Source: Veillonella tobetsuensis (GTDB taxonomy: Bacteria > Bacillota > Negativicutes > Veillonellales > Veillonellaceae). Taken from it: a stretch of DNA of 64,000 nucleotides. Every line of letters begins with the position of its first letter. The first letter of the stretch is position 1. Under the pieces are notes generated by a model. It did not search any database. It saw nothing but the letters and a program-made list of their open reading frames with translations, and was not told the DNA's origin. Positions 1 to 64,000 of the stretch are shown here, piece by piece. The stretch covers positions 124,001 through 188,000 of the forward strand of contig NZ_BBXI01000002.1 of the NCBI RefSeq assembly GCF_001078375.1, in the 5' to 3' direction. The position numbers and the translations under genes are program-made.

Positions 1-852
1 TTTGGTGTAAGCTATCCAACATTATTAGCAATCTGTATCTCTACAACATTTGTGGCAGTTTTACTGACTGCATTCATTATGTCTAATTTCTTAAACAATG
101 ATTTGTCCTCTGATCCTGTTTACCAAGAACGTTTGGCAGCAGGTCACGTGGCTCCACCTCGTGAAAAGAGCAGTGATTTCCAATTGAAACCAGGTGCAAA
201 AACATCTGTTTTAATTTTCTTAATTGGTATTATCTGTATCGTATTTTATGCAACAGCAATCTCTAAAAATATCGGTCTTATTAAACCGGTTATCTTTGGT
301 CGAAATGATGCCATCATCGGCTTTATGATGATCATTGCGGCGGCAATTACATTCTTCTGTAAAATTGATACAGCGCAACTTGTTAATACAAGTACATTCA
401 AATCTGGTTTATCTGCCTGTGTCTGTGTACTTGGCGTAGCATGGTTGGGCGATACCTTTGTAAAAGGTCATATTCCTGAAATTAAAGCTCTTGCTTCTAG
501 CATGGTAACAGCATATCCGTTCTTATTAGCGGTAGCATTCTTCTTTGCTAGTACATTATTGTATAGCCAAGCGGCAACAACGCAAGCTTTGGTACCAGCT
601 GTAATCTTAGCGTTAGGCATTACACCAGAAAATACAGGTTCTGTGTATATCATTATCGCATCCTTCGCAGCCGTATCCGCGCTCTTCGTACTGCCAACAT
701 ACCCAACATTGTTAGGGGCTGTACAAATGGATGATACTGGTTCCACACGAATTGGTAATCTCGTATTCAACCATCCGTTCTTTATTCCTGGTGTACTTGC
801 CATTGCTATTGCAGTAGCACTTGGCTTTGTTGTAGCTCCATTAATGCTATAA
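1..852 (+). CDS. Anaerobic C4-dicarboxylate transporter, Dcu family (5' end outside window)
   Basis: The frame is open from base 1, so only the C-terminal 283 residues are seen; full DcuA/DcuB proteins are about 440 residues. The visible part has repeated hydrophobic membrane segments and resembles the C-terminal half of DcuA/DcuB, including a stretch reading LLYSQAATTQALVPAVILALG and a final helix ending VVAPLML. Dcu carriers sit in the inner membrane and exchange fumarate, malate, aspartate or succinate under anaerobic conditions, which fits a fermenter that uses organic acids. I cannot tell DcuA from DcuB from this part alone. A hairpin terminator follows at about 890. Confidence 0.85.
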   Translation, partial: FGVSYPTLLAICISTTFVAVLLTAFIMSNFLNNDLSSDPVYQERLAAGHVAPPREKSSDFQLKPGAKTSVLIFLIGIICIVFYATAISKNIGLIKPVIFGRNDAIIGFMMIIAAAITFFCKIDTAQLVNTSTFKSGLSACVCVLGVAWLGDTFVKGHIPEIKALASSMVTAYPFLLAVAFFFASTLLYSQAATTQALVPAVILALGITPENTGSVYIIIASFAAVSALFVLPTYPTLLGAVQMDDTGSTRIGNLVFNHPFFIPGVLAIAIAVALGFVVAPLML

Positions 853-889
853 TTAGTGAAAGTATAAAACAAGATATTTTGTAGGTTCT

Positions 890-925
890 CAGGGCGTAGC
901 TTATGTAAAGCTGCGCCCTGTTTCG
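890..925 (+). terminator. Hairpin terminator after the dcu gene
   Basis: Arms CAGGGCGTAGC (890-900) and GCTGCGCCCTG (910-920) pair around a short AT-rich loop and are followed by a weak T run (TTTCGT). Confidence 0.6.
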
Positions 926-1015
926 TACAATGGATAGATGATATGAAAAATGCTATAATGTGTTTAAGAGAGGGATCCTTATAGTGTATAAGTGAGAAGT
1001 ATATAGGAGCCTATT

Positions 1016-1312
1016 ATGTATACGATTTATATTAAGCTCGACATGAATCGTATCCCCCAGGATACATTTGATACGTTGAGAGAGAAGCATCACATATGGT
1101 ATAAAACATATTTTAATGCAGGAAAATTTTTAATGATTGGCACTTGCCCTGATGTCTCAGGTGAAAGCCTTATTATCGCTCATGGAACACGAGAGGAGTT
1201 AGAAGAGGCTGTACAATTTGATTCATATTATGCCGATCAATTGGCAACCTATGAAATTCGTGAGTACAAAGTCGATTTGTTCAATGAAGCGATTAAAAAC
1301 TATATAGACTAA
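1016..1312 (+). CDS. YCII-domain (YciI-like) protein
   Basis: This 98-residue protein has the length and pattern of the YCII family, a small dimeric alpha/beta-barrel fold: a beta strand at the N-terminus (YTIYIKLD), a helix ending in a conserved His-containing stretch (REKHHIWYKTYFNAGKFLMIG), then strands and a helix with an acidic region (TREELEEAVQFDSYYADQLA). Some YCII proteins are muconolactone-isomerase-like enzymes, but the function of most is unknown. The start follows a good ribosome site (TAGGAG about 7 bases upstream). It is a single gene between two terminators. Confidence 0.75.
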   Translation: MYTIYIKLDMNRIPQDTFDTLREKHHIWYKTYFNAGKFLMIGTCPDVSGESLIIAHGTREELEEAVQFDSYYADQLATYEIREYKVDLFNEAIKNYID

Positions 1313-1333
1313 ATAACAAAATATCCTATATAA

Positions 1334-1386
1334 GGGGCTGTAACAGAATGCGGTTTTACCGCATTTTAGTTACAGCCCCTTTTTTG
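1334..1386 (+). terminator. Strong Rho-independent terminator
   Basis: A long stem GGGGCTGTAAC ... GTTACAGCCCC, with an inner stem GCGG/CCGC, is followed by TTTTTTG. It ends the YCII gene and marks the edge of the accessory island. Confidence 0.85.
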
Positions 1387-1469
1387 CGTTATTATAATGT
1401 TTTTCATTATACTTAGTGTTTCTGAGAATTAAAAACTAGAAGGTTTTTGTAATGTTAAATTTTCTATGA

Positions 1470-2484
1470 ATTACACAAACTAATGCAGCTGGTTTTACAA
1501 CAGTTACTAAAAAGAAAAGTTTAGTAAAACGTGAAAGCACTAATGTGGTGGATGATGTAACTACTACATCTGTAACTAAAAGTGAAGCTCCAAAAGATAA
1601 GAATATGTTGACTACCAAATCTCTCGAGATGAAAGATATCCAAAACGAAGCCGAGTATACATATAGCAATAATGGTATCGGCTATAACTACCATGGTAGT
1701 AAAAAGAAACTCGAAGAGATGAAGACCAACGATAAAAAAGGATATGATAAGATTTGTAACAGTATTGGTCTAGTTCCAAACTTAGGTGTAGGTTCTAAAG
1801 GTAAAGCAAGCTCGACTACTCAATCTGCAATCTCAGATGGTATACTAACAGTAGATGGTAAAGAAATTGATACTAAGACGATTAATACCAATACAGAGAA
1901 TACGTTACATCAATTAGATAAGATATTTGATAAAAAGAAAATCGAAGAACGTCAGGAGCTAGCACGTTTATTTGCTAAGAATGCTTATGAGTAACTACAT
2001 AACTGGCAACCTACCACAAAAGATGGAAAGATAGCTAAAGCTTTTGCTCATGGTGTGATTGGCGAGTGGTCTGCACGTATGACAGGTAATGCACCAGGTA
2101 GTGGTTTTAAAGCTACAATGACCAATGAATTGCTCATAGAAAAGATTAAGCAAATAGCAGATAATGATCCTGCATTAGCACAATGGTTGAGTGCTGCAGT
2201 AGGTGGTGTAGTTAATAAAGTGAGCGGAGACCTTGTAAGTGCTGCAGCTGCATCTTATGCAACAAAGTGGAATTCCTATTCGTTTGAAGATGTACCATAT
2301 TCGAATTACTATTTGAGTACAATATCAGCAAGCTGTTAATGAAGCTATAAGAAGAACAGTAGAATCGGGTATTAGGAATCAAAAGGTGGAATTAGTGTGG
2401 CAAAAAAAGAAAATGATAAAGCAGCTTTATCAATGCGAACTGGAATATTGCAGCTATATAAATGGCATTTATATAATCATTTAG
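1470..2484 (+). pseudogene. Remnant of a CdiA / filamentous-haemagglutinin-type exoprotein (C-terminal part)
   Basis: One reading frame is open from 1470 with no credible start. It is interrupted at 1992-1994 by TAA (context AAT GCT TAT GAG TAA CTA CAT AAC TGG) and continues in the same frame to 2339. A plausible CAA-to-TAA change would restore NAYEQLHNW. Near 2316 the apparent coding frame moves by one base: reading from 2317 gives VQYQQAVNEAIRRTVESGIR and runs to TAG at 2482. The peptide (GVGSKGKASSTTQSAISDG, VDGKEIDTKTINTNTENTLH, an HGVIGEW stretch, ALAQWLSAAVGG) is of the kind found in the pretoxin part of CdiA-like haemagglutinins. No secretion partner (CdiB) is in the window. A dead fragment with one nonsense codon and one frameshift is the simplest reading. 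Confidence 0.75.
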
Positions 2485-2504
2485 ATTATTAATGAGGAAT
2501 TTAT

Positions 2505-3257
2505 ATGAAAAAAGGTTTGATTTTATTATTTATTACTATGGTAATTGCTAGTATTACTATATATCAGCGTTATTATTGTGAGGAATTCCATAATAATATA
2601 GTTATTACTGCACAGTCTCATGAACTTGTAGACACTTCAATTGATGAATCAATTTCTAACCGAATTTTAGCAGTATATCCCACTAAATCTTACTATTATT
2701 ATTTAGGCTATGATGGAATTGGTCGATATGATATCAAAAATCATATTTTAGATGTTTTAGAGTTCGAGATTTATGGAGATGAAATTGGACCTTTTAAAAC
2801 CTATCATCCAAAATCTAAGATGGTTGTTAATAAGAAGAATACACTATATGATTTTTCAAAAGAAGATTTAGATAATTTTGAAAAAATGTTAATGGACTCT
2901 GAGCATAATGCACAATACTTTAATAAAAGGTGGTACCGTTCCGGTTATGAAGCTACTTTTTTGGATTTAGATAATCATCTTATTATTACGAATGATGTGA
3001 GAGGTGTAAAAAATACACCTACAAAAATTTTAATATTTAATGTGAGTGGCTTTATTATTATTGATAAAGAAACTAATGATATACGAGTTTATTTTGATGA
3101 AAGTATTGCGGGTAAAAAATCTAGAGACTCAGCTGTTTCAATCTTAAAACATGTTTATGGAGAACATCTGATAATTCTAAATAGTATAGATCAAATTGGA
3201 GAAGATGAGAAAATTGTTTTATTACAATTAAGAGATCAATACATTAGTAAAAAATAA
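2505..3257 (+). CDS. Membrane-anchored protein of unknown function, candidate orphan immunity protein
   Basis: The gene encodes 250 residues: a single N-terminal membrane segment (KKGLILLFITMVIASITIY), then a soluble domain rich in Tyr, Asp and Ile that would lie outside the cytoplasm. I do not recognise a named domain. A ribosome site (TGAGGAA) lies 7-8 bases before the ATG. It directly follows the decayed CdiA-type fragment and precedes another, which is where CDI immunity genes commonly sit. That role is inference from position only. It is more AT-rich than the metabolic genes further on, as accessory genes often are. Confidence 0.6.
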   Translation: MKKGLILLFITMVIASITIYQRYYCEEFHNNIVITAQSHELVDTSIDESISNRILAVYPTKSYYYYLGYDGIGRYDIKNHILDVLEFEIYGDEIGPFKTYHPKSKMVVNKKNTLYDFSKEDLDNFEKMLMDSEHNAQYFNKRWYRSGYEATFLDLDNHLIITNDVRGVKNTPTKILIFNVSGFIIIDKETNDIRVYFDESIAGKKSRDSAVSILKHVYGEHLIILNSIDQIGEDEKIVLLQLRDQYISKK

Positions 3258-3336
3258 TTTGTGCGTAGTTAGAATTATTGGGCTCTAATAGAAGGCGGTT
3301 GTACAGTATTCTGCTTGTAGCCTCTTTAAAATATAA

Positions 3337-3690
3337 GAAATACCAAGAAATAATAGCGATGACCACCAGGAAAGCTATGTGTTAACAAAGATTAAAGCAG
3401 CTGAATTGGTACAACTTAAAGTAAAGCGAGATACTACTATTATTGGTTCTACCGTATCTGGTAAAAAGGTAGAAGTAGACACAGGCCGTGATTTACATAT
3501 TCAAAGCTTACAAGATGTAGATAACTTTAAAGAATATAGTAAATCTGCGGGATTCTCCGTTTCTTCTAAACCTAACTTCAAGGATCTAACTGGTAGTATT
3601 AGTGCTAGTGTAGGACGCATTGATAGCAAATGGAATGGTTATAATAAAATGTTAAGTAGAATTATAATTTTTGGTTTAATTACTTGTTGA
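3337..3690 (+). pseudogene. Haemagglutinin-repeat fragment of a CdiA-type exoprotein
   Basis: The frame is open from 3337, just after a TAA, with no good start; a GTG at 3379 has no ribosome site. The peptide carries a clear FHA/haemagglutinin repeat: KRDTTIIGSTVSGKKVEVD, then GRDLHIQSLQD, then DVDNFKEYSKSAGFSVS and SGSISASVGRIDSKWN. In intact exoproteins this repeat is part of a long secreted beta-helix. The last part (KMLSRIIIFGLITC) no longer resembles the family and suggests a junction or frame loss. This is the second of three such fragments in the island. Confidence 0.7.
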
Positions 3691-3717
3691 ATAATAATTG
3701 AAATTAGGATTACTTGG

Positions 3718-4143
3718 ATGAATATGAATAGAAGTTGTTTTAAATTGAGCAGATTACCAGCTGTTGTTAAAATTTATGTTGGTTTTGTCTTATTTGTATC
3801 CATACTAATAGGACTTATTAATTTTCATGCGTATATTAATAGGCCGGAGCAGATGCAAAGTCTTCAATTATATGAACAAAAGTTAGAAACTATATCCTCA
3901 AAAAAAGTAAATGAGAAGTATTATGCATCTGGCAGAGCATCTCAAAATAATAATCTTGAAATTACATATGACTCTGTTACAATTGACGATGTTAAAGAGA
4001 TACTTTCAAAACAAAATATAGGTTGGAACGAGATAAGCAAAAATCGTATAGTTGGACACGATTATGATACTAATGTTTATATCGAACTATTTAAAGAACG
4101 AGGTTCTAATAAAGTGATTTTAATATTACAAAAAAGAAACTAG
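3718..4143 (+). CDS. Small membrane-anchored protein of unknown function, candidate orphan immunity protein
   Basis: This protein has 141 residues: a basic N-terminus, one membrane helix at about residues 18-36 (IYVGFVLFVSILIGLINF), then a charged soluble domain ending in ELFKERGSNKVILILQKRN. I recognise no family. It follows the second haemagglutinin fragment by 27 bases and precedes the third, so its position suits an orphan CDI-type immunity gene. There is no similarity evidence for this. The ribosome site is weak. Confidence 0.5.
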   Translation: MNMNRSCFKLSRLPAVVKIYVGFVLFVSILIGLINFHAYINRPEQMQSLQLYEQKLETISSKKVNEKYYASGRASQNNNLEITYDSVTIDDVKEILSKQNIGWNEISKNRIVGHDYDTNVYIELFKERGSNKVILILQKRN

Positions 4144-4353
4144 AATTTTCTTACGATAATAAATGATTTGTATTACTTATTGATGTTTATACTAGTCATA
4201 TGTATTTAGTATTGGGAAATTTTTATATTAGATATAGTTTCTGTGTATGCTAAGAAAATATCGTTAATGAAAAGGGCCCCAATTCAATTATTGGTGCCCG
4301 TTCGAGTTATTCATTATAATTTTGTTTCCATAGCATTAGAAGACATTCTTTAG

Positions 4354-4575
4354 TCTGTAGTTGATTGCGATGAGTGGACCCAGGGTAGTACTCTTGTTAG
4401 CGACAGTACTGTACGTATTACAGCTCGTGATTTACATATGCAAAGAGGTCGGCCAACCCCAGTAGGTAGTTTATTCAATTATGCATCGATGAAATATGAA
4501 AGCTCTAATATTGATAAATATGGGCCTGAGAGAGCAATGGCTAGAGTGAGTGGAGATTTATTTTATGATTTTTAA
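4354..4575 (+). pseudogene. Third CdiA/haemagglutinin-repeat fragment
   Basis: After a TAG at 4351 one frame stays open to TAA at 4573 and reads GSTLVSDSTVRITARDLHMQ, then GSLFNYASMKYESSNIDKYG and RAMARVSGDLFYDF. The GST...V.I.ARDLHMQ part matches the haemagglutinin-repeat pattern seen at 3430-3515 (GSTVSGKKVEVDTGRDLHIQ). There is no start codon with a ribosome site, so it is a remnant. Upstream, an imperfect hairpin at 4274-4299 (GGGC...GCCC) lies between it and the previous gene. Confidence 0.65.
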
Positions 4576-4707
4576 TGCCACAACATATATTACAATTTGT
4601 ATATTTATCATATATTTATTCTATGTTTTTAATGTTCATTCATTTCGATTAAATAGTATAGACTTAAAAAAAGTATAGAACTTAAGATTTGTCAGTTAAT
4701 AAAAGGA

Positions 4708-4953
4708 GTGGCTGTATTAGGCGGTACTATAACCCCTCGGGGTTATACCTTATGGGGTAGAAGAGTGTTTGTTATAATTTTTCTTGTGGCTATATTGGGT
4801 GATATTTATTATAAAAATAAAGCTGTTAAAGAAGTTAGTGATTTGTCAATTCATGATAAAGAGCATTTATGTAGCTCTGCTAAAATGCTTTATATTTACT
4901 CTATACCTTTTGTATTGGTATGTCTGTTTATGATCTTTGCTATGGATCTTTAA
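4708..4953 (+). CDS. Small two-helix membrane protein, possibly a gene remnant
   Basis: The frame gives 81 residues with two hydrophobic segments (VFVIIFLVAILGDIYY and MLYIYSIPFVLVCLFMIFAM). The only start before the first helix is a GTG at 4708, which directly abuts the purine-rich AAAAGGA, leaving no normal spacing. It may be a truncated gene or another small product of the island. No family is recognised. Confidence 0.35.
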   Translation: MAVLGGTITPRGYTLWGRRVFVIIFLVAILGDIYYKNKAVKEVSDLSIHDKEHLCSSAKMLYIYSIPFVLVCLFMIFAMDL

Positions 4954-5002
4954 TGGTTTATATTTATGTAAAAATATGTATATTTATCTGAATGCAAAAG
5001 AA

Positions 5003-5028
5003 GGGGCTGTTTTGTTACAGTCCCTTTT
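5003..5028. terminator. Terminator between the island and the fur-znuBC operon
   Basis: GGGGCTGT (5003-5010) pairs with ACAGTCCC (5017-5024) and is followed by TTTT. On the minus strand it lies just past the Fur-family gene. Confidence 0.6.
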
Positions 5029-5060
5029 AGAGGGGAATAGAGTGAATGGTATCAAATAAT

Positions 5061-5465
5061 TTACTTGGTTTGTTTGCATTTTTGGCAAATGCCTGCAATC
5101 TCTAAATGATGTTCCGTCACAGTAAATCCTGCATCTGTTAGTTCTTGTGGCATTTCTACAACGGGACATGTATGGAGTGGCACCATGTCACCACACTTAG
5201 TACATACTGCGTAATGACGATGTGTATGAGGAGTAATCTCATAGTATGCCATATCACTACCCATGATAGTGGTTCGTGTAATAATTCCCTTTGTTTCTAA
5301 CATTTCTAAGGTTCGATATATAGTAGACATCCATGTTGTGCCATCACTGATTGTTTCCGCAATATCTAGGGCCGTAATAGGTTTTGTTGCATCAGTTAAT
5401 ACAGACCAAATAGCTTCGCGCTGTTTGGTCTTTTTTATGCCTTCAGGCCAATTTGTAAGTATCAT
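5061..5465 (-). CDS. Fur-family metalloregulator, probably Zur-like
   Basis: At 134 residues this is the usual size for the Fur family. The N-terminal part is a winged helix (KKTKQREAIWSVL ... MSTIYRTLEMLETKGIITR, with the recognition helix STIYRTL). The C-terminal part is a metal-binding dimerisation domain with a TPHTHRHYAVC stretch and two CxxC pairs (CTKC, CQKC) that normally hold a structural zinc. It is the last gene of a minus-strand group with a znuB-like permease and znuC-like ATPase, which favours zinc sensing (Zur). Iron (Fur) or peroxide (PerR) sensing cannot be excluded from sequence alone. Confidence 0.85.
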   Translation of the reverse strand: MILTNWPEGIKKTKQREAIWSVLTDATKPITALDIAETISDGTTWMSTIYRTLEMLETKGIITRTTIMGSDMAYYEITPHTHRHYAVCTKCGDMVPLHTCPVVEMPQELTDAGFTVTEHHLEIAGICQKCKQTK

Positions 5466-5474
5466 AATATCCTC

Positions 5475-6285
5475 TTATTTGCTAAATTGTAATCGACGTA
5501 TAACCGTCTTTATATTCTTGATTACAAGCACTACCAATAGAATAAATACTGATGTAAGTGAAACAAATCCACCTGGTGCTACATTGAGATAATAAGAGCC
5601 AAAGAGGCCTATAATCATAGCTAGTAAACTAAATCCAATGGAACACAGTAATGTCGTTCTAAACCCTTTTTCTAGCTGTAAAGCCGATGCGACAGGCAAG
5701 GCAATCATGGCACTTAATACAAGGACGCCCACGATTTTAATAGAAATGGAGACCGCTGCCGCCATTAAGATAGCAAAGATATAGTTGATTAAATCTACCT
5801 TTACGCCTGCTACTCGGGCCGCTTCTTCGTCGTATGCTATATAGAGTAAGGAGTTATATAGTAGATACAACGTGAGTACCGATAATATGGTAAGCATAGC
5901 AATACTGATCATATCCGCTGTATTAACGGTGAGAATGCTACCAAAGAAGAATACGTTGGCATTAGCTTTCAACTTGCCAGAACTGATGAGAGTAATGGCT
6001 GTACCAATACTGAGGGATAGGATTATGGTGAGAATCAAATCGAGGTGATGAGAAAAATATTTCCGCAAGAATTCAATGAGCGCACCACAGATAGCTGTAA
6101 ATATGAAAGCCCCTACAATAGGGTTTGTATTAGTTAACAAACCTAATGTAATCCCTGCAAGGGACGCATGACTCATGGTGTCCCCAATCATACTGGAACG
6201 GCGAAGTACCATGAAAATACCGATACATGGGCAGAGTAGGGAGATGCAAATGGCTACAAAGAAGGCGTTTTGCATGAAATCATAA

Positions 6286-6293
<8 letters not shown>
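5475..6293 (-). CDS. znuB: Zinc/manganese ABC transporter permease
   Basis: The 272-residue membrane protein has the ABC-3 family pattern, about eight membrane helices, with early motifs RRSSMIGDTMSHASLAGITLG and the later VKIVGVLVLSAMIALPVASA. It forms the membrane channel for metal import with the adjacent ATPase and the divergently encoded binding protein. I place the start at 6293 because a strong ribosome site (GAGGAGGTG) precedes that ATG. The start overlaps the end of the ATPase gene by 8 bases, so the two are translationally coupled. Confidence 0.88.
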
Positions 6294-7089
<796 letters not shown>

Positions 7090-7144
7090 AAAAACCACTT
7101 TTCTAATTGACAAAATTTTCAGTACGTTTATACTATAATTATAT

Positions 7145-7178
7145 TACAAATGCAATTGAGTCGCAACTGCAATTAAGG
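7145..7178. promoter_or_regulatory. Candidate Fur/Zur-type operator between znuC and znuA
   Basis: The divergent intergenic region holds an imperfect dyad: ATTGAGT...ACTGCAAT around CGCA at about 7155-7174, next to TATAAT-like sequence near 7132-7138. A Fur-family gene in the same locus makes an operator here plausible. The dyad is imperfect and I have no consensus for this organism. Confidence 0.35.
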
Positions 7179-7236
7179 AATGGTATATATTCTATAATAG
7201 CATATGTACTCAAGGTTTTAGAAAAGGAGGCCTACT

Positions 7237-8142
7237 ATGGTCAAAAAACTGGTTTTGTTAGTAGTTGGTGTATTGATGGCTGCTCTATTTGCAGGCTGTG
7301 GTAATGACGCACCGAAGGAACAAGCAAGTAAAAAGATCCAAGTGGTAACAAGTTTTAATGCGATGGCTGAATTCACAAAGGCTATTGGCGGAGATAAGGT
7401 TGAGGTATCTACCATTATTCCAGATGGTGTTGAGCCACATGATTTCGAGTTGAAACCTGAAAATATGAAACAATTGGCAACAGCTCAAGTATTTGTTTAC
7501 AATGGTTTTGGTATGGAGCCTTGGGCACAACAAGCAATCGATGCTGCTAAAAATGATAAGCTCGTAACTGTTGTAGCAACTGAAGGTGTTGAGGCGATTA
7601 AAAACACTGACCCTGAAGAAATTAAAGAACATGGTGCCGAAGATCCTCATGCATGGTTATCTTTGAAAAATGCTAAAATTGAAGTGAAAAATATCAAAGA
7701 GGCTCTTGTAAAAGTAGATCCTAAAAACAAAGATTACTATGAAAAGAACTATACTGAATACGTAGCAAAATTAGATGCTATGATTAAAAAGTACGAATCG
7801 GAATTTGCAAAAGCACCTCATAAAAACTTTGTGACAGGCCACGCAGCCTTTGCATACCTATGCCGTGATTTTGGTTTAGAACAAAATAGCGTAGAAGATG
7901 TATTTGCTGAAGGTGAACCAAATGCAGCACAATTAGCAGAGCTTATCGAGTATGCTAAAGAAAATCACGTCACTACAATCTTTGCTGAAGAAATGGCTAG
8001 TCCAGAAGTATCCAAAACATTAGCTCAAGAGGTAGGTGCTAAGGTAGAAACTATTTACACTATCGAAAGCAACGAAGATGACAAAACATATCTTCAAAGA
8101 ATGGATGAAAACTTGACTAAGATTTTAGCAAGCTTACAATAA
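7237..8142 (+). CDS. znuA: Metal-binding lipoprotein of a zinc/manganese ABC transporter
   Basis: This 301-residue protein has a lipoprotein signal (lipobox LFAGC, Cys about residue 21) and the TroA/ZnuA cluster A-I fold: TSFNAMAEFTKAIGGDKVEV near the N-terminus, then metal-ligand candidates His in GVEPHDFEL, His in EDPHAWLS and His in TGHAAFAYL, and the acidic FAEEMASPEV. It lacks the long His-rich loop of many ZnuA proteins and has only a short acidic stretch, so manganese is also possible. A strong AAAAGGAGG site precedes the ATG. It is divergent from znuC-znuB-fur and should deliver metal to them. Confidence 0.88.
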   Translation: MVKKLVLLVVGVLMAALFAGCGNDAPKEQASKKIQVVTSFNAMAEFTKAIGGDKVEVSTIIPDGVEPHDFELKPENMKQLATAQVFVYNGFGMEPWAQQAIDAAKNDKLVTVVATEGVEAIKNTDPEEIKEHGAEDPHAWLSLKNAKIEVKNIKEALVKVDPKNKDYYEKNYTEYVAKLDAMIKKYESEFAKAPHKNFVTGHAAFAYLCRDFGLEQNSVEDVFAEGEPNAAQLAELIEYAKENHVTTIFAEEMASPEVSKTLAQEVGAKVETIYTIESNEDDKTYLQRMDENLTKILASLQ

Positions 8143-8194
8143 TTAGATAGTATACAAATTTAAATAATTCTTAACAAAAATATATAAAAAATCG

Positions 8195-8226
8195 AAAGCA
8201 AGGTATAGAGTATGCCTTGCTTTTGT
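8195..8226 (+). terminator. Terminator after znuA
   Basis: AAAGCAAGGTAT pairs (one G-T) with TATGCCTTGCTTT, followed by TGTGTT. Confidence 0.7.
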
Positions 8227-8328
8227 GTTATAATAAATGAGCAGTTCATGAAGGACTGCTTTGTTTAGGTCCGACACATAGGTCCTAACAAATGTGTTGA
8301 AGTATTAGTATGTATTAAAAGAGGACAT

Positions 8329-8997
8329 ATGATTGAATTTTTAGATCGATTAGCAGGTCCCATAGATACAGACAGCGTACGTATATATCGCCGTCGTACT
8401 AGTGTTGTCTAATTAATCGTAATGATAGTTCTAGCCATCATATGCTATCAGTTTACTGTAATTGGAGATACGGTCTATGCGGATTCCATGCGAAACTTCA
8501 TTATGAATCCCACCATATTTACAAGACTTGAGCACCTTAGCTTGCTTAATGTTGTTGAAATTAATGGGCTGTTAGAACAATTGAATAATAAGACGCCTCT
8601 TTGGGATATGAGTCATTGGCTACTATTGATTGTGAAAGCGCTATTTATGGCAGTCCTCATTAGTCTCTATGCTCTGTGGCGCTCACGCCATTGCTATACC
8701 ATGACCGTTCTGACCGGCGTATTTCATTGTATTGCATATGCACAACTGGTAATTGGTATCTATATGTTCAGCTTAGGGGTTCTTATTAGCTTTGCTAAGG
8801 CTCCTATAGTGCTAGTGTTATTGCTCGGCGTATTTCTAAGTATTATCTGTGTATTACTGACGATGTCATTGCTTACCGTAGTAGGACGTGTAAGTGGAGC
8901 TACTATTTCGGGCAATACCTTTGAAGGTTTACTCGTTATTACTGGCGCATATCTCATATGGGTTTGCATTAAATTTATAGGCTTATTATTATTCTAA
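8329..8997 (+). pseudogene. Multi-pass membrane protein gene interrupted by an in-frame stop
   Basis: An ATG at 8329 with a good ribosome site (GAGGA) opens a frame reading MIEFLDRLAGPIDTDSVRIY, then RRRTSVV, and meets TAA at 8410-8412. The same frame goes on without further stops to 8995 and encodes at least five hydrophobic helices (e.g. LIVMIVLAIICYQF, LGVLISFAKAPIVLVLLLG). The natural product would be about 222 residues. Either the gene is dead, or a shorter product starts at ATG 8422, which has no ribosome site. I do not recognise the family. Confidence 0.6.
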
Positions 8998-9033
8998 CAA
9001 GGCATACCCCTGTAAAGGGGAGGTGCCTTGTTG
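8998..9033 (+). terminator. Terminator after the interrupted membrane gene
   Basis: CAAGGCA...TGCCTTG with an inner CCCC/GGGG stem, directly after the stop codon. Confidence 0.6.
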
Positions 9034-9053
9034 CTTATGCATCATAAAAAAGA

Positions 9054-9087
9054 GCAACTACGAATTATATATCGTAGTTGCTTTTTT
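9054..9087. terminator. Bidirectional terminator between convergent genes
   Basis: Perfect arms GCAACTACGA (9054-9063) and TCGTAGTTGC (9072-9081), with T runs on both strands. It overlaps the last codons of the minus-strand FliB-like gene. Confidence 0.8.
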
Positions 9088-9982
9088 CGTATGCATCAAA
9101 TAGAAATCCTACATTATCTTCGTCGTATTCAATTTGCTCTGACCACCGTCGAATCTGCTCTGGTAGATTCCCAAATTCTCTTGCAGCTAGACTAATAAAG
9201 AGGGTCGCATCAAAGGCGTATTGTACAAGGGCATCCAATGAATATTCTGCAAGCATATCGATTTGTCGATATAAAATATATTGGTACACCTTGTTAAAAA
9301 TGGCTTTATCACGATTAGTAGTTTGTAAGAGGTCAGTTGTATTATTAACAGTTGTATTAGCAAGGGTTGCTTTCAAATGACCTAATTGCTGTGTCCATTC
9401 TATATCAATGGGTTCAGTTTTTGCATATAAATCAATTAGCTCCTGGCAATATGATATTGATTGATTCATCTCTAACTGACAAAGTTCAGGGTCAATATCC
9501 AATGCTAGCAGTTCAAATATATTCTCTAATAGGGGACGTTCATCTGCTCCAAACTCGCCCTCATCATCCTCTATGGTAAATTGCACTTGATCGCCTTTGG
9601 AGGATAGCAACTTTTCTACGGATTCTTCACAGGAGAGCCCTACACCACAAAGCTCTAGATCTTCTATGTATTTATAGAAACGAGGATGCATGTGGCATGT
9701 TTCGCATAAACCTTCTTCACCGAGCTCTAACACCACACGACATAGACCATCCTCTTGTAAAAGAGGACAGGTCGGTTGTTCGTCGCTAAATATAAAATGG
9801 GCCCCTTCATCATCGATGGTAATAAAATTGCGAAGGTCTTTCCCTAATTGTGTAGGTAATGCGTTGTATTTAGCCGCAGTATCTTTGTCAATATCGATGG
9901 TCCATTTTTGGCAGCATGTGTGACGGCAATTATTTGCTTTACATTGAAATGTGTGATAAAAGGTTGGATATAAGGAAATCAT
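9065..9982 (-). CDS. FliB-family (lysine-N-methylase-like) cysteine-rich protein
   Basis: The N-terminal third carries the cysteine pattern of the FliB / YkgJ-type family: CKANNCRHTCCQKW, then CPLLQEDGLCRV, then LCETCHMHPRFY and a further GLSCEES. These cysteines probably bind a metal or iron-sulfur cluster. FliB methylates flagellin lysines in Salmonella, but no flagellar gene is in this window and the likely host is non-motile, so the substrate here is unknown. I take the ATG at 9982 (305 residues); a GTG three codons upstream is an alternative. It stands alone on the minus strand. Confidence 0.7.
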   Translation of the reverse strand: MISLYPTFYHTFQCKANNCRHTCCQKWTIDIDKDTAAKYNALPTQLGKDLRNFITIDDEGAHFIFSDEQPTCPLLQEDGLCRVVLELGEEGLCETCHMHPRFYKYIEDLELCGVGLSCEESVEKLLSSKGDQVQFTIEDDEGEFGADERPLLENIFELLALDIDPELCQLEMNQSISYCQELIDLYAKTEPIDIEWTQQLGHLKATLANTTVNNTTDLLQTTNRDKAIFNKVYQYILYRQIDMLAEYSLDALVQYAFDATLFISLAAREFGNLPEQIRRWSEQIEYDEDNVGFLFDAYEKSNYDI

Positions 9983-10138
9983 AGTACTCACTTGTATGTA
10001 TTGATTAGATAGTATATAGATATATAAATTGTATCATAAGTGCCGCTGTGTGTGATTATTTTATTCGTGAAACACCGTTTATTGTGTATAATAGAGATAT
10101 ATGGAATATTTACTAAACTATTTATGTAGGAGGATATT

Positions 10139-10708
10139 ATGAAATCTTTGTTAGTAAAAGGTAGTATTGCGTTGGCATTAGCAGCGGCATTTGGGGTAAA
10201 CGCACCTGCTGTAAATGCGGCTGATATTGTACCTGTAGAACCAACAGTAGAGGCTGTTGATGCTAATCATGCAGGGATTGCGGGTGCTAATCTTTTGCTT
10301 AATGCCTTTATTGAAAGACATCCAAAAGCAGCGATTACAGAAATTGCATTTGATGGCGAAGATAGTCAAATCAAATATGAAGTAGAGGGCTTCGATACAA
10401 CTGGTAGATATGAGTTGAAATATAATTTCAGTACAGATCAAATGAGCGAAACAAAAGACGGGGACTACAAAGTTGCTTTAGAACGCAAAGCCTTTGACCC
10501 TACTCGTATTTTGCCGCCACAAGCTATCGTTAACTTTGCCTTTGCTCAAGCACAAGGTCAAGCGACAAGCCTTAATAGCTGGTCTGTAAAAAATGAAAAA
10601 GGCCGATTCGTATATGATGTAGACTTTGGTGCAGCTAATCATCAAGAAATCGAAGTCATTATTGATGCTTTCACAGGTGAATTACTTTCTGTTAAAGGCG
10701 TTAAATAG
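10139..10708 (+). CDS. Exported PepSY-domain protein
   Basis: This 189-residue protein has a clear signal peptide (KSLLVKGSIALALAAAFGVN, cleavage near VNAAD). Two PepSY-like units follow: AGANLLLNAFIERHPKAAIT...YEVEGFDTTGRYELKYNF, and AIVNFAFAQAQGQATS...YDVDFGAANHQEIEVIIDAF with the typical GELLSVKG end. PepSY domains occur in protease inhibitors and cell-envelope proteins, so a periplasmic role is likely but the target is unknown. The start has a strong GTAGGAGG site. A terminator follows. Confidence 0.8.
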   Translation: MKSLLVKGSIALALAAAFGVNAPAVNAADIVPVEPTVEAVDANHAGIAGANLLLNAFIERHPKAAITEIAFDGEDSQIKYEVEGFDTTGRYELKYNFSTDQMSETKDGDYKVALERKAFDPTRILPPQAIVNFAFAQAQGQATSLNSWSVKNEKGRFVYDVDFGAANHQEIEVIIDAFTGELLSVKGVK

Positions 10709-10752
10709 TTGCATTTATTTTGATGCAATGATATAAATTTAATTATGAATCC

Positions 10753-10786
10753 AATGCCACAAGATTTTGGCCTTGTGGCATTTTTA
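10753..10786 (+). terminator. Terminator after the PepSY gene
   Basis: AATGCCACAAG (10753-10763) pairs with CTTGTGGCATT (10772-10782), followed by TTT. Confidence 0.8.
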
Positions 10787-10811
10787 TGTTTGTTTGAGAG
10801 AGGTGTATGCT

Positions 10812-11831
10812 ATGCAGTTTAAAGAAGAGTGGAGAGCGTTTCTAAGCAATATAAAAAGTATAAAGGAGAATAGGCGGATAACGAACTTCCCGTATGCGTT
10901 TGCGATTATCAATATCCATATTATTTATACGTGGACCATGCTTATCTTATTAGCATCTGTTTTAGGCGGTCGCGTAACTATGACTGTGGACAAGGGGATA
11001 ACCATGTCGGCTACATCGCCTTTTCTTATCAGTGGCCCTACATTCTTTTGGTGTGCAGCTATATTAGTGTTTATAACGAATCTATTGGTTGCGGTACTCA
11101 TTAAAAGACGATATAACGATGTAAATCGCACGTGGGCGCCTGCTCTAGGAACCTTTGCCTTTATCGTTGTTATTATAACAAACCTTGTACTTTGCATTAC
11201 ATTCCTCAAGCCTATTCTTATAGGAGCTCATCTGTCCCTTGATGATACATTTATGTTCATGTTTAGAGGTAGTGCGATAATGCATTTGGTTTGTTTAGCA
11301 TCCTGTTTACTCCGTAAAAATAAGGCCCGTAATACGTATGGATTACCTGATGGAGGCCAAGTGATAGGGAATTATGAATTGTCCTATGAAACAATTATGC
11401 CTATTGCTAAGGAAGGTGAAAGCTGGACTGATTCACTGGGGATTGGCAAGGGGTTAGAGTCCTATAAATATATGTTTTTTGATGGCGTTATAGACTATAA
11501 AAGCCGCACTAAGCGCCATGAAATTTTCTGGGGAAACGTTCTATTTTGGTTGATTTATATTATTGTTGCTGTAATCTTACAAAAGGTATTACCCTTTGCC
11601 GTATCTTCGTATTTTGTAAATGAATTTATGAATAATTTTTACGGTGGCCTTATGGGCGTATGGTGGTTAGCGGCTAATATTGCTGCTTGTTATCGGCGAT
11701 TACATGATGCGGGGCGCAGTGCTTTCTGGATTCTTGGGTTTTTAATTCCTTTTGTTAATGTATATAGCTATTATTTGGTTAACTGGAAGCCCTCTTTAAA
11801 AACGGTAAATCCTGTTTCACATGAAGAATAG
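10812..11831 (+). CDS. DUF805 membrane protein
   Basis: The 339-residue product has at least three N-terminal membrane helices, a soluble middle part, and a C-terminal DUF805 domain with the family's conserved pattern (IFWGNVLFWLIYI ... AACYRRLHDAGRSAFWILGF). Most DUF805 proteins are 100-150 residues, so the long N-terminal extension is unusual. The function is unknown. I start at the ATG at 10812, which has a GAGAGAGG site; the frame is open 15 codons further up but that part overlaps the preceding terminator. Confidence 0.75.
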   Translation: MQFKEEWRAFLSNIKSIKENRRITNFPYAFAIINIHIIYTWTMLILLASVLGGRVTMTVDKGITMSATSPFLISGPTFFWCAAILVFITNLLVAVLIKRRYNDVNRTWAPALGTFAFIVVIITNLVLCITFLKPILIGAHLSLDDTFMFMFRGSAIMHLVCLASCLLRKNKARNTYGLPDGGQVIGNYELSYETIMPIAKEGESWTDSLGIGKGLESYKYMFFDGVIDYKSRTKRHEIFWGNVLFWLIYIIVAVILQKVLPFAVSSYFVNEFMNNFYGGLMGVWWLAANIAACYRRLHDAGRSAFWILGFLIPFVNVYSYYLVNWKPSLKTVNPVSHEE

Positions 11832-11895
11832 TCAGTACTATAAAGAATAATTATTACTGCAAGGAATAATTGAATAGGCCTATTGGCTGTACGAA

Positions 11896-11936
11896 AACAT
11901 ATCGCTCCTATTTCTTGGGAGCGATATGTTTGTTTT
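11896..11936 (+). terminator. Terminator after the DUF805 gene
   Basis: AACATATCGCTCC (11896-11908) pairs with GGAGCGATATGTT (11918-11930), followed by TGTTTTTG. Confidence 0.8.
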
Positions 11937-12210
11937 TGTGAAATTTTCTAAAAATTTGCTCATGAATTATGGACTACTATATTTATTTTGACATGTATTC
12001 TTTGAATTTATAAAGAGTACTCATAATATGGGCATTGTAGTACATATAGTCATTAATATGAAATGATTATTCATGAATATAAACTCTTATATTATATGGT
12101 GATATAGCTAAATTTTCACATATATTTCATGCCGGATAATAGTAAATCTTAATAATTTAATTTATATCTCATATGAGATAGGTAAGATGAATTCAGTTAG
12201 TGAATAACTA

Positions 12211-12456
12211 CTATACCATTACACGGAGCTAGCGCTATCCCATCGGCGCTAATGAATGCATAACATCTCCCATATGCATTCACCAGGGCCCTCTGGTTGG
12301 ACAGACTTACGTTGACTCTCTCCTATGTTATCTGTCGCCTTTGGGCCTCCTTATGAAGGGCTTCCCTCCCTTTTCATAAATATTATCTTTTCCACACACA
12401 CATGTGCATGGTATAGGAGAATAAAAGCATCACCAAGATATTGGTGGTGCTTTTAT
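12211..12456 (+). ncRNA. Probable structured non-coding RNA with its own terminator
   Basis: No credible reading frame occupies 11832-12505. Within it, a perfect 9-bp stem closes a domain of about 206 nt: CTATACCAT (12211-12219) with ATGGTATAG (12408-12416). Inside lie several hairpins: TAGCGC/GCGCTA (12230-12251), TGAATGCAT/ATGCATTCA (12253-12282), CCAG/CTGG (12283-12296), GACAGA/TCTGTC (12300-12336) and TTATGAA/TTCATAA (12351-12379). The hairpin GCATCACCA/TGGTGGTGC (12427-12450) followed by TTTTATTCTT then acts as a terminator, which sets the strand. The region is more GC-rich than its flanks. I do not see the marker motifs of tmRNA, SRP RNA, RNase P RNA, T-box, cobalamin, lysine or SAM riboswitches. 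Identity unknown. Confidence 0.55.
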
Positions 12457-12462
12457 TCTTGA

Positions 12463-12499
12463 AAGAGGCTGATTTCGTAAATCCGAATATCAGCCTCTT
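12463..12499 (-). terminator. Terminator after alr (minus strand)
   Basis: Perfect arms AAGAGGCTGAT (12463-12473) and ATCAGCCTCTT (12489-12499), just past the alr stop on the minus strand. Confidence 0.65.
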
Positions 12500-12505
12500 A
12501 GTCGT

Positions 12506-13627
12506 TTATATATATTGTCGTGGTACTCGATCGGAGAACCCACAGAAGATTTCATAAGGAATAGTGGACGCAAGCGCTGCAATTTCAAGAGCTGAGATAC
12601 TTTCATGACCTTGAGAACCTAATAATACAACCTTGTCGCCTGGTTTTACTGTAATTGTATCTGGCACTGCCACCATGAATTGGTCCATACAGATACGGCC
12701 TACTACAGGGCAACGGGTACCTTGGATGAGGACGGTACCACGATTGGATAGGCTGCGAGGATAACCATCAGCATAGCCAACAGGAATCGTTGCAATGGTC
12801 ATTGGCTCAGGAGTCACATAGGTAGAACCGTAGCCAATGCCTTCACCGGCATCTAGATGTTGTACATGTACCACTTCGCTATGGAAAGAGAGTACCGGTT
12901 TAAGACCTAGACGATTTGGCACGTCCAGAGATGGCATGATGCCGTATTGGATAATACCAGGTCTAGCATCTGTAAATAAGCTATCTTTGACAGACAATAA
13001 TCCTGCACTATTGGCGAGGGAAAAACGATAATCCTCATTTGGACGGAATGCTCGGATTTCATCTACCATTTTATGGAATTTTTGCGCTTGTCCATGTGCG
13101 TGGCTTTGATCTGCCGCATCAGCATTACTCATATGTGAAAAGAATCCATCCACTGCAAGATTAGGGTAGGATTCAACCCGTTTGATAAATTCTACTGCGT
13201 ATTCTGGGGTAATGCCAATACGATGCATGCCCGTATCAACGGCCACTGCAACGCGAATAATCATATCGTGATTATCGGCCACCTTGTTGAGGGCTTCTAA
13301 ATCAGTAGATTCACAAACAGCCGGAATAGAGTTCGTATCGGCGACGAGCTCAAAGGATTGAGGTCTAGTAAGGCCTAATAGATAAATAGGTACCATAATG
13401 CCTGCATTGCGAAGCGGTACTGATTCCTCTGGAATGGCAACGGCTAATGATTCATACCCTTCCTCGACAGCGATACGCCCCATCATAACGCTGCCGTGAC
13501 CATATCCATTAGCCTTGATTACGGCCGTGGATGTGCTCCACTCAGGGAGGCTATCTTTTATTTTTCGTAGGTTCTCTCGAACCAAACTTGTATCTATCGT
13601 TAAATATGTTGGTCTCATGATATTCAT
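12506..13627 (-). CDS. alr: Alanine racemase
   Basis: The 373-residue protein interconverts L- and D-alanine for peptidoglycan. It shows the PLP-lysine motif AVIKANGYGHG near residue 38 (usually VKANAYGHG), the fold-type III barrel, the catalytic Tyr region GEGIGYGSTYVTPEP, and the C-terminal CMDQFMV stretch. Two starts are possible: ATG at 13627, with AGGAG only two bases upstream, or ATG at 13618, with AGGAG 11 bases upstream. It is a monocistronic gene with its own terminator, opposite to the structured RNA. Confidence 0.92.
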   Translation of the reverse strand: MNIMRPTYLTIDTSLVRENLRKIKDSLPEWSTSTAVIKANGYGHGSVMMGRIAVEEGYESLAVAIPEESVPLRNAGIMVPIYLLGLTRPQSFELVADTNSIPAVCESTDLEALNKVADNHDMIIRVAVAVDTGMHRIGITPEYAVEFIKRVESYPNLAVDGFFSHMSNADAADQSHAHGQAQKFHKMVDEIRAFRPNEDYRFSLANSAGLLSVKDSLFTDARPGIIQYGIMPSLDVPNRLGLKPVLSFHSEVVHVQHLDAGEGIGYGSTYVTPEPMTIATIPVGYADGYPRSLSNRGTVLIQGTRCPVVGRICMDQFMVAVPDTITVKPGDKVVLLGSQGHESISALEIAALASTIPYEIFCGFSDRVPRQYI

Positions 13628-13849
13628 TACTCCTAATTTACATTACTTTTATTGTATAACTTTTGTGGAATTAAACAATAGTTTTTGTGAAAGTTTATGC
13701 TAAAATTTCATTTATACTTATTATCTAGATGTTATTAGTCATAATTAGTATAGGATGATATTGAATATGACGTATAATTCACAGCTTTTGGTAGTATAAT
13801 TAGTATATGAGATGCTTTCACAAATCATAGAAACATAGAGGAGGATATT

Positions 13850-14800
13850 ATGAACGAACGAGTTGTAGTGGTAAATGCAGGCAAGATGAATTATGATCAT
13901 TTACTAGATTTTTCTGTTTTATCAAATGATGTACAGGTCTATGACGATAGTACTAATGCAGAGCTTATTGAACGTATTCAAGGGGCTCGTGTGGTGGTAA
14001 CAAAAGAATTGCCTGTAGGGGCAGATTTACTCTCACAATTCCCTGACTCAGTAAAACTCATCGTAGAAGCGGGTACTGGATATAATAATATCGACCTTGA
14101 TGCGGCGCGTGCAAAGGGGATTACGGTGTGTAATATCCCTGCATATAGCACAGAACGTGTAGCACATACAGCGATTATGATGATCCTCAATTTCGCGTCT
14201 ACTATGCAACAACAAATCGATATGCTCGCTAAAGGTGATCGCAGTAATTTTACAAAACATCTACAAGTGAGCCACACAGAAGTGAATAGTAAAACCTTAG
14301 GTGTTGTTGGCGCTGGTCATATCGGTATGGAAGTTATCAAGGTAGCAAAAGCACTCGGTATGAATATTTTGGTTCATACGCGCACACCAAAGGCTGATGG
14401 AGATGGCATTCGTTATGTAAGTCTTGATGAATTACTAGAACATAGTGATTATATTACCTTACATTGCCCATTGAATGAGCAAACTAAACATATGATTAAT
14501 AAGGATACAATCGCTAAGATGAAATCATCGGCAATCATCATTAATACTGGTCGTGGTGCACTCATTAATGAAGCAGACCTTTGTGAAGCATTAGCGGCTA
14601 AACGCATTGCAGGTGCAGGCCTTGATGTACAAGAGGTAGAACCTCCCGCAGAGGATAGCCCTCTATATACACTCGATAATGTTATTATCACACCTCATAT
14701 GGGATGGAAAGGTCTTGAAACACGCCAACGCTTGGTAGGCATCATTCGAGATAATGTACAAGCCTTTTTTAAGGGTGAACTAATTAATGTTGTATCTTGA
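13850..14800 (+). CDS. D-isomer-specific 2-hydroxyacid dehydrogenase
   Basis: The 316-residue protein has the D-2-hydroxyacid dehydrogenase fold: a split catalytic domain around an NAD-binding Rossmann domain with GVVGAGHIGMEV (about residue 150). The catalytic triad positions are visible: Arg in INTGRGALI, Glu in DVQEVEPP, and His in ITPHMGWKG. The N-terminal IVEAGTGYNNIDLDAARAKG is typical. Likely substrates are hydroxypyruvate, glyoxylate or another 2-oxoacid. A good AGGAGG site lies 6 bases before the ATG. Confidence 0.85.
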   Translation: MNERVVVVNAGKMNYDHLLDFSVLSNDVQVYDDSTNAELIERIQGARVVVTKELPVGADLLSQFPDSVKLIVEAGTGYNNIDLDAARAKGITVCNIPAYSTERVAHTAIMMILNFASTMQQQIDMLAKGDRSNFTKHLQVSHTEVNSKTLGVVGAGHIGMEVIKVAKALGMNILVHTRTPKADGDGIRYVSLDELLEHSDYITLHCPLNEQTKHMINKDTIAKMKSSAIIINTGRGALINEADLCEALAAKRIAGAGLDVQEVEPPAEDSPLYTLDNVIITPHMGWKGLETRQRLVGIIRDNVQAFFKGELINVVS

Positions 14801-14814
14801 TAGAATTTAAATAA

Positions 14815-15378
14815 TTATATAATAGGTTCTATAACGGCATGGAAGTAATTGTCTAATTTTGTAGGCGATTCTTTCATGCTGTTTTTTACCCACCATAACA
14901 CCATTTCGACAAAACTACCTGAAATATGATTGATGATAAAGTCATCCGGTAGATTTGTATTTGCTATACGGTCTTGATTGATGAAATATCCTTGCACCAA
15001 CTCATTTAGATGATCTCTAAAATAGCGCAAAAAGATTTCGTTATTATCACTAGCTAGTAGTTCGAGGATTTTATTTTCATTTTGCTGTAAATGTTGTAAT
15101 AAATGACCAAATACTGAGACTGGGTAAATACTTTGTTGATAAAGCCCATGAGCATGAGGTAAATGATTAATACTATCTTTTATATGTAAAAATAAGTCTT
15201 CGCAGAGGGCTTCTAGTAAAGCCTCTTTTGTGTCGAAATGAGCATAAAATGTGGTGCGGCCAATATCTGCGGCACTAATGATTTCTTGAACGGTGATTTT
15301 GTCATACGCCTTTTTAGATAATAATTCGTTAAAAGCTATAAATATGGCTTTGCGCGTTCTTTTCTGTCTACGATCCAT
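14815..15378 (-). CDS. TetR/AcrR-family regulator
   Basis: From the ATG at 15378 (site CAGGAG) the product has 187 residues. The N-terminal helix-turn-helix is clear: RKAIFIAFNELLSKKAYDKI, then TVQEIISAADIGRTTFYAHF and DTKEALLEAL. The C-terminal part is a helical ligand and dimer domain of the type following FYAHF in many Firmicute TetR proteins. It is divergent from the P-type ATPase, and a perfect inverted repeat lies just upstream of its start. It probably represses itself and perhaps the ATPase. Confidence 0.85.
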   Translation of the reverse strand: MDRRQKRTRKAIFIAFNELLSKKAYDKITVQEIISAADIGRTTFYAHFDTKEALLEALCEDLFLHIKDSINHLPHAHGLYQQSIYPVSVFGHLLQHLQQNENKILELLASDNNEIFLRYFRDHLNELVQGYFINQDRIANTNLPDDFIINHISGSFVEMVLWWVKNSMKESPTKLDNYFHAVIEPII

Positions 15379-15404
15379 ATTAACTCCTGTCATACTTTTA
15401 GTAC

Positions 15405-15446
15405 AAAACATCATATATGTTCCGTAATGAACATATATGATGTTTT
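15405..15446. promoter_or_regulatory. Probable TetR operator, perfect inverted repeat
   Basis: The arms AAAACATCATATATGTTC (15405-15422) and GAACATATATGATGTTTT (15429-15446) are exact reverse complements around the 6-base spacer CGTAAT. It lies between the divergent tetR-like and ATPase genes, 27 bases upstream of the regulator's start, as expected for an autoregulatory operator. Confidence 0.75.
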
Positions 15447-15579
15447 ATATATTGTATTAAAACCATAGGTTGATACAATTAAAGGGAACAAAGTGTTCGC
15501 TATCGTAATTATTGTACTGTAAGTATAGTCATAATTCAATTCATATTGATAGTGAAAGTTTTATAAGGGAGATTGCTGT

Positions 15580-17475
15580 ATGGTACATCGAATACATGAT
15601 ATATTATCTGGTTTATATATGACGATTTTAGCGGGGCTATTTTTACTGCTTGATGGGATTCCGCATTTGATAGAGGAGTTTGGTGGACAGAGTCCGTTTC
15701 AAAATATATTCCCTTTTGAGCCTTCTTGGGTTACCGTTATTATTTGTGGTTTTCCTCTTGTGTATTTATCTATTCGAAGGATCGTATATAATAAGGGAAT
15801 TAGTAAAATCTCATCAGCTCTGTTGATTTCCATGGCTATGTTTGCAGCCGTTGCCATCGGAGATATATTTGCGGCTGGTGAGGTAGCGTTTATTATGGCT
15901 TTAGGCGCTCTCCTTGAAGAGTCAACTACCGAGCGAGCAAAAAAGGGGTTAAAAAAGTTAATTTCTTTAGCACCTGTTAAGGGTCGTAAAATACAAGATA
16001 ACAAAGAAATAATGATTTCCGTAGAGTCTATACAAAGTGGTGATTACTTGCGAATCCTTCCGGGCGAAACAATACCTGTAGATGGGCGAATCATTAACGG
16101 TGAAACAACGGTAGATCAATCCATTATGACAGGTGAGTCTATACCTGTTGATAAAACAATTGATGATGATGTATTTGGTGGAACTATTAACTGTTTTGGT
16201 GCCATAGATATTATAGCTACTAAAGTGGGCGAAGATAGTTCTATTAAAAAAATGATTCAGCTTATTAGAAATGCGGAACAGAAACAGGCTCCGATTCAGC
16301 GTATAGCTGATACTGTTGCTAGTCGATTGGTTCCTATTGCATTGATGATTGCATGTATAGGCTATCTAGTAACTGGAAATATCATCGTCGGTGTTACTGT
16401 GTTGGTAGTATTTTGTCCTTGTGCATTGGTGCTTGCTACACCTACTGCGGTTATGGCCGCTATTGGTCAAGCTACTAAACATGGCGTTATTATTAAATCT
16501 GGTGAAATTCTTGAAACTATGGGAAAAGTGGATACCATGGCATTTGATAAAACCGGCACATTAACACGTGGTCAGTTATCGGTTCAATCTATTTTGGTCG
16601 TTGATACAGATTATAGTGAGGTCGATATTCTTCAATTAGCTGCATCTGCGGAGGCTAAGAGCGAGCATCCTATTGGCAAGGCTATCGTTTCTCATGCCAT
16701 ACATCAAGATTTAGAAATACTTGCTACTACTTCGTTTACAATGTCCGTAGGAAGAGGCATTATTGCCGTAATAAACGGTGTTACATTATATTGTGGTCAT
16801 GAACGTTTTCTTGAGGAACATAATATTATTGTTGATGAAAGGGTTCAACAAAACGTTAATACATATCGAAGTGAAGGAAAGGTATCTATCATTATTGCCG
16901 ATAAAGATCATATTATAGGTATTATTGCTTTATCTGATACTATGCGACGAGATACGGCAGATATGTTGTCTGCAGTCTCTAGCCTAGCTATGAAAACAGT
17001 ACTTCTTACGGGGGATAGTAAAGAAACAGCTACATATATTGGCAAAAAAGCAGGTATTTCTGAAATACATGCGGAGCTTTTACCTGGCGAAAAAGTGAGT
17101 ATTATTGAAGAGTTGCAAGGAAAACACCACAAGGTTTGTATGGTTGGTGATGGAATTAATGATGCACCAGCTATGAAGACTGCTGATGTGAGTATTGCAA
17201 TGGGGAGTATCGGTAGTGATATTGCCATAGAAACAGCTGATATTGCATTGATGAGTGAAGATCTTAACAAAATTCCATATATTAAGCGACTATCAGATGC
17301 TACGATTAGAACTATTAAATTTAGTATTGCTTTATCAATGGCCATTAACTGTATCGCTATTATTCTCTCATTACTTGAGGTTTTGACACCTACTACTGGT
17401 GCGTTAGTTCATAATGTGGGGTCCTGTTTGGTTGTCCTCATTGCAGCCCGTTTGTATGATAGAAAGTTTATTTAA
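15580..17475 (+). CDS. P1B-type heavy-metal ATPase
   Basis: The 631-residue protein pumps metal ions across the inner membrane. It has the P1B motifs: TGES in the actuator domain, FCPCALVLATPTAV in the sixth helix (about residue 280), the phosphorylation site DKTGTLT (about 323), the SEHPIG motif, and the hinge VGDGINDAPA. It lacks an N-terminal metal-binding domain. Near the C-terminus it has HNVGS in a membrane helix, unlike the usual Cu or Zn/Cd signatures; an HN-type motif together with CPC is reported for mycobacterial CtpC, linked to manganese, so Mn is one possibility. The substrate is not decided by sequence. A TetR regulator is encoded divergently. Confidence 0.88.
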   Translation: MVHRIHDILSGLYMTILAGLFLLLDGIPHLIEEFGGQSPFQNIFPFEPSWVTVIICGFPLVYLSIRRIVYNKGISKISSALLISMAMFAAVAIGDIFAAGEVAFIMALGALLEESTTERAKKGLKKLISLAPVKGRKIQDNKEIMISVESIQSGDYLRILPGETIPVDGRIINGETTVDQSIMTGESIPVDKTIDDDVFGGTINCFGAIDIIATKVGEDSSIKKMIQLIRNAEQKQAPIQRIADTVASRLVPIALMIACIGYLVTGNIIVGVTVLVVFCPCALVLATPTAVMAAIGQATKHGVIIKSGEILETMGKVDTMAFDKTGTLTRGQLSVQSILVVDTDYSEVDILQLAASAEAKSEHPIGKAIVSHAIHQDLEILATTSFTMSVGRGIIAVINGVTLYCGHERFLEEHNIIVDERVQQNVNTYRSEGKVSIIIADKDHIIGIIALSDTMRRDTADMLSAVSSLAMKTVLLTGDSKETATYIGKKAGISEIHAELLPGEKVSIIEELQGKHHKVCMVGDGINDAPAMKTADVSIAMGSIGSDIAIETADIALMSEDLNKIPYIKRLSDATIRTIKFSIALSMAINCIAIILSLLEVLTPTTGALVHNVGSCLVVLIAARLYDRKFI

Positions 17476-17483
17476 ACACAATA

Positions 17484-17520
17484 AGAGCCGTCCCCGGTTG
17501 TGTGGGGGCGGCTCTATTGT
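17484..17520. terminator. Bidirectional terminator between the ATPase and pflA
   Basis: AGAGCCGTCCCC pairs with GGGGGCGGCTCT around GGTTGTGT, with T-rich sequence on both sides. Confidence 0.75.
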
Positions 17521-17584
17521 TTAGGGCTATCATAGATCAAGTCTTGGTATATATATGTATATATATCAAGGGAGGTAGTTATCC

Positions 17585-18370
17585 TCAAACTTGATTATGA
17601 TTAATTTGAGTTTTGATGGGACTCCACCAATGGCGTCTATAGGCCTTGATGCCTTCCACAACAGTTCTAGTTGCTTGTGCTGCTACAGCTTTTGTGGCAG
17701 CTGGTATACCCTCTAGGCGATAGGTAATTCCTAACTCCTTATATTTAGCAGTACCCATAACGTGATATGGTAAGCAATCAACGGCTTGTAAGTTTTTCAG
17801 TGATCCTAGGAAAAAGCCTAGACGATAGTGATGATCTGTATTATCTGTAATCGTTGGGACTACTACGTGACGAACCCAAATCGGAACTTCCACGTCTGCC
17901 GTTAATCGAGCAAACCCGAGAATGGGCTCTAACGGTTTGCCTGTTAGCCACAGATGTTTGGCAGGATCGATTTCTTTAATGTCTAGGATGACGAGACTAG
18001 TAACGCTCAGTAACTTACGGTATGCCACCTCTTGGTGGGGATCAAAACAAATTCCACTTGTATCTAAACAGGTATGGACGTTTCTTTCACGGAAATATGT
18101 GAAAAGCTCAGTTACAAAATCGATTTGCATCAGAGCTTCCCCACCTGTGACGGTGATACCACCATTAGTATAAAATTGGCGGTTACGTTCGTACTGGTCC
18201 CACAATTCTTCAACAGTCATGAGCTTAGCTTCGACGCTAGTTTCATTCCACGTATCAGGATTGTGGCAATAAGCACAACGCATGGGGCATCCTTGTAGAA
18301 ATACCACCATGCGCATGCCTGGACCATCAACCGTACCCATCGTTTCAACCGAATGAATACGTCCAGTCAT
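17585..18370 (-). CDS. pflA: Pyruvate formate-lyase activating enzyme (radical SAM)
   Basis: The 261-residue radical-SAM enzyme has the cluster motif CPMRCAYCHNPDTW (CxxxCxxC) near residue 30, plus GGITVTGGEALMQ and a DIKEIDPAKHLWLTG stretch typical of glycyl-radical activases. It uses SAM to place the radical on the glycine of the PFL system. It is the third gene of the minus-strand group pflB core, glycyl-radical subunit, pflA, and starts 12 bases after the preceding stop. Confidence 0.92.
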   Translation of the reverse strand: MTGRIHSVETMGTVDGPGMRMVVFLQGCPMRCAYCHNPDTWNETSVEAKLMTVEELWDQYERNRQFYTNGGITVTGGEALMQIDFVTELFTYFRERNVHTCLDTSGICFDPHQEVAYRKLLSVTSLVILDIKEIDPAKHLWLTGKPLEPILGFARLTADVEVPIWVRHVVVPTITDNTDHHYRLGFFLGSLKNLQAVDCLPYHVMGTAKYKELGITYRLEGIPAATKAVAAQATRTVVEGIKAYRRHWWSPIKTQINHNQV

Positions 18371-18382
18371 AGAAAACCTCGA

Positions 18383-18622
18383 TTAGATTTGTTGATGGAA
18401 TGTACGAGAAATAACTTCGTCCTGTTGTTGTTTTGTCAATTTGCTGAAATGTACTGCATAACCAGATACACGAACAGTCAATTGAGGGTACAATTCAGGA
18501 TGTTTTTGAGCGTCTAACAATGTTTCGCGAGTGAACACGTTAACGTTCAAATGGTGACCACCTTTTTGGGAGTAGCCATCCAATAATTCTACCAAGTTAT
18601 CAACTTGTTGTTGGTTGCTCAT
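18383..18622 (-). CDS. Stand-alone glycyl-radical domain of pyruvate formate-lyase (GrcA/YfiD-like)
   Basis: This is a 79-residue protein starting at 18622 after a strong AAAGGAGG site. It matches the C-terminal end of [23 protein letters not shown], then [20 protein letters not shown] with the radical glycine in RVSGYAVHF, ending ISRTFHQQI. In E. coli this segment is the end of PflB, and GrcA/YfiD is a spare copy. Here the neighbouring pflB lacks the segment, so this small protein should supply the essential radical glycine in trans. It lies between the core gene and the activase. Confidence 0.88.
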
Positions 18623-18689
18623 GGGTATTCCTCCTTTCAACCAAAATACGAGTATTGATGCCGGTGAAAGCATACAATACGATGGAAGA

Positions 18690-20807
18690 TTATTTTTCTT
18701 CCTCTATAGTAACATTTGGTTCGCTGCATGCGAAGTTTGTATTGCAGTTAGGCAATTGAGAAGGGTCTAACTCAATATCAAAATCGCCTACGGCTACAAA
18801 TGTTTCACCAGATTTACCTAATGCGTCTGGAACGATGGAGAAGGTATTGGAAATACCGTCAGAGCAATCGCGCCATGGCATTTTTGCAACGGAAGACAAC
18901 GAAGCTACAGCACCGTGAGAATCACGACCATGCATAGGGTTTGCGCCAGGAGCGAAAGCTTCACCAGCTTTACGGCCATCTGGAGTAGAACCTGTTGCAG
19001 TACCGTATACTACGTTAGAAGTAATTGTTAACAAGCTCATAGTAGGAACGGATTGACGGTATGTAGGATGTTTACGCACTTTGTTCATGAATGTGGAAAC
19101 AACCATAGAAGCCAAGCTATCTACACGATCGTCATCGTTACCATATTTAGGGAATTCACCTTCGATTTCGAAATCAACAGCGATGCCGTTTTCGTCGCGA
19201 ATAGGTTTTACCTTAGCGTATTTAATGGCAGACAAGGAGTCAGCTACTACGGATAAACCAGCGATACCAGTTGCAAACCAACGAGTTACCTTGCGGTCAT
19301 GTAATGCCATTTCTAATTTTTCATACGCGTATTTGTCGTGCATGTAGTGAATGATGTTCAATGCGTTTACATATACGCCAGCCAACCATTCCATCATGTC
19401 GTCAAATCGTTCCCATACTTCGTCGAATTCTAAGTACTCAGACGTGATAGGGCGGTATTTAGGACCAATTTGTTTCTTAAGTTTTTCGTCAACGCCGCCA
19501 TTGATTGCGTAAAGCAAGCATTTGGCTAGGTTAGAACGAGCGCCGAAGAATTGCATTTCCTTACCAATACGCATTGGGGATACGCAACATGCGATAGCAT
19601 AGTCATCGCCAGAGTTAGGACGCATCAATTCGTCATTTTCGTATTGGATGGAAGATGTTTCGATGGATAATTTCGCACAGAAACGACGGAAGCCGATAGG
19701 CATGCGAGGAGACCACAATACAGTGAGGTTTGGTTCTGGAGCAGGACCAAGGTTAGTCAATGTATGTAAGTAACGGAAGGACATTTTGGAAACCAATGTA
19801 CGACCGTCAGTACCCATACCACCGATAGATTCAGTAGTCCATACAGGATCGCCTGTGAACAAGTTGTTGTATTCGTGGATACGTGCGAAGCGAACCATGC
19901 GCAATTTCATGATGAAATGATCTACGAACTCTTGGATTTGTTCCTCTGTGTATGTACCGTTGCGAAGGTCACGTTCAGCATAGATGTCTAGGAATGTAGA
20001 GTTACGGCCGATGGACATAGCAGCACCGTTTTGCTCTTTAATAGCGCCAAGGTAGCCGAAGTAAATCCATTGCATAGCTTCGCGAACGTCTTTTGCTGGC
20101 TCGGAGATATCGTAACCATAGGACGCAGCCATTTCTTTTAATTCCTTCAAGGAACGGATTTGATCTTTAATTTCTTCGCGGTCGCGGATTACGTCTTCAA
20201 GCATATCACCCATAGTGATGTTGAATTCTTGGTTTTTCTCTTCGATTAGATAGTCGATACCATATAATGCGATACGACGGTAGTCACCGATGATACGACC
20301 ACGGCTATACGCATCTGGCAAACCAGTTACGATATGTGCGGTACGAGCGGCACGCATTTCTGGTGTATATACATCGAATACGCCATCGTTGTGAGTTTTA
20401 CGATGCTTTTTGAAGAAGTCCTCTGTTTGAGGGTCCATTTTAAAGCCATATTCTTCGATAGCGGATTTTGCTGTACGAAGGCCGCCATAAGGGAACATAG
20501 CGCGTTTGAGTGGTTTATCAGTTTGTAAACCAACGATTGTTTCAAGGTCTTTGTCGATATATCCTGGCGCATGCGCAGTGATGTGTGTAGCCACGGAAGT
20601 ATCGGCATCAAGCATGCCACCTTTTTCGCGTTCTTCTTCGTATAGTTTCATTACCTTGTCCCACAATTTTGTAGTACGTTCTGTAGGACCAACTAGGAAG
20701 GAGTCGTCCCCTTCATAGGGAACATAGTTTCTTTGGATAAAGTCGCGTACGTCAATCGCTTTATCCCACACACCTGTGTTAAAATCTTTCCATGCAGTAT
20801 GTTGCAT
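18690..20807 (-). CDS. pflB: Pyruvate formate-lyase core, lacking the glycyl-radical domain
   Basis: From the ATG at 20807 (site GGAGGTG) the protein has 705 residues; single-chain PFLs are about 750-760. It carries the catalytic double cysteine in [20 protein letters not shown] and the family motifs [36 protein letters not shown] and [10 protein letters not shown]. After GK, where other PFLs continue into the glycyl-radical domain, this one ends with an unrelated tail of about 40 residues containing two cysteines ([12 protein letters not shown]). The RVSGY motif is absent and is encoded by the next gene. The enzyme converts pyruvate and CoA to acetyl-CoA and formate. Confidence 0.93.
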
Positions 20808-21176
20808 TTTGCACCTCCATAAATGGATATAACTATAGATTTTGATACATCTAGTGTACAATGTTTATCTAAAACTCACAATATATAAATGATATGAATT
20901 TTCAATACATACTATGCAAATTTCGTAACTATAGATGTTATTTATATTGAGGGGTATATAAAATAGATGTGGAAAAACCAGTATCTATAGTGATAGATAT
21001 GTAATTGTTAACCCTGTATAATAAAGTGTTGTGCTCGCTGATATTATTTTGAAATAATGAAAATATATTTCAGTAATATTGGGTTCGTCGATAAGATGAT
21101 TTCAGGGGTGTAACATTTTATTCTCTAAGAGGGTATAATTGAACTATATTGAATGATAAAAAGGGGGCATAGTGTT
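20808..21176. other. Intergenic region between divergent pflB and the EamA permease
   Basis: These 369 bases are AT-rich and without a credible gene. Promoters for both directions must lie here. A weak dyad of alternating GAAATAATGAAAATATATTTC type is near 21050-21073. Nothing else is recognised. Confidence 0.5.
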
Positions 21177-22043
21177 ATGTCGAATCAGGTGAAAGCCGTC
21201 TTAGGGGCGTTAGCGACCATAGCTGTTTGGGCAACCGCATTTCCATGTAGCAAAATAGCATTGCAACACGTGGATTCTTTAACTCTCTCTGTGGCTCGTG
21301 TTGTAGGTGGAGCTATGTTGATGCTTATAATCGGCGTTGCTAGAGGATTACATATTCCTACGAGCTGGCGCGAGTGGGGCTTATATATAGTACTTGGCAT
21401 GACAGGGAATTTTGTATATCAAGTCGTATTTAATCAAGGGCTTATGACCATTCCTGCAGCTACATCGAGCATTATCATGGCACTAACGCCTATGACAACG
21501 GCACTGATGGCTTTGGTAGTATATAAAGATTATATGAGACCCATTGGATGGGTGTTTACGATTACCGCATTTCTAGGAGTGGCCATCATTATTCTTTGGA
21601 ATGGATCTATTAATATACCAGTCGGGGCATTTTGGACCTTGCTGGGTATGGTGCTTTTTGCGATATATAACATCGTCAATCGCGGATTGAGTTTAAAAGG
21701 ACATGATCCAATTACCGTAGCGACTTGGTCTATGTTTACCGGCGCTATTATGTCCCTGCCCTTTGTATCGCAATCCGTTGCCAATATTGCTGCTGCACCT
21801 GCAAGTACATGGGCAGCTATTATGTATTTGGCCTTCTTCTCCAGCGCATTGGGCTTTGTATTCTGGAGCTATGCATTAGAACATGCGGAACGTGTATCTG
21901 ATGTGACGAATTTTATGTATCTCTCCCCAGTAGTAGCAGCCATAGGTGCTGCGATACTCGTAGGAGAAATACCAGATATGGGACTATATATTGGGGCGCC
22001 TATTATATTAGGTTCCTTGTATATGTTTAATAAATGTCGATAA
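21177..22043 (+). CDS. EamA/DMT-family transporter
   Basis: The 288-residue protein has ten predicted membrane helices in two EamA repeats. The first begins VLGALATIAVWATAFPCSKI and has the typical end of helix pairs (PAATSSIIMALTPMTTALMA); the second starts PVGAFWTLLGMVLFAIYNIV and ends ALEHAERVSDVTNFMYLSPV. The family exports amino acids and other metabolites from the cytoplasm. The substrate is unknown. I start at ATG 21177; another ATG eight codons up lacks a ribosome site. Confidence 0.82.
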   Translation: MSNQVKAVLGALATIAVWATAFPCSKIALQHVDSLTLSVARVVGGAMLMLIIGVARGLHIPTSWREWGLYIVLGMTGNFVYQVVFNQGLMTIPAATSSIIMALTPMTTALMALVVYKDYMRPIGWVFTITAFLGVAIIILWNGSINIPVGAFWTLLGMVLFAIYNIVNRGLSLKGHDPITVATWSMFTGAIMSLPFVSQSVANIAAAPASTWAAIMYLAFFSSALGFVFWSYALEHAERVSDVTNFMYLSPVVAAIGAAILVGEIPDMGLYIGAPIILGSLYMFNKCR

Positions 22044-22086
22044 CAATTAAATATATAATCTCGGATATAGCGCGTTGCTAGAATTT

Positions 22087-22126
22087 AAATCCCCTGATAA
22101 GTGGAAAACTTATTAGGGGATTTTCT
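22087..22126 (+). terminator. Terminator after the EamA gene
   Basis: AATCCCCTGATAAG pairs with CTTATTAGGGGATT, followed by TTCTTATT. Confidence 0.8.
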
Positions 22127-22128
22127 TA

Positions 22129-22157
22129 TTGACAGTTTTTTTTAAGTGTAGTATTCT
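22129..22157 (+). promoter_or_regulatory. Sigma-70 type promoter of metNIQ
   Basis: TTGACA (22129-22134), a 17-base spacer, then TATTCT (22152-22157), about 90 bases before metN. No SAM riboswitch or T-box is seen in the leader. Confidence 0.65.
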
Positions 22158-22246
22158 TAACCTACAGTTAAAACATACTTTCAAGATATGATTTAAAATA
22201 AAGTTAATTCCCTTGCATTTAATGGGAATAAATAAGGGGTGATAGT

Positions 22247-23269
22247 GTGATCTCTATACATAATTTAACCAAAGAGTTTAATTATAATAAGCAAAAGGTT
22301 ACAGCTTTAGAGAATGTAACTTTCACAATTGAAAAAGGAGATATCTTTGGCATTATTGGTTTTAGTGGTGCTGGAAAATCAACATTATTACGGATGATTA
22401 ATGCTCTTGAAATGCCTACAACAGGTTATGTCGAAATTGATGGCGTTAATATTAATAGCCTCAGCTTTAATGAGCTAAGAAAAATCCGTAAACGTATTGG
22501 CATGGTTTTTCAGCAGTTTAACCTGCTGAATGCTAAATCTGTATATGATAATGTAGCAATTCCTCTTGTTTTAAATGGTGTTCCCAAGAAAACGATAGAT
22601 AAGAAGGTTAAGTCCCTCTTAGCGTTTGTTGACTTATCGGATAAGGCTAATGCCTACCCAGATGAGTTATCTGGTGGACAGAAACAGCGCGTCGGTATTG
22701 CTCGTGCACTTGCAACAGATCCATCTATTCTATTATGTGATGAAGCGACAAGTGCACTTGATCCAGATACAACTGAATCTATACTTCAGCTCTTAGAACG
22801 GGTGAATCGCGAATTAGGTATAACGATTGTCATCGTTACACATGAAATCGATGTAATTCAAAAAATCTGTAACCGTGTAGCCGTTATGGAAAAAGGTCAT
22901 CTTATAGAAGAAGGCTCTGTATTGCAAGTGTTTAGCAAACCTAAGCATAATACAACAAAACGATTTGTAAGAACCGTGATTCCAGATGAAATTCCTACAA
23001 CAGTAAAACATACATTGGCTTGTGAAAAGCGAGAGTATACGATTTTGAAGATGCATTTTCTCGGTAGTAATACAACGGATAATGTGCTTCATCATATTAA
23101 TAAGACCTATGATCTAGAGACTAGTGTGCTATTTGCTACCGTAACTGAGTTAGAACATACGGTATTGGGCGTGTTCATAGTTCAATTCATAGGTAATGAC
23201 CTGGAAGTGGGTAAGGTGAAAGAATACCTTTTGTCACAAGCTGTTGATTGGGAGGAGGTAGAAATATAA
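22247..23269 (+). CDS. metN: Methionine ABC transporter ATPase
   Basis: This 340-residue protein starts at GTG (22247) after AAGGGG. It has Walker A GFSGAGKSTLL, signature LSGGQKQRVGIARAL, Walker B ILLCDEATSALDP, and the MetN-specific C-terminal regulatory NIL (ACT-like) domain (about residues 265-340), which in E. coli binds methionine and inhibits transport. It is the first gene of metN-metI-metQ, and its stop overlaps the metI start by one base. Confidence 0.93.
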   Translation: MISIHNLTKEFNYNKQKVTALENVTFTIEKGDIFGIIGFSGAGKSTLLRMINALEMPTTGYVEIDGVNINSLSFNELRKIRKRIGMVFQQFNLLNAKSVYDNVAIPLVLNGVPKKTIDKKVKSLLAFVDLSDKANAYPDELSGGQKQRVGIARALATDPSILLCDEATSALDPDTTESILQLLERVNRELGITIVIVTHEIDVIQKICNRVAVMEKGHLIEEGSVLQVFSKPKHNTTKRFVRTVIPDEIPTTVKHTLACEKREYTILKMHFLGSNTTDNVLHHINKTYDLETSVLFATVTELEHTVLGVFIVQFIGNDLEVGKVKEYLLSQAVDWEEVEI

Positions 23270-23940
23270 TGGACTTCTTTTCACAGGAATTAGGTGTTTC
23301 TGGGGCACAGTTATTGCTATCAGCAGAACAGACCTTGTTTATGGTGTTTGTCTCACTATTTCTCGGCACAATACTGGGCCTCATTATGGCTGTTACATTA
23401 GTCGTAACAAGCCCAAATGGAATTATTAGAAATAATATTATTTACACTATCACAAATACAATTGTTAATACGGTACGGTCAGTACCATTTATTATCTTGA
23501 TGGTATTTATATTGCCCTTAACAAAAATGATTGTCGGTACACGCGTGGGTACTACTGCGGCTATAGTTCCACTAGTTATCTTTATTGCACCATACCTTGC
23601 ACGCCTTTTTGAAAATTCTATTTTAGAGGTTAGTAAAGGCATTATCGAAGCCGCGCAATCAATGGGGGCTTCTCATTTTGAGGTTATTTGGCATTTTATA
23701 TTACCTGAAGCCAAAGGTTCTTTAATTTTGTCTGTTACGACAGGGACTATAGGACTCATCGGTGCTACGGCTATGGCTGGTGCTATTGGTGCAGGTGGTG
23801 TTGGCGATTTGGCACTTACCTATGGGTATGAGCGGTTAAACTTCCCACTTATGCTGTTTACTGTTGTTATTCTTATCGTTTTTGTACAAATTATTCAGAC
23901 CATTGGTAACTATTTTGCGCGACGAGCTCGTCGTTCTTAA
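23269..23940 (+). CDS. metI: Methionine ABC transporter permease
   Basis: The 223-residue inner-membrane permease has five or so helices and the ABC EAA loop (EAAQSMGASHFEVIWHFILPEA) that contacts MetN. It also shows the MetI-typical VNTVRSVPFIILMVFILPLT. The ATG at 23269 overlaps the metN stop (TAATG) and is preceded by GGGAGGAGG. It imports D- and L-methionine with MetN and MetQ. Confidence 0.93.
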   Translation: MDFFSQELGVSGAQLLLSAEQTLFMVFVSLFLGTILGLIMAVTLVVTSPNGIIRNNIIYTITNTIVNTVRSVPFIILMVFILPLTKMIVGTRVGTTAAIVPLVIFIAPYLARLFENSILEVSKGIIEAAQSMGASHFEVIWHFILPEAKGSLILSVTTGTIGLIGATAMAGAIGAGGVGDLALTYGYERLNFPLMLFTVVILIVFVQIIQTIGNYFARRARRS

Positions 23941-23992
23941 TTTGTAAAACAATTTTAAATATATTGATTGTGAAAGTATAGGAGGATATACC

Positions 23993-24817
23993 ATGAAATT
24001 TAAGAAACTTCTTGCCCTTGGTGCGGCATTAGTATTTAGCGTAGCTTTCATCGCAGGCTGTGGTTCCAATAACAGTGATAATGGAGCAAAGAAAGAATTA
24101 ACCTATAGTAAGTCGCAAGGACCTTACTCTGAATTATTCGAAAAAGGTGTTAAACCAATTTTGGAGAAACAAGGCTATACCTTCAAAGGTGTAGATATGT
24201 CTGACTTGGTACAAGCAGACCAAGTGTTGAGTGATGGTGAAGTAGATTTCAATGTTGAACAACATACAGCATATATGAAAAACTTCAACGAAAAACAAAA
24301 TGGCCATCTTGTAGCCTTAACTCCAATTCCAACAGTGCCAGCAGGAATTTTTAGCGGTTCTAAAACATCTTTAGATCAAGTGGCAGATGGGGACACAATT
24401 GCAGTACCTAATGATGCATCCAACATGGCTCGTGCTTATGCGTTATTGCAAAAAATCGGTTGGATTAAACTTGATCCAAATAAAGATTTAGCGACAGTAA
24501 CACAAGCAGATATTATTGAAAATCCTAAACATCTTAAATTTACAGAAATGAAATCCCTTACAATTCCTTCTGTGCGTACTGATTTCGATTATATTGTTAT
24601 TACTGGTGCTATCATTTATAATGCAAAAATTAATCCTAAAACGGCTCTTGCAAACGAAGATGTATTGCCACAATGGTTATTGCAAGTTGTAGTTAATGAA
24701 AAAAATAAAGATGCACAATGGGCGAAAGACCTTGTGGCAGCATACCACTCTCAAGAATTCAAAGACTATATGGAAAAAAATAATAACGGCCTATGGTTCG
24801 TACCAAAAGGTGAATAA
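23993..24817 (+). CDS. metQ: Methionine-binding lipoprotein
   Basis: The 274-residue NlpA/MetQ-family lipoprotein has signal and lipobox FIAGCGSN (Cys near 23). The mature part has the MetQ motifs: QADQVLSDGEVDFNVEQHTA, TVPAGIFSGSKTSLDQVADG and a DTIAVPNDASNMARA stretch. It hands methionine to MetNI. A strong AGGAGG site lies before the ATG, and a bidirectional terminator follows. Confidence 0.92.
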   Translation: MKFKKLLALGAALVFSVAFIAGCGSNNSDNGAKKELTYSKSQGPYSELFEKGVKPILEKQGYTFKGVDMSDLVQADQVLSDGEVDFNVEQHTAYMKNFNEKQNGHLVALTPIPTVPAGIFSGSKTSLDQVADGDTIAVPNDASNMARAYALLQKIGWIKLDPNKDLATVTQADIIENPKHLKFTEMKSLTIPSVRTDFDYIVITGAIIYNAKINPKTALANEDVLPQWLLQVVVNEKNKDAQWAKDLVAAYHSQEFKDYMEKNNNGLWFVPKGE

Positions 24818-24854
24818 TCAATAGAGATACATATTAAATATGTGTGTAAATAAT

Positions 24855-24896
24855 AGAACCACTGATAAGTTGTAGCTTATGAGTGGTTCTTTTTTC
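24855..24896. terminator. Bidirectional terminator between metQ and the ABC exporter
   Basis: AGAACCACTGATAAG pairs with CTTATGAGTGGTTCT, followed by TTTTTTCC; the complementary strand also has a T run. Confidence 0.85.
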
Positions 24897-25019
24897 CTAT
24901 AATTCTATTGTATGGTAATACAAAAAATAAACCAACTAACAGTCAATAACGTCCAATCAAGCGGACAAATGAGTGTTAATCAGTTTATGATTAACAATAG
25001 TATACTAAACGAAAAAGAT

Positions 25020-26890
25020 TTAGACAAGCTTCGAAAACAATATAATTATCAGTACTATCAAGCTGCTTGTCATGGCTCGTCTTCCTGCCACATAGTTTTC
25101 GTATAGTTCTTTATAGTGACCACCGCGCTCTATAAGTTCTTGGTGTGTCCCTTGTTCCACAATGGTGCCATTTTCAACTACTAGTAGGAAGTCTGCATTT
25201 TTGATTGTAGACAAGCGATGGGCAATAACGATACTTGTACGTCCTTTGAGGAGTGTGTTCATCGCTTTTTGAACCTCTACTTCGGTACGTGTGTCGACGT
25301 TAGCCGTTGCCTCGTCTAGGATGAGAATACTAGGGTCTGCCAAGAAGGCGCGAGCGATGGTAATCAATTGGCGTTGACCTTGAGATAGGTCATCACCACC
25401 TTGTTTGAGCACTGTATCATAACCATTTGGCAAGGTACGGATAAAGTAATCTGCCATGGCCAGCTTTGCTACATATTCGATTTCCTGACGAGTAGCATTT
25501 GGCTTACCGTAGCCGATGTTATCAGCAATAGTGCCTGTGAAAATCCATGCATCTTGCAATACCATGCCTACCGTATTATGTAAGCTTTCACGAGATACAT
25601 CACGAATGTCGACTCCATCAATGGTGATGCGGCCATTCATAATATCATAGAAGCGCATGATGAGGTTTACCAGTGTGGATTTACCAGCACCTGTAGGGCC
25701 TACGATGGCCACCATGGAACCGCCAGGAATATGGATATTGATATCTTTCATAAACACATTGGACGGCGTATAGCCAAAATCAACATGTTCAAAGTCGATA
25801 GTGCCTGTATGCGTTATAGGATTCGAGGTATTACCCATTATAGAGGAATCAGAGCCAATCGTATCTGTGTTAATAGGGGATTTACTATTAGATAACACAA
25901 GTTTTCCATTATCGATTTCAGATGGTGTATCTATGACCTCATAAATACGGCCTAAAGCGGCGGCAGTTTCTTGAAATTTTGTCATAATGTAGGAACTACG
26001 AGAGAGTGGATCCGATACTTGACCTACATAGAGGAAGAAGGCCTGGATATCACCGATAGAAATAGCACCACGCAACACCATGAGGCCCCCTTGAATAGCG
26101 ACGAGGCAATAGGTGAATTGATTTAGAAATTTAACAAGAGGTTCTACGAGCTGACTGGTAAAAGCAGCGCTTCGCATACTTTTAAATAGATTTTCGTTCA
26201 GCACCTGTACTTGATTCGTTGTAGTATCTTCCAGGCCAAAGGTTTGAATGATTGGCTTTCCTACAACGATTTCTTCAATGCCACTATTGAAAGCGCCTAA
26301 GGCATTCTGATTTCTAAGGTACACGCGGCGCGCTCGTTTAGATAGCCACGTTAAACATACGATGCCGACTAGTATAATACCGATAATGGAGGCCCCTAAT
26401 ATGGGGCTAATCCAAAGCATCATAGCAGTAGCACCAATAATGCCGATAATGGCGGATACGAGGCCTGGTACACCTTCACCGATTGTTTCTGCTACAGCAT
26501 CTAAATCAGACGTAAGGCGGCTTAGTAAATCGCCCCGCTGGTGATCGTGAAAGTACTCGATCGGCAATGAGTATAAATGAGTACTCATGCGTGTACGTAA
26601 AGAGAGTACTGTTTTTGAACCGATAGAAGCCATCATGTATTCCCCAAAGTAGGTGAATAAAGCATGCCCACTATAGATGGCAATGAGCCAGAGGATGATT
26701 GTATCAATAGAGGCAAAGATAGTATTGATATCTTGATTTGTTTGTAATCCACTAACAATAGCATCTACCACTTTACCAAGTAACACTGGAGCGGAGACCT
26801 CAAATATAGCCGCAGTAATAAGTGCTAAGATGAGGAGAGCGAGCCAGCTCCATTGGCTTTTAGATTCGACTAGGAAACGACGTAATGGGC

Positions 26891-26894
<4 letters not shown>
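25020..26894 (-). CDS. ABC exporter subunit (membrane and ATPase domains fused), second of a pair
   Basis: The 624-residue half-transporter has a type I ABC exporter membrane domain (six helices in about residues 1-310) and an ATPase domain with Walker A GPTGAGKSTLVNL, signature LSQGQRQLITIARAF, Walker B ILILDEATANVD and a normal catalytic Glu. It pairs with the upstream gene (ATGA overlap) as a heterodimeric exporter like LmrCD or BmrCD. Possible cargoes are drugs, lipids or peptides. The C-terminal tail after GRRAMTS ends with an extra hydrophobic stretch (LIVLIIILFSKLV), which is unusual and may be a small readthrough extension. Confidence 0.88.
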
Positions 26895-28750
<1,856 letters not shown>

Positions 28751-28969
28751 TTAAATCCTTTCAGTAAAATTAGCTGAATTAACAATTTTAGATATATATT
28801 ATATTGCATAAAATTAAAATTATCTAGTAGGATGAAATTTATTACTAAAAGTTTATTAGCAATTAATAAGTATTATGATTAAGTTTATATCATCTTATTA
28901 AAATTTTTGATATACTAAATAGGCATTTTATTTGCAATTTTTGTTTTGAAGTAGTAAGGAGAGTTTCTA

Positions 28970-30436
28970 ATGAAGTTGAATTGGAAATTATTCGCACCGC
29001 TTGTAGTAGCTATTATTGTATGGCTCATCGGTGCTCCTGAAGGTCTTAGCGCAAATTCTTGGATTTATGTAAGTATTTTCGCTGGCCTCGTGGTAGGGTT
29101 GATTTTAGAACCAATCCCACCAGCTTTTATCGGTATCATTGCAGTTACTGTATCTATGTTGTTTAAGGTTGGTCCTGCCCCTGTGGTAGATAAAGCAACC
29201 GGTGTCGCTAAGGCGATTACTGATGCGCAAGCTATCAGCTGGGGCCTTAGTGGTTTCTCTAATGCCATCGTATGGTTGATCTTTGCCGCTTTCATGATTG
29301 GTATTGGTTATGAAAACTCTGGCCTTGGCCGCCGTATTGCCTTGTTCCTCGTAGCAAAGCTTGGTAAGTCTTCCTTAGGTCTTGGTTATGCCATTGCTAT
29401 TACGGACCTTGTGTTGGCTCCATTTATTCCAAGTAATGCGGCTCGTTCTGGTGGTACGATTTATCCAATCGTATCTAGTATTTGTCCAATGTTTGACTCC
29501 TATCCAGATAAGAATCCTCGTAAAATTGGTTCCTATTTGAACTGGGTAGCGTTGGCAACTACATGTGTGTCTAGCTCTATCTTCTTGACTGGTGCAGCGC
29601 CAAACCCATTGGCTCTAGAATTGTCTGCTAAAGCTGGTATCGTAGCGGCGAACTGGGGGACATGGTTCCTCGCATTCTTGCCAGTAGGCCTTATCTTGTT
29701 CATCATCACTCCATTGTTGACATATGTATTCTGCAAACCAGAGGTAAAAGGTTCCCCTGAAATTGCAGAATGGGCAAAGGATGAGTATAAGAAACTAGGC
29801 TCCATGACACGCAGTGAAATCTTCATGGCCTTAATTTCTGTATTGGCTCTTGTGTTGTGGATTGGTGCCTCTACATTCAAAGTAAACCCTACAACAACAG
29901 CTTTGATTGTTATTATTTTGATGATTTTCACTAAGATTATGACATGGCAAGACTTCCTTGCTAACAAACCAGCATGGAATGTTTTGACTTGGTTTGCTAC
30001 ACTCGTACCTATGGCTTCTGGCCTTAAAAATGTAGGCTTCTTAGACTGGCTTGCTAAATCTGCTGGTGGTTCTTTGGTTTCTTTGGATCCTACAATGGCA
30101 GTTCTTGGTTTGTTATTAGCATTCTGCTTGCTTCGTTACTTCTTTGCTTCTGGTACTGCTTATGTAACAGCTATGGTAGGCTTGTTTGCTACTCTAATTC
30201 TTCAAATTCCTGGTGTTGATCCAGCTCAAGTTATGTTAATTCTGTTAGTACCAATGGGTATTATGGGGATCCTTACACCATATGGTACTGGTCACAGCCC
30301 AATTTGGTTTGCTAGTGGCTATAACAAAGGTCCTGAATTCTGGAAATTAGGCGCTATCTTTGGAATTATCTACCTCGCTATCTTTATCGTGGTGGGGATT
30401 CCATGGATTCAGTTCGTAATGCCACTTTTAGGATAA
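28970..30436 (+). CDS. DASS-family organic-anion transporter (dicarboxylate/2-oxoglutarate-malate type)
   Basis: The 488-residue protein has about twelve membrane helices and the pattern of the divalent anion:sodium symporter family, especially the 2-oxoglutarate/malate translocator group: FIGIIAVTVSMLFKVGP, APFIPSNAARSGGTIYPIV, SSSIFLTGAAPNPLA and TPYGTGHSPIWFASGY. It probably imports or exchanges C4/C5 dicarboxylates across the inner membrane, consistent with organic-acid use. The ATG follows an AAGGAGAG site. A long hairpin terminator follows. Confidence 0.88.
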   Translation: MKLNWKLFAPLVVAIIVWLIGAPEGLSANSWIYVSIFAGLVVGLILEPIPPAFIGIIAVTVSMLFKVGPAPVVDKATGVAKAITDAQAISWGLSGFSNAIVWLIFAAFMIGIGYENSGLGRRIALFLVAKLGKSSLGLGYAIAITDLVLAPFIPSNAARSGGTIYPIVSSICPMFDSYPDKNPRKIGSYLNWVALATTCVSSSIFLTGAAPNPLALELSAKAGIVAANWGTWFLAFLPVGLILFIITPLLTYVFCKPEVKGSPEIAEWAKDEYKKLGSMTRSEIFMALISVLALVLWIGASTFKVNPTTTALIVIILMIFTKIMTWQDFLANKPAWNVLTWFATLVPMASGLKNVGFLDWLAKSAGGSLVSLDPTMAVLGLLLAFCLLRYFFASGTAYVTAMVGLFATLILQIPGVDPAQVMLILLVPMGIMGILTPYGTGHSPIWFASGYNKGPEFWKLGAIFGIIYLAIFIVVGIPWIQFVMPLLG

Positions 30437-30444
30437 AGTGCTCC

Positions 30445-30511
30445 GCCGCATTGTATCTCCTTGCGCTCCATTCGCTGCAAGTCGCTTAGTAGATACAATG
30501 CGGCTTCTTTT
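30445..30511 (+). terminator. Long hairpin terminator after the DASS gene
   Basis: GCCGCATTGTATCT pairs perfectly with AGATACAATGCGGC, with an inner CTTGCG...CGCTGCAAG hairpin, followed by TTCTTTTT. Confidence 0.75.
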
Positions 30512-30632
30512 TATCCTGAAATGGCAAAATTTGATTAAACTCGATAAATCTCGACAAATCTAAAAAAATAAATATAATAGTGATGTAATAGTAAAATTCT
30601 TATCTAGATTTCTGGTGGAGGTGTTTATTATT

Positions 30633-31133
30633 ATGTCTACAAAGTCTATTACGGGCACAGGCCTATTGTTGGCCGTAGCCTTATTGGCGCAAAGTTTACG
30701 CCTCATTTTCCCATTTATTCCTAATCAGGTGAGTATGTTCCTCATCGGTTCTATTACGTCCGCTACCTTTGTACTTGCCACATGGCGTTATGGTTGGAAA
30801 AATGGTCTCGTTATCGCTTGGATTGCTCCCGTAGTGGCACATTTACAGGGCATGTTGCCATTGCCACCGTTTATTTTGATTACGGGCCTTGGCACGACAG
30901 CCTATGTATTCGTAGCGCACTGGTTACAACATAAACCGAAGGTATTGCTTATTATCGTGGCGGCCTTGGTAAAAGCAGGTGTTCTCTTTGGTGGTTATTC
31001 TTTGTTCTTTTCACTATTCCAATTCCCACCAAAGATTGTAAACACAATGCTATTTGTATCTAGCTGGCCACAATTGGTGACATCGTCTTTAGGGATTCTT
31101 TTAGCTCTTCTCGTAACAAAACGGGTTAGATAA
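30633..31133 (+). CDS. Putative ECF-type S component or related small membrane protein
   Basis: The protein has 166 residues and about five or six membrane helices. The start region (GTGLLLAVALLAQSLRLIFP) and IPNQVSMFLIGSITSATFV resemble substrate-binding S components of energy-coupling-factor vitamin transporters, but no specific family is recognised. Other ECF parts are encoded far away at 54.6-57.7 kb and could serve it. The ATG at 30633 follows GGAGGTG. Confidence 0.55.
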   Translation: MSTKSITGTGLLLAVALLAQSLRLIFPFIPNQVSMFLIGSITSATFVLATWRYGWKNGLVIAWIAPVVAHLQGMLPLPPFILITGLGTTAYVFVAHWLQHKPKVLLIIVAALVKAGVLFGGYSLFFSLFQFPPKIVNTMLFVSSWPQLVTSSLGILLALLVTKRVR

Positions 31134-31163
31134 GGCACGATGATATTCTTTGTCATATATGCT

Positions 31164-31240
31164 AAAAAGGTGTTATCATATCCTGCGTAAATCAATTACA
31201 GTTTGTACTGTTTTGATATAGGATGTGATAACACCTTTTA
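31164..31240. terminator. Long bidirectional hairpin between convergent genes
   Basis: AAAAAGGTGTTATCATATCCT (31164-31184) pairs, with one mismatch, with the reverse complement at 31220-31240. T-rich sequence flanks both ends. Confidence 0.75.
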
Positions 31241-31255
31241 TGTATTGAATCGTTA

Positions 31256-31528
31256 TTATTTTTTCTTCATAGATTTAAGAATAAAACCGCCTACAGATGC
31301 AGTAATGCCGAAACCTAATAGGGCCATACCGATAGTATGCATTAGAATGCTAGTTTGATTATTTTTGGAAATTTCTTGCGCTGCTTGCATCGCATTAGTA
31401 GCTTTTTTCATAACCTCTACATTATTTGCAGATGGATCTGGAATGATGAATAAGATTACAATGGCAATCACTAAACACACAATGCCAGCATATAACAAGT
31501 ATTTTCCTCTTTGATTCATTTGTTCCAT
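31256..31528 (-). CDS. Small two-helix membrane protein of unknown function
   Basis: From the ATG at 31528 (site AAGGAGAG) the product has 90 residues with one helix near the N-terminus (YLLYAGIVCLVIAIVILFII), a soluble helical middle (AMQAAQEISKNNQ), and a second helix (MALLGFGITASVGGFILKSM) ending in basic residues. No family is recognised. It is the only gene on its strand in this stretch. Confidence 0.6.
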   Translation of the reverse strand: MEQMNQRGKYLLYAGIVCLVIAIVILFIIPDPSANNVEVMKKATNAMQAAQEISKNNQTSILMHTIGMALLGFGITASVGGFILKSMKKK

Positions 31529-31558
31529 AATGTTCTCTCCTTGTATAGTACGAACCAA

Positions 31559-32208
31559 AATAAGTTTATTTATAGTTATTATATATTGTATTCACACAAT
31601 TGTAAATTCACCACATCTGACCATAGAAATTATAGAGTTTACTATATACATAATTCGTGATTATAAAAGATGGTGCCATTCATTGTGATGGCACCATCTT
31701 TTATTTTGTATTGAGATATATACAGTTTTGTTTAATAAGTTGAGTGGATAAATAAGTAGTCGAATAGGAATTAGATTATAGATATGTATAAATCTTCATA
31801 ATTCTTCATGAAGAGCGTTAAAAATATATTCTATAGAAAATAATCAGGTTAAAAAGTTTATAAAAACAGGAATAGTTTGAGTAGTAAAATACGCATAATA
31901 TAAGATGATTTATAGTGCTAGTAATCTTTTATGTAAAATTTAATAATAAAGATAACATGAAGAATGCTGGATTTCTTTCATTTTATATACATGAAGAAAT
32001 GATGAAAATACTGGTTGTGGTAAGGTGAGAAAATCGAATGTAGTGGTGGCCTAACATGGTGTTGCTTGTGAATGTTTATATTTTTTGATACACTCTTTTG
32101 CAACAAAACAATATAAAATATCTTTAAATTGTATTTTGAGGGGTATGATTGAAAGATAATGCATGTTTTTGTATTGTAAGTTGGTTTTATTTAAAAGAGG
32201 ATGTTAAA
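31559..32208. other. Long AT-rich leader before the adhesin gene
   Basis: These 650 bases have no credible gene. They contain the 31665-31707 terminator hairpin and then about 500 bases of very AT-rich sequence before the adhesin, likely holding its promoter and a long untranslated leader. I could not fix a promoter with confidence. Confidence 0.5.
31665..31707. terminator. Bidirectional terminator hairpin
   Basis: AAAAGATGGTGCCAT (31665-31679) pairs exactly with ATGGCACCATCTTTT (31688-31702), followed by ATTTTG. No gene directly upstream on the plus strand uses it, so it may end an unannotated small transcript or insulate the adhesin gene. Confidence 0.7.
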
Positions 32209-34011
32209 ATGAGAGAAAATAAGCGTTCCCAAAAATTTGCCATTGCTGCGTTGGCAGCTCTTGCGGCCCTTGGTATGAGTGTGGTACCAGCGAGTGCGGC
32301 TGCACCTGTTCAAGCTGGTACTAATAATACACTTACTGGTACCTTTGATTCTGTTGCTTTTGGTATGGATAATACTGTTTCCGCTGCAGACCATACATTC
32401 CGTGATCGTGTTAATGATAATGAACCAGACACTGCAACTCGTGTAAATAATACTTACGCGTCTGGTTCAGTAGCTATTGGTACTGGTAACACTGCAAGTG
32501 GTGATTCCGCTCTTGTTATTGGTAATAAGTCTAAAGCAACATTAAATGATGCTACTGCTATTGGTCATAGTGCTGAAGCAACTCGTGTTGGTACAGTTGC
32601 TATTGGTGCTCGTGCAATTGCTGGTGAATTTGTAGCAAATCCAAACGTTATCACTGATCCACAGGTAACTGCTTTGTATACACCTCGTCAAGATGGTGCA
32701 GACCGTGCCGTAGCTGTAGGTTATGAAACTCGTGCTGTAGGTTATAAATCTAATGCAATCGGTTCTAGTGCTTGGGCTTTAGATAACCACTCCACAGCAA
32801 TTGGTTCCTCTGCAAAAGCTATAAAAGATCATTCTCAAGCATATGGTGCAGGTGCAGAAGCAACTGCAGTACGTGCGAATGCATTTGGTTCTGACTCTAT
32901 GGCAAAGGCAGAATTCTCCATGGCTATGGGTGATCATGCGGAAGCAACACATACTAACTCCGTTGCTTTAGGTCACGAAGCTGTTACAAGTGCTGCAACA
33001 GCTGAAACTAGTGCAACTGTAGCAGGCCATACATATACTGGCTTTGCTGGTGTAGGTTCTGCTGCTAATGGTTCCGTATCTTTTGCTAAAGACAGCAATA
33101 GTGCACGTCAACTTAAAAATGTAGCGGCAGGTCAAATCTCTGCTACATCTACAGATGCTGTAAACGGTAGCCAATTGTACTCCGTAGCCAATGAATTACA
33201 AACTCAAATTAATAACTCCACACCTGGTGCAATTAATAATAATATTACTAACTTGACTAACCGTGTAGGCAATGTGGAACAACGTGTTAATAAAGTAGGT
33301 GCAGGTTCTGCTGCATTAGCTGCATTACATCCACTAGATTTCAACCCAGATGACAAATGGACTATAGCAGCTGGTTATGGTCATTACCATAATGCAAATG
33401 CTGGTGCATTAGGTGCTTACTACCGTCCAAACGAAGATACAATGTTCTCCGTTGGTGGTACAATCGGTACTGGTGAGACTCAATTAAATGCAGGCGTATC
33501 CATCCGTCTTGGTAAACGCTCTCCTGAATCTCGTTCCCGCGTAGCTATGGGTCGTGAAATTGCTGAATTAAACGCACGTCTTCAAGATATTGAAAACAAA
33601 TATAATAACTTGTTACAAATCTTGAATCCACATGCAATCGATCCTAGCAAAACAGCTGAATTCCCAGATGTTCCTCGCAACCATTGGGCTTACCAATACA
33701 TTAGCCAATTGGCTGGTAATGGTATCCTTGTTGGCTATCCTGATGGCACATTCAAAGGCGATGCGACTATGTCTCGTTATGAATTCGCAACTATGTTGTA
33801 TCGTGCACTTCAAAATGGTGCTCCTATCGATGACAACATGCGTCGTGCAATGGATGAATTCGGTCCTGAATTACAAAACATCCGTCTTAACCACTTCCGC
33901 ATCGATCGCATTGCTGGTGCTGACAATAATCGTCATAAAACTGAACGTGTTCGCGTTAACAACGAACCAGAAAACCAACGTGACGTATACGGGTCCCGTA
34001 TTTACCAATAA
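32209..34011 (+). CDS. Trimeric autotransporter adhesin with C-terminal SLH domain
   Basis: From the ATG at 32209 (600 residues) the order is: signal peptide (about 1-30, ending PASAAAP); a YadA-type head of repeated SVAIGTGNTASGDSALVIG- and SNAIGSSAWALD-like units (about 75-280); a neck (RQLKNVAAGQISATSTDAVN); a short coiled coil (NITNLTNRVGNVEQRVNKVG); a YadA membrane anchor of four strands (about 365-440); a second coiled coil (MGREIAELNARLQDIENKYN); and one SLH domain (about 482-535, FPDVPRNHWAYQYISQLAG). The protein should sit in the outer membrane as a trimer. In most of the family the anchor is the end of the protein; here about 160 residues follow it. A terminator follows. Confidence 0.88.
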   Translation: MRENKRSQKFAIAALAALAALGMSVVPASAAAPVQAGTNNTLTGTFDSVAFGMDNTVSAADHTFRDRVNDNEPDTATRVNNTYASGSVAIGTGNTASGDSALVIGNKSKATLNDATAIGHSAEATRVGTVAIGARAIAGEFVANPNVITDPQVTALYTPRQDGADRAVAVGYETRAVGYKSNAIGSSAWALDNHSTAIGSSAKAIKDHSQAYGAGAEATAVRANAFGSDSMAKAEFSMAMGDHAEATHTNSVALGHEAVTSAATAETSATVAGHTYTGFAGVGSAANGSVSFAKDSNSARQLKNVAAGQISATSTDAVNGSQLYSVANELQTQINNSTPGAINNNITNLTNRVGNVEQRVNKVGAGSAALAALHPLDFNPDDKWTIAAGYGHYHNANAGALGAYYRPNEDTMFSVGGTIGTGETQLNAGVSIRLGKRSPESRSRVAMGREIAELNARLQDIENKYNNLLQILNPHAIDPSKTAEFPDVPRNHWAYQYISQLAGNGILVGYPDGTFKGDATMSRYEFATMLYRALQNGAPIDDNMRRAMDEFGPELQNIRLNHFRIDRIAGADNNRHKTERVRVNNEPENQRDVYGSRIYQ

Positions 34012-34058
34012 TTCTTTTATAATATAACTTCCCCTCGAGCTTGTGAAAGCTCTGAAAG

Positions 34059-34091
34059 CAGGATGTATCTTCTTGATACATCCTGTTTTTA
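34059..34091 (+). terminator. Terminator after the adhesin gene
   Basis: CAGGATGTATC (34059-34069) pairs with GATACATCCTG (34075-34085), then TTTTTAT. Confidence 0.85.
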
Positions 34092-34222
34092 TTTTATATA
34101 AAACTTCATCTAATATTTATGTAAAAATATTGCATTTTGATACATGCAGGTGTATAATAATTTTCATCGACAAATAAATATACATAATTTATGAATAAAA
34201 ATATAAATATGAGGGCAAGACA

Positions 34223-34708
34223 ATGAAAGAATTTAGACAATTAACAGTAGCAGATACAGCAGAATATTATAAGGTTTTAATCGACGGTTATGCAGCTATC
34301 AAAGACTTTCCAATTACCTTTGATGCTATAGACTTTACGGAAGAAGAGTCAAAAGAGTGGATAGAAAATTATCCTGTATATGGCTTGTATATCGATGGGC
34401 AATTAGTAAGTTCCATTACATTTTGTATGCCTTGGGTTAAATATTCTACACCTGATAAATATCCACATATTGCACATTTTGTAACAGCGCCAGCTTTCAA
34501 AGGTAAAGGCTATGCGCGGGAAACACTAGGGTATGCAGAGGAACTATTGAAGAGTCAATTTAAGACTCATTCAGTTACGCTTGGTACTGCTAAAGAACAT
34601 CCGTGGTTGCCTAAGATGTATGAGTCATTTGGTTTCAAAGCATATGATCAAGTTCATTTTAGAGGGAAACAACACACTACAGTATTGTTTAAAAAAGATT
34701 TGTTATAG
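34223..34708 (+). CDS. GNAT-family N-acetyltransferase
   Basis: The 161-residue protein has the GNAT fold: strand-helix at the N-terminus (FRQLTVADTAEYYKVLIDG), the central strand YPHIAHFVTAPAFKGKGYA with the acetyl-CoA pyrophosphate loop KGKGYA, and a late MYESFGFKAYDQVHF. The substrate is not known. It has a GAGGG site and stands alone between terminators. Confidence 0.8.
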   Translation: MKEFRQLTVADTAEYYKVLIDGYAAIKDFPITFDAIDFTEEESKEWIENYPVYGLYIDGQLVSSITFCMPWVKYSTPDKYPHIAHFVTAPAFKGKGYARETLGYAEELLKSQFKTHSVTLGTAKEHPWLPKMYESFGFKAYDQVHFRGKQHTTVLFKKDLL

Positions 34709-34761
34709 TAACCGTATAGGCTTCTACGAGTATCTATAGGATACCTTAATATTACAACTAT

Positions 34762-34841
34762 ACCTTGCATATAAATTTAATTGATATATCAATCTATTTG
34801 GTTGAGTATTAAATAGGTTTAATGTGCAAGGTTTTCTTTTT
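34762..34841 (+). terminator. Probable terminator after the GNAT gene
   Basis: ACCTTGCAT (34762) pairs with ATGTGCAAGGT (34822-34832) around an AT-rich loop holding the palindrome TTGATATATCAA; TTTTCTTTTTT follows. Confidence 0.6.
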
Positions 34842-34946
34842 TATTGCTTATGCAGGAGTTTGGCTATCAGATATCTAATATATACTATGTAGTGTATCTA
34901 TGTGTCAGAAGCAGATCATAGATATTTTTTGAAAGGATGTGACACT

Positions 34947-35696
34947 ATGTTAGTTTTGTCTGGTATTTTGGTGATGGTTATCGGTTTGATGCTTCGCTTT
35001 AATGCCTTGTTAGTTGTTGTTGCAGCAGGTTTTGCAACGGGTCTTGCAGCTGGCCTTAGCATAAATGATATCGTTGGTGCTATCGGTGAGGCTTTTATTA
35101 AAAATCGTTATATGTCATTATTTATTTTGATTTTGCCTGTAATTGGTATTATGGAACGTCATGGTTTGCGTGAACGAGCAGAAATTTTAATTGGTAAGAT
35201 TCATGCCGCTACAGCAGGTCGCATTTTCATGATTTACCTATTTGTCCGTCAAGTGACAGTGGCATTAGGGATTAGTATGTCAGGTGTTGTAGCCATGGTT
35301 CGGCCACTCATTGCACCAATGAGTGAGGCCGCAGTAGCACAAGGTCGTCCTATCTCTCAACGTACACTTGATAAAATTCGTGGTGTAGCAGCGTCCTCTG
35401 ATAACATAGGCAATTTCTTTGGTCAAAATTTATTTTTGGCTGCCGGTGGATTACTTTTAATTAAAGGCGTTATGGAGCAACTTGGTTATACTGTAGAACT
35501 TACCGATATGGTGCTTTATGGACTGCCAACAGCAATCTGTGCGTATGTAGTTAGCGTCATTCGTTTCTTTATCTTTGACAAAACAATTCAAGGCTATATG
35601 GCACAGGACGAAGCAGATATGAAAGCTGGTAAACTGGTACCTAATGAGCTAAATATTCTAGTAACACCAGAAGAACTAGAGAAGGAGGGGAAATAA
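34947..35696 (+). CDS. DUF969 membrane protein, predicted transporter subunit
   Basis: From the ATG at 34947 (site GAAAGGATG) the product has 249 residues with about six membrane helices and DUF969 features: PVIGIMERHGLRERAEILIG and MSGVVAMVRPLIAPMSEAA followed by SSDNIGNFFGQNLFLA. DUF969 and DUF979 proteins are always neighbours and often sit beside pyrrolidone-carboxylate peptidase, as here. A role in uptake of peptides or pyroglutamate is inferred from that link. Confidence 0.8.
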   Translation: MLVLSGILVMVIGLMLRFNALLVVVAAGFATGLAAGLSINDIVGAIGEAFIKNRYMSLFILILPVIGIMERHGLRERAEILIGKIHAATAGRIFMIYLFVRQVTVALGISMSGVVAMVRPLIAPMSEAAVAQGRPISQRTLDKIRGVAASSDNIGNFFGQNLFLAAGGLLLIKGVMEQLGYTVELTDMVLYGLPTAICAYVVSVIRFFIFDKTIQGYMAQDEADMKAGKLVPNELNILVTPEELEKEGK

Positions 35697-35697
35697 A

Positions 35698-36627
35698 ATG
35701 ATGGAACTATTAAATCAAATGAAACCCTTAGATTATGTATACCTTCTCGTAGGGATTATTTTATTCATATTCTCGATTCTATCTTTTCTTGATAAAGAGC
35801 ACAAACATCGTATTGGTACAGGATTATTCTGGCTTATATACAGTGTATCTTTTATTTTTGGATCCTACTTGTCTAAAGAAATCAATGGCTGGCTCGTAAT
35901 GGTTATGGCCGGTATTGTTTTAATTAAACAACTGGGTAAAGGTGCTTACTTTGAATCCCCTATCGACTTTAAGAAACTTGAAGCGTTACGCATTGGTAAT
36001 GTAATTTTCATTCCAGCGTTAATGGTAGGTATCATTACTTTTATTATTGGTTTCTTTACTAAACTCGGTGCTCTTGTAGGTCTTGCTATTGCAGCGATTT
36101 TCGCAATGCTCGCAGCCCTTTATATTACAAGAGCCAATGTTAAACAAGGTTTCCATGAAGGCCGTCGTCTTATCGATGCCATCGGTTGGACTGCTATTTT
36201 GTCCCAATTGTTAGCCGCTCTTGGCTATTTATTCAACCTTGCAGGGGTAGGCAAGATTATTTCTAGTGCTGTTGCAAGCGTTGTGCCTGCGGATAATGTA
36301 TTCCTTATCGTTGTAGCCTATTGTATCGGTATGGCATTATTTACAATGATTATGGGTAATGCCTTTGCAGCATTTGCGATGATCACAAGTGCTATCGGCG
36401 TTCCTATGCTTGTAGTTGCTCATGGCGCTAACCCTGCTATCATTGGACCTATTGCGATGCTTGCTGGTTATTGTGGCACTTTGATGACACCTATGGCTGC
36501 GAACTTTAACATCGTTCCTGTAGCGCTTCTTGAAATGAAAGATGCGTACGGCGTTATTAAAGCACAAATTCCTGTTGCTGTAGTTATGCTTGTATTGAAC
36601 ATTTTATTAATGTACTATTTCCTTTAA
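35698..36627 (+). CDS. DUF979 membrane protein, predicted transporter subunit
   Basis: The 309-residue protein has nine or so membrane helices and DUF979 motifs: FTMIMGNAFAAFAMITSAIG and GPIAMLAGYCGTLMTPMAANFNIVPVALLEMKD. It begins one base after the DUF969 stop and is followed by pcp, so the three form one operon. It probably works with the DUF969 protein as a two-component permease; the substrate is unproven. Confidence 0.8.
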   Translation: MMELLNQMKPLDYVYLLVGIILFIFSILSFLDKEHKHRIGTGLFWLIYSVSFIFGSYLSKEINGWLVMVMAGIVLIKQLGKGAYFESPIDFKKLEALRIGNVIFIPALMVGIITFIIGFFTKLGALVGLAIAAIFAMLAALYITRANVKQGFHEGRRLIDAIGWTAILSQLLAALGYLFNLAGVGKIISSAVASVVPADNVFLIVVAYCIGMALFTMIMGNAFAAFAMITSAIGVPMLVVAHGANPAIIGPIAMLAGYCGTLMTPMAANFNIVPVALLEMKDAYGVIKAQIPVAVVMLVLNILLMYYFL

Positions 36628-36674
36628 TCCATAAGTGTACACAACATCATTGTATGTTGTTATGAGGTACTAGA

Positions 36675-37328
36675 ATGAAAACAATTTTAATTACAGGTTT
36701 TGATCCTTTTGGTGGTGAAAGTGTTAATCCTGCGTGGGAAGCAGTAAAAACAATGGAAGGCTATACAGATGGGGACTACAAGGTGATCACTCAAATGGTG
36801 CCAACCGTACGTTATAAATCTGTAGAAACTGCTATAGCAGCAGCTGAACAATGCAATCCTGATTTTATTCTCTGTGTAGGTCAAGCAGGTGGGCGCCCAG
36901 ATATTACCATTGAACGGGTAGCCATTAACTGTGATGATTTCCGTATTCCGGACAATGCTGGCAACCAACCAGTTGATGAACCTGTTGTGGCCCATGGTCC
37001 AAGTGCATACTTTGCTACACTTCCTATCAAGGATATGGTGAATGCGTTGCACCAAGCAGGCGTTCCGGCAAAGGTGTCCAACACAGCGGGTACATTTGTA
37101 TGTAATCACATTATGTATGGCGTATTGCACTATGCAGCTCAAAAGGGCGGTATCAAGGTGGGCTTTATGCACATTCCGTACTTGCCAGCACAAGTAGTGA
37201 ATAAGCCAGATCAACCGAGTATGGCCGTTGAAACAGTACGTGCTACACTAGAAACAATCGTTCACGTATTGGCTCATGGTGAAAGCTACGAAGCACAAAA
37301 CATTACATACACAACTCCACATGAATAA
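36675..37328 (+). CDS. pcp: Pyrrolidone-carboxylate peptidase (pyroglutamyl peptidase I)
   Basis: The 217-residue cysteine peptidase removes N-terminal pyroglutamate. It shows the family start TILITGFDPFGGESVNPAWE, the catalytic Cys in NTAGTFVCNHIMYG (about residue 143) and catalytic His in GFMHIPYLP (about 167), with the acidic partner in the GGRPDITIERVAIN region. It is the last gene of the DUF969-DUF979-pcp operon. Confidence 0.93.
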   Translation: MKTILITGFDPFGGESVNPAWEAVKTMEGYTDGDYKVITQMVPTVRYKSVETAIAAAEQCNPDFILCVGQAGGRPDITIERVAINCDDFRIPDNAGNQPVDEPVVAHGPSAYFATLPIKDMVNALHQAGVPAKVSNTAGTFVCNHIMYGVLHYAAQKGGIKVGFMHIPYLPAQVVNKPDQPSMAVETVRATLETIVHVLAHGESYEAQNITYTTPHE

Positions 37329-37351
37329 GGTGTTGTAGTTTGTTATATACT

Positions 37352-37380
37352 AAGAGGCTGTCAAATGACAGCCTCTTTTG
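37352..37380. terminator. Bidirectional terminator between pcp and the HipA-like gene
   Basis: AAGAGGCTGTCA pairs with TGACAGCCTCTT, followed by TTG; on the minus strand it lies just past the kinase gene. Confidence 0.8.
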
Positions 37381-37395
37381 CTATGTATGTAATTA

Positions 37396-38589
37396 TTATT
37401 GTTTTGGTATATGAGGGTGAGTGAAATTAATATATTTTCCATCCAGTAGGTCTATAAAATAAGCCGCCCTTTGTTGGATATAGGATTCTAATAGATCTAA
37501 TTTTTTATCTGTTAATATGTCAGATGGAAGGCGATTAAATGTAAAATCCAGTAATGGGGTTAACATAGATCGATGTGAGCCATGAAGATATAATTTTGCT
37601 AGTGTATCAAAGGAGAGACCCCAGAAACTTATATCTTTTATAGCGTTTAAATCTGAGTATTCATCGTCAGTTATATTGTAGAATAATGAATTGCCATGAT
37701 CGAATAAAGGTGCAGGCCCCAGAATACGATTGCTTTTATTATCTATGAGAACACCAAAATTATTGAGGTGTCTATCAGTATTATGTATGAGCGCATCAAA
37801 CACCATCATATCGGAAAATGGCATAATACCGTATAGGCTAGCTATATCGCATTGTTTATCATACAACATGAGTTCATCCCGAGATATCGCTTCATCTAAG
37901 AGCCCAGATATAGGCATATATCCAATCTGTTCTGACGTGAATAGAGGACACGCACTAACTAGTTGGTCATGGAATGTAGTGAGTTTATATTCCACATGTG
38001 CTAATCCCATAGCGGCCGCAATCTGGCTAGCATATACTTCACTGAGTGCCTCAAGTCCACCATTAGCGTAGCGAGGGGTTGACCCTTTGTATAAATAGAT
38101 GACGTCATTTTCGCGATGCCAACACTTACGGAGCATACCATTCGTAGTGTACTCTGGTGTTGTAACAATTCCTTTTATGTGACTATCTTCGCCGGTGAAA
38201 GCAATACCTGCCACAATTTCGCTAAATGGATTGTTGTATAAATTAACATCTGACCATGAAACTGAAGAACTCATTGGTTTTACCCAGAACGTATCATTTA
38301 AGGATAGGCCGTAGGTTACATCTAAATACCGATAGGGATTTTCTGTGTCGGAAATAGCGTCTAATAAACTCTCGACGAATGTACGGTTATTTGGTACCTT
38401 ACGCTGTAATAGCCAGTTTTTTAACCCTTTTACAGTAGGTTGCATATTCAATGGCAATGCCACATTATCTATGATTGTTAAATCGGTAATATTCATGTGA
38501 ACTAATGTGGTTAAGTTGACAATCTCTTCATGCCTCTCGATGCGAAACTGCAACACAGGAACATCCTTGTTGAGTAATATATAGTCCAT
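37396..38589 (-). CDS. HipA-like serine/threonine kinase without a HipB partner
   Basis: The 397-residue protein carries a HipA C-terminal kinase domain. Visible features: a nucleotide-loop-like stretch YKGSTPRYANGG and helix EALSEVYASQIAAAMGL, the catalytic loop HNTDRHLNNFGVL, and the metal-binding FDHGNSLFY. HipA kinases phosphorylate cytoplasmic targets and act as toxins when their HipB antitoxin is absent. No HTH protein lies next to it. It also lacks a recognisable HipA N-terminal subdomain; the first 130 residues are of unknown type. It may be a member of the stand-alone HipA-like kinase group rather than a toxin. Confidence 0.75.
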   Translation of the reverse strand: MDYILLNKDVPVLQFRIERHEEIVNLTTLVHMNITDLTIIDNVALPLNMQPTVKGLKNWLLQRKVPNNRTFVESLLDAISDTENPYRYLDVTYGLSLNDTFWVKPMSSSVSWSDVNLYNNPFSEIVAGIAFTGEDSHIKGIVTTPEYTTNGMLRKCWHRENDVIYLYKGSTPRYANGGLEALSEVYASQIAAAMGLAHVEYKLTTFHDQLVSACPLFTSEQIGYMPISGLLDEAISRDELMLYDKQCDIASLYGIMPFSDMMVFDALIHNTDRHLNNFGVLIDNKSNRILGPAPLFDHGNSLFYNITDDEYSDLNAIKDISFWGLSFDTLAKLYLHGSHRSMLTPLLDFTFNRLPSDILTDKKLDLLESYIQQRAAYFIDLLDGKYINFTHPHIPKQ

Positions 38590-38746
38590 GAAAACCCTCC
38601 TTTCCTTTGTATTTTATATATGCTCATTATAGCATAAGAAAAAACTTTCTATGGATATAGTTGAAACTCAGCTTATCTGAGTTTATTAGCTTTTAGATTG
38701 GATGCTATAATAAACAATATAAAGTTGTTTATGGAGAGTAATGATA

Positions 38747-39145
38747 ATGTATGAAATTGTAAATGAATCTAATTTAACAATAGCATTTGATATGGATACA
38801 GAGTTATCTCAATTTGGTGTGTTTGGCATATATATTAAACGGGGTTATAATATCTGTGCTGGGTACATTGACCCTAGTGACTGGTCAGGGATTCGTATTG
38901 GTTATAAAGAATTAGTTGACTTGTATGAAAACTGCAAAGGAGAAGCAACCTTTACATATATTCTGACGGGAGAAGGGGATACGCTAAAATTCTCGTTAGA
39001 CCAAAAGGGTGTTTTGACAATGGATGTTAATATCTGTACCACTTGGAATTACAAATGTAATATGACGATTGAAAGTTTAGATCAAACGTATTTACCAAAA
39101 TTCATTACATTTTTCAAGGAATTTTTAGAACGAGAGCCAAAATAA
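38747..39145 (+). CDS. Protein of unknown function
   Basis: The gene encodes 132 residues from the ATG at 38747; an ATG two codons earlier is possible, with GGAGAG just before it. The product is soluble and acidic, with alternating strands (FGVFGIYIKRGYNICAGYID, EATFTYILTGEGDTLKFSLD) and a C-terminal helix (LPKFITFFKEFLEREPK). This size and shape are seen in some immunity proteins, but I see no family match. It is divergent from the HipA-like kinase, with 157 bases between the two starts. Confidence 0.6.
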   Translation: MYEIVNESNLTIAFDMDTELSQFGVFGIYIKRGYNICAGYIDPSDWSGIRIGYKELVDLYENCKGEATFTYILTGEGDTLKFSLDQKGVLTMDVNICTTWNYKCNMTIESLDQTYLPKFITFFKEFLEREPK

Positions 39146-39177
39146 AAAGAGTCGCATCATTTGATGCGACTCTTTTT
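39144..39177. terminator. Bidirectional terminator between convergent genes
   Basis: AAAAAGAGTCGCATCA and TGATGCGACTCTTTTT form a near-perfect stem that serves the plus-strand gene and, on the minus strand, the end of the ribose operon. Confidence 0.85.
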
Positions 39178-39200
39178 CTGTACCCAGTTTCTATATACAA

Positions 39201-40103
39201 TTATTTTGTAACAACTTTAAGATCTACAGGAATTTTAGCTTCTACAGCTTCGCCTTTGATAACTTTTTGAGCTGTATCGATAGCGAGTTTACCCATTTGG
39301 TCTGGTTGTTGAGCAATTGTTGCAGCCAATGTGCCGTCTTTAACAGCTTTGTCTGCGTCAGCAGTACCGTCAAAGCCTACGATGAAGATTGTTTTGCCTG
39401 CGGATTTAGCTGCTTGGATAGCGCCCAATGCCATTTCGTCGTTATGAGCGAAGATAGCTTGTACGTCTGGGTTAGCTTGTAAGATATTTGTTGCTACGTT
39501 CAAACCTTTTGTGCGGTCGAAGTCAGCACTTTGTTTTGCTACTACTGTTAAGTCTTTGTCAGCTACGTTATGGAAACCTTGGCCGCGTTCACGAGTTGCG
39601 GAAGCACCAGGGATACCTTCGATTTCAGCTACTTTCGCAGCTTTGCCTACTTTATCAGCGATAAGTTGAGCTGCCATTTCGCCGCCTTTTACGTTATCGG
39701 AAGCGATGTGAGCTACTACTTTGCCTTTATCAGCAGAACGGTCAACAGTGATTACAGGAATGTTTTTAGCGTTTGCTGCTTCTACAGAAGTAGAGATAGC
39801 TGCAGAGTCTACAGGGTTGATGATCAATACGGAAACGCCACTTTCAAGCAAGTCGGAAATATCGTTTGCTTGTTTTGCAGGATCGTTTTGAGCATCAACG
39901 ATTTTAACTTTAAGACCAAGCGCTTTAGCTTGAGCCTCAACGCCTTCCTTCATAGTTACGAAGAATGGGTTGTTCAATGTGGAAACAGAGAAGCCGATAG
40001 TGCCGGATTTTTTGTCGCCGCCGTTATCAGCGCTTTTACCACAGCCTGCTACAAGACCGATAACCATAACGGCCATCGCCAACAGTAACAATAGTTTTTT
40101 CAT
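39201..40103 (-). CDS. rbsB: Ribose-binding lipoprotein/periplasmic protein
   Basis: The 300-residue sugar-binding protein has a signal with lipobox-like VAGCGKSAD (Cys near 21), so it is probably a lipoprotein. It has the RbsB pattern: TIGFSVSTLNNPFFVTMKEG, VDSAAISTSVEAAN, GIPGASATRERGQGFHN and AIFAHNDEMALGAIQAA. It captures D-ribose for RbsAC. It is the last gene of rbsKDACB, with an AGGAGG site. Confidence 0.92.
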   Translation of the reverse strand: MKKLLLLLAMAVMVIGLVAGCGKSADNGGDKKSGTIGFSVSTLNNPFFVTMKEGVEAQAKALGLKVKIVDAQNDPAKQANDISDLLESGVSVLIINPVDSAAISTSVEAANAKNIPVITVDRSADKGKVVAHIASDNVKGGEMAAQLIADKVGKAAKVAEIEGIPGASATRERGQGFHNVADKDLTVVAKQSADFDRTKGLNVATNILQANPDVQAIFAHNDEMALGAIQAAKSAGKTIFIVGFDGTADADKAVKDGTLAATIAQQPDQMGKLAIDTAQKVIKGEAVEAKIPVDLKVVTK

Positions 40104-40112
40104 AGGAACCTC

Positions 40113-41048
40113 CTAGGCTTTCTTACGGTCTGCAAGAACAGCCAGTAAAATAACAATACCTTTTACAACTTGTTGATAGAAACTGGAAACGTCGAGAATA
40201 TTTAACCCATTGTTGAGGGTACCGATAATTAGGGCACCAATTAATGTGCCAACGATATGACCACGACCACCAGCAAGGCTTGTACCGCCAAGAACTACTG
40301 CTGCGATAGCGTCAAGTTCGTAGCCTGCACCTGCTGTAGGTTGTGCAGAGTTAAGACGAGATGTAATGATTGCACCAGCGATACCACAGAGCATACCAGT
40401 CAAGGCATACACGAAGATTTTAACGCGGTCAATCTTGATACCAGCAATGTAACTTACCTTTTCGCTACCACCTACGGCGTATGTTTTACGGCCTAAGGAT
40501 GTGCGGCTCAATACGAACCAGAGGATGATGAAAGCAAGGAACATTGTGATGGCTGGAACTGGAAGGCCTGCAATATCCCCTTGGCCAAAGCCGTGGAATA
40601 GAGGATCTTGAGTAAGACCGGAGATTGGGTTACCGTCTGTGAATACCAAAGTGGCACCACGGTAGATTGTCATGGTCGCCAAGGTAGCGATAAATGGAGC
40701 TACGCGGCCATAAGTAATAACGAGACCGTTAATACCGCCCAATACAAGACCAGCACCGGCAGCTAGCACGATAGCCAATACAGGGTCAGTACCTGTTACG
40801 ATGAGGTTGGCCATCACTGCACTAGAGAGGGCAAGGATGGAACCAACGGATAAGTCGATACCGCCTGTTAAGATGACGAAGGTCATACCAAAGGCGATGA
40901 TTGCATTGATGGATACTTGGCGTAATAAGTTACGCAAGTTAGAGAATTCAAGGAAACTGTCGTTCATGACAGAGATAATGATAAATAATAGGATGAGGCC
41001 GATGAGGGGGCCTAATTTTTTTACATATTGTAGAGCTTTGCTGTCCAT
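40113..41048 (-). CDS. rbsC: Ribose ABC transporter permease
   Basis: The 311-residue inner-membrane permease has the RbsC pattern: AIIAFGMTFVILTGGIDLSV near residue 50, GLVITYGRVAPFIATLATM, and the late AAVVLGGTSLAGGRGHIVGT that contacts the ATPase. The start overlaps the rbsA stop by one base (TAATG), with GGAGGA upstream. It imports ribose with RbsA and RbsB. Confidence 0.93.
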   Translation of the reverse strand: MDSKALQYVKKLGPLIGLILLFIIISVMNDSFLEFSNLRNLLRQVSINAIIAFGMTFVILTGGIDLSVGSILALSSAVMANLIVTGTDPVLAIVLAAGAGLVLGGINGLVITYGRVAPFIATLATMTIYRGATLVFTDGNPISGLTQDPLFHGFGQGDIAGLPVPAITMFLAFIILWFVLSRTSLGRKTYAVGGSEKVSYIAGIKIDRVKIFVYALTGMLCGIAGAIITSRLNSAQPTAGAGYELDAIAAVVLGGTSLAGGRGHIVGTLIGALIIGTLNNGLNILDVSSFYQQVVKGIVILLAVLADRKKA

Positions 41049-42529
41049 TATTGTCCTCCTGTGGCTAATGTCATAATCGATTCTGGTGTTGCATCGCAGC
41101 GGTCCAAGATACCTGCTACGCGACCTTCATGAATGACCATAACGCGGTCGCTCATGCCTAGCACTTCAGGTAACTCAGAGGACACCATGATAATGGACAC
41201 ACCATCGTTCGTTAATTCGTTCATTAAATCATAAATATCACGTTTCGCACCGATATCGATACCGCGCGTCGGTTCGTCCATGATGATAATGGATGGCTTT
41301 TTACCAACCCATTTTGCGATAACCACCTTTTGTTGGTTACCACCGGATAGGGACGATGCCGGTTCGTGAATAGATTGTGTTTTAACGCCTAGCTTTTTAG
41401 ACAATTCGTCAGCAAAGGAATTGAGCTTGCCCTTATCCAGCACATGAGATGGACAAATGTCGCCAAGGTTCGGCAATGTAATATTGGAACCGATGGAGAA
41501 ATCGAGGATCAAGCCTTCGCTCTTTCTATTTTCTGTGATGAAAGCAATGCCAGCTTTGATGGCATCTTCTGGTTTTTTACAGTTGAGAACGGAGCCGTTA
41601 ACTGTTACGGTACCGCCATTATGTTTATCTACGCCGAAGATGGCGCGCATGATTTCTGTACGGCCAGCGCCCATGAGACCTGCTACGCCGAGGATTTCGC
41701 CTTTGCGCAAGGAGAAGGAAATGTCGTTATCGAACCCTTCTGGTTTGAGGTTATCTACGCTCATCACAACTTCGCCAGGTGTTGTAGTACGAGCAGGGTA
41801 GAACTCATCGATAGAACGACCTACCATGTGGCGTACCACTTCATCTACAGAAATCTCTGCAGTTGGTTTTGTAATGATGGTGTGACCATCACGCATAACC
41901 GTGATGGTATCGCATTCGCTAAATACCTCTTCCATACGGTGAGAGATATATACGATAGCTACGCCGCGGGCTTTCATTTTGCGCATCATGTTAAACAATG
42001 TCGCCGTTTCACGCTCGGTGAGGGCTGCTGTCGGCTCGTCCATGATGACAACCTTGGCATCTAACATCAAGATACGAAGGATTTCCGTCATCTGTTGGTG
42101 ACCGACGGAGCAAAGGCCTGCTTCCATTGTGAGCGGCAATTCGATTCCTAGTTCGCGGCATGTATTTTTTGCCTCAGAGAGCATCGCTTTTTTATCGAGC
42201 ATACCGAATTTATTGCGCTTCGGTCTCATTAAATATAGATTTTCTAACAATGTTAGATTTGGCCAAATGTTGAGCTCTTGGTGGATGAAAGCTACACCGT
42301 TTAGCTCGGCCTCTCTCGGGTTCGGGAAGGTGCGCTCTACGCCGTCGATGGTGATTGTACCAGCATCTGCCTTGTGAATACCCGTAAGGATATTCATGAG
42401 GGTGGACTTGCCGGCGCCGTTTTCGCCCATCAAGGCGTGAACCTCGCCCTCCTTGAGGGTAATACTTACATCGCGTAGTACTTGGTTCGTACCAAATGCC
42501 TTTGCAATGCCTGACATAACAATTTCCAT
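41048..42529 (-). CDS. rbsA: Ribose ABC transporter ATPase (two ATPase domains)
   Basis: The 493-residue protein has two ATPase halves, the usual RbsA design. First half: Walker A GENGAGKSTLMNIL, a signature reading CSVGHQQMTEILR, and Walker B VVIMDEPTAALT. Second half: a degenerate Walker A region (AGLMGAGRTEIMRA), signature LSGGNQQKVVIAKW and Walker B IIIMDEPTRGID. It powers ribose uptake in the cytoplasmic face of the RbsC complex. Confidence 0.93.
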   Translation of the reverse strand: MEIVMSGIAKAFGTNQVLRDVSITLKEGEVHALMGENGAGKSTLMNILTGIHKADAGTITIDGVERTFPNPREAELNGVAFIHQELNIWPNLTLLENLYLMRPKRNKFGMLDKKAMLSEAKNTCRELGIELPLTMEAGLCSVGHQQMTEILRILMLDAKVVIMDEPTAALTERETATLFNMMRKMKARGVAIVYISHRMEEVFSECDTITVMRDGHTIITKPTAEISVDEVVRHMVGRSIDEFYPARTTTPGEVVMSVDNLKPEGFDNDISFSLRKGEILGVAGLMGAGRTEIMRAIFGVDKHNGGTVTVNGSVLNCKKPEDAIKAGIAFITENRKSEGLILDFSIGSNITLPNLGDICPSHVLDKGKLNSFADELSKKLGVKTQSIHEPASSLSGGNQQKVVIAKWVGKKPSIIIMDEPTRGIDIGAKRDIYDLMNELTNDGVSIIMVSSELPEVLGMSDRVMVIHEGRVAGILDRCDATPESIMTLATGGQ

Positions 42530-42574
42530 AACTACTCCTATATGATTGGTGAAAGTATCTCTTAATCTATTGCT

Positions 42575-42988
42575 CTAGGGACGATCGCTAAAAATACAAT
42601 CGGCGCGCAAGATAATGTTGGCATACGGAGATGCTTCACCAGTTCTAATAATGCATTTGCATTGCTTTGTTGCTTCTTTGAAAGCTTCATGGCTCGTTTC
42701 AATCCATTCGTATTGATTGGATGGAAAGGTAGACTCCAAGAAGTCATACGCTTTAGGATTATGTTCCTTAATTTCTTTTGCCACATGAATCGCTTCGGAT
42801 TTCATATGCTTAGCGATGATGGATACCACTTGCTCAAAGCTTGGTACACCAAAATCTAAGGCTAAGTCAATCTTTTGAATCCCTTCAGGTACTGGTAATC
42901 CGCAGTCGGAGATACAAATTGTATCTGTGTGACCTAAATCAGCAAATACCTTAGCGATATGGCTATTTAAAATGCCGTGTCGTTGCAT
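42575..42988 (-). CDS. rbsD: D-ribose pyranase
   Basis: The 137-residue RbsD/FucU-family enzyme converts beta-pyranose to furanose forms of ribose so that RbsK can act. It starts MQRHGILNSHIAKVFADLGH with the catalytic His in the first helix, has CGLPVPEGIQKIDLALDFG, and ends with RTGEASPYANIILRADCIF. I start at 42988, after AAGGAG; the frame is open 44 codons upstream across a hairpin and is not coding there. Confidence 0.92.
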   Translation of the reverse strand: MQRHGILNSHIAKVFADLGHTDTICISDCGLPVPEGIQKIDLALDFGVPSFEQVVSIIAKHMKSEAIHVAKEIKEHNPKAYDFLESTFPSNQYEWIETSHEAFKEATKQCKCIIRTGEASPYANIILRADCIFSDRP

Positions 42989-43006
42989 GATAAACTCCTT
43001 TTTATC

Positions 43007-43044
43007 AATCAATAAATGAGGCTTTTTAGCCTCATTTATTGATT
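43007..43044. repeat. Perfect hairpin just upstream of rbsD
   Basis: The arms AATCAATAAATGAGGCT (43007-43023) and AGCCTCATTTATTGATT (43028-43044) are exact reverse complements with a 4-base loop. It lies between rbsK and the rbsD ribosome site and could pause or end transcription, or protect the downstream mRNA. Confidence 0.75.
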
Positions 43045-43101
43045 TGTTAAATTTACTATATAGAGGGCGAACGTATTCGTTGGTTGGCAAACTTTTGTTA
43101 G

Positions 43102-43197
43102 AACTGAATAGGACTTTCAAAGCGACTTTGGCCCTGCGGAGGCCGTAGGCCGAAGTCAGATTTGGCCGGTGGAGCTTTTAAAGTCCTATTCAGTTCG
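43102..43197. repeat. 96-base inverted-repeat element directly after rbsK
   Basis: The 17-bp arms GAACTGAATAGGACTTT (43102-43118) and AAAGTCCTATTCAGTTC (43181-43197) are exact reverse complements. The GC-rich interior has smaller dyads such as GGCCGTAGGCC. It begins right at the rbsK stop codon. It has no clear T run, so it looks more like a REP/MITE-type palindromic unit or RNA element than a plain terminator. Confidence 0.75.
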
Positions 43198-44085
43198 TTA
43201 ATGCTTAGCCAAGAATGCGTCGACCTCATCCTTGGTAGGCATGCCACCTTGGGCGCCCAAACGTTGGATGGAGAGGGCCGCAGCTGCGTTACCGTAGTGC
43301 AATGCGTTGGCTAAGCTTTTACCATTGACGATAGCTGTTGCAAAGGCACCGTTGAAGGTATCGCCTGCGCCTGTTGTATCTACTGGTTCTACCTTGAAAC
43401 CAGATACGGTGTGGATTTCGCCGTTGTCAGCATAGCCCACGCCTTTACTGCCAAGAGTAACGATGATTTTGTTTTCGTTTGCTAACAATGTTTCCTCTGT
43501 AGATTGGTTAGGGTAGAGCGCAGATAACTCATGCTCATTTGGCGTGATATAGGTTGCTAATTCTAACCATTCAGGATTGAGGTCCGCCGCTGGAGCCGGA
43601 TTTAAGAGGACCTTTACATTAGCATTGTGACAACGACGAACGATATATTCGATAGTTGGAATAGGAATCTCGTTTTGTACCATTACAAGATCTGCTTGTT
43701 CGATACCAGACCAAGCATTATCGACGACAGATTGGTCCACCTTAGCATTAGCACCTGCAATAACAATAATACTGTTATCGCCTTCAGCTAACGTGATATG
43801 AGCAGTACCTGTTGTCGTATCTGGGACAGTGACGATATAGTCCGTATTGATATGATTTTTTTTGAGGTTATCCAAAATCATTTGTCCATATGCATCTCGA
43901 CCGATGCAGCCTACCATAGTAACCTCTGCACCGAGACGAGCAGCAGCAACCGCTTGGTTGGCACCTTTGCCGCCGTGAGCGATGTGCAATTCGTTGCCCA
44001 TAATGGTTTCGCCTGCAGTAGGGCGTTTGTCCGCAAGGACCACAATATCCATGTTGCAACTACCAATAACAACAATGCGATTCAT
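43198..44085 (-). CDS. rbsK: Ribokinase
   Basis: The 295-residue PfkB-family kinase phosphorylates D-ribose to ribose 5-phosphate. It has the N-terminal GGKGANQAVAAARLGAEVTM motif and the C-terminal signature DTTGAGDTFNGAFA with the catalytic Asp. It is the first gene of the ribose operon, on the minus strand, but is separated from rbsD by about 210 bases with two strong inverted repeats. Its start has an AAGGAG site. Confidence 0.93.
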   Translation of the reverse strand: MNRIVVIGSCNMDIVVLADKRPTAGETIMGNELHIAHGGKGANQAVAAARLGAEVTMVGCIGRDAYGQMILDNLKKNHINTDYIVTVPDTTTGTAHITLAEGDNSIIVIAGANAKVDQSVVDNAWSGIEQADLVMVQNEIPIPTIEYIVRRCHNANVKVLLNPAPAADLNPEWLELATYITPNEHELSALYPNQSTEETLLANENKIIVTLGSKGVGYADNGEIHTVSGFKVEPVDTTGAGDTFNGAFATAIVNGKSLANALHYGNAAAALSIQRLGAQGGMPTKDEVDAFLAKH

Positions 44086-44190
44086 ATTAACTCCTTATAT
44101 ACCTATTAGTGTATCTTAATCTTATATTAGTATAGCGTAAATAACGCGGTTTATCTACATAAATAAGGATAAATTATGGGAATTAAAAAA

Positions 44191-44225
44191 CGGTATACAC
44201 TTTCTGGACATGAAAATGTATACCG
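44191..44225 (-). terminator. Terminator of the first toxin-antitoxin module
   Basis: On the minus strand, CGGTATACA and TGTATACCG form a stem directly past the toxin stop and are followed by TTTTTTAA. Confidence 0.8.
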
Positions 44226-44241
44226 AATGTATTTTATAGTT

Positions 44242-44568
44242 TTATAAACCGTTAAGGATATTAATGTAATCTTGTCGTTGATCCACTATAGAGAGTAAGT
44301 AAATAGTTTTAGTTTCTTCTACAACTGTATAGAATATAATGATTTTATTTAAAATTAGCATACGAAAATCATTGTCTTTAAGATTTCTGATTTTAGGGGT
44401 AGTACCCATATATGGATGTAATTGAAGATTTAAAATAGCTGTTTGAATATTTTCTTTAACTTGTAGTGCCGTCTCTTTAGAGAATTGCATAGCCACATAG
44501 AGTATCTGCTGATGTAACTCTTTATTGAATTTTTCTGTATGAATACTGGTGTAAGTTTTTATGGTCAT
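44242..44568 (-). CDS. ParE/RelE-family toxin (module 1)
   Basis: The 108-residue protein has the RelE/ParE fold pattern: an N-terminal helix pair (KFNKELHQQILYVAMQFSKE), a middle LNLQLHPYMGTTPKIRNLKD, a strand FRMLILNKIIIFYTVVEETK and a C-terminal IVDQRQDYINIL. Family members inhibit gyrase (ParE) or cleave mRNA (RelE). It starts 4 bases after the antitoxin stop, forming a two-gene operon with a terminator. Confidence 0.82.
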   Translation of the reverse strand: MTIKTYTSIHTEKFNKELHQQILYVAMQFSKETALQVKENIQTAILNLQLHPYMGTTPKIRNLKDNDFRMLILNKIIIFYTVVEETKTIYLLSIVDQRQDYINILNGL

Positions 44569-44572
44569 TATC

Positions 44573-44854
44573 TTACTCCATTTGTTCTAACATTTTATCG
44601 ATGCTATTAAAGGCTTCTTCTACAGTAGTGGTTCGACCATGAATAATATCATTTTGTCCTTCAATTAGTGATGATAGTAATTCGATTTTTGCTTTTAACA
44701 TATTATATGTGTTATATCCTAAGCTGACAGTATCACCGCGACCATTTACGGTAATTATGGCTGCCTCATCTTTTAGTTGTAAGGTCTTAGATATTTCAGG
44801 ATACTTATTTCGTAAATCTGATGATGGACGAATTGTTTCACGTAAGATGCCCAT
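44573..44854 (-). CDS. Phd/YefM-type antitoxin (module 1)
   Basis: The 93-residue protein starts MGILRETIRPSSDLRNKYPE, followed by LKDEAAIITVNGRGDTVSLG, the usual Phd/YefM N-terminal DNA-binding region, and ends with an acidic tail (TTVEEAFNSIDKMLEQME) that should bind the toxin. The ribosome site is AAGGAG. A perfect 18-bp-arm palindrome lies 41 bases upstream of the start. Confidence 0.85.
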   Translation of the reverse strand: MGILRETIRPSSDLRNKYPEISKTLQLKDEAAIITVNGRGDTVSLGYNTYNMLKAKIELLSSLIEGQNDIIHGRTTTVEEAFNSIDKMLEQME

Positions 44855-44895
44855 ATTTATCTCCTTATAATTTACAAGATTTCTATTCCTAATTT

Positions 44896-44939
44896 ACATA
44901 CTGTAATTATATCATTTAAACGATATAATTACAGTATGT
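44896..44939. promoter_or_regulatory. Perfect palindrome upstream of toxin-antitoxin module 1
   Basis: The arms ACATACTGTAATTATATC (44896-44913) and GATATAATTACAGTATGT (44922-44939) are exact reverse complements with an 8-base spacer. The position suits an operator bound by the antitoxin for autoregulation. Followed by TTTTTAT on the plus strand, it could also act as a terminator. Confidence 0.65.
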
Positions 44940-44982
44940 TTTTATATTGAAGTATCAAAGTTAGTACCTCGATATAAAAATA

Positions 44983-45028
44983 AAAGACTATCTTTCTATT
45001 TGGGATAAGAAAAGAAAGATAGTCTTTG
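44983..45028. terminator. Terminator after the NmrA-like gene (minus strand)
   Basis: AAAGACTATCTTTCT (44983-44997) pairs exactly with AGAAAGATAGTCTTT (45013-45027), directly past the stop codon of the minus-strand gene; TTTTATTT follows on that strand. Confidence 0.8.
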
Positions 45029-45032
45029 CATC

Positions 45033-45689
45033 CTATAAAAACGATGGTTTATCGTAGTGTGTACCTGGTTCACCAACACCAATGCTAGCACGGCTGAATG
45101 GTGTTTCGTCCTCAGCGTGTAAGATATCGTAGATGGCTTTTACCACAGCTTCACGTGTGACCTGTGCGTCGTTGAAGGGTTCACCTTCAGGGATGAATTC
45201 GTAATTTGTGTTTTCCATATCATTATAGAGCCAAGGGAGACGCAAAATAGTGTAGTTCAAGTTGGATTCACGCAATACATTGCGTGCTTGGCGTTCGCCT
45301 TGTACGTAGCTGATTGGTAGTCTGTCAAAGGTCCATTTTTCTAATTCTTTTGGGAACTCACCGGCAAGGCCTACGATAGATAAGCCGAGAATACGGCGTA
45401 CATTTTGGCGAGAAAGGGCTTTCACAATGGCAGCCATATCACTACCAGTTTCCATTGCACTGAGGAATACGATCTCTGAATTTTTTACTGCTTCCTCTAA
45501 TTTTTTAGGGTTCTGAAAGGAGCCTTCAATAACGGTTATGCGATTATGTTCCAAAATTTCTGGATGAATACGGGAGCTCAATTGACGACCATATAAAGTA
45601 ATGTGCATATCTGTATATGTTAATAACGTCGCCGTTAAGCGTTGTGCGATTTGGCCCGCAGCGCCTAAGATTGTAATGTATTTATACAT
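45033..45689 (-). CDS. NAD(P)-binding NmrA/atypical short-chain dehydrogenase-like protein
   Basis: The 218-residue Rossmann protein has the dinucleotide motif ITILGAAGQIAQRLTATLL at the N-terminus, then EIVFLSAMETGSDMAAIVKA, IGLGLSIVGLA-like RRILGLSIVGLAGEF and YTILRLPWLYND. Such proteins act as redox sensors or oxidoreductases. The substrate is unknown. It stands alone between two toxin-antitoxin modules that face away from it. Confidence 0.78.
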   Translation of the reverse strand: MYKYITILGAAGQIAQRLTATLLTYTDMHITLYGRQLSSRIHPEILEHNRITVIEGSFQNPKKLEEAVKNSEIVFLSAMETGSDMAAIVKALSRQNVRRILGLSIVGLAGEFPKELEKWTFDRLPISYVQGERQARNVLRESNLNYTILRLPWLYNDMENTNYEFIPEGEPFNDAQVTREAVVKAIYDILHAEDETPFSRASIGVGEPGTHYDKPSFL

Positions 45690-45905
45690 ATAGACCTCCT
45701 ATGTCCGAGCGTAAGTAATAGATTGCATTATATCACAACTATGTGACGAAAAAGTGAGAATGGTATGTATAGTGAGGTTACAATTTATTCGTTTATATAA
45801 TGCTGTAAAATTTATTGTTGAATTTACATGATAATTTATCTACAATAATAATAAGACATTTGAAAAATGAGTGTTATATTACTAAAGCTTCTTGGAGGTG
45901 ATAAT

Positions 45906-46151
45906 ATGCCGAATATAAAACCTATTTCAGATTTACGCAATTATTCAGAAGTGTTACGTGATGTTGCTATAGATAGTCCCGTATTCTTAACTAAAAATGG
46001 TAGAGGACGATATGCAATTATGGATATTCAAGATTATGAACGTGTGATGGCTACGATAAAACTTATGGGCGCTTTAGAGGCAGGTCGTAAATCTGGTGAA
46101 GAACAAGGATGGATTTCATCAGAGCAACTAAAGTGTGAATTGGGGATTTAA
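45906..46151 (+). CDS. Phd/YefM-type antitoxin (module 2)
   Basis: The 81-residue protein starts at 45906 after TTGGAGG. It has MPNIKPISDLRNYSEVLRDV, then LTKNGRGRYAIMDIQDYERV, and an acidic tail. The SDLRN and NGRG blocks and the following Y...I.L...L..G pattern are shared with the antitoxin of module 1, so the two are paralogous. It precedes the toxin by two bases. Confidence 0.87.
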   Translation: MPNIKPISDLRNYSEVLRDVAIDSPVFLTKNGRGRYAIMDIQDYERVMATIKLMGALEAGRKSGEEQGWISSEQLKCELGI

Positions 46152-46153
46152 TT

Positions 46154-46474
46154 ATGGATAATCAAATTAGCTATGCACCAAAAGCCCGAGAAGATTTACT
46201 TCAAATAAAATCTTTTATAGAAGAAGAAACCGGTGATATTGAGTTAGCTAGGAAAACTGTTTCGGATATAGTGACTACGAATGATTCGTTGCGTGTTTTT
46301 CCAGAAATGGGACAGCAATTATTGATTAATCTAGGGAGTAAAATTGAATACAGATATTTACTTTGTCATAATTATTTAAGTTTTTACCGTTATTTTGACC
46401 AGACTATCTATATTGACAGAATATTAAACAGTAGACGTGATTATCTTAGAATATTATTAGATGAAGTCCATTAG
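46154..46474 (+). CDS. ParE/RelE-family toxin (module 2)
   Basis: The 106-residue protein has the ParE pattern: ISYAPKAREDLLQIKSFIEE with two N-terminal helices, NDSLRVFPEMGQQLLIN, then YRYLLCHNYLSFYRYFDQTI and the C-terminal IDRILNSRRDYLRIL. It shares layout with the toxin of module 1 (final DY.RIL-type motif). It is encoded right after its antitoxin and followed by a terminator. Confidence 0.87.
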   Translation: MDNQISYAPKAREDLLQIKSFIEEETGDIELARKTVSDIVTTNDSLRVFPEMGQQLLINLGSKIEYRYLLCHNYLSFYRYFDQTIYIDRILNSRRDYLRILLDEVH

Positions 46475-46479
46475 TTCTT

Positions 46480-46514
46480 AAAAGCACTATCGTTAATAGA
46501 TGGTGCTTTTTGTT
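46480..46514 (+). terminator. Terminator of toxin-antitoxin module 2
   Basis: AAAAGCACTATC pairs with GATGGTGCTTTT around GTTAATA, followed by TTGTT. Confidence 0.8.
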
Positions 46515-46687
46515 ATGGTTTTGATATAACACAAAATGATTTTAATAGTAACATGAAGATGCATGGATATTCTTTATGATTGAGATAAATTATGATTTAA
46601 TGATATAAAAGCTAGATTTTATTTAATCTTAATTCGTAATTGAAAGAGAGAAGATATTCATTACAAAATTAATTGGAGGAAATTAAT

Positions 46688-47263
46688 ATGAAGTTTCTAG
46701 ATCATTTGAATGATGCTGTAAAAGACGTAAAAGAATTAGCAAAATCTAAGGCTAGTGTTGTAAAAGACTTAACTGCTGACGCTGCACAAGAAGTAAAAGT
46801 ATTGGCTAAAGAAAAAGCAAAAGATGTGAAGGCTAAATCCGCTGATGCGGCGCAAGACATCAAAGTGCTTGTAAAAGAGAAAGCAGAAGATGTTAAAGCT
46901 AAATCTGCTGATGCGGCGCAAGATATTAAAGTGCTAGTAAAAGAAAAAGCTGGAGATGTTAAGGCCAAATCTGCTGATGCAGCACATGAAGTAAATGAAT
47001 TGGTAAAGGCTAAGTCTGCTGTTGTAGCAAAAGATCTTGAAGTTACCCTCAAGGAGAAGGCAGAAGAGTTAAAACAAAAGGCTAAAGAAGTAAAAGATAT
47101 AACTGCTGATGCGGCTAAAGATATTACAGAAACTGTTAAAGAAAAATCCGCAGGGGCAGCCAAAGAAATTAGAGAAAAAGTTGCTGAAACAACAGAAGGT
47201 AAAGAAAAGGCTGAAGTTTCGAGTGAAGCAGTAGCAACAGAGAGTGGAGAAAAGACTGAATAG
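46688..47263 (+). CDS. Lys/Ala-rich repeat protein, LEA-like amphipathic helices
   Basis: From the ATG at 46688 (site TTGGAGG) the product has 191 residues with no signal peptide. It is almost only Lys, Ala, Asp, Glu and Val in 11-residue helical repeats (for example DVKAKSADAAQDIKVLVKEK), with a 22-residue unit repeated about three times, and a short acidic tail. The pattern resembles LEA group 3 or apolipoprotein-like helices, which protect proteins or membranes under stress or wrap around surfaces. No specific function is known here. It stands alone. Confidence 0.7.
   Translation: MKFLDHLNDAVKDVKELAKSKASVVKDLTADAAQEVKVLAKEKAKDVKAKSADAAQDIKVLVKEKAEDVKAKSADAAQDIKVLVKEKAGDVKAKSADAAHEVNELVKAKSAVVAKDLEVTLKEKAEELKQKAKEVKDITADAAKDITETVKEKSAGAAKEIREKVAETTEGKEKAEVSSEAVATESGEKTE
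46829..47026 (+). repeat. 66-bp tandem repeats inside the Lys/Ala-rich gene
   Basis: About three units of 66 bp start at 46829, 46895 and 46961. The first two are nearly identical and the third has drifted. Each encodes 22 residues (two 11-residue helical turns), so copy changes keep the frame. Confidence 0.85.
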
Positions 47264-47371
47264 AATTTTAGATTGAATAAATCTAATCTAATCTACATTT
47301 ATATATACGTATTGACTTATACTGTTTTAACTTGTAATATTATTGTACATAGAAAAATCATATATGGTTTC

Positions 47372-47413
47372 AAGCGGCGGCATCGTTTATTCGGTGTCGC
47401 TTTATTTTTTTAG
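47372..47413 (+). terminator. Probable terminator after the repeat gene
   Basis: GGCATCG pairs (with G-T pairs) with CGGTGTC, inside AAGC...GCTTT, followed by ATTTTTTT. It lies 108 bases past the stop codon. Confidence 0.6.
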
Positions 47414-47520
47414 GCGCCCTTAGGAGACTTTTTTGTGTATTGAAATCTATAAAAGTGCTATAGAGCGTTTGCCTGTAATGGTATAATACACATAACAACT
47501 AGTATTACTTGAGGTGGCAT

Positions 47521-50076
47521 ATGGATAAACAGCAATTAGCAAATAAAATTTGGGAATCAGCCAACAAATTACGCTCTAAAATCGAGGCGAATGAGTATAA
47601 AGATTATATATTAGGATTCATGTTTTATAAGTTTTTGTCTCAAAAAGAGGAAGAGTTACTACGTATACAGTATCAAATAGCAAAAGCTGAATACAAATCT
47701 GTTTTAGTAGAATCAAATGTAGAATTACGTGATGCTATTCGAAATGATTTGTACTACTTTATACCATATAATCATTTATTTTCTACATGGATTCAGGATG
47801 GAAACCAGCTTGATGTAGGTAGAGTGCAAGATGCATTAAATTCTTTTGAACGCTTATTGAATGATCAATATAACCGAATATATAAAGGTATCTTTGATAC
47901 ATTGCAATTAGGTTTAACTAAGTTAGGCGATAACTCTGGTGCTCAATCCAAAGCTATTCAACAATTAATCTCATTGATTGATGAAATACCAATGGATGGC
48001 TCTCAGGATTATGATGTCTTGGGATTTGTATATGAATATTTGATTTCGAATTTTGCTGCCAATGCAGGTAAAAAAGCGGGTGAATTCTATACGCCTCATG
48101 AAGTTTCTGTTTTGATGTCAGAAATTGTAGCTCATCATTTACAAGGTAGAAATGAAATTTCAATTTATGACCCTACAAGTGGATCAGGTTCCTTGTTGAT
48201 TAATATTGGTAAAAGTATTGAGAAATATAGAAAAGACAAAAATAGTATTAAATACTATGCTCAAGAGCTAAAAGAGGCAACGTATAATTTGACGAGAATG
48301 AACCTTATTATGCGCAATATTCAACCATCTAATATTATGGTTAGAAATGCAGATACATTAGAAGATGATTGGCCTTATTTTGATGAAGCGGACCCTCAAC
48401 AAACGTATAATCCATTATACCTAGATGCAGTCGTATCTAACCCCCCATATTCTCAACACTGGGAGCCAAAAGGAAAAGAAAATGACCCTAGATACAGTCG
48501 ATTTGGGTTAGCGCCTGCTACAAAAGCCGATTATGCTTTTTTACTCCATGATTTATATCATTTAAGACCAAATGGTATTATGACAATCGTATTGCCACAT
48601 GGTGTATTGTTCCGTGGGGATAGTGAAGGAGAAATTCGTAAGGCTCTTATTGATAATAATCATATTGATGCCATTATTGGTTTGCCAGCGAATATTTTCT
48701 TTGGTACAAGCATCCCAACAATCATAATGGTATTACGTCAGAAGAGAGAGAATCAGGATGTACTTGTTATTGATGCTTCAGAATATTTTGTGAAAGCCAA
48801 TAAAAATAACAAGTTACAATCATCAGATATTCGCCGCATTGTAGATGCTTATTGTAAAAGAGAAACGCTTCCTGGATATTGTACAGTTGTATCTCGCGAT
48901 GAGATTATAGGTAATGATTACAATTTAAATATTCCTCGCTATGTGGACACATCTAAAAATGATGAAATATATGATATATATGGTATTGTTCATGGTGGTA
49001 TTCCATATAGTGAGATAGAAAAATTATCCCCGTATTGGAGTGTATTTGAAGGGCTTGATAAAGAAATCTTTAAACAAGGGCAAGATGGATACTATTCATT
49101 GGTAGAGGGGGATGTTGCTAAGATTGTATATGATTATCCTGCTGTAAATAAATTTACAGACTCCTTGGGATCAAAGATTAATCAGTATATAGAATATGTC
49201 TCACAGTCAGTTATTGATGATTTTAAAGTTGGAATGGATGAAACTGTTTGGCACATATTGTCAGCTGAGTTATTTGAACAATTTTCTAATATACCATTAA
49301 TCGATACCTATGATATCTATCAAATTATGAGTGATAATTGGTCTAAAATTACATTAGATATCGATAAAATGGGACATAATGGTAAAGCCTTGGTTGCTTC
49401 TGTAGAACCAAATATGGTAATGAAAAAGAAAAATAATAAACAAGTAGAGGTTCAAGAGGGGTGGAAAGGGGCTATTGTTCCTTTTGGATTAGTGCAAGAA
49501 TTATATTTGCAGAATGAACTTTCAAATCTAACACATATAGAGAATGAACTTGAAGCGATTAAAGAGCGAATCGCTGAACTTGCTGAAGCTGTACCAATGG
49601 ACTATCAAGATATGGAATTCCTGAATGATGATAGAACTGGGTTCGTGAAGACGCCATTAAACGCAGCCGTTAAGGTTTATAAGGATGAACCAGAATTATA
49701 TCCATTGTTAAAGGCCGTTAAAGATTTATATGCTGAAGAAACAAAACTGAAAAAATGTCAGAAGGTGGCTGTTGCTGAGTTAGCAGATGCGACAAAATAT
49801 TGTATAGAAAATCTTACTGATGAACAAATCGATGCATTGCTATATCAACATTGGATTGTGCCAGCAATAAATGAACTAAAAGCGTATTCCACAAAGACTG
49901 TTAATGATTTTATTCAATGTTTAAGTGCTTTGGCCAATAAATATGGAACTTCACTACAAATAATAGATAATGACATTAGAGTCGTAGAGCAAGAGTTGAT
50001 TACATCATTACGTGAGTTAGAAGCTAATGACGATATGGGGATATCCTCCTTATTAGAATTGTTAGGAGCAAAATGA
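47521..50076 (+). CDS. hsdM: Type I restriction-modification methyltransferase subunit
   Basis: From the ATG at 47521 (site GAGGTG) the protein has 851 residues, longer than most HsdM (about 500). It has the N-terminal HsdM domain (NKIWESANKLRSKIEANEYK), the SAM motif I YDPTSGSGSLLINIG, and the N6-adenine motif IV VSNPPYSQHW. The C-terminal third (from about residue 560) is an extension with coiled-coil parts (ELEAIKERIAELAEAV). It methylates host DNA with HsdS and forms the restriction complex with HsdS and HsdR. The stop overlaps the hsdS start. Confidence 0.93.
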   Translation: MDKQQLANKIWESANKLRSKIEANEYKDYILGFMFYKFLSQKEEELLRIQYQIAKAEYKSVLVESNVELRDAIRNDLYYFIPYNHLFSTWIQDGNQLDVGRVQDALNSFERLLNDQYNRIYKGIFDTLQLGLTKLGDNSGAQSKAIQQLISLIDEIPMDGSQDYDVLGFVYEYLISNFAANAGKKAGEFYTPHEVSVLMSEIVAHHLQGRNEISIYDPTSGSGSLLINIGKSIEKYRKDKNSIKYYAQELKEATYNLTRMNLIMRNIQPSNIMVRNADTLEDDWPYFDEADPQQTYNPLYLDAVVSNPPYSQHWEPKGKENDPRYSRFGLAPATKADYAFLLHDLYHLRPNGIMTIVLPHGVLFRGDSEGEIRKALIDNNHIDAIIGLPANIFFGTSIPTIIMVLRQKRENQDVLVIDASEYFVKANKNNKLQSSDIRRIVDAYCKRETLPGYCTVVSRDEIIGNDYNLNIPRYVDTSKNDEIYDIYGIVHGGIPYSEIEKLSPYWSVFEGLDKEIFKQGQDGYYSLVEGDVAKIVYDYPAVNKFTDSLGSKINQYIEYVSQSVIDDFKVGMDETVWHILSAELFEQFSNIPLIDTYDIYQIMSDNWSKITLDIDKMGHNGKALVASVEPNMVMKKKNNKQVEVQEGWKGAIVPFGLVQELYLQNELSNLTHIENELEAIKERIAELAEAVPMDYQDMEFLNDDRTGFVKTPLNAAVKVYKDEPELYPLLKAVKDLYAEETKLKKCQKVAVAELADATKYCIENLTDEQIDALLYQHWIVPAINELKAYSTKTVNDFIQCLSALANKYGTSLQIIDNDIRVVEQELITSLRELEANDDMGISSLLELLGAK

Positions 50077-51320
50077 TGAATACTAATAAAAAAACTCCTA
50101 AATTACGATTTAAAGGCTTTACTGATGATTGGGAACAGCGTAAGTTGGGTAGTATTGGTTCAACATATACCGGATTATCAGGTAAAACGAAAGAAGATTT
50201 TGGGCATGGTGAGGCACAATATATTACATATTTAAATGTATTTCAAAATACAGTTTCTGATGTAGCTATGACTGATAAGGTAGAAATAGATACAACACAA
50301 AATGAGGTTAAATATGGAGATGTATTATTTACTACCTCATCCGAAACACCAGAAGAAGTTGGCATGTCCTCGGTATGGCTTGGACATACGCCTAATATTT
50401 ATTTAAATAGCTTTTGTTTTGGTTTTAGACCTAATCAAAAAATTAATCCATATTTTTTAGGATATTCATTACGTGCGCCATATATGCGAGACAAGATCAA
50501 AATACTTGCTCAAGGTATATCACGGTATAATATTTCAAAAAATAAAGTTATGGAACTTGAGATAAGTTTGCCAAATAATGAGGAACAAAGCTTGTTAGGA
50601 AACTTCTTAAGGAATATTGATTTGGGTATTACCCTTCATCAGCGTAAGCTTGAAAAACTTAAATTAGCTAAAAAAGCGTTATTGCAAAAATTATTCCCTA
50701 AAAATGGAAGTCAATTTCCTGAAATTAGATTTAAAGATTTTACTGATGCTTGGGAACAGCGTAAGTTATCAGATATATCTACGAAAGTTACAACCAAAAA
50801 TGTAGATGTCCATTATACAGAAACATTAACTAATTCTGCTGAACAAGGCATTATTAGCCAGGTTGACTTCTTTGATAAAGAAATTTCAAATAAGGATAAT
50901 ATTAATGGATATTATATAGTTGAGAACAATGACTTTATTTATAATCCGAGAATCTCGACATTAGCACCTGTAGGTCCAATCAATCGCAATAAGTTGAATC
51001 GCACTGGTATAATGTCTCCTTTATATACTGTTTTTAGAGCATCTAAAGTAGATTTAGGTTTTTTAGAATGGTATTTTCAATCAAACCATTGGCATCGTTA
51101 TATGAAACTAAATGGTGATAGTGGTGCTAGAGCTGATCGTATAGCAATAAAAGATTCTACATTCTTTGAAATGCCAATAAAAACTCCAGTTAATATAAAA
51201 GAACAAGTATTTATTGGAGAGACATTAGAAAAGTTTAATCAATATATTACCCTTCATCAGCGTAAGTTGGATCATCTTATATCAATAAAAAAAGGTTTAC
51301 TCCAACAGTTATTTGTGTAG
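50073..51320 (+). CDS. hsdS: Type I restriction-modification specificity subunit
   Basis: The 415-residue protein has two target recognition domains, each after the same lead: FKGFTDDWEQRKLGS at the start and FKDFTDAWEQRKLSD at about residue 220, and each closed by ITLHQRKLEKLKLAKKALLQ or ITLHQRKLDHLISIKKGLLQ. These halves set the bipartite DNA target. The start ATG overlaps the hsdM stop. The half-gene repeats (50118/50739 and 50628/51246) are near-identical at DNA level and could recombine. Confidence 0.92.
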   Translation: MMNTNKKTPKLRFKGFTDDWEQRKLGSIGSTYTGLSGKTKEDFGHGEAQYITYLNVFQNTVSDVAMTDKVEIDTTQNEVKYGDVLFTTSSETPEEVGMSSVWLGHTPNIYLNSFCFGFRPNQKINPYFLGYSLRAPYMRDKIKILAQGISRYNISKNKVMELEISLPNNEEQSLLGNFLRNIDLGITLHQRKLEKLKLAKKALLQKLFPKNGSQFPEIRFKDFTDAWEQRKLSDISTKVTTKNVDVHYTETLTNSAEQGIISQVDFFDKEISNKDNINGYYIVENNDFIYNPRISTLAPVGPINRNKLNRTGIMSPLYTVFRASKVDLGFLEWYFQSNHWHRYMKLNGDSGARADRIAIKDSTFFEMPIKTPVNIKEQVFIGETLEKFNQYITLHQRKLDHLISIKKGLLQQLFV

Positions 51321-51341
51321 ATGTAATAGATTAGGTGAAAT

Positions 51342-54300
51342 ATGATTTTTACAAAAGAAGCTGATTTTGAATCAGCCCTTATTCAGCAATTATCTAATCA
51401 TGGATGGGAAGCAGAGTGTATTGAATATCCTACAGAAGAGGCACTAGTAAAGAATTGGGCGGATATTATTTACAAAAATAACTGCTCCCCTGATAAACTG
51501 GATAAATACCCGTTGACGGATAGTGAGATGAATCAAATCTTAATGCAAATTAAGATGTTGAAAAGTCCTGCCATGATAAATGATTGGATAAATGGCAAAG
51601 TTGTTACTATTAAACGTGATAATTCAGATGATACGATGCATTTGGGGAAAAATGTATCACTTAAAATTTTTGATCGCAATGAAATTGCTTCTGGCCAAAG
51701 TGTTTATCAAATAGCGCGTCAACCTCAATTTAAAGGACTTAATGATGTTTCTAGAGATAGACGTGGAGACGTTATGTTGCTAATTAATGGAATGCCTGTT
51801 ATTCATATTGAATTGAAACGTTCGGGCGTTCCGGTTGATTTCGCAATTAATCAAATTGATTTATATAATCGTCGAGGTATGTTCTCAGGGTTATTTTCCT
51901 TAATACAAATTTTTGTAGCTATGACCCCAGAAGAAACGGTATACTTTGCTAATCCTGGAACTGGAGAGGCCTTAAAATCGGAATTTCAATTTCATTGGGC
52001 TGATGTAAACAATGAAATTATAGGCGATTGGACTCATATTGCAGGAACATTATTAGCAATCCCTTTGGCGCATGAATTATTAGGGTTTTATACAATTCCA
52101 GATAGTTCTGATGGTATTCTTAAAGTGATGCGTAGCTATCAATATTATGCAGCAAGTCGTATTGCAGATATAGTTAGTAAAGCTGATTGGGGATATACTA
52201 GTCCTTTAGGTGGGTATATTTGGCATACAACAGGATCTGGTAAAACCATGACATCGTTTAAAACAGCGCAGATTATTGCGAGTGTAGGCGATGCTGATAA
52301 AATCGTGTTTCTTGTGGATCGTGTTGAATTAGGAACACAGTCTTTGCAGGCGTACCAAGGGTTTGCCGACTCTGCCACATCTGTGGAAGGTACAGAAAGT
52401 GGTACTATATTACTGGAAAAACTAGATAGCATTGAACCAAAGGATATGATTATTGTTTCTTCTATTCAAAAGATGAATCAATTATCTAAAGATGATACAC
52501 GCGATGACATGTTAAACCGTGTTAAGGGAAAACGGTTGGTTTTTATTTTTGATGAATGTCATCGTAATACCTTTGGCGATATGTTGCGAGCGATTAAGGA
52601 CACATTCCCTCATGCCTTATTATTTGGTTTTACAGGTACGCCAATTTTTAAAGATAATGCAAAGAAAACATTAGCGACTGCCGATTTATTTGGTGATGAA
52701 TTGCATCGGTATAGCATTTCTGATGGTATTCGAGATAAAAATGTGTTAGGTTTTGATATTACATCAGTGCCAACATATACTGATGACGATTTACGTAATG
52801 CCGTTGCATTACGTGAGGTTGGTGCAAATACTATTAGTGATGTTATGGAATCTCCAGAAAAACGAGAAAGGTATTACCATTTTATACATGATGTACCTAT
52901 GGTTCGAGATTATGACCGTGGATATACAAGAGGTATTGAAGATTATATAGAAAATGGGCATTATGATAATGATCCCCATCGTATAGCCGTAATTAAAGAT
53001 ATTCATAATAAATGGTTAGTACAAAGCTATAAAGGATTATTCCACGGCATTTTAGCAACCCATAGTATATCTGAAGCCATCTCTTATTATCGATTGTTTA
53101 GACGTTATGCATCTAATTTAAAAGTGGTCGCCCTATTTGATCCTACCGTAGATGGTGAAATGGACCCTGCAACAGCGGTTATTAAAGATGAGGCGTTGGA
53201 AGAAATCTTAGCGGATTATAATAGATATTTTAATCAAAAATTTACAGTATCAAATTATGCCTCATTTAAACGAGACGTCTGTACTAGACTTGCACATAAA
53301 TTACAATATCGTTCTAATGATGTAGAGAATGATACAGATCAATATATTGATATTGTAATTGTCGTTAAACAATTACTGACAGGCTTTGATTCAAAATATG
53401 TAAATACACTATATGTTGACAAAATTATGGCTTATGAAGAGATAGTACAAGCTTTCTCTCGTACAAACCGTCTATATGGTCCAGAAAAACCATTTGGTAG
53501 TATTAGATACTATCGCAAGATACATACTATGTCTCGTAATATTCAAGATGCTTTCAGATTATATTCTGGAGCGGTGCCCGAAGGATTGTATGCAGATAAA
53601 AAAGATCAGAATATTCGCAAAATGAATGTTATAGTCGAGGATATTTCAGATTTATTTATAGCAGAAGACATAGAATACTATTCAAAACTACCAGATAACA
53701 TAGCGAGTCGGCATAAATTTGGACGCTTATTCTATCAATTACGTATATTAATGGAAGCTATTCGGCTACAGATGTTTACGTGGCAAAAGAATATTGATGA
53801 AAAACTAGGACTAAATTTAGATGAGGAAACGTATAATACATTAGCAGCTCGATATGGAGAGTTGTTTAGTTCTAGTACATCGGATGGTAAAACTAATCCA
53901 TTGATTCCTTTTGATTTAACTGCCAAAGCTCATAAGCAGGAGTCGATTCGTATTGATGCTGACTATATGAATAAAAACTTTGAAAAGTATATCAGAGCAT
54001 ATAATATTGATGACTCTGATAAGACATTAATTGATCAGTTAAGAATGATGCTTCATAAAAGTTTTGCTCAACTGTCTCAAGAGGAACAACGTGCTGCTAG
54101 ACAAATATTAGTTGATATAGAACATAAGCGGTTAGTATTTGACGAGAATAAGACATTGACTGATTATATCAATGATTATATAAATGTCGATTGGAATGCT
54201 AAGATACAGCATTGTATTAACTTGTTGGGGGTCGATGAAGCTAAGTTGAGGGCTTTGTTAAATGCTCATGTTAATGAAGCTAACATTGATGAATATGGAC

Positions 54301-54452
54301 GATTTAATGAATTGATTTCCACTGTAGACATCGAGCGAGCTAAACAAAATTTAGGAATTGTAGATCAACCTCATTGGAAATGTATTATTAAAATTAAAAA
54401 TATACTTAGAGAGTTTGTTATTTATAATAAGCTTGATGGTTATAAATCGTAA
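51342..54452 (+). CDS. hsdR: Type I restriction-modification endonuclease/translocase subunit
   Basis: The 1036-residue protein has an N-terminal PD-(D/E)xK nuclease (RGDVMLLINGMPVIHIELKR), then superfamily-2 helicase motor motifs: TGSGKTMTS (motif I), VFIFDECHRNTFGD (motif II, DECH), LLFGFTGTPIF (motif III) and IVQAFSRTNRLYGP (motif VI). It cuts unmethylated DNA after translocation. It begins 21 bases after hsdS and ends with a terminator. No stop or frameshift is seen, so the system looks intact. Confidence 0.94.
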   Translation: MIFTKEADFESALIQQLSNHGWEAECIEYPTEEALVKNWADIIYKNNCSPDKLDKYPLTDSEMNQILMQIKMLKSPAMINDWINGKVVTIKRDNSDDTMHLGKNVSLKIFDRNEIASGQSVYQIARQPQFKGLNDVSRDRRGDVMLLINGMPVIHIELKRSGVPVDFAINQIDLYNRRGMFSGLFSLIQIFVAMTPEETVYFANPGTGEALKSEFQFHWADVNNEIIGDWTHIAGTLLAIPLAHELLGFYTIPDSSDGILKVMRSYQYYAASRIADIVSKADWGYTSPLGGYIWHTTGSGKTMTSFKTAQIIASVGDADKIVFLVDRVELGTQSLQAYQGFADSATSVEGTESGTILLEKLDSIEPKDMIIVSSIQKMNQLSKDDTRDDMLNRVKGKRLVFIFDECHRNTFGDMLRAIKDTFPHALLFGFTGTPIFKDNAKKTLATADLFGDELHRYSISDGIRDKNVLGFDITSVPTYTDDDLRNAVALREVGANTISDVMESPEKRERYYHFIHDVPMVRDYDRGYTRGIEDYIENGHYDNDPHRIAVIKDIHNKWLVQSYKGLFHGILATHSISEAISYYRLFRRYASNLKVVALFDPTVDGEMDPATAVIKDEALEEILADYNRYFNQKFTVSNYASFKRDVCTRLAHKLQYRSNDVENDTDQYIDIVIVVKQLLTGFDSKYVNTLYVDKIMAYEEIVQAFSRTNRLYGPEKPFGSIRYYRKIHTMSRNIQDAFRLYSGAVPEGLYADKKDQNIRKMNVIVEDISDLFIAEDIEYYSKLPDNIASRHKFGRLFYQLRILMEAIRLQMFTWQKNIDEKLGLNLDEETYNTLAARYGELFSSSTSDGKTNPLIPFDLTAKAHKQESIRIDADYMNKNFEKYIRAYNIDDSDKTLIDQLRMMLHKSFAQLSQEEQRAARQILVDIEHKRLVFDENKTLTDYINDYINVDWNAKIQHCINLLGVDEAKLRALLNAHVNEANIDEYGRFNELISTVDIERAKQNLGIVDQPHWKCIIKIKNILREFVIYNKLDGYKS

Positions 54453-54473
54453 ATTTGCTTTTCCGTATATTAT

Positions 54474-54508
54474 AAAAATAGCAGGATTACCCCCTGCTAT
54501 TTTTTATT
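54474..54508 (+). terminator. Terminator after hsdR
   Basis: AAAAATAGCAGG pairs with CCTGCTATTTTT around ATTACCC. Confidence 0.85.
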
Positions 54509-54584
54509 ATGTTCTAAACTTTCACAATACCCATATAAATGTTAAAATAGACAGTATATATTCTATTGAAGAAAAGAGGGTATT

Positions 54585-56168
54585 ATGGAACGAATAAAGG
54601 ATCTCGTGTACACTCATGATCAGGGTGGACAGTTTAGATGGGTAACGGTGAGCACCTTAATGCTCGCGTTAGGTACAATTTTGCACTTGGTGAGTCCTAG
54701 TTTTGCAGGAATTACGCCAAACTGGATGATTGCAGCGTATTGCGTAGCGATTTTGCTGACAAAGCCAAGCATCTCCCAAACATTGGGCATTGGTTTAGTA
54801 GCGGCCTTGATTGAGGTGTTGACATCAAAATCTGGTTTCCCATATGGTAACTTGATTTCAGAACCTGCTGGTGCATTGATGGTAACGCTTATTGCTCGCA
54901 CTATGGCTACTATGAAAATTAGCAAAATTGGTTCTTTCGAAATCACGCCAATCGTAACAGCTTTTTTAAGTACTGTTGTATCTGGTGGTATTTTTATTAC
55001 TCTTTTGTGGCAAATTGCAGGCTTGCCTAACAATGTATATCTCTTTGTGATTTGGCCAGCCGTACTCGCCGTAGCTGCTGTTAATGCGGCCATTACACCG
55101 ATTTTATACATTCCAGCTCAAAAGATGTTTGCTAAACGCGGTATGTTGCCTACCGGTAATGCAGAATCTAGTAATCATAGTCATTTGGTGATCAATCCTG
55201 AACGAGAAGCGAAGATTTCCATTGAGCATATGAACTATTACCATCCTAAGGCGACTACGCCTACATTAAAGAACATCAACCTTGATGTACATGATGGAGA
55301 TTTCTTAGTTATTACTGGTCCTGCCGGTTGTGGTAAAAGTACACTTTGCATGGCCATGGTTGGGGCGGTGCCTAAATTCTACGGCGGTCGCTTGGAAGGC
55401 ATGGTCTTTGTAGATGGCAAAGCTACTACTCAAATGGATATTCCAGATTTAGCAAACCATATTGGCGTCGTTCTTGCTGATTACGATACGCAACTCGTAA
55501 CGATGACTGTTCGTGAAGAAGTGGCCTTTGCTATGGAAAACCGCGGTTATGACCGTGATGTTATTGAGGCTCGTTGTGCAGAGGTGTTTAAGCAAGTTGG
55601 CATTGAGGGTTTAGAAGACCGTAAGATTACGAGCTTGTCCGGTGGTCAACGTCAACGTTTGGCAATTGCCTCTGTATTAGCTACTAATCCATCTGTTCTC
55701 GTTCTTGATGAACCGACTAGCTCTCTCGACCCAGAGGGGACAGCTGAATTATACCGCCTCGTTGGTGATTTGAACCGCAATCACGGTATTACCGTTGTGG
55801 TTATCGACCATGATTTACACGCTGTATTGCCATATGCGAATCGCATGGCCCTTATGGTAGACGGTGAAGTCGTATGCGATAGCGATGTGGCGACTACGTT
55901 GGGCTATATGTATGATCATAATATTTATGTGGATGCATTGCCATCTGTGTTTACTACGTATATGGAGCTTGAAAAAGCAGGGTACCACAGTGATGCTCCT
56001 TGGCTCAGCATCGAGTCCGCTATTGAGGGCCTTCATCAAATCGAGATGGCTAAGGCTATTGAACGTTCTCGTTATGATGAGCCGAACCATACAATTGCTT
56101 ATGGTGAAAGCATAACTCAAGATACTAATAATGTAGGTGAAAGTACAGGAGGTGGCGCACATGCTTAA
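54585..56168 (+). CDS. ECF transporter S component fused to an EcfA-type ATPase
   Basis: The 527-residue fusion has an N-terminal membrane part (about 1-190, six helices; LMLALGTILHLVSPSFAGIT, then LIEVLTSKSGFPYGNLISEP) of the S-component type, and an ATPase domain (about 210-440) with Walker A GPAGCGKSTL, signature LSGGQRQRLAIAS and Walker B VLVLDEPTSSLDPEG. In most ECF systems these are separate proteins. The substrate is not decided; the S part may belong to the tryptophan-type group. The stop overlaps the next ATPase gene by 8 bases. Confidence 0.82.
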   Translation: MERIKDLVYTHDQGGQFRWVTVSTLMLALGTILHLVSPSFAGITPNWMIAAYCVAILLTKPSISQTLGIGLVAALIEVLTSKSGFPYGNLISEPAGALMVTLIARTMATMKISKIGSFEITPIVTAFLSTVVSGGIFITLLWQIAGLPNNVYLFVIWPAVLAVAAVNAAITPILYIPAQKMFAKRGMLPTGNAESSNHSHLVINPEREAKISIEHMNYYHPKATTPTLKNINLDVHDGDFLVITGPAGCGKSTLCMAMVGAVPKFYGGRLEGMVFVDGKATTQMDIPDLANHIGVVLADYDTQLVTMTVREEVAFAMENRGYDRDVIEARCAEVFKQVGIEGLEDRKITSLSGGQRQRLAIASVLATNPSVLVLDEPTSSLDPEGTAELYRLVGDLNRNHGITVVVIDHDLHAVLPYANRMALMVDGEVVCDSDVATTLGYMYDHNIYVDALPSVFTTYMELEKAGYHSDAPWLSIESAIEGLHQIEMAKAIERSRYDEPNHTIAYGESITQDTNNVGESTGGGAHA

Positions 56169-56970
56169 GGTAGAAAACTTGCGATTTGGCTATGTGCCTA
56201 CCGTAGATATTTTTAGAGATGTAAACTTTACCATTCATGAAGGCGAGTTTATTGCTATTGGTGGTAAGAATGGTTGTGGTAAAACTACTATTACACGCTT
56301 GTTAGTAGGCCTTGAAAAGGCTGCTGAAGGTCGTATCCGTTATAATGGCAAGGACATTACATCTATGCCAGCGTCTAAACGTGGTCAATTCATTGGCTAT
56401 GTATTCCAACAGCCAGATCGACAAATGTTTAGACCTACTGTAGCTACAGAGGTGGCGTTTGGTCCTGAATCCTTGGGCCGCACAAAAGCAGAGGTTGAAC
56501 GCATTGTAGATGAGGCGTTAGAGCGTTGTGGTATTAGTCATTTGCGTGAAGAATATCCACCGACATTGCGCCGTGGTGAAAAGCAGCGCGTTGCTATTGC
56601 GTCTGCATTGGCGATGCAATCTAGAATTCTTATCTTAGATGAACCGACTAGTGGTCAAGATGGTAAGGAAACGAAAGAATTACTAGCATTGCTTCGTCAA
56701 TTAAACAGCGAAGGCTTAACAATTCTTTTGATTACACATGATATGGAAATCATGGCAGCTGAATGTTCTCGTGCTATTATCATGGGCCATCGTACGGTCG
56801 CCTTTGATGGTACACCAGAAACTTTATTTTCAAAATCTACCGATGAATTATATGACTTAGGTCTTACAAAACCGCCGAGCGTGGAACTTTCACAAGCGGT
56901 ACCGGGACTAGGCTATTGCAAATCGATGGATGAATTACGGACGCGCCTTATTGCGCAGTTAGCAGAGTAG
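56161..56970 (+). CDS. ECF transporter second ATPase (EcfA2-type)
   Basis: The 269-residue ATPase starts at 56161 inside the end of the fusion gene, after AGGAGGTGG. Walker A is GGKNGCGKTTITRLL, Walker B ILILDEPTSGQDG, and the Q-loop VFQQPDRQMF is typical of ECF ATPases. Its signature motif is degenerate: LRRGEKQRVAIAS in place of LSGGQ. Together with the fused ATPase it makes the two-ATPase motor. Confidence 0.87.
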   Translation: MLKVENLRFGYVPTVDIFRDVNFTIHEGEFIAIGGKNGCGKTTITRLLVGLEKAAEGRIRYNGKDITSMPASKRGQFIGYVFQQPDRQMFRPTVATEVAFGPESLGRTKAEVERIVDEALERCGISHLREEYPPTLRRGEKQRVAIASALAMQSRILILDEPTSGQDGKETKELLALLRQLNSEGLTILLITHDMEIMAAECSRAIIMGHRTVAFDGTPETLFSKSTDELYDLGLTKPPSVELSQAVPGLGYCKSMDELRTRLIAQLAE

Positions 56971-56979
56971 GAGGGAATC

Positions 56980-57648
56980 ATGGAACGATTAGTACCATTA
57001 ACAAAAATTTTGATGTCCCTCGCTGTATCTGTGTGGGCTATCTTGCTACGCGACTGGATGTCATTGATGGCGTTAGTTGTAGTAGAACTAGTAGCACTCT
57101 TGCTAACAGGTTTGTTGTGGAAACAATATAAGGCCGTATTTGCATTGACTGTGTTCGCCGTATTCTTAGGCGTAGTTCAATATTTAGGCAGTGGCGATAT
57201 CGTATCTGCAGCAGTAGCAGGCCTTCGTATGTTAGCGATGACCCTCGTATTTATCGCTTTGTTGGCCACTACAAAATTACAAGATTTAACGGCAGCCCTC
57301 GTAACGCAATGCAAAATTCCTTATGAATATGCATTTATGTTTACCGCAGCACTTCGCTTTGTACCGGATTTCATTGGTGAAAGCAAGGCTGTTCAAGAGG
57401 CACAATCTTGTCGTGGGCTTTCCCTTGAAGGTAATATCTTTAAACGGATGAAGTCTTATGCCTCTGTTATCCAGCCGTTGCTTTTAAAATCCTTAGGCCG
57501 CTCTGAAACGATGGCATTGTCCTTGGAACTTAGAGGCTTTGGCAGCAAAAACCATAGCTTTGCTGCATCTGTAGGTCTTAAATTATTGGACTACTTGGTT
57601 ATAGTAGCATTAGTGATAGTTACGCTTATTTTGTTTGGCGTATTATAG
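56980..57648 (+). CDS. ECF transporter transmembrane component (EcfT-type)
   Basis: The 222-residue membrane protein has about five helices and the EcfT coupling-helix features: an ESKAVQEAQSCRGLSLEGNI region and SLGRSETMALSLELRGFGSK, where the Ala-Arg-Gly type motif contacts the ATPases. It begins 9 bases after the second ATPase gene and completes the operon S-A fusion, A, T. Confidence 0.87.
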   Translation: MERLVPLTKILMSLAVSVWAILLRDWMSLMALVVVELVALLLTGLLWKQYKAVFALTVFAVFLGVVQYLGSGDIVSAAVAGLRMLAMTLVFIALLATTKLQDLTAALVTQCKIPYEYAFMFTAALRFVPDFIGESKAVQEAQSCRGLSLEGNIFKRMKSYASVIQPLLLKSLGRSETMALSLELRGFGSKNHSFAASVGLKLLDYLVIVALVIVTLILFGVL

Positions 57649-57750
57649 AGAGATATAATTGACTATCTTTTATTGCTAGTTAGTGTTATATATTTATGAT
57701 ATACTACGGATAGGTAGTAAAGCGTACGAAATTACCTACAATATAACAAA

Positions 57751-57783
57751 AAAAAGGACGAGTTGCAGCTCGTCCTTTTTCTT
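57751..57783. terminator. Terminator after the ECF operon
   Basis: AAAAAGGACGAG pairs perfectly with CTCGTCCTTTTT around TTGCAG. Confidence 0.85.
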
Positions 57784-57869
57784 GCTTATTTTTTGTCTTA
57801 TTCTGTAACCAATAGTTGTCGGTAGTTACAACTGAGGTTGCTTTCATAAACTGTTTTAGAGGAATACGT

Positions 57870-58370
57870 ATGAGTGAATTAGTCATTCAATCAATCACAA
57901 AAAATGATATATCTGCTTGTTTAGCCATATATAATTACGAGGTCATACATGGTGTAGCCACCTTAGACCTCGAACTACGCACATTAGAAGAGTGGCATGA
58001 ATGGTATAATGCTCACAGCGATGAGCATCATCCTATCATTGTAGGCACCATTGATGATGTAGTGGTAGGCTATGCATCGCTTTCACCATATCGATTAAAA
58101 GATGCTTTTAAAAGTACTGTAGAATTATCCATATATATTCACCAAGATTACTGTGGTCAAGGTGTGGCAACACAGTTGATGGAACATATTTTAGAGATGG
58201 CCAAAGCAGATACGATGATTCATAATGTAGTATCTGTTATTACTGCAGGCAATGAGGGGAGCACGAAATTACACAATCGATTTGGCTTTACCTATTGTGG
58301 GCTTACCCCTGAAGTGGGTTTTAAACATGGTAAATATCAGGATACCGAAACTTACGCATTATTGGTATAA
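57870..58370 (+). CDS. GNAT-family acetyltransferase, phosphinothricin-acetyltransferase-like
   Basis: The 166-residue protein starts at 57870 after GAGGAA. It has the pattern of the Pat/YwnH group: IYNYEVIHGVATLDLELRTL, EWHEWYNAHSDEHHPIIVGT, the acetyl-CoA loop HQDYCGQGVATQLMEHIL, and the LHNRFGFTYCGLTPEVGFKH end. This group acetylates small amines or amino acids such as methionine sulfone. It lies between the ECF and histidine clusters. Confidence 0.82.
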   Translation: MSELVIQSITKNDISACLAIYNYEVIHGVATLDLELRTLEEWHEWYNAHSDEHHPIIVGTIDDVVVGYASLSPYRLKDAFKSTVELSIYIHQDYCGQGVATQLMEHILEMAKADTMIHNVVSVITAGNEGSTKLHNRFGFTYCGLTPEVGFKHGKYQDTETYALLV

Positions 58371-58445
58371 TAATAGATATTAAATCATTCATATGTCCGT
58401 GGGGTTGCGGATTATATGTTCCACATAGATAGGGGTTAGGTAGTT

Positions 58446-59312
58446 ATGATAAATATGAAAGCAGAACGGCAGTTCATAGGCAATAGTACGTATCGTAGCC
58501 GATTGGTAGATGGTCATTTTCATACTGAATTATGTCCACATGGTAGCGGTGATAGAACGGCATTGATGATTGAAAAAGCCATTGAATTGCGCATCGAAAA
58601 GGTGTGTTTAACAGAGCATGCTCCGTTACCAAAGGCCTTTGAGGCTGAGTATGGCGGTGATAAGATTGCCTATGATACGGCGTCTCTTAAACTCAATCAG
58701 GTGGATTCTTATCTTGAATTGGGGCGAGAATTACAACGTGCCTATGGCACACATATCGATATTTCATTAGGTTTTGAGGTAGATTATATTCCTGGCTTTG
58801 AAAGTGATATCCAAGACTTTCTTGATCGCTATGGTCCATTAACAGATGATAATATACTGTCTGTTCACTTTATGGATGGTGTAGGTGGAAAATACTACTG
58901 TGTTGATTATAATACAGATGAATTTGCAAAGGGCTTTGCCCCTTGGATGTTTAACCAAAGTGAACTGTACTATAAATACTTTAGTATCATTCGCCAAGCG
59001 GTACGTGCTGATTTAGGTACCTATACGCCTAAGCGGATTGGTCATTTTGATCTGATCAAGAAATACCAACATCACTTTGGCTTTGCCCATCATTTGGATA
59101 AGCGAAATGCACAACTCGTGAGCGATATATTACATATTATGCGCGTTCAAGGTCGTGAGTTAGACTATAATATGAGCGGGTTCTTTAAACCGGACTGCGG
59201 TGAAATGTATCCAAGTCGCTTTATCCAAGGCATGGCCGCTATTATTGGGGTTCCCTTTGTATTGGGCTCCGATGCACATAGTGTGGCGGATGTAGCAAAG
59301 GTTTGGGATTAG
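58446..59312 (+). CDS. PHP-family histidinol-phosphatase
   Basis: The 288-residue protein has the PHP metal site: VDGHFHTELCPHG with the first His pair, VCLTEHAPLP, SLGFEVDYIPGFE, SVHFMDG, IGHFDLIKKY and the final GSDAHS. This is the HisJ/HisK type that removes phosphate from L-histidinol phosphate. Its position before hisZG-hisDBAF supports this role. An ATG three codons in (58455) is an alternative start. A terminator hairpin follows, so the rest of the cluster may have its own promoter. Confidence 0.85.
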   Translation: MINMKAERQFIGNSTYRSRLVDGHFHTELCPHGSGDRTALMIEKAIELRIEKVCLTEHAPLPKAFEAEYGGDKIAYDTASLKLNQVDSYLELGRELQRAYGTHIDISLGFEVDYIPGFESDIQDFLDRYGPLTDDNILSVHFMDGVGGKYYCVDYNTDEFAKGFAPWMFNQSELYYKYFSIIRQAVRADLGTYTPKRIGHFDLIKKYQHHFGFAHHLDKRNAQLVSDILHIMRVQGRELDYNMSGFFKPDCGEMYPSRFIQGMAAIIGVPFVLGSDAHSVADVAKVWD

Positions 59313-59316
59313 ATAT

Positions 59317-59358
59317 AATACTCCTCTATTGACAATTCTATAGAGGAGTATTATTATA
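59317..59358 (+). terminator. Terminator between the PHP phosphatase gene and hisZG
   Basis: AATACTCCTCTAT (59317-59329) pairs exactly with ATAGAGGAGTATT (59340-59352), followed by ATTATAGTTTT. Confidence 0.75.
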
Positions 59359-59453
59359 GTTTTATGCTTTAGCGTGATAAAGTGATAAAACCCAAAAGAG
59401 TCTATATATTTAAAATAGTAATATTAGGATAGTTAATAGAAAGGATGATCCTT

Positions 59454-61058
59454 ATGGTACAAAAACAGTTGCCTACAGGTTTTCGGGATGATATAGGGAC
59501 TGTAGCGGAGCGCAAGGATGATGTGAGTCAATATTTGCTCGGTCTTTGTCGCAATCGTCAATACACAAAAATCTCTACACCTCTTGTAGAATATAAAGAT
59601 GTGTTCAATGGTTATACATTAGGCAGTGGTCAACATATGTACGAATTCTTTGGTAGTTCTGATGCATCTGTGGTCATCCGTCCCGATTTGACTATGCCTA
59701 TCGGTCGCTTCCTAGCTACAACGAATATTGAATTGCCTCGTAAGTTCTACTATCTTGGTGATGTGTTGATGAAAAATAAACAGCACCGCGGTGATATCAA
59801 CCAAGTTACACAAGGTGGTATCGAAATGGTAGGGTACGAAGGTATTGAGGCCGAACTCGAATGTTTTAATATCATCAAAGAGGTAAACGAGTCCCAGCTA
59901 AATAATACATTGTTGTTAGAGATTGGTGATGCTCGTTTTTCTCGCGCCATTACAGATGCACTAGGATTGACTGATGGTGAAAGAACAGATTTGCTAGATG
60001 CATTATTCACAAAATATTTGCCACGATATAATGAATTGATCAGCGAATTTAAAAATAATGCGCTCTATCCATTCCTTACGATTTGGCCGCGTTTATTCGG
60101 TACTGTAAATGACATCAAAAATGAGCTCACTCAAGTCATCTTGCCGGCTGGGGCACAACGTATTTTAGATAGTCTTATGGATTTAGCCGGTCAAATCGAG
60201 GCTACAGGACAACAGGTTCGCATTGATGTTTCTACAGAGCCGCTTCAATCCTACTATACAGGCCTTACCTTCAGAGGTTATGTAGATGGCGTATCTCAAT
60301 ATATCGTCAGCGGTGGTCGCTATGATGGTTTACTATCTGGCTTTGATGGAACGCCAATGCCGTCTGTGGGGATGGCTTTCAACATTGATGTCCTTACAGA
60401 GGTTCTTGTACAAGGTGAAAGCAATACAAAGGACAATGGCAAATTGCGTATTGCCTTGACGAAGGGCCGTGTGGAAAAGGATTTCATTCCTCTCTTGGAA
60501 TCGTGTGGTGTAGATTGTGAGCCGCTACGCAACAAAGCTCGTAAGTTGATTATTCCATTAGGTGATAGCATCGAGGTTATTCTTGCGAAAGGTCCTGATG
60601 TAACGACCTATTTGAATAATGGTGTTGTTGATTTAGGCATCGTCGGTAGTGATGTACTAGATGAACAAGATAATACATCTTATGAAATGTTGGATTTGAA
60701 AACGGGGCAATGTCAATTTATATTGGCCTCCTTAGAGGGCTATGACCCTAAGGAAGGTAGACGTCATCGGATTGGTACTAAATATCCAACCGTTACAAAG
60801 CAATATTTTGGTTCTCAAGACGTAGAAATCATCAAAATTGAAGGCTCCGTTGAATTGGCGCCCCTCGTAGGCCTTGCTGATGCCATCGTAGATATTACAG
60901 AAACAGGCACAACCCTTCGAGAAAATAATCTTAAAATTTATGATTGGCTCCAACCAATCTCTACGCGGTTAGTGGCGAATCCATTGGCATTAAAACAAAA
61001 GAGAAATACGATTTTTGCTTTAATTGACCAATTACAAGCGGCTATCGATAAGAAATAA
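59454..61058 (+). CDS. hisG: ATP phosphoribosyltransferase with fused regulatory subunit (HisZ-HisG)
   Basis: From the ATG at 59454 (site AAAGGATG) the protein has 534 residues. The first 320 form a HisZ domain, a histidyl-tRNA-synthetase paralogue (QLPTGFRDDIGTVAERKDDV, VVIRPDLTMPIGRFL, VSGGRYDGLLSGF). The rest, from about residue 330, is a short-form HisG (LRIALTKGRVEKDF, DLGIVGSDVLDEQ, DAIVDITETGTTLRENNL). HisZ and short HisG are usually separate chains that form an octamer; here they are joined. It catalyses the first step of histidine synthesis. Confidence 0.92.
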   Translation: MVQKQLPTGFRDDIGTVAERKDDVSQYLLGLCRNRQYTKISTPLVEYKDVFNGYTLGSGQHMYEFFGSSDASVVIRPDLTMPIGRFLATTNIELPRKFYYLGDVLMKNKQHRGDINQVTQGGIEMVGYEGIEAELECFNIIKEVNESQLNNTLLLEIGDARFSRAITDALGLTDGERTDLLDALFTKYLPRYNELISEFKNNALYPFLTIWPRLFGTVNDIKNELTQVILPAGAQRILDSLMDLAGQIEATGQQVRIDVSTEPLQSYYTGLTFRGYVDGVSQYIVSGGRYDGLLSGFDGTPMPSVGMAFNIDVLTEVLVQGESNTKDNGKLRIALTKGRVEKDFIPLLESCGVDCEPLRNKARKLIIPLGDSIEVILAKGPDVTTYLNNGVVDLGIVGSDVLDEQDNTSYEMLDLKTGQCQFILASLEGYDPKEGRRHRIGTKYPTVTKQYFGSQDVEIIKIEGSVELAPLVGLADAIVDITETGTTLRENNLKIYDWLQPISTRLVANPLALKQKRNTIFALIDQLQAAIDKK

Positions 61059-61130
61059 ATGTACTGTATCGATAAGAAATATATATACTATATCGAGAAA
61101 GAAATAGAAATATACTCTATCGTGATATGA
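61042..61130 (+). repeat. Degenerate tandem repeat between hisZG and hisD
   Basis: Three diverged copies of about 33 bases share TATCGA(T/G)AAGAAATA and a TA-rich middle (CGATAAGAAATAAATGTACT, CGATAAGAAATATATATACT, CGAGAAAGAAATAGAAATAT). The first overlaps the last codons of hisZG. Confidence 0.6.
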
Positions 61131-61186
61131 TGAGAAACGTTTACAATATAAGTATAGACATACATAGTTTGAAATGAGGACATACG

Positions 61187-62464
61187 ATGAAAATTTACAA
61201 AGAATCTCTTGATGCAATGCTTGGCATTGTCCGTCAATATACACAACAAACAACAGATATGGAAATCGAGCGCCGTGTATACGATATCATTGAAAATGTA
61301 CGCACCAATGGAGATGCTGCGCTACGTGAGTATTCTGAACAATTTGATGGTGTAAAGCTAGATAATTTCAAGGTGGATCAATCCATTATTGATGAGGCAT
61401 GGGATAATTTGCCAGAAGATTTAAAACACGCTTTATTGGTAGCAAAGAAAAATATTACTGAATTCCACAGCCGTGAAATAGAACAAGGCTTTGTAGATAT
61501 GGATACACCGGGCATTACACGTGGTCAAAAGGTAACGCCATTGGCACGTGTGGGCCTCTATGTTCCGGGCGGTACAGCAGCATATCCATCTACGATTATG
61601 ATGACTGCGTTGCCGGCAAAAATCGCAGGGGTTAAGGAAATCGTTATGGTAACACCTCCTCAAAAGGATGGCATTAACCCTGCTGTATTAGGCGCTGCAA
61701 AACTTGCTGGTGTTGATGCGGTATACCAAGTGGGTGGTGCTCAAGGTGTAGCAGCTCTTGCATATGGTACGAAACAAATTCCTAAGGTAGATAAAATCGT
61801 AGGCCCTGGCAATATTTATGTAGCTACTGCAAAACGCCAAGTATTTGGTCAAGTAGATATCGACATGATTGCAGGTCCTAGTGAAATCGGCATCATCGCG
61901 GATGATAGTGCCAACCCTGTTCACTTAGCCGCGGATTTATTGTCCCAAGCAGAACATGATCCACGAGCTCGTGCCATTATGGTTACAAATAGTGAAAAAC
62001 TAGCACAACTCGTATCTGATGAGGTGGAACGTCAACTTTCACAATTACCTCGTGAAAGCATTGCTCGTCCAGCTATCGAAAACAATAGCTATATTGCTGT
62101 TATGGATAGCGTAGAAGCTATGTTTGCCGTGATGAACGAAGTGGCGCCAGAACATTTGGAAATTCAATTACCGGACCCTATGGAATATATGAGTATGGTA
62201 GAAAATGCCGGTTCCGTATTCCTTGGCAGATATGCCTCTGAACCATTGGGCGACTATGTAGGCGGTACAAATCACGTATTACCTACGAGTGGTACTGCAA
62301 AATTCTCGTCCCCACTTGGTGTGTACGATTTCGTAAAACGCATTTCTTTTACCCAATTCAGTCGTGAACGTTTGCAAGAGGTGGCGAAGGATATTACTAC
62401 CTTGGCACGTACAGAAGGCCTTGAAGCACATGCTCGTGCTATCGAGGTGCGTTTCGAAGATTAG
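61187..62464 (+). CDS. hisD: Histidinol dehydrogenase
   Basis: The 425-residue NAD- and zinc-dependent enzyme oxidises histidinol to histidine in two steps. It shows LYVPGGTAAYPSTIMMTALP, VGPGNIYVATAKRQVFG, AGPSEIGIIADDSANP, the catalytic EHDPRARAI and APEHLEIQ regions, and GGTNHVLPTSGTAKF with a zinc-ligand His. Length is normal. The ATG follows GAGGAC. Confidence 0.95.
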   Translation: MKIYKESLDAMLGIVRQYTQQTTDMEIERRVYDIIENVRTNGDAALREYSEQFDGVKLDNFKVDQSIIDEAWDNLPEDLKHALLVAKKNITEFHSREIEQGFVDMDTPGITRGQKVTPLARVGLYVPGGTAAYPSTIMMTALPAKIAGVKEIVMVTPPQKDGINPAVLGAAKLAGVDAVYQVGGAQGVAALAYGTKQIPKVDKIVGPGNIYVATAKRQVFGQVDIDMIAGPSEIGIIADDSANPVHLAADLLSQAEHDPRARAIMVTNSEKLAQLVSDEVERQLSQLPRESIARPAIENNSYIAVMDSVEAMFAVMNEVAPEHLEIQLPDPMEYMSMVENAGSVFLGRYASEPLGDYVGGTNHVLPTSGTAKFSSPLGVYDFVKRISFTQFSRERLQEVAKDITTLARTEGLEAHARAIEVRFED

Positions 62465-62518
62465 TTGTGTGGATGGAGTAAACCTTTATAGGTGCTCTTA
62501 GGTAATAAAGAGGATAGT

Positions 62519-63118
62519 ATGATGAGAACAAATCGGTCTGCTACGGTAACTCGTAAGACGGGCGAAACAGATATTACAATTACACTTACTTTAGATGGCA
62601 ATCAAGAGATTCAGGTTGATACAGGCATCGGTTTCCTTGACCATATGCTCCATTTGTTGGCAAAGCATGGCCGTTTTGGTCTTGCTGTAAAAGCCGTAGG
62701 CGATACGTACGTGGATGCGCATCATACGGTAGAGGATATTGCATTGACCTTAGGGCAAGCATTGACACAGGCTCTAGGTGATAAGGCGGGTATCGAGCGT
62801 TATGGCGACGCATGGGTGCCTATGGATGAAGCGTTGACACAGGTTGTTATCGACCTTAGTGGCCGTCCATACCTCGTGTTTAATGGCGAGTTTACGACTC
62901 CTGTATTGGGTGGTAATTTTGAAACAGAATTGGTAGAGGATTTCTTCCAAGCCTTGGCTGTGAGTGGTGCCATGAACTTACATGTGCGCAACGAATATGG
63001 TCGCAATACGCATCATATTATTGAAAGCATGTTTAAGGCTACGGGCCGTGCGTTACGTAAGGCGGTTACCATTAATCCAGATATTCAAGGTGTTAACTCT
63101 ACAAAGGGCATGATTTAA
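62519..63118 (+). CDS. hisB: Imidazoleglycerol-phosphate dehydratase
   Basis: The 199-residue enzyme has the metal motifs [27 protein letters not shown] and [16 protein letters not shown], each with paired His residues. It is the single-function dehydratase without a fused phosphatase, consistent with the separate PHP phosphatase. The start could be either of two adjacent ATG codons at 62519 and 62522, after AGAGGAT. Confidence 0.95.
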
Positions 63119-63187
63119 TAGGAGCCTTGTAGATTGTGAAAACAAAGCCTTATGATTGTTGCAAGGTTCGTAAATAAAGGAGATTCT

Positions 63188-63919
63188 ATGATTTTTCCAG
63201 CTATAGATTTACAAGATGGTCGCAGCGTTCGCCTTTACAAAGGTGACTTTGCGAAGGAAACCATCATCAATCCAGATCCAGTAGACCAAGCATCACAATA
63301 CGAATCTGCTGGTGTTGGCGCTTTGCATCTCGTCGACTTAGATGGGGCAAAGGCGGGAAAACCAGTCAATGTAGATATCGTCAAAAATGTACGTGCTGCA
63401 TTTACAGGAATTCTAGAAATAGGTGGCGGTATTCGCGATAAAGCGGCCGTAGACTTATATTTAGAAATGGGCGTAAACCGTGTAATCCTCGGTTCCGTAG
63501 CCCTTAAAAATCCAGAGCTGACAAAAGAGGTTATTGCTGAATATGGTGCAGAGCGCATCGTTATCGGCGTAGATGGTAAGAATGGTAAGGTTGCCGCTGA
63601 AGGTTGGCTCGACCAATCTGATGTGCCTATGACCGCGCTTATCGGTGCAATGGTGGCCGCAGGAGCGAAGTATTTTATCGTTACCGATGTGGATCGAGAT
63701 GGTACCATGCAAGGGGCTAATGAAGCATTGCTTGGTTCTTTGCAAGACCAATTTCCAACCGCTCGCATCGTTGCCTCAGGCGGTGTCCGCCATTTAGAAG
63801 ATATTAAGAACCTTGAAAAATGCGGTGTTGTAGACAGCATCGTAGGCAAAGCATTATACGAAGGTACTATTACATTGGAGGAAATTGCTGCATTTAATAA
63901 GGAGAATCCATCATGTTAG
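63188..63919 (+). CDS. hisA: Phosphoribosylformimino-AICAR ribonucleotide isomerase
   Basis: The 243-residue half-barrel-repeat protein begins [20 protein letters not shown] with the catalytic Asp, has [20 protein letters not shown] with the first phosphate loop, [26 protein letters not shown] with the second catalytic Asp, and [14 protein letters not shown] start at 63188, after AAAGGAG. The stop overlaps the hisF start by seven bases. Confidence 0.95.
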
Positions 63920-64000
63920 CAAAACGGATTATTCCTTGTTTGGATGTAGATAATGGGCGCGTTAAAAAGGGTGTCAACTTTGTAAACCTCGTCGATGTAG
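63913..64000 (+). CDS. hisF: Imidazole glycerol phosphate synthase cyclase subunit, 5' end only
   Basis: Only 29 codons lie in the window, reading [20 protein letters not shown] with the catalytic Asp in CLDV, the typical HisF start. It overlaps the end of hisA, which indicates translational coupling. AAGGAG lies before the ATG. The rest is beyond the window. Confidence 0.93.

Follow-up and report, generated by a model that had tools for sequence, protein, structure and literature searches.

An apparently noncoding, structured RNA of Veillonella with a candidate anti-Shine-Dalgarno seed

Locus and overall structure

Veillonella, an oral diderm Firmicute, is common in the mouth and gut. In the window, the 64,000-nucleotide stretch of the Veillonella tobetsuensis genome that was analysed, a structured RNA lies between a DUF805 gene and the convergent alanine racemase gene alr, with a gene for a PepSY protein further upstream (Table 1). 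The RNA is set apart from the DUF805 gene by that gene's own strong terminator, and 280 nt follow before the RNA begins. The GC content of the RNA is 46.6%, versus 23.0% in 11940-12200 and 38.5% in the whole window, in agreement with an earlier note on this DNA, which had described a multi-hairpin RNA that is GC-richer than its AT-rich flanks. The perfect 9-bp closing stem that it had placed at 12211-12219 and 12408-12416 is exact in its coordinates, the first strand (CTATACCAT) being the exact reverse complement of the second.

The minimum-energy fold of 12205-12460 has a z-score of -9.3 relative to 200 dinucleotide shuffles, none of which is at least as stable. Without the terminator, the z-scores are -6.0 on the plus strand and -3.8 on the minus strand (60 shuffles). 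As the earlier note had proposed, the closing stem P1 encloses at least four hairpins in this fold. The loop motif of H2 (AUCUCCCAU) is unpaired with a probability of 1.0, and the H4 loop has G as the last base in three sequences and reads UUCCUUUCC in V. denticariosi and one other relative. The H3 apex might also pair with the 3' strand of P1 (TATAGGAGAG), a putative interaction that was noticed by eye and that competes with P1.

The block directly upstream of the RNA is, to judge from its sequence, a probable promoter or operator region, and its perfect palindrome ATTCATGAAT (12069-12078), which is present in V. atypica too, is a possible operator. Promoter-like sites in 11800-12560 show no excess, with six found versus 4.9 expected from shuffles. 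On the downstream side, alr lies on the minus strand, and not until 13850 does a plus-strand gene with a Pfam match begin, which bears out the claim that no plus-strand gene follows. A leader riboswitch is ruled out, as there is no same-strand gene behind the RNA and a terminator-like hairpin lies between the RNA and the convergent alr.

Table 1. Positions of the RNA, its substructures, its neighbours and related sites
Feature	Positions	Strand	Remarks
PepSY protein gene	10139..10708	+	close homologues (E <= 1e-67) in the same 11 genomes as the RNA
Strong terminator of the DUF805 gene	11895..11931	+	terminator scan
Upstream block	12054..12200	+	70% identity with V. atypica; holds the palindrome ATTCATGAAT
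Structured RNA body, P1 to P1	12211..12416	+	z of the fold excluding the terminator, -6.0; present in 11 of the 14 Veillonella genomes, this one counted
Closing stem P1, 5' strand CTATACCAT	12211..12219	+	complements 12408-12416; long-range closing stem in folds of 11 of 11 species
Hairpin H1, loop with UAUCCCAU	12230..12251	+	among the 11, here and in V. atypica only
Hairpin H2, loop with AUCUCCCAU	12253..12282	+	among the 11, here and in V. atypica only
Hairpin H3 (core)	12286..12348	+	6 of 18 main-stem pairs changed on both sides
H3 apical segment UUGACUCUCUCCUAUG	12312..12327	+	16 nt, invariant in 11 of 11 sequences; candidate anti-Shine-Dalgarno seed
Hairpin H4 (core)	12351..12379	+	1 of 9 pairs changed on both sides; 7 never vary
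H4 loop UUCCCUCCC	12362..12370	+	aligned homologues
Fifth hairpin, 4 bp	12395..12406	+	minimum-energy fold
Closing stem P1, 3' strand ATGGTATAG	12408..12416	+	fold; exact complementarity; shuffled-partner test
Terminator-like hairpin, 20 bp	12417..12460	+	GC-rich core ...GCATCACCAA/TTGGTGGTGC, then TTTTATTCTT, able to pair with the preceding A-run
alr, alanine racemase	12506..13627	-	convergent neighbour of the RNA in all 11 species
Six genes with the start signal AGGAGAGAG	V. parvula SKV38 2031247, 1326786, 1656500, 2030217, 232371, 1866182		

Conservation and covariation

Conservation in relatives, on which the earlier note had let its proposal depend, is observed: a DNA search reveals homologues in 11 of the 14 Veillonella genomes, this one counted, and always adjoining the convergent alr. 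A covariance model of the two core hairpins H3 and H4, comprising 95 positions, was built from seven sequences (alignment A4), because MAFFT alignments set the stems out of register; this concerns the H3 stem of the two groups described below in alignments A1 and A2, and H4 of loci L010 and L011 in A3. Under stricter filters, which lose weak matches, a search of 61 genomes with this model again picked out these 11 Veillonella genomes out of 14 and gave no hit in the 47 further genomes of the order; eight of the 61 fall outside the set of at least 90% completeness and at most 5% contamination. The model recovers the four copies absent from its training, with scores of 93.2 bits (L010), 91.3 bits (L011), 66.1 bits (V. 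atypica) and 48.9 bits (window). A scan of genome contigs with a 16-mer gave 27 records, six of which are Veillonella with the RNA; among the other 21, the three inspected (L043, L047 and L048) contain no RNA, and the remaining 18 come from scattered taxa, as chance would give.

In the model-fitted alignment, which leans to the structure of the model, 96.6% of the cells are paired versus a shuffle mean of 92.3%, and 7 of 30 pairs are changed on both sides versus a mean of 2.7; none of 500 shuffles reaches either value, although kinship alone can beat such shuffles without structure. The compensating base changes that the earlier note had suggested looking for are thereby present in the core. 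The number of further pair types shows no excess (408 of 500 shuffles reach the observed value). Sliding the partners by one to three columns lowers pairing to 30-44%. Identical rows were counted once in alignment A5 (11 sequences, 9 distinct).

The bases of P1 differ between groups: CTATACCATTACAC pairs with GTGCATGGTATAG in this genome, ACTGTAAAGC with GCTTTACAGT in the sequences of the V. rogosae type, and GTGAAG with CTTCAC in the V. denticariosi pair. P1 outpairs all 300 shuffled partners in seven of the eight sequences tested (of 11); in this genome, 10 of 300 do equally well.

Two architectures and the PepSY neighbourhood

The RNA occurs in two architectures. In this genome it measures 206 nt plus the terminator (~250 nt in all), and in the relatives 250-335 nt plus the terminator. 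Here and in V. atypica, the body contains H1 and H2 and lies at a distance from the upstream gene. The PepSY gene and the RNA of V. atypica are separated by about 350 nt and a tRNA-Thr; this tRNA-Thr (cgt) is located at L002:1074-1149, and a tRNA search of the window found none. The other nine sequences (group 2), including those of V. parvula, V. rogosae, V. infantium, V. denticariosi and V. sp. T11011-6, are without H1 and H2. They carry instead an A/C-rich linker of 66 to 137 nt with 1-6% G (four of nine measured), followed by the core and a conserved single strand, CUCUCUCUCACAAUAAGAACGUAACU, which seven group-2 sequences share without change and which lacks two bases in L010 and L011.

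In all nine group-2 genomes, about 5-15 nt lie between the stop codon of a second, lysine-rich PepSY gene and the outer stem. The description of the RNA as an independent one, as made in the earlier note, may therefore hold only for this genome and V. atypica, where it stands alone; in the others an mRNA 3' end may be its source. The PepSY gene of the window has close homologues (E <= 1e-67) in all 11 genomes with the RNA and in none of the three without it (best E-value there 1.8e-13). In these three genomes alr has different neighbours, and in G005 the block between seems to be missing, because the gene behind alr resembles one beyond the PepSY gene of the window.

Several features of the PepSY genes were observed in passing. 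The Veillonella genomes searched hold several PepSY-domain paralogues, with 1 to 5 matches per genome to the PepSY protein of the window. In L003-L009 (seven of nine group-2 genomes), the lysine-rich PepSY gene consists of two overlapping frames, e.g. at L003:368-1347. The split point is a conserved run, GAGG-A9-CTC, with the PepSY half in the -1 frame, and L007 has a further frame break in the PepSY half. In L010 (V. denticariosi) and L011 the same gene is one continuous frame of 330 aa. The split gene is a candidate for programmed -1 frameshifting or transcriptional slippage.

The position behind the PepSY stop codon raises the question of whether the structure is a 3'-UTR element, i.e. a tail that would act in cis on the stability, termination or processing of the PepSY mRNA, with incidental C-rich loops. 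The co-presence or co-absence of the RNA and close PepSY homologues in 14 of 14 genomes agrees with such a role, though shared ancestry could suffice for it, and no plus-strand promoter-like site was found at L003:1050-1360. However, the structure is kept here behind a strong terminator and 280 nt, and it is kept in V. atypica across the intervening tRNA, while an invariant apex of 16 nt would exceed the needs of a terminator or stability stem. On balance, an action in cis is considered unlikely, if still one of the two better alternatives. Small RNAs from mRNA 3' ends (cf. the review PMC9438474) resemble the RNA of the nine species in lying right behind a stop codon and ending in a terminator-like hairpin; they differ from the situation here and in V. 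atypica, where the RNA is separate from the upstream gene.

About equally improbable is a function as a scaffold, in which conserved loops and linkers would bind a protein or ligand, in an RNP or another ornate RNA, without pairing to mRNA. The large size, the closing stem and the invariant apex would suit such a molecule, as would the identical single strand and the G-poor linker of group 2. No Rfam class matches, however, and the variants differ in half of the molecule (H1 and H2 versus the linker), a change that a tight RNP would presumably tolerate poorly.

Coding potential, strand and terminator

The earlier note had seen no reading frame in the region. An ORF of 45 aa does exist (12325-12462), but its frame is not kept in relatives. 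A dual-function RNA or small mRNA, with a short peptide translated from the conserved ATG in the H3 loop, is very improbable. The ATG is kept in 11 of 11 sequences and the peptides start with M[PL]S; yet their lengths range from 10 to 79 aa with shifting frames, the ATG is preceded by pyrimidines and lacks a ribosome-binding site, and a conserved RNA stem would by itself produce such similarity. The variation in peptide length and frame among relatives rules out a small ORF.

The RNA is encoded on the plus strand, as fixed by its G-U pairs. The core alignment contains G-U in 23 cells versus C-A in 2 cells, and if read on the minus strand the 23 G-U cells would become mismatches; the plus strand is therefore the RNA. 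In six of six RNAs tested (of 11), the z-scores are lower on the plus strand (-4.4 to -8.7) than on the minus strand (-1.6 to -4.4).

The hairpin behind P1, proposed in the earlier note as a Rho-independent terminator, is indeed present, but it starts directly behind the closing stem and not 10 bases later. A consensus terminator scan lists the hairpin at 12417-12460 on the minus strand only; the plus strand is not listed because the T-run sits in the 3' arm, where it pairs with the preceding A-run. In the same scan of locus L003 the corresponding 3' hairpin is listed on neither strand. A hairpin with a T-rich 3' arm lies directly 3' of the RNA on the plus side in 11 of 11 sequences. A hairpin of this type may function on both strands, in keeping with the convergent orientation of alr.

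An RNA on the minus strand, whose GGA loops would sequester CsrA like CsrB or RsmZ, is so improbable that it hardly competes. That strand also folds better than shuffles (see above), its loops carry GGGAG and AGGAG, and the terminator scan lists the hairpin on it. Against this stand the wobble pairs and z-scores just described; moreover, the minus-strand terminator would precede an RNA read in that direction and is suited to alr, and no match to CsrA (PF02599) is found in this genome at E <= 0.001, a search that gives a match in 3 of 14 control genomes. The missing CsrA match and the wobble pairs favouring the plus strand rule out a CsrA sponge.

Taken together, the locus appears to contain a structured, noncoding plus-strand RNA of about 250 nt here, found only in Veillonella.

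Search against known RNA families

A search with Rfam 15 over both strands of the whole window gives no match at the gathering threshold, so that the absence of housekeeping-RNA signatures reported in the earlier note is upheld. In 11800-12560, at E-values up to 10, just RAGATH-35, RefA9, snoR10 and mir-2068 appear, far below their gathering scores. For the homologous loci L002, L003, L006 and L010, the sole Rfam match is the tRNA in L002 (V. atypica). With no family at the gathering threshold here or, for this RNA, in the four homologous loci, any Rfam class is ruled out. That the RNA is 6S RNA or another housekeeping RNA overlooked in the earlier note, as its size and closing helix might suggest, has next to no probability, given the four sub-threshold matches only and a single genomic match to 6S RNA (RF00013, 92.5 bits), which lies on contig C15 and not at this locus and so rules out that identity.

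Proposed mode of action

Our preferred reading, held tentatively and with somewhat less than even confidence, is that of a trans-acting plus-strand sRNA found only in Veillonella, which would block Shine-Dalgarno sequences with its C-rich loops, as in LhrC and the Rsa RNAs, and would do so free of Hfq; the analysis shows its structure, strand, conservation, terminator-like hairpin and lack of an Rfam match, and from these we infer transcription, pairing and targets. In most species the transcript would derive from the 3' end of the PepSY mRNA, by processing or from an internal promoter, and in this genome and V. atypica from a promoter of its own. The long-range stem would tie the ends of the RNA together and present the pyrimidine-rich loops, which could then pair with the Shine-Dalgarno regions of mRNAs and block their translation. 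No match to Hfq (PF17209) is found at E <= 0.001 in this genome, and V. parvula SKV38 gives no credible match (best tblastn E-value 0.095); the RNA would therefore act without Hfq.

The C-rich motifs in the loops of H3 and H4 remain mostly unpaired, and their positions are conserved. An anti-Shine-Dalgarno mechanism is the most likely one because of the analogy and the invariant seed, and not because of target statistics. In none of the 11 RNAs do accessible YUCC motifs significantly outnumber those of dinucleotide shuffles, the observed number being matched or exceeded by 4 to 17 of 40. Targets were sought in V. parvula SKV38, with 2001 genes called by a simple ORF script. Complements of at least 11 nt to the H3 apex occur at 4 of 2001 gene starts, versus 0.30 for composition shuffles (1 of 500 reaches 4); at 8, 9, 10 and 12 nt, the counts are reached by 9, 34, 19 and 1 of 500 composition shuffles, respectively. 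With the CTCC core fixed and only the flanks shuffled, 0.83 is expected at 11 nt and the count is reached by 26 of 500 shuffles, and at 8, 9, 10 and 12 nt by 101, 157, 85 and 21 of 500. The predicted H3 targets do not beat these strictest controls. For the H4 loop, no complement of at least 10 nt is present at the V. parvula gene starts, and its counts at 8 and 9 nt are reached by 41 and 36 of 500 shuffles. Gene-start matches in V. parvula are fewer for the CU-rich single strand than for its own shuffles, and the best antisense match of the RNA to the V. parvula genome is 15 nt long, with an E-value of 0.55.

A common start signal, AGGAGAGAG, precedes six V. parvula SKV38 genes, encoding DUF2262, SUKH, DUF4261 and Sel1-repeat proteins and two proteins without a Pfam family. 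SUKH proteins are often toxin immunity proteins. The string TAGGAGAGAG-ATG occurs in 13 of 14 Veillonella genomes, a count that takes in the RNA's own antisense; in the three genomes that lack the RNA, the string occurs 1, 1 and 0 times. As a baseline, strings from ribosome-binding site to ATG are identical in 22 of 87 ortholog pairs between V. parvula and 640 kb of G009. Conservation of the ribosome-binding sites is not above this baseline, so the recurrence of start strings proves nothing and no target is claimed. H4 of the window RNA is complementary over 22 nt to a gene of V. atypica (E 0.0045), whose HTPGHK motif suggests a lysine-decarboxylase-like protein. A motif search for the corresponding segment of this protein found nothing in V. 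parvula or in the window.

A more far-reaching version of the trans-acting sRNA would make it an Hfq-independent regulatory hub of Veillonella that alternates between the 3' end of the PepSY mRNA and a free gene, swaps half of its body (two hairpins versus an A/C-rich tether) and keeps a 16-nt seed, with which it would repress the genes with the AGGAGAGAG start, including those for SUKH, DUF2262 and DUF4261. This is doubtful, and ranks below both an action in cis and a scaffold.

Comparison with known regulatory RNAs

According to the available sections of the respective papers, LhrC, RsaE and RNAIII use C-rich motifs of this kind to bind Shine-Dalgarno sequences (PMC4132741, PMC3861533). LhrC of Listeria monocytogenes, which is poor in G, has redundant CU-rich UCCC sites in loops and single strands and acts on lapB, for which Hfq is not needed (PMC4132741, same sections). 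The Veillonella RNA would resemble it in its C-rich motifs in loops and single strands. In contrast to LhrC, with its five copies of 111-114 nt, it is present in one copy of 206-335 nt plus the terminator, has a long-range closing stem and putative targets only, and shows no Rfam match. The Rsa RNAs of Staphylococcus aureus and its RNAIII have hairpins with unpaired UCCC boxes that are predicted or shown to bind translation starts, as stated in the part of PMC3861533 available; these RNAs belong to another lineage and have another architecture, and the Veillonella locus has no Rfam match.

Structured intergenic RNAs have been sought before by a method based on intergenic length and GC content, which was applied to 26 genomes (Brewer et al. 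2021, PMC8632094) and yielded, in the sections available, the gltD, ilvD and potE motifs. The ilvD motif is found in Veillonella only, and the potE motif in Veillonella and environmental sequences only. These motifs are alike in being structured intergenic RNAs, but they lie upstream of genes that they would control, whereas no gene lies behind the Veillonella RNA. As the gltD, ilvD and potE motifs are all numbered -18-, a Veillonella genome was probably among the 26. The method could flag the present locus, and the supplement may list the RNA as a numbered candidate; the available main-text parts do not mention it. In the accessible parts of PMC7160235, the entries for Veillonella belong to known classes of riboswitches and leaders, apart from an antisense of S19, and the words sRNA, ncRNA, small RNA and noncoding are absent from PMC11633186. 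Within the sources as available, the literature search gave no report of trans-acting small RNAs in Veillonella; what it turned up were candidate riboswitches and leaders, plus a single antisense candidate (PMC8632094, PMC7160235). Judged by Rfam and the papers searched, the RNA would represent a new class of a known kind, that of the structured regulatory sRNAs.

Implications

A conserved RNA with a defined candidate seed would allow a direct test of post-transcriptional control in a genus of which two genomes gave no Hfq match. In addition, the occurrence of two arrangements within one genus, behind an mRNA and as a free gene, would let the origin or movement of an sRNA gene be followed.
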